Source: Desulfobacteraceae bacterium (GTDB lineage: Bacteria > Desulfobacterota > Desulfobacteria > Desulfobacterales > Desulfobacteraceae). From it: a stretch of 11,821 nt of DNA. Both the position numbers and the translations under genes were made by a program. The stretch lies in contig JAAEMC010001143.1 in NCBI GenBank assembly GCA_024225895.1, positions 1 through 11,821 on the forward strand, read 5' to 3'. Position 1 is the first letter of the stretch. The number at the start of each line of letters is the position of its first letter. Positions 1 to 11,821 of this stretch are shown here, piece by piece. Under the pieces are notes generated by a model. It did no database searches. It saw only the letters and a program-made list of their open reading frames with translations, and was not told the origin of the DNA.

Positions 1-436
1 AAATTTGGCGTTTGGGGTCATCAATTTGAAAAAGGTTTGACTTGTGTTTGTCTGCAGTTGTTTGGCAGAAGACTTCATATCTTCGCAATACCGCCTTGAC
101 CCTGGCAGAGAGTTCGCGCGGGCTGAACGGCTTTACCATGTAATCATCCCCCCCGATTTCAAGCCCCACAATCCGGTCGATCTCATCAGACCTGGCTGTC
201 AGAAAAATGATGGGGATATTGCTCTTTTTCCGGATCTCTTTGCACAATTCCATGCCGTTTATATCCGGCAGCCCTATATCCAGGACAATCAGCGCAACCT
301 CGTGGCGGGACAGGTGTTCAATAACCCTGCCCCCGCAATTATGCCACGTGGTATCAAAGCCTTCGGTTTCAAGGGCATATTTGATATTTTCAGCAATGGC
401 CGGTTCGTCTTCAATAATGAGTATCTTGGATTTCAT
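1..436 (-). CDS. creB: CreB-like response regulator, receiver domain (3' end beyond window)
   Basis: Partial gene; about 145 codons are present and the C-terminal DNA-binding part lies past position 1. From the ATG at 436 the product has a complete OmpR/PhoB-type receiver domain: acidic pocket E9-D10, phospho-acceptor D53 in VLDIGLPD, T80 in FLTAR, and K102 in VKPFSPRE. The stretch FLTARSDEIDR followed by GLEIGGDDY resembles E. coli CreB more than PhoB or OmpR, and the two upstream genes include a CreD homologue, which supports the name. As a family member it would be phosphorylated by a CreC-like kinase, expected just off the left edge, and bind TTCAC-N6-TTCAC; such a site lies upstream of the operon at 3092-3107. 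The ATG has only GAG directly in front of it. An in-frame TTG 14 codons upstream has a better-spaced AGAAGG, so the true start could be longer. The gap to creD is 68 bp. Confidence 0.85.
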   Translation of the reverse strand, partial: MKSKILIIEDEPAIAENIKYALETEGFDTTWHNCGGRVIEHLSRHEVALIVLDIGLPDINGMELCKEIRKKSNIPIIFLTARSDEIDRIVGLEIGGDDYMVKPFSPRELSARVKAVLRRYEVFCQTTADKHKSNLFQIDDPKRQI

Positions 437-504
437 CTCTTTTTTAGCCGCATGGTTAATTTTATGTTGCCTTCCCAATTGTATACCTTCTGCACCAGGA
501 CTTA

Positions 505-1734
505 TCAATGAATTTCAGGTGGGCATGCCGGGATTGTTTTTTTATTCCTGATTGGTGTTTTTATGGATGCAAATACGTCATCCCAGTCAACATGTGCGGT
601 CAATTTCATCAGGATTGCCAGGGTGACAACTGATCCTGTGGCCACGATGATGCCTGTGATGCCTTCTATGAAAAAGCTGTATGAAAAGAGCACCAGAAAA
701 AAGAGCTGCCCGCATACGGCTATTTTCCACGGGAATTCTTTGCCCAAAGCCGCACAAAGATACAGCGTTACAAGCATGACAGAGATCCCTGCAGAGATGA
801 TAAATGCAGTATGTATCCAGATATGGCCCGCCATATAAGAGAGCAGTAAATGAAAGGCAAAAAAACCTGCTGCCACAAAAAGGTAGTGCATTGGATGGAT
901 ATTGATTTTTTTCATGATACCGATCGCCGTGACAAGGATAAAAAAGAAAAGCAGGCAGACAGGTGCAAAATAGGTGATTCTGGTGGTCAAAGGGCCGGGA
1001 TTTAATTTTTCAGGCACGATGATGCCGATATGGCTGTTGGTAATTAAATCAGAGGCGGTCCAATTCAGATTCAGCCCGTCATTCAATTCTTCCTGTGACA
1101 TGGGGGACAGGCTGTTCGGTGTGTAATCAATCTTTTTAAACCCTGTTTTTGCCGATAAGTTGAAATTTTGTACCCGGCCGGTTTTCTTGGCCATCTGGTA
1201 CCGCCATGTATCCATCCCCCGCGCCTGGTACTGAACCTTGAATGTAACGGATTGTCCGGGTGCAAGTTCAATCATCTCGTCAATTCCGGTATTTGTATTG
1301 ACGGATGTTCCCAAAAGCCTGTCATCAAGATGAATGGCAAAGGCATCATAGGTTGCGCCTTTGGCCGGAAAATCAAAATGGATATATATTTTTTGAACAA
1401 CCTCTTCTTCATTTGCTATGGTATAGATACCTTTAAAAAATGAGCGAAAGGTTGAATACCATATCAGGCCTTTCTTTTTGTATTCAGGATCAATTTCAAC
1501 GGAAATGTCGTTTTTTACCGGCATCAGCCATCTGACATCTTCTGTGCCCGGTATTTTTGTATAAAAGGCCGGTGCCTCCTGAACAAGATTGTCCCCCCAT
1601 AAAGACTGCACCCGGGTTTCCAGCAGATGTGTAAACCCGGAAGACCTGAAGGATGTAACCGTACCCAACGTCCACCAGCCGGCCCAGCCGATAATATAGA
1701 TAACCCCTATTGCAATTATTTTTTTAATACTCAT
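505..1734 (-). CDS. creD: CreD-family inner-membrane protein
   Basis: A 409-residue protein with one N-terminal membrane segment (about 4-25), a periplasmic domain of roughly 230 residues, and five C-terminal membrane segments (about 253-274, 283-301, 307-329, 335-354, 358-378). The C-terminal part carries the family hallmarks: NIHPMHYLFVA at 278-288 corresponds to the NPMHYLLVG of E. coli CreD, and HVDWDD at 381-386 to its terminal RVDWY. E. coli CreD is about 450 residues; the periplasmic part here is shorter and I do not see close similarity to it. CreD is the best-known output of the CreBC two-component system and is linked to envelope integrity and beta-lactam or colicin responses, but its biochemistry is unknown. 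The ATG at 1734 is preceded by AAAGGAG at 7-bp spacing. It lies 71 bp after the secreted-protein gene and 68 bp before creB, so one operon is likely. Confidence 0.8.
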   Translation of the reverse strand: MSIKKIIAIGVIYIIGWAGWWTLGTVTSFRSSGFTHLLETRVQSLWGDNLVQEAPAFYTKIPGTEDVRWLMPVKNDISVEIDPEYKKKGLIWYSTFRSFFKGIYTIANEEEVVQKIYIHFDFPAKGATYDAFAIHLDDRLLGTSVNTNTGIDEMIELAPGQSVTFKVQYQARGMDTWRYQMAKKTGRVQNFNLSAKTGFKKIDYTPNSLSPMSQEELNDGLNLNWTASDLITNSHIGIIVPEKLNPGPLTTRITYFAPVCLLFFFILVTAIGIMKKINIHPMHYLFVAAGFFAFHLLLSYMAGHIWIHTAFIISAGISVMLVTLYLCAALGKEFPWKIAVCGQLFFLVLFSYSFFIEGITGIIVATGSVVTLAILMKLTAHVDWDDVFASIKTPIRNKKTIPACPPEIH

Positions 1735-1805
1735 TCATCATCTCCTTTTTAAATGGAAAGCTTTGTTTGTTCATGCACGATAATTTTTTGATTTTAATAT
1801 CATTT

Positions 1806-2996
1806 TCATTTTTGATTGTGTTGCCTTACAGGCTCTTTATACATGACCGCTATTGTCATGCCCTGTCCCCTGTAGAAGGCACGGGAAAAATAATAGGGTC
1901 TGCCCATGAATTCTTTTGGGGCCTTTGCTTTGATTCCGGCCGCAGGAGTTACCGGCCCCTCGTATGAGACAAGGTCTACTCTTTCGGGCAGCCCTACCCC
2001 AAGAAATATCTTTCTGGAGGGCAGGTCCATGCCTGGCAAAAATACCTCAAGCCTGCCATGAAGGCCCATTTTGGGGACCTGGCGAATTAATGAAAGCTCA
2101 ATGTACGAGTTTTGATCCTTGGCCAGTGGAATCAGCCAGTGGCCAGTATTACCGGGACTGGTATACACTTTCTTTCTTTTATTATTAACTTTCAGACTCC
2201 ATACATCCGCTCCTGGAATTGTTTTAATCTTGATGTGTGATCCTGCCTCAGAAGGCACCGTCATAACAAGAGTGGAAAGGATAGTGCCATTTTCTTCCAG
2301 GGTTGTAAAATATGAAATCGTATCCAGTACAATTGGAGGCGTTTTAACGATTTTGTAATCTTTTGCAAAATCTTTTGTTGTTTCACCCTGGTTTTTTTCG
2401 CCTTGTTTTTTAAATGAGAAGCGCAGCATCAGTTTTTGTTGGGCTGCAAAATGGTATGCGCCTGAAGAATCAGGCATGCCTGGTGATTCCATAAGATGAA
2501 TATGCTTTGGAAGATCAAGGGTGAGTGAATTTTTTAATGCACTTGGAATGTCCATGGAGACAAGTTGTGAGCGGTTATCTTCCAGAACAGGCAGAAAAAA
2601 TGAAATCTTTATCAAAAAAGGCCCTTCTGCCTTTGGAAGAAAACTGATGCCCCCTGTCTGTTTTTGGCTGCATAAAAGTGATCCATTGCTGATTTCCCGG
2701 ACCTTTTTGATGATCATATTATTTTTAAAAATGGGAATTGGACCAATTTTTCCTGCAATGGAATCCCCTTTTAACACAAGCTCACCATGGCAGCCATTGG
2801 TTTCAATTTTCATATTGTATTGTACTGAATCAATACCGTAAATGTGCGGTGAAGCATCTTTGCGGTCTGCCAATTTTCTTTCAACGCTTTCCTGGAACAA
2901 TGATTTAAATTCCTGCCAGGGAAAATTTACACTGTCTTGAGCCAGGGCTATGCTTGGAAAGAGAATAATCCATATAATCAAAATAATTTTTTTCAC
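1806..2996 (-). CDS. Exported protein of unknown function, first gene of the cre operon
   Basis: A 396-residue protein that I cannot assign to a named family. It starts at GTG (2996), with AGGAG 5 bp upstream. Residues 1-19 form a typical Sec signal peptide (KK, hydrophobic core, then ALA before QDS). No other membrane segment is seen, so a periplasmic or envelope location is likely. Two cysteines (C69, C109) could form a disulfide. The mature part looks rich in beta strands, with a polar linker at about 197-212 (GEKNQGETTKD) between two halves. The second half contains a VNNKRKKVYTSPGN stretch and LPGMDL, both loop-like. It is much longer than E. coli CreA (about 157 residues) and does not resemble it. 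It is the promoter-proximal gene of the cre operon and directly precedes creD, so it may work with CreD at the envelope; this is inference from position. Confidence 0.75.
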   Translation of the reverse strand: MKKIILIIWIILFPSIALAQDSVNFPWQEFKSLFQESVERKLADRKDASPHIYGIDSVQYNMKIETNGCHGELVLKGDSIAGKIGPIPIFKNNMIIKKVREISNGSLLCSQKQTGGISFLPKAEGPFLIKISFFLPVLEDNRSQLVSMDIPSALKNSLTLDLPKHIHLMESPGMPDSSGAYHFAAQQKLMLRFSFKKQGEKNQGETTKDFAKDYKIVKTPPIVLDTISYFTTLEENGTILSTLVMTVPSEAGSHIKIKTIPGADVWSLKVNNKRKKVYTSPGNTGHWLIPLAKDQNSYIELSLIRQVPKMGLHGRLEVFLPGMDLPSRKIFLGVGLPERVDLVSYEGPVTPAAGIKAKAPKEFMGRPYYFSRAFYRGQGMTIAVMYKEPVRQHNQK

Positions 2997-3001
2997 GTCT
3001 G

Positions 3002-3006
3002 CTCCT
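3002..3006 (-). promoter_or_regulatory. Ribosome binding site deciding the GTG start at 2996
   Basis: On the minus strand AGGAG (within AAAGGAGC) lies 5 bp before GTG-AAA-AAA. The reading frame then opens at once into a signal peptide, so the non-ATG start is well supported. Confidence 0.7.
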
Positions 3007-3017
3007 TTCTTTGTGGT

Positions 3018-3057
3018 TTTTTAAATGAAAATTTTTTGTAACCATTTCATTTAAAAA
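3018..3057. repeat. Perfect 13-bp inverted repeat in the cre-operon leader
   Basis: The arms TTTTTAAATGAAA (3018-3030) and TTTCATTTAAAAA (3045-3057) are exact reverse complements separated by 14 bp. The element lies between the cre tag and the ribosome binding site of the exported-protein gene, and its right arm overlaps a possible -10 (TATTTT, 3059-3054 on the minus strand). It could be an operator for a second regulator or, if transcribed, a leader hairpin. AT-rich arms make chance more likely than for a GC-balanced repeat of this length. Confidence 0.5.
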
Positions 3058-3069
3058 TAGGAGGAGTAT

Positions 3070-3107
3070 GTGAAAAAAAAATTAAGTGAATGTGAATTTA
3101 TTGTGAA
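3070..3107 (-). promoter_or_regulatory. CreB-type binding site (cre tag TTCAC-N6-TTCAC) with extra half-sites
   Basis: On the minus strand TTCAC occurs at 3107-3103, 3096-3092, 3090-3086 and 3074-3070. The first two have exactly 6 bp between them (TTCACAATAAATTCAC), a perfect match to the direct-repeat cre tag bound by E. coli CreB and by BlrA in Aeromonas. The most distal and most proximal units are 33 bp apart, three steps of 11 bp, so they lie on the same DNA face; the 3085-3081 position between them is degenerate. A weak -10 (TATTTT, 3059-3054) lies 10 bp after the last TTCAC, an arrangement expected of an activator replacing a -35. The site is 74 bp or more upstream of the exported-protein gene in the creB/creD operon, so autoregulation is the simplest reading. 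Confidence 0.75.
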
Positions 3108-3203
3108 TTTGCATCTGGTGTTCAGATAATTTATGTTGAATTTGGAAATGGAATACCGCAGACATTCACAACACTGGGGATAAATACAAGCTGTTGCCTA
3201 CGC

Positions 3204-5000
3204 TTAAATTTTTTCTTTTTTCAGGAGATGGTAATATTCGCCCTTTGCCTTTTTAAGCTGATCGTGGGTACCCTGTTCCCGGATAATGCCGTCCCGTAAA
3301 AGAAGAATAGTGTCGCACTCTCTCACCGTGGACAGACGGTGGGCGATGATGATGGAAATCCGGCCCTCCATAAGGCGTTTCATTGCCTCATGGACTTTTT
3401 GTTCAGACTGGGAATCCATATAGGAGGTTGCCTCATCAAATATGATCAGGTCCGGGTTAAAGGCAAAAGCCCTGGCAATGCAGACCAATTGTTTTTCCCC
3501 GCTGGACAGGGGACGGCCGCCCTCTTCGATTTGGGTGCCGATCCCTGCATGTTTTTCAAATAAAAAGTCGCAATTGGCTTCCATCAGGGCTTTTTCAAGC
3601 GCTTGATCTTCAAGGGTTTGGTTGGAAGGCGCAATATTCTCTTTGATGGTGCCGGAAAAGAGCACCGGGTCCTGCATGACCAGGGCGGTTTTTGACCGGA
3701 TGTCCTTGATGTTTATGGAATTATGATTCTTGCCGTTCACAAGGATCCGGCCCTTTTTGGGGGCATAAAATCCGGTTAGAAGATTAATCACAGAGCTTTT
3801 ACCGGAGCCTGTCCTGCCCACAATACCGACGGATTTGCCCTGCTCGGCAGAAAACTTGATATCTTTTAAAACAATTGTCTTCTGATCATAGGAAAAAGAG
3901 ACGTTTTCAAATTGAATGTTTTGTATGCGGTCCAGATAGGTACGGTCCCCGGTTTGTCTTTGCCGGACCGTATCTGTATCCAGCACCGTGATGATCCTTT
4001 CCGCAGAGGCCAGGGCATTTTGCAGCAGATTGAATTTTTCAGACAGATCCCGCAAGGGCCTGAAAAAAAGTTTCATATAGGAAAGAAAGGCCACAAGTTC
4101 CCCCAGGGTCAATTGATCCCGGATCATACCCCGGGAGCCTGCATAGAGAATTATTGCCGTGCTCAACACTGCTAAAAATCCGATAAACGGCATAAAAACG
4201 GAAAATGTCTTGATCTGGAACAGGGTGGTTTTAAAATATTCAAAATTGAGTTTTGAAAATCGTTTTAAAAAAATATGTTCACTGGCCGTAGTCTGGATGA
4301 TCTTGATGCCGGTGATGGTCTCGGAAAAACTGTGGTTGATTTCTGCTATTTTCTGGCGGATGGTTCGAAAAGTCTTTCGCATTATTTTGGAAAAGATATA
4401 GATGCCGGCGGTAATAAAGGGTACCAACAAAAAAATACAGGCCGTCAGCCTGAAATTAATATAGAACATGATACCGAGAATGGCGGCCATGAATACCAGG
4501 TCCTTGAATATAAATACCAGGATGTTGGTGAACATCTCATTCATATTTTCAATATCACCGGCCACCCTTGCCACCAGACGGCCGCTGCTGTTTTTGTCAA
4601 AATATGCCACCGTAAGGTTCGTCATGTGGGAAAAAAGCGTGCACCGCAAATGGAGAATGATTTTCTGGCCGGAATATTCCATGAACATGGTCTGGAAAAA
4701 ATCAATGACCAGGGAACCTGAAATCAGGCAGAGAAACAGAACACAAAAGCTTGAAAAAGAAGAAATGGGAATACCGAGGATTTGAGTTCCCGGCTCAGCG
4801 TTTACCGGCACGATAAACCCGTCAAAGGCTTTCTGTGTAAAGATGGGGGCCAAAAGGTCCAGAAAGGTTACAATAAAGACAAGGGCCGTGGAGATGCAAA
4901 GCATCCAGAAATAGGGTTTGACATAGGGCCAGATCCCTTTGATCAGCTTGATGTCCGCAAGGGTAACTTCCCGCTCTTCCAAAGTGACATCAGGATCCAT
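3204..5000 (-). CDS. ABC exporter half-transporter, catalytically competent subunit (MdlB/LmrD-like)
   Basis: A 598-residue type IV ABC exporter subunit: six-helix membrane domain (about 25-320) fused to an ATPase domain (about 360-598). Motifs seen: Walker A GRTGSGKS 395-402, Q-loop Q443, signature LSSGE 498-502 (departs from LSGGQ), Walker B ending D522 with the catalytic glutamate E523, D-loop YMD 527-529, and H-loop H554. With the preceding gene it would form a heterodimer in which this subunit gives the competent Walker B and the partner gives the intact LSGGQ. I take the ATG at 5000: it overlaps the end of the upstream subunit by 11 bp and has AAAGGA just before it. A longer in-frame version from 5060 would overlap by 71 bp and add 20 residues unlike the family. 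Substrate unknown. No convincing terminator is seen after the stop. Confidence 0.9.
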   Translation of the reverse strand: MDPDVTLEEREVTLADIKLIKGIWPYVKPYFWMLCISTALVFIVTFLDLLAPIFTQKAFDGFIVPVNAEPGTQILGIPISSFSSFCVLFLCLISGSLVIDFFQTMFMEYSGQKIILHLRCTLFSHMTNLTVAYFDKNSSGRLVARVAGDIENMNEMFTNILVFIFKDLVFMAAILGIMFYINFRLTACIFLLVPFITAGIYIFSKIMRKTFRTIRQKIAEINHSFSETITGIKIIQTTASEHIFLKRFSKLNFEYFKTTLFQIKTFSVFMPFIGFLAVLSTAIILYAGSRGMIRDQLTLGELVAFLSYMKLFFRPLRDLSEKFNLLQNALASAERIITVLDTDTVRQRQTGDRTYLDRIQNIQFENVSFSYDQKTIVLKDIKFSAEQGKSVGIVGRTGSGKSSVINLLTGFYAPKKGRILVNGKNHNSINIKDIRSKTALVMQDPVLFSGTIKENIAPSNQTLEDQALEKALMEANCDFLFEKHAGIGTQIEEGGRPLSSGEKQLVCIARAFAFNPDLIIFDEATSYMDSQSEQKVHEAMKRLMEGRISIIIAHRLSTVRECDTILLLRDGIIREQGTHDQLKKAKGEYYHLLKKEKI

Positions 5001-5790
5001 ATTCTTTCCTTTCAAACTGCTGGACCAGATAAGATTCTTTGTAAAAGGCGTCTGTTTCAAGCAGTTCTTTGTGGGGGCCGTGGTGGGTCACACAGCCGTC
5101 CTTCAAAATATAGATCCGGTCACAGGACGCCAGTGCTGAAATCCTGTGGGAAATAATAATAAAGGTTGCGTTCCGGTTCAATCGATTGATGTTTTGCATG
5201 ACGCTTTTTGCGGTCTGGGTATCCATCTGGCTGATGGGGTCATCCAGGATAATAATTTTTCGGTCAAGCAGCAGGGTTCTGGCAAGAGCAATTCTCTGTT
5301 TCTGGCCGCCGGACAGGGTAATGCCCCGTTCCCCCACAATGGTGGAAAGGCCGTCGGGCATTTCATTCACTGTGGCTTCAAGCATGGCGGCAGAGAGGAT
5401 GGGTTTGAGCTTTTCATCAGGAATATTCCTGCCCATGGCGATGTTTTCCCTGATGGTACCGGAGAACAAAAAAGCTTCCTGGGGCATGAAGGCAATCTGG
5501 CGGCGCAAGAAAGCAACATCCATGGCACTTATATCCACGCCATCCAATATAATTTTACCTGAATCAACATTGTATAACCTTGCAATAAGCTGAACCAGAC
5601 TTGTTTTCCCGCTGCCAGGCGGTCCACTGATGCCGACTATGCCACCGGGCCGGATATCAAGGTTGATGCCGGACAGGGAGTTTTTCATACCATCATAGGA
5701 GAAATCTACATTTTCAAAAGTGATTTTGCCCCGGACTTTGTCCGGGAATATCGGATGTTCAACAGTAGTGACCTTGGGTTGAGATTCTAA
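4990..5790 (-). CDS. ATPase-domain half of the frameshifted ABC exporter subunit
   Basis: Residues 311-576 of the repaired subunit. Motifs seen: Walker A GPPGSGKT 366-373, Q-loop Q414, intact signature LSGGQ 469-473, Walker B IIILD ending at D493, and H-loop H525. The residue after the Walker B aspartate is D494, not the catalytic glutamate, and DDPISQMD replaces the usual DEATSALD. This is the pattern of the degenerate-site subunit of heterodimeric exporters such as TM287/288 or LmrCD. The frame remains open upstream to about 6063 through antiframe membrane-domain sequence, but that stretch makes no family-like protein. The first in-frame ATG after the shift is at M345, inside the ATPase fold, so independent translation of a full domain is doubtful. 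Confidence 0.7.
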   Translation of the reverse strand, partial: LESQPKVTTVEHPIFPDKVRGKITFENVDFSYDGMKNSLSGINLDIRPGGIVGISGPPGSGKTSLVQLIARLYNVDSGKIILDGVDISAMDVAFLRRQIAFMPQEAFLFSGTIRENIAMGRNIPDEKLKPILSAAMLEATVNEMPDGLSTIVGERGITLSGGQKQRIALARTLLLDRKIIILDDPISQMDTQTAKSVMQNINRLNRNATFIIISHRISALASCDRIYILKDGCVTHHGPHKELLETDAFYKESYLVQQFERKEYGS

Positions 5791-6719
5791 AGGGTCTGCA
5801 CCCGTTTCAAAGAGGCAAGGCCCCTTTGAAAGAGGTTGGTCATCCACCCGATGGCAATGATGGGCCAGGAAAGAATGCCCAGGTATTGGATAAATGCCAC
5901 CAGCTCTCCGGGAGAAACGGCTTCCCGAATGACCAGGGCACCTCCGTAAAAAAGAACGATCAAGGTGGATAAATGGAAAAAAAAGTTCATTAATGGCCTT
6001 AAAAGCGCTGAGACAATCGACCGTTTTAAATTTTTTCCAAAATAGTCCCTGGCAAACAAACAAACCTTTTCCGAGATGAGTTCTTCAAAATTAAAAACCT
6101 TTAACACCCGGATGCCGAAAAAACTCTCCCGGATAAGTTCCGTTAATGAGGAATAAGACTCCTGGGCGGTCCTGTGCAATGAATGCATCCGTTTACCCAG
6201 ATACCGGATAAACAAGATGAGAAACGGCATTGGCAGCATGGCCAGAAGGGTGAGTTTTACATTGGTCCACAGCATGATCAAAAAGGTGGTGGTTCCCAGG
6301 ACCATGGCATCTGCCAGTACAATAAACCCAATGCCGAATGCCATGCGTATGTGGTTGATATCACTGGTTGCGTGGGCCATGATATCTCCGGTCTTTTTCT
6401 TATCGTAAAAGGCCATGTCCAGTTCCAGTATATGGGAGAACAGCTCATCCCTGATTCCGCGCTCCAGGAATCTGGCATTTCCCATTAAAAGCCACCGCCA
6501 TCCAAATCTTAAAGCAGCCATGACAAAGCCTAAAAAGATGACCAGCAGGCATTGGCGGATTAGAACCGTGTTGTCAAAAGAACCTTGGGCCAGGATATCA
6601 ATGACCCTTTTAACGACCTGGGGAATAAGGACCTGGACCGCATCCACAATGATGACGGCCAAAAGGCCCAGCAGGATTTTAGGCAGGTTTTTTCTAAAAT
6701 ATGGGAGAATCAGTTTCAA
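5787..6719 (-). CDS. Membrane-domain half of the frameshifted ABC exporter subunit
   Basis: A 310-residue product as written in the DNA, containing only the transmembrane domain. It opens with a cytoplasmic lead (KLILPYFRKN) followed by hydrophobic stretches at about 13-33, 57-75, 129-150, 155-174, 245-263 and 275-295, fitting the six helices of a type IV exporter. FYDKKKTGDIMAHATSDINHIR (the segment at 104-125) is the conserved first coupling-helix region of the family (FFDxxxxGxLxsRxxxDvxxv). Without the ATPase domain this product cannot drive transport. The frame ends exactly where the linker to the nucleotide-binding domain begins. Confidence 0.7.
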   Translation of the reverse strand: MKLILPYFRKNLPKILLGLLAVIIVDAVQVLIPQVVKRVIDILAQGSFDNTVLIRQCLLVIFLGFVMAALRFGWRWLLMGNARFLERGIRDELFSHILELDMAFYDKKKTGDIMAHATSDINHIRMAFGIGFIVLADAMVLGTTTFLIMLWTNVKLTLLAMLPMPFLILFIRYLGKRMHSLHRTAQESYSSLTELIRESFFGIRVLKVFNFEELISEKVCLFARDYFGKNLKRSIVSALLRPLMNFFFHLSTLIVLFYGGALVIREAVSPGELVAFIQYLGILSWPIIAIGWMTNLFQRGLASLKRVQTL

Positions 6720-6934
6720 TGGGCGTAGTCTGTAATTTCCAGAACCTTTTCAAATTGGGATATAAAATGATCCATTTCTTGTTTTGTTATATTTAAAGGT
6801 GGGTCGATACGGAAAATTTTCAACCCCGGCCGATGGGCCACAATGATATTTTTTTCCAATAGCCCGTGCTTATCACGCCAGAATTTATTTTCCATCAGTG
6901 TCCCCCCGGTGGCAGTGTTGAATGATAGATCCAA
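6716..6934 (-). pseudogene. C-terminal stub of a class III (PLP-dependent) aminotransferase
   Basis: A reading frame of at most 72 codons (TTG start at 6934; first ATG at 6895, stop TGA at 6716). The segment LLEKNIIVAHRPG, then IFRIDPPLNITKQEMD and FEKVLE, matches the extreme C-terminus of class III aminotransferases (ornithine/acetylornithine/GABA type), where a conserved R-x-x-PPL-x-I-T/S-x-x-E/Q-x-D motif closes the small domain. Those enzymes are about 400-450 residues, with PLP-binding lysine and substrate sites far upstream; all of that is absent, so no enzyme activity is expected. The frame has a stop at 6971-6973, inside the preceding acetyltransferase gene. It lies 8 bp after that gene and overlaps the TTG of the exporter gene by TTGA. 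The most likely origin is an internal deletion of a full aminotransferase gene in this operon; a small functional protein is an alternative. Confidence 0.65.
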
Positions 6935-6942
6935 AAAGCTTA

Positions 6943-7446
6943 CTACAGCATATATGACATGAACATCACGTCAAACGGCAGATGCTCAAAGAGTTTTATA
7001 TTGCCTTTGATAAAACCGATCTTCTCATACCAGGTACAAAGGTCATGCTGTTTTGCGATAATCCCGATGCCGATGGTTTTTAAATTCAGTTCTCCTGCTT
7101 GTTTAAAAATATGACTGACCAGGCTCTGGCCTATTCCTTGTTTTTGAAACCGGGGAAGAACAGCCAGGCGTTCAAGATATCCGGTATTTTCATCTGCCTT
7201 TTCCAGGGCTGCGCACCCAACTGCCTGGCCGTCACAAAAGAGAAGATAATAAGCTGTCCCCCGTAAAAAATCATTTTTAATCCAGTCCGGGGTGCAGTTG
7301 GACGGGTGCTTGGGGCAGTTTTCTTTTGTCAGGTCAAATCGTTGGGCCACTATTGTGTAGGCCTCTTGGATGATCCCGGAAATCAGGGCATCGTCTGAAG
7401 TTCCGGCCGGCTCTATGCGCAGGGTCTTGCAGGCGTTTTTATCCAT
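6943..7446 (-). CDS. GNAT-family N-acetyltransferase
   Basis: A 167-residue single-domain acetyltransferase. Motif A, which binds acetyl-CoA pyrophosphate, is at about 91-109: ERLAVLPRFQKQGIGQSLV, with QKQGIG at 101-106 fitting Q/R-x-x-G-x-G/A. It is followed by a motif B-like segment (LCTWYEKIGF, 136-145). The N-terminal part has an unusual ENCPKHPSNCTPDWI segment (42-56). These enzymes move an acetyl group from acetyl-CoA to an amine; the acceptor cannot be read from the sequence. ATG at 7446 with AGGGA about 9 bp upstream. It lies 27 bp after the other GNAT gene and 8 bp before the aminotransferase stub, all on the minus strand. The two GNATs are only distantly alike, so this is not a recent tandem duplication. 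Confidence 0.85.
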   Translation of the reverse strand: MDKNACKTLRIEPAGTSDDALISGIIQEAYTIVAQRFDLTKENCPKHPSNCTPDWIKNDFLRGTAYYLLFCDGQAVGCAALEKADENTGYLERLAVLPRFQKQGIGQSLVSHIFKQAGELNLKTIGIGIIAKQHDLCTWYEKIGFIKGNIKLFEHLPFDVMFMSYML

Positions 7447-7473
7447 TTTTTGATTCCCTTTTTCAATTATTGT

Positions 7474-7962
7474 TTAAAAGTCTGGATCTTCAAGGTTCTT
7501 TTGAAACAGGACCTTGGGGTCGTCTTTCCGGTTGTAGTCCAGTGTTACGGGAATACCGTCGATCTTGCCATTGCCGTCAATGATTTTAAAGCCGATGCCG
7601 GTATGGAAAGCAATGGACTTTTTATTGACCGGCGAGGTACAGGAATTAATAATAAAGCGGCCGTCTTTTCCACAATCTTTATAAAAGCGTTCATAAAGCC
7701 TGGTCATCAGGCCCTGGCGCCTGAAATCCGGATGGGCGCCTGCAAAGTGGATATATCCTACCGTTTTTTGGGATTGGGAAAAAAAGCCGATTAAAAATCC
7801 TGCGATCAAATCGTTTTCCTGGGCCACATAGGATGTGTTGTTAAAATGTTCAAAGAATATCCTGGGCACTGAACTGGTTAAATCCCTGCCGTCCCACCAT
7901 TTTTTCATCACTGATATGATTCTGGGGTGGTCCTGGGGGATCGTATGTCTGATGGTTATCAT
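7474..7962 (-). CDS. GNAT-family N-acetyltransferase
   Basis: A 162-residue acetyltransferase. Motif A is at about 72-91, with the acetyl-CoA loop RRQGLM at 81-86 preceded by the strand YIHFAGAHPDF. NKKSIAFHTGIGF (113-125) matches the C-terminal motif in which a residue pair near an aromatic closes the active site. The final segment (about 126-162) is GNAT-like but not diagnostic. Substrate unknown. ATG at 7962; the Shine-Dalgarno is weak (GACGGA, close to the start), and the gene begins 18 bp after the methyltransferase-like gene, so expression probably depends on the operon. It is second in the predicted six-gene transcript that ends with the ABC exporter. Confidence 0.85.
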   Translation of the reverse strand: MITIRHTIPQDHPRIISVMKKWWDGRDLTSSVPRIFFEHFNNTSYVAQENDLIAGFLIGFFSQSQKTVGYIHFAGAHPDFRRQGLMTRLYERFYKDCGKDGRFIINSCTSPVNKKSIAFHTGIGFKIIDGNGKIDGIPVTLDYNRKDDPKVLFQKNLEDPDF

Positions 7963-7980
7963 GGTGTCCGTCTTTTAAAT

Positions 7981-8556
7981 TTAGAGTCCGGGCATATATC
8001 TTCCTGTTTTGGCTTTATAGGAAAGATAATCTTTGCCATGAACTTTTTCCAGGTAGGTTTCCTCTCTGAGTACCATTTTGTGGAACGTCATGCAGGTGGC
8101 CAAAACCAGAAACCCTAAAAGTATACTGGGTTGGATCAGGAAAAAGCTTAAGAACATGAGAAAATAAGTATTAAAATAAGGGTTGCGGACATGGGCATAA
8201 ATACCGCTGGAAATCAATTGGGTCTTCTGGTCTTCATGCACGCCCACCCGCCAGGATTCTTTTAGCTGTGCTGAAATATACCAGCCCAAAATGATGCTGG
8301 CAGTAAAAAGAATAAAGCCGATGCCGCTAATAAAGTCCGATCTTAAAAAAGGGATACTGCCGGTCAGGGCATAGAAAGATTGGCTTGTGGATAAAATCAC
8401 AATCACAAAACATAGAGTGGACATAACTATGGACAGAATGGTTAGGCCCTCTTTGGATCTGACCTTTTGGTTTGTTTTTTTTTGAACCAGAAGATTGCGT
8501 CTGATAAATCCGGCAAGATAGATGGCTGTTAAAAGAATCAGAAGCCCGGTTTCCAT
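7981..8556 (-). CDS. Isoprenylcysteine carboxyl methyltransferase (ICMT/PEMT)-family membrane protein
   Basis: A 191-residue integral membrane protein with hydrophobic segments at about 3-18, 38-57, 74-95 and 127-154. It carries the ICMT/phospholipid-methyltransferase signature: SGIYAHVRNPYF at 117-128 (consensus GIY-x-x-V-R-H-P-x-Y; here N replaces H), and a C-terminal REETYLEKVHGKDYLSYK stretch ending GRYMP (164-188), which matches the EExxL-x-x-x-x-G-x-x-Y-x-x-Y-x-x-x-x-x-R-x-x-P pattern forming the S-adenosylmethionine site at the membrane surface. Bacterial members methylate unknown small molecules or lipids; prenylated CaaX proteins are not expected here. ATG at 8556 with AAGGGAG 7 bp upstream. 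It is the first gene of the operon and has its own predicted promoter at 8640-8611. Confidence 0.85.
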   Translation of the reverse strand: METGLLILLTAIYLAGFIRRNLLVQKKTNQKVRSKEGLTILSIVMSTLCFVIVILSTSQSFYALTGSIPFLRSDFISGIGFILFTASIILGWYISAQLKESWRVGVHEDQKTQLISSGIYAHVRNPYFNTYFLMFLSFFLIQPSILLGFLVLATCMTFHKMVLREETYLEKVHGKDYLSYKAKTGRYMPGL

Positions 8557-8582
8557 ATGTCTTGCTCCCTTTTATTCCATGG

Positions 8583-8611
8583 TGTGTCCGATCTTTAAAT
8601 CAAAGGACACA
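8583..8611. promoter_or_regulatory. Dyad TGTGTCC-N15-GGACACA over the predicted transcription start
   Basis: Perfect 7-bp arms at 8583-8589 and 8605-8611, separated by 15 bp. On the minus strand the dyad begins at the last base of the predicted -10 and covers the expected start site (about 8604), where a repressor would act. It could also fold as a 5' leader hairpin. No regulator gene is adjacent, so the cognate protein is unknown. Confidence 0.4.
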
Positions 8612-8640
8612 TCTTAATGTGCGCCTTGTCTCCTTGTCAA
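8611..8640 (-). promoter_or_regulatory. Predicted sigma-70 promoter of the methyltransferase-GNAT-ABC operon
   Basis: On the minus strand a perfect -35 TTGACA (8640-8635), an 18-bp spacer, then TAAGAT (8616-8611; 4 of 6 match to TATAAT). Start expected near 8604, giving a leader of about 48 nt. Gene spacing downstream (18, 27, 8 bp, then overlaps) suggests this one promoter serves everything to 3204. Confidence 0.5.
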
Positions 8641-8650
8641 TAACCCTTTC

Positions 8651-8679
8651 TTGAAAAATCGGGGAACCAGTGGTAAAAA
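8651..8679 (+). promoter_or_regulatory. Predicted sigma-70 promoter of sixA
   Basis: TTGAAA (8651-8656), 17-bp spacer, TAAAAA (8674-8679) with an extended -10 TGG just before it (8671-8673). The start would be near 8686, leaving a leader of about 28 nt. It is divergent from, and about 10 bp apart from, the promoter of the methyltransferase operon. Confidence 0.45.
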
Positions 8680-8713
8680 ATAATAACCTTCAAATAAAAA
8701 AAAGGGGGATATC

Positions 8714-9169
8714 ATGGCAGTATTTTTGGTTCAGCACGGATTCAGCCTGCCCAAGGACAAAGATCCTGAAAAAGGCCTTTCCCAAGAAGGAAAAGAAAAC
8801 ACCCTTAAAATCACCCAGGTGGCAAAATCCTATGGAATACCGGTCAAAGAAATCTGTCACAGTACCAAAGCCCGCGCCGCCCAGACCGCCCAAATCTTTA
8901 ATGACGCCTTGGCTCCTGAAAGGGGGATCTCCATGATTGATGGCATTAAGGCCATGGATGATGTTAAAATCTTTTCCCAAAGTATTGATGCCGCAAAAGA
9001 TGTCATGTATGTCGGCCATTTGCCATTTATGGAGAAGCTTGTTTCCTACCTGATTTGCGGGTCAGATGATAAAAAAGTTTTTAAATTCCAGAATTCCGGG
9101 GTTGTCTGCCTGGATACAGATGATGACGGCTGGTTTGTCAAATGGTCCCTTAGCCCGAATATTTCATGA
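8714..9169 (+). CDS. sixA: SixA-type phosphohistidine phosphatase
   Basis: A 151-residue histidine-phosphatase-superfamily protein of usual SixA length. The N-terminal LVQHG (5-9) holds the nucleophile H8; the usual RHG reads QHG here. GLSQEGK at 21-27, HSTKARAAQTA at 49-59 (phosphate-binding R54) and VGHLPFM at 100-106 (second catalytic histidine H102) complete the active site in the expected order. SixA removes phosphate from phosphohistidine on proteins; in E. coli the targets are HPt domains and the nitrogen phosphotransferase system. The target here is unknown. ATG at 8714 with a strong AAGGGGGA. It appears to be a single-gene transcript between a divergent operon and a convergent gene. 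Its last codons and stop form one arm of a 16-bp inverted repeat. Confidence 0.85.
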   Translation: MAVFLVQHGFSLPKDKDPEKGLSQEGKENTLKITQVAKSYGIPVKEICHSTKARAAQTAQIFNDALAPERGISMIDGIKAMDDVKIFSQSIDAAKDVMYVGHLPFMEKLVSYLICGSDDKKVFKFQNSGVVCLDTDDDGWFVKWSLSPNIS

Positions 9170-9284
9170 GATTTTAACTAAATTTTTAACAACGTTATGA
9201 TTACAATTAGTTACATTGGAATTTTTAAGCAAATTAGAAAGACAAAATGTCTTTTAAAAGAAATGGCCAAAATCTCATGAAATA
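9160..9284. repeat. 125-bp AT-rich segment bounded by a perfect 16-bp inverted repeat
   Basis: TATTTCATGAGATTTT (9160-9175) is the exact reverse complement of AAAATCTCATGAAATA (9269-9284). Inside are further complementary pairs: TAACTAA/TTAGTTA (9175-9181 with 9207-9213), TAAC/GTTA (9187-9190 with 9194-9197), and AAAGACA/TGTCTTT with a 3-nt loop (9238-9244 with 9248-9254). Together these could fold into a branched structure. The left arm contains the sixA stop codon (9167-9169). No matching direct repeats flank it, so a miniature transposon is not proven; a structured 3' end or bidirectional terminator between convergent genes are alternatives. Confidence 0.55.
9238..9258 (+). terminator. Weak possible terminator hairpin for sixA
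   Basis: AAAGACA, loop AAA, TGTCTTT followed by T. The stem is 7 bp but low in GC and the U tract is short, so termination strength is doubtful. It lies within the inverted-repeat segment. Confidence 0.25.
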
Positions 9285-9328
9285 CCCTGGATGTGAAATT
9301 GTTTCTTTGAATAATTTGGATGGAACTG

Positions 9329-10138
9329 TCACTGCGCAAAGCCGATGAAATTTTTTTTCACCACTTCCTGGCCCTGGTCAGACAGGGCCCAGGTGATAAA
9401 TTTTTTTTCCTTTTTTCGCGGGTGGGGGTGGGTAATGAGATATAAAGGCCGGAAAACCGGGTAACCGGTATTTTTTGCAGAGGCGTCCTGCCCGTTAACG
9501 CAGATGGTTTTGATATGGTCTTTGTAGCGGTTACCGACCGCAAGAGCAAGGCTAAGCTGGCCTATCCCGGTCTGATCCCTGGCAATGGCATTGAGTATGG
9601 CAGGATCCGGTTTAATGGCCTTTATCCGTTTGCCTGAATATTCTTTGCCTTTTAATATGATGTTTTGAAATACCTTATGGGTGGCAGAATTTTCATTGGC
9701 AATATAGACATTGATTTTTGCATCATCACCACCCACTTTTTTCCAGTTTGTGATTTTGCCTGTGAAAATGGCGGCAAGCTGGTCACAATCAAGATTCTGG
9801 ACCGGATTTCGCGTGTTGATCCAGATACCGATGGCATCCTTGCCAATTAAATGTTTTTGGCTTCCAGCCGCAAGATGGCCTTGCTCAATATGCCGTGCAA
9901 CCCCCAGTATGTCGGTATCGCTAAAGATTACTGCGGTATCATTTCCCGTATCCCCTGGTCTGATAATGATCTTGAAGTTGACATCTTTATAAACTTTTGC
10001 CGCGTTTTTCATAAAAATACCAATGGTGGAAGAGCCCGTATACTTTATGGTTTGGGCATGGGATAAGTGAATGGTTCCCATAGTTAAAAAAAGGATCATT
10101 AAAATAGTAATATTTAATTTTGACGGCCTTGTTTTCAT
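9329..10138 (-). CDS. PstS-like periplasmic phosphate-type substrate-binding protein
   Basis: A 269-residue exported protein with a signal peptide at about 1-28 (cleavage after SHA). GSSTIG (35-40) corresponds to the first phosphate-binding loop of PstS; IFTGKITNWKKVGG (124-137) is the most recognisable PstS hallmark (IF-x-GKI-x-NW); NENSATHKVF (148-157) corresponds to the R-x-x-GSGT-x-x-F loop but is altered, and SDQGQEVVKKNFIGF (253-267) is the typical C-terminus. Loss of the canonical arginine and GSGT residues means phosphate may not be the ligand; single-domain PstS-like proteins are also used as sensors or for other anions. No pstC, pstA, pstB or phoU is nearby. ATG at 10138; no clear Shine-Dalgarno and no Pho box. 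A small dyad AGTCT-TTTG-AGACT (10154-10167) lies just upstream. The gene converges on sixA. Confidence 0.75.
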   Translation of the reverse strand: MKTRPSKLNITILMILFLTMGTIHLSHAQTIKYTGSSTIGIFMKNAAKVYKDVNFKIIIRPGDTGNDTAVIFSDTDILGVARHIEQGHLAAGSQKHLIGKDAIGIWINTRNPVQNLDCDQLAAIFTGKITNWKKVGGDDAKINVYIANENSATHKVFQNIILKGKEYSGKRIKAIKPDPAILNAIARDQTGIGQLSLALAVGNRYKDHIKTICVNGQDASAKNTGYPVFRPLYLITHPHPRKKEKKFITWALSDQGQEVVKKNFIGFAQ

Positions 10139-10580
10139 TAATTTAATCTGTCCAGTCTTTTGAGACTCGATATAAAAGATCCTGTATTTTTTAAGTTTAC
10201 ATGAGATATCAATGGTATTTTAGAAATTGGAAAATCGAAACAAGAGCAATTGAGTTTCGTTTATTATTATGAATATTATCATTTTATATTTATTTAATAA
10301 ATGAAAAATTGGTGTAGCACCTTAACCTGGAACCCAAATCCACCATCAAATTCCATAACATGCCACAATAATAGAAAAAAAAGCACATCCCTGGCCACCA
10401 GCAAAGCACCAAGAAGCCATTCTTCAAAAAGACAGGTTCCTTTTTTTATTTTGACGATTTATCTAAAAAGATTCTGATTAACCAGAAAGTATTCTTGAAA
10501 ACCGGAATTATTCTAATACGGCCAGTCAAGGCTGAAATCGCGTAACCTCCTGAAAACATATCGTATTCAATACATATCTT
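10139..10580. other. AT-rich intergenic region upstream of the PstS-like and DUF1445 genes
   Basis: No convincing gene on either strand. The part near 10250-10315 is very AT-rich and could hold promoter or bendable DNA. Notable sites are the dyad AGTCT-TTTG-AGACT (10154-10167), in the leader of the PstS-like gene, and the odd palindrome GTATTCAATAC (10563-10573), 13 bp before the sigma-54 -24 element. An enhancer site for a sigma-54 activator would be expected in this stretch, but I cannot pick out a convincing pair of repeats. A 60-codon minus frame at 10446-10628 has no protein-like features. Confidence 0.5.
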
Positions 10581-10586
10581 TTTTTT

Positions 10587-10600
10587 GGCATGCTTGGTGC
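10587..10600 (+). promoter_or_regulatory. Sigma-54 (-24/-12) promoter of the DUF1445 gene
   Basis: TTGGCATGCTTGGTGCAA places GG at 10587-10588 and GC at 10599-10600 with exactly 10 bp between, and matches TGGCAC-N5-TTGCA at most positions (TGGCAT, then GTGCA). Transcription should start near 10612, giving a leader of about 85 nt. Use of sigma-54 implies an enhancer-binding activator, whose gene is not in the window. Confidence 0.6.
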
Positions 10601-10630
10601 AATCTTGATGCAATAAAAAGAAAAGCAAGA

Positions 10631-10674
10631 ACCAAAGTTTTACAACTTAGCAACTACCAAAGTTTTGCAACTTA
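10631..10674 (+). repeat. Two 19-bp direct repeats in the DUF1445 leader, each with an internal dyad
   Basis: ACCAAAGTTTTACAACTTA (10631-10649) and ACCAAAGTTTTGCAACTTA (10656-10674) differ at one base and start 25 bp apart. Each contains the dyad AAGTT-N4-AACTT. They lie about 20-60 bp after the predicted sigma-54 start and end 10 bp before the ribosome binding site, so they could be tandem operator sites for a roadblock repressor or paired RNA hairpins. Confidence 0.55.
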
Positions 10675-10696
10675 AAATGAAAAAGAGGATAGCTTC

Positions 10697-11476
10697 ATGA
10701 CACCCGAAGAATTAAGACATCTGGCAGCCACAGGGGAATTTGATCATCATACTGCGGGATACTGTGAAGGGTATGTCCAGGCAAACCTGGTTGCACTGCC
10801 CCACAAATATTCCTTTGATTTTTTACAATTTTGTAAAAACAATTCCAAACCCTGCCCGGTGCTCGAAGTAGTCGGGCCTAATTCGCACCAAACGCACCGC
10901 CTGGCAGATAACGCAGATCTGCTCAATACCATCCCCAGATATCTGGTTTTCAAAGATGGGGTGGTTGATAAAGAAGTGAATCAGATTATGGCTTATTATA
11001 CGGATGATCTGGTGTTTTTTTTAATTGGGTGCAGTTTTTCTTTTGAGCAGGCTCTGATTTGTGCTGGAATCCCCTTGCGCCATATCGAGCAGAACAAAAA
11101 TGTTTCCATGTATAATACCAATATACCGCTGAAATCAAGCGGGCCCTTTTCCGGCAATATGGTCGTGAGTATGCGGCCCATCCATCAAACTCTTGTTGAT
11201 AAAGCCCATTCAGTTACCAGTGCGTATCCGGATGTCCATGGCGCTCCCATTCATAAAGGGAATCCCGGATTGATCGGTATTAAAGATATCGACATACCAG
11301 ACTACGGTGATTCCGTAGAGATCAAACCGGATGAAGTCCCTGTTTTCTGGGCCTGCGGAGTGACCCCTCAAAATGCGCTTGTTGAGGCAAGGCTCCCCAT
11401 TGCCTTTACCCATGCACCCGGATTTATGTTTGTGTCAGATATACGCAATGAAGAATTTTTAACATGCCAGAGCTAA
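10697..11476 (+). CDS. DUF1445/YcsI-family protein (putative hydro-lyase, D-glutamate cyclase-like)
   Basis: A 259-residue cytosolic protein, full length for the family. Family hallmarks in order: GYVQANLV 25-32, DFLQFCKNNSKPCP 41-54, PRYLVFKDG 80-88, FLIGCSFSFE 108-117, GIPLRHIE 124-131, NVSMYNTNIP 135-144, VVSMRP 156-161, VHGAPIHKGNP 180-190, VPVFWACGVTPQ 214-225 and THAPG 238-242. The family is annotated as a putative hydro-lyase; its human relative DGLUCY converts D-glutamate to 5-oxo-D-proline, and bacterial relatives sit near 5-oxoprolinase or lactam genes. The reaction here is not proven. ATG at 10697 with AGAGGA 7 bp upstream. It follows a sigma-54 promoter and two leader repeats, and is 187 bp before a probable TRAP solute-binding gene, suggesting it processes the imported substrate. 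Confidence 0.88.
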   Translation: MTPEELRHLAATGEFDHHTAGYCEGYVQANLVALPHKYSFDFLQFCKNNSKPCPVLEVVGPNSHQTHRLADNADLLNTIPRYLVFKDGVVDKEVNQIMAYYTDDLVFFLIGCSFSFEQALICAGIPLRHIEQNKNVSMYNTNIPLKSSGPFSGNMVVSMRPIHQTLVDKAHSVTSAYPDVHGAPIHKGNPGLIGIKDIDIPDYGDSVEIKPDEVPVFWACGVTPQNALVEARLPIAFTHAPGFMFVSDIRNEEFLTCQS

Positions 11477-11483
11477 GTTTTGT

Positions 11484-11512
11484 GGGCCTCTCCGCCCGAG
11501 GTCCGCCCTTTT
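11484..11512 (+). terminator. Possible intrinsic terminator after the DUF1445 gene
   Basis: GGGCCTC (11484-11490) and GAGGTCC (11498-11504) can pair over 7 bp with one G-U and a 7-nt loop, followed by GCCCTTTT. The stem is GC-rich but the T run starts 3 bases late and is only four long, so it may be partial and allow read-through into the next gene. Confidence 0.35.
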
Positions 11513-11587
11513 AGGAGATGTTTAGATATTTTTTAAATAACCAGAGAACGTTGGTCAATGGCCAAGAACCCGGTTCATAAGTTCGAA

Positions 11588-11597
11588 GACTTAAGTC
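11588..11597. promoter_or_regulatory. Perfect palindrome GACTTAAGTC before the TRAP gene
   Basis: A 10-bp perfect palindrome immediately after a TTCGAA palindrome (11582-11587). It lies 67 bp upstream of the solute-binding-protein start and about 28 bp before a TATAGT (11626-11631) that could be a -10. It may be an operator, but its short length makes chance possible. Confidence 0.25.
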
Positions 11598-11663
11598 AAA
11601 CGGAATATATTTATGACCAATTTTGTATAGTTTTTAATTACTTATTTAAAAAGGAGAATCTGT

Positions 11664-11821
11664 ATGAAAAAGATCCAACCGATTATTATGTTAACCGCCC
11701 TAAGCTTTATGCTGGCTTTTTTTGCGGCCAATTCAGCCGTTGCATTGGACAAGAAGATTCGTGTGGTGGGCTCCTGGAGCAGCTTAACCATGTTTAAAAA
11801 TTTTGAAAAACCATTCTGGAC
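11664..11821 (+). CDS. dctP: Probable TRAP transporter solute-binding protein (DctP family), 5' end only
   Basis: The first 52 codons of a gene that runs off the right edge. ATG at 11664 is preceded by AAGGAG at 7-bp spacing. Residues 1-27 form a Sec signal peptide (MKK, hydrophobic core, cleavage after AVA). The mature start DKKIRVVGSWSSLT, then MFKNFEKPFW, resembles the first strand and following helix of DctP-type periplasmic binding proteins (often RVVGSW or RFGSSW), which capture organic acids or amino acids for a Na+-coupled TRAP permease. DctQ and DctM subunits would be expected downstream, outside the window. Because only about 25 mature residues are visible, a different periplasmic binding-protein family cannot be excluded. 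A 79-codon frame at 11558-11797 overlaps it in another phase and is not protein-like. Confidence 0.6.
   Translation, partial: MKKIQPIIMLTALSFMLAFFAANSAVALDKKIRVVGSWSSLTMFKNFEKPFW

Follow-up and report, generated by a model that had tools for sequence, protein, structure and literature searches.

Introduction

Two described systems come close to the regulatory element analysed here, the cre/blr tag and the pho box. The cre/blr tag, TTCACN6TTCAC, belongs to CreB of Escherichia coli and BlrA of Aeromonas, and both the tag and its requirement for activation are stated in excerpts of two reports (PMC3660660, PMC4689548); an excerpt of a third calls cbrA, cbrB, cbrC and creD the CreB/CreC regulon (PMC3599342). 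The literature consulted describes CreBC from a few Gammaproteobacteria and with a two-unit tag, and its signal and purpose are unsettled. Our literature search found no study of CreBC or of the tag in Desulfobacterota beyond passing co-mentions of CreBC with desulfo- terms, and no link of CreBC with exosortase K. In the pho box, which is read by PhoB, direct repeats of a short word recur every 11 bp and replace the -35 element.

Here we analyse a stretch of 11,821 nucleotides from a Desulfobacteraceae bacterium (the window), which is the entire contig G000:C1143 of an 81%-complete assembly. Its minus strand carries a phased TTCAC array that shares with the cre/blr tag its unit, its 11-bp repeat distance and its place upstream of creD-family genes near creBC, but which has four units instead of two, precedes an operon of other content and comes from an anaerobic member of the Desulfobacterota rather than from the Gammaproteobacteria. 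The repeat format is also that of the pho box, but the word differs, being TTCAC here, and PhoB belongs to a different clade of regulators, whereas the regulator of the window is best matched by CreB in NCBIfam. Judging from the DNA and its relatives, we consider it highly probable that the element is a Cre-type promoter, which the operon's own phosphorylated CreB would bind and activate.

Results

A four-unit array ahead of a creD-family operon

A pattern search over the whole window finds the perfect TTCACNNNNNNTTCAC once, at 3092-3107 on the minus strand, in agreement with the exact TTCAC-N6-TTCAC that a sequence-only reading of this DNA had proposed. The two additional TTCAC units of that reading are likewise present on the minus strand, at 3086-3090 and 3070-3074, and its 11-bp phasing was borne out, as the starts at 3107, 3096 and 3074 are separated by 11 and 22 bp; the unit at 3090-3086 falls out of phase. 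Taken by phase, the minus-strand unit starts at 3107, 3096, 3085 and 3074 form a four-unit array, which scores 18 of 20 letters:

3103..3107, minus strand: unit 1, TTCAC, first half of the perfect tag, read in the sequence
3092..3096, minus strand: unit 2, TTCAC, second half of the perfect tag, read in the sequence
3086..3090, minus strand: extra TTCAC, 6 bp past unit 2 and outside the 11-bp phase, read in the sequence
3081..3085, minus strand: unit 3, degenerate TTAAT, its position set by the 11-bp phase
3070..3074, minus strand: unit 4, TTCAC, read in the sequence

The perfect pair is the upstream pair of the array and the promoter-near pair is partly degenerate; unit 2 of the TTCACN6TTCAC sits 96 bp 5' of the GTG start at 2996. 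An extra out-of-phase unit comparable to that at 3086..3090 also occurs in a related genome (G003, L012:217).

The sequence-only reading had treated the perfect tag as the signal. The tag exists, but the telling part proved to be the four-unit array together with the spacing to the -10 box described below. The assembly from which the window comes holds 10 perfect two-unit tags against 8 for the reversed pattern, which is near background, and the perfect pair was dropped as evidence by itself. Three of the 10 tags sit in a four-unit array of at least 16/20, namely those of the window (18), L001 (17) and L002 (16), the last located inside an open reading frame. The L001 array (L001:593-640, G000:C202) reads TTCAC.TTCAC.TTCAT.TTCCT and lies ahead of a short open reading frame that, judged by eye, resembles the remnant of an HlyD-type adaptor.

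This background is what speaks for the repeat being an accident of A/T-rich intergenic DNA. Dinucleotide shuffles of the window contain one TTCACNNNNNNTTCAC in 4 of 200 cases, and TTCAC is without overall enrichment in the whole window (19 observed, 24.7 expected). None of 5000 Markov resamplings of the 225-bp region, scored on both strands, attained the four-unit score of 18/20, and a chance origin is further opposed by the fixed distance to the -10 box, by the occurrence of the array with CreC and by its retention before orthologous operons whose upstream neighbour genes differ. We give an accident almost no credence, and consider it refuted because the array is conserved.

The operon downstream has the following genes:

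1806..2996, minus strand: first gene, an exported protein of 396 aa (the partner) with no Pfam or NCBIfam family
505..1734, minus strand: CreD-family membrane protein of 409 aa, matched by Pfam CreD on its C-terminal membrane part alone
2..433, minus strand: CreB-like response regulator by NCBIfam, receiver domain only, cut by the contig end

The tag had been placed upstream of a creD/creB operon; a CreD-family and a CreB-like gene are indeed there, but neither stands first in the operon. The partner is tentatively predicted to have two beta-sandwich domains, of the ribophorin I/OST1 and M1-aminopeptidase N-domain types. A 550-aa form of it was found in Verrucomicrobia, Kiritimatiellae and Hydrogenedentes.

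The description of the other two products as CreD- and CreB-like holds for both, but CreD falls under the NCBI cut-off and CreB is too short for its DNA reading to be judged. The CreD protein passes Pfam PF06123 (51.6 bits, cut-off 23) over residues 228-384 only and fails the NCBI equivalog NF008712 (52.1 bits, cut-off 275); it is a divergent family member and, unlike NF008712 CreD, falls in a subfamily of shorter proteins, about 410 aa long. This subfamily occurs in Desulfobacterota, Hydrogenedentota, Kiritimatiellae and Verrucomicrobiota, where the partner gene often accompanies it, and the name 'inner membrane CreD family protein' is already in use at NCBI. A scan of the genome contigs with the window CreD as single query gave no match. 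The best of 99 NCBIfam matches to the receiver domain is CreB (193 bits), followed by BaeR (146). As the window is a whole contig, creB is cut at base 1 and its DNA-binding half is unreadable; neither a full-length CreB nor CreC was found in this 81%-complete assembly, in which the contig ends inside creB.

Elsewhere in the window the neighbours are ordinary, with a PstS-like phosphate-binding protein (9329-10138, minus strand) and a D-glutamate cyclase family protein (10697-11476, plus strand). The second ABC exporter gene (4990-6719, minus strand) consists of two overlapping open reading frames in different frames (4990-6063 and 5787-6719) and seems broken near 5800, by assembly error or decay.

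Promoter geometry

We aligned 34 arrays. Those of the window and L026 were positioned by hand; the others came from 11 selected Desulfobacterota loci of at least 16 and from loci of named genomes of at least 17. Counted from the first unit, the alignment favours T at offset 48 (22 arrays), A at 49 (33), C at 52 (23), T at 53 (29) and A at 60 (25). The arrays had been selected without regard to a -10 box, and after removal of four near-identical Burkholderia rows the A..T pattern of a box at offset 48 (letters at 49 and 53) is present in 25 of 30, compared with 11 of 30 for the runner-up offset. We interpret the shared letters as a putative -10 box, which begins 15 nt past the first base of the last unit, and as a putative start site. 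The corresponding features of the window are:

3054..3059, minus strand: predicted -10 box TATTTT, first base 15 nt after the start of unit 4, at the offset shared by 25 of 30 arrays
3047, minus strand: predicted transcription start, the A at offset 60 (shared by 25 of 34 arrays)
3002..3008, minus strand: ribosome-binding site AAAGGAG ahead of the GTG at 2996, read directly

The window box is without the C usual at offset 52. The same 15-nt distance is found in E. coli K-12 at cbrA (TTCACN6TTCAC-N10-TAGTCT) and cbrB (TTCACN6TTCAC-N10-TAAATT); E. coli creD breaks the spacing, its TAGTCT starting 27 nt past the second unit, which is one unit and 1 nt too far. The window therefore matches the E. 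coli CreB targets cbrA and cbrB in its -10 spacing, but not E. coli creD. By this geometry the two-unit tag of E. coli would correspond to the promoter-near pair of a four-unit array. The E. coli promoter study of Cariss (2008) may already contain part of the -10 rule.

The same geometry bears on the direction in which the array works. That it serves repression, or a divergent promoter on the plus strand, is a reading we hold to be very improbable: the direction is taken from geometry, and the region 3108-3203 precedes no tested plus-strand feature, but in 15 of 15 group A loci the best array has the same orientation as the creD operon, the -10 box follows on that strand, and the literature, as far as excerpts go, has CreBC activating creD and cbrA.

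Conservation before orthologous operons

Of the relatives with a complete operon, G003 is the nearest; its gene order is partner-creD-creB-creC, and its CreD is 65% identical to that of the window. Its regulator exceeds the NCBI cut-off for CreB (324 vs 273 bits) and its kinase that for CreC (561 vs 356 bits). The G003 promoter reads TTCAC, TTCAA, TTCAT, TTCAC at exact 11-bp steps, and the gene upstream differs from that of the window. The same array precedes the orthologous operon in G003, in G619, which is in the same GTDB family as the window genome, and in G646. All eight partner-gene loci found have an array of at least 17/20 before the operon (window, L026, L121, L122, L179, L183, L191, L192), among them two titled Hydrogenedentota or Hydrogenedentes (L183, L192) and one titled Planctomycetota (L191). 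The sequence-only reading had named two observations that would count against it; a tag missing before orthologous operons was not seen at these eight loci, nor was a PhoB/OmpR-type regulator without a CreB-like helix, given that the G003 regulator passes the CreB cut-off and that its recognition helix, MDRTIDAHIKNLRQKL, is similar to that of E. coli CreB, YDRTVDTHIKTLRAKL. The helix was set aside as a CreB marker, since its core is common to other OmpR-family regulators, including ArcA and non-Cre regulators, and it is weak evidence by itself.

Association of the array with CreC in Desulfobacterota

Among 395 genomes of the phylum, 18 gave a PF06123 match, as did 39 of the 389 examined for the class. 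An earlier comparison had used 17 and 22 hand-picked regions and was repeated on all 55 creD loci that could be placed, in 53 genomes, leaving out the weak fragments L128 and L129. CreC exceeds its cut-off in 21 of the 53 genomes, and CreB does so in 20, G003 and G619 among them; in G717 creB is split (221 bits). With an array defined as four units on the sense strand, at least 15/20, in 400 bp around the operon start, and with the window genome set aside, an array precedes creD in 17 of the 21 CreC genomes and in 3 of the 31 that lack CreC (Fisher 2e-7, uncorrected for kinship). The same rule at spacings of 8, 9, 10, 12, 13 and 14 bp gives 0 in both sets. Of the four CreC genomes missed at creD, G662 has TTCAT x4 just beyond the search window, G529 and G584 have the array instead before VIT-xrtK-creBC, and for G594, which has CreBC, no creD array was found and the contig with creBC ends close 5' of creB, so that the promoter is out of reach. 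The three genomes with an array and without CreC are G715 (64% complete), G405 and G503, and in the last two creD adjoins another two-component system.

A word-free scan of all 256 four-letter words at 26 distances gave a concordant picture. In the 24 creD-operon regions of CreC genomes and the window, TTCA at 11 bp comes first (18 of 24) and TTCA at 22 bp next (15 of 24); in the 31 regions without CreC, TTCA at 11 bp is outside the top 8. A composite pattern of four TTCA and the -10 box, which was partly derived from arrays in the scanned genomes and therefore gives no independent result, has 42 matches with at most two mismatches in 19 of 22 CreC genomes (reversed control 7), compared with 13 matches in 7 of 22 genomes without CreC (reversed control 3), the latter run covering 22 of the 31 such genomes. 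Exact matches number 11 with CreC vs 0 without. An own-genome regulon was sought with this pattern and rejected, as the only match besides the window, in C647, has two mismatches and is not believed.

Spread across phyla

At least 584 CreC relatives in named genomes were found, of which the best 80 were kept, so that the sample leans to Desulfobacterota-like CreC. Among these best 80, an array of at least 16 at 11-bp spacing lies within 4 kb of creBC at 33 loci, compared with 1, 2, 2, 3, 2 and 2 loci at the control spacings of 8, 9, 10, 12, 13 and 14 bp. At a score of at least 17 in 1.43 Mb there are 28 matches at 11 bp vs 2 in total over eight other spacings. With phylum and class labels as given by the submitters, many on bins, the loci with an array among the best 80 of at least 584 are:

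Thermodesulfobacteriota 7/12, Verrucomicrobiota 5/11
Betaproteobacteria 8/22, Gammaproteobacteria 2/18, Alphaproteobacteria 1/1
Pseudomonadota without class 1/3, Myxococcota 1/3
Fibrobacterota 2/2, Bdellovibrionota 2/2
Hydrogenedentota 1/1, Planctomycetota 1/1, Fermentibacterota 1/1
Actinomycetota 0/1, no phylum 1/2

The arrays beside creBC thus carry nine phylum labels in this best-80 set. The other 47 of its 80 loci are without an array of at least 16 within 4 kb, including 16 of 18 in Gammaproteobacteria and 14 of 22 in Betaproteobacteria, where shorter or TCCAC-type repeats are seen.

A quick tree of CreC (84 rows, no bootstrap, unrooted) places the Desulfobacterota rows in one set with support 100, which also holds four unlabelled and two differently labelled rows. 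Phylum labels need 13 changes on this tree, with a minimum possible of 9 and a shuffled mean of 32. CreC clusters by phylum, a pattern more in keeping with long residence and rare transfer. The sequence-only reading had suggested that the Cre circuit, with its DNA code, is older or more mobile than usually described; the arrays in nine phyla and the CreC tree support the first part, but 13 changes, with 9 as the minimum and 32 as the shuffled mean, lend little support to the second. These comparisons support the view that the Cre circuit and its DNA code are probably older than the Gammaproteobacteria. The code extends well beyond that class, and its distribution looks much broader than laboratory studies would lead one to expect.

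Related codes and possible other readers

Another OmpR-family regulator could read the array here, the 11-bp format being shared and CreB one reader among several. Near-perfect arrays of 19-20/20 precede HlyD-RND efflux operons in four Desulfobacteraceae genomes (G022, G008, G034, G029), in which CreB or CreC over the cut-off was not found, and the TTCAC code is therefore not read by CreB alone:

L298:4095, L299:5558, L300:7292, L301:3449: HlyD-RND arrays, TTCAC x4

In five genomes creD lies beside a different two-component system, and its repeats are 11-bp phased with mostly TGCAC or TCCAC. TGCAC/TCCAC arrays of at least 16 at 11 bp, under a looser scoring with a two-letter second base, occur in 5 of 6 such regions vs 0 at other spacings, and under this looser scoring in 8 of 10 Pseudomonas creD regions vs 1 at other spacings, the six non-Cre and ten Pseudomonas regions having been picked by hand after earlier array results were seen:

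L079, L081-L083, L113, L095 and ten Pseudomonas loci: sister codes, second base changed

Together with the family-wide core of the recognition helix, these loci give the alternative some weight. Against it, all 15 loci with adjacent creBC have TTCA-type repeats, CreC presence predicts the array, and the regulator gene stands in the array's own operon in the window, G003 and G619. One apparent exception among the 15, L117, was a start-coordinate artefact, and with the start corrected TTCAT x4 is present at L117:4808. We regard a different regulator at this locus as unlikely; CreB is the best candidate reader for the window, and other readers of the word are possible.

Discussion

We propose that phosphorylated CreB from the same operon would bind the array as two head-to-tail dimers. 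Four direct repeats of TTCAC at 11 bp, one helical turn, would place the bound protein on one face of the DNA, and with the last unit 15 nt before the predicted -10 box, about -27 from the predicted transcription start, CreB may replace the -35 contact and recruit RNA polymerase in a PhoB-like activation. The switch would turn on its own operon, that is the partner, the CreD-family protein, creB and, in relatives, creC. The sequences themselves show the array, its phase, its fixed distance to the -10 box, its recurrence ahead of this operon in relatives and its association with CreBC; binding by CreB as paired dimers, activation rather than repression, autoregulation and a signal of envelope stress are the parts that we infer from them.

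A wider reading, which we offer tentatively and hold to be possible rather than probable, is that the Cre code is an old grammar of four 11-bp-spaced TTCAC units and a fixed -10 box, kept with CreBC across phyla, of which the E. coli tag would be the promoter-near pair. Its shared job would be the control of extracytoplasmic beta-sandwich proteins, and the roles in E. coli and in beta-lactamase expression would be later recruits. The beta-sandwich targets would then be the periplasmic domain of the CreD family, the partner with its predicted ribophorin-I-like fold and the VIT-domain proteins co-produced with exosortase K. A grammar that recurs beside CreBC under nine phylum labels would allow regulon prediction in any genome, and it points to envelope proteins (the CreD family, the partner, VIT-exosortase K) as common targets; with a predictable regulon and shared envelope targets, the purpose of CreBC would become testable by comparison.

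The VIT-exosortase K systems are further candidate targets. Where a VIT-VWA gene followed by an exosortase K gene lies beside creBC, the array precedes the VIT gene in 8 of the 9 loci that include the upstream part:

L173, L174, L175, L177, L289-L292 (Desulfobacterales): VIT-exosortase K loci with array

At the ninth, L172 (VIT-xrtK-creBC), no array of at least 16 was found. XrtK exceeds the NCBI cut-off in both proteins scanned (111 and 127 vs 55), and CreBC looks like a dedicated regulator of the VIT-exosortase K system, as far as gene order and arrays indicate.

Arrays were also noticed at several other genes. In a Verrucomicrobia locus (L196) one precedes a gene whose product, on inspection by eye, is VIT-like and ends in a PEP-CTERM-like segment. 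The loci L294 (1602 and 10289) and L295 (1594 and 11039), from G302 and G345, have arrays ahead of a very large exported-looking protein, of 1979 aa in L294. An 18/20 array at L296:259 (G569:C6) is followed by genes that seem, by eye, to include one for a MoxR-like ATPase. The E. coli CreB regulon includes a NUDIX gene, and in L294 an array also precedes the gene of a 162-aa protein that by eye is NUDIX-like.
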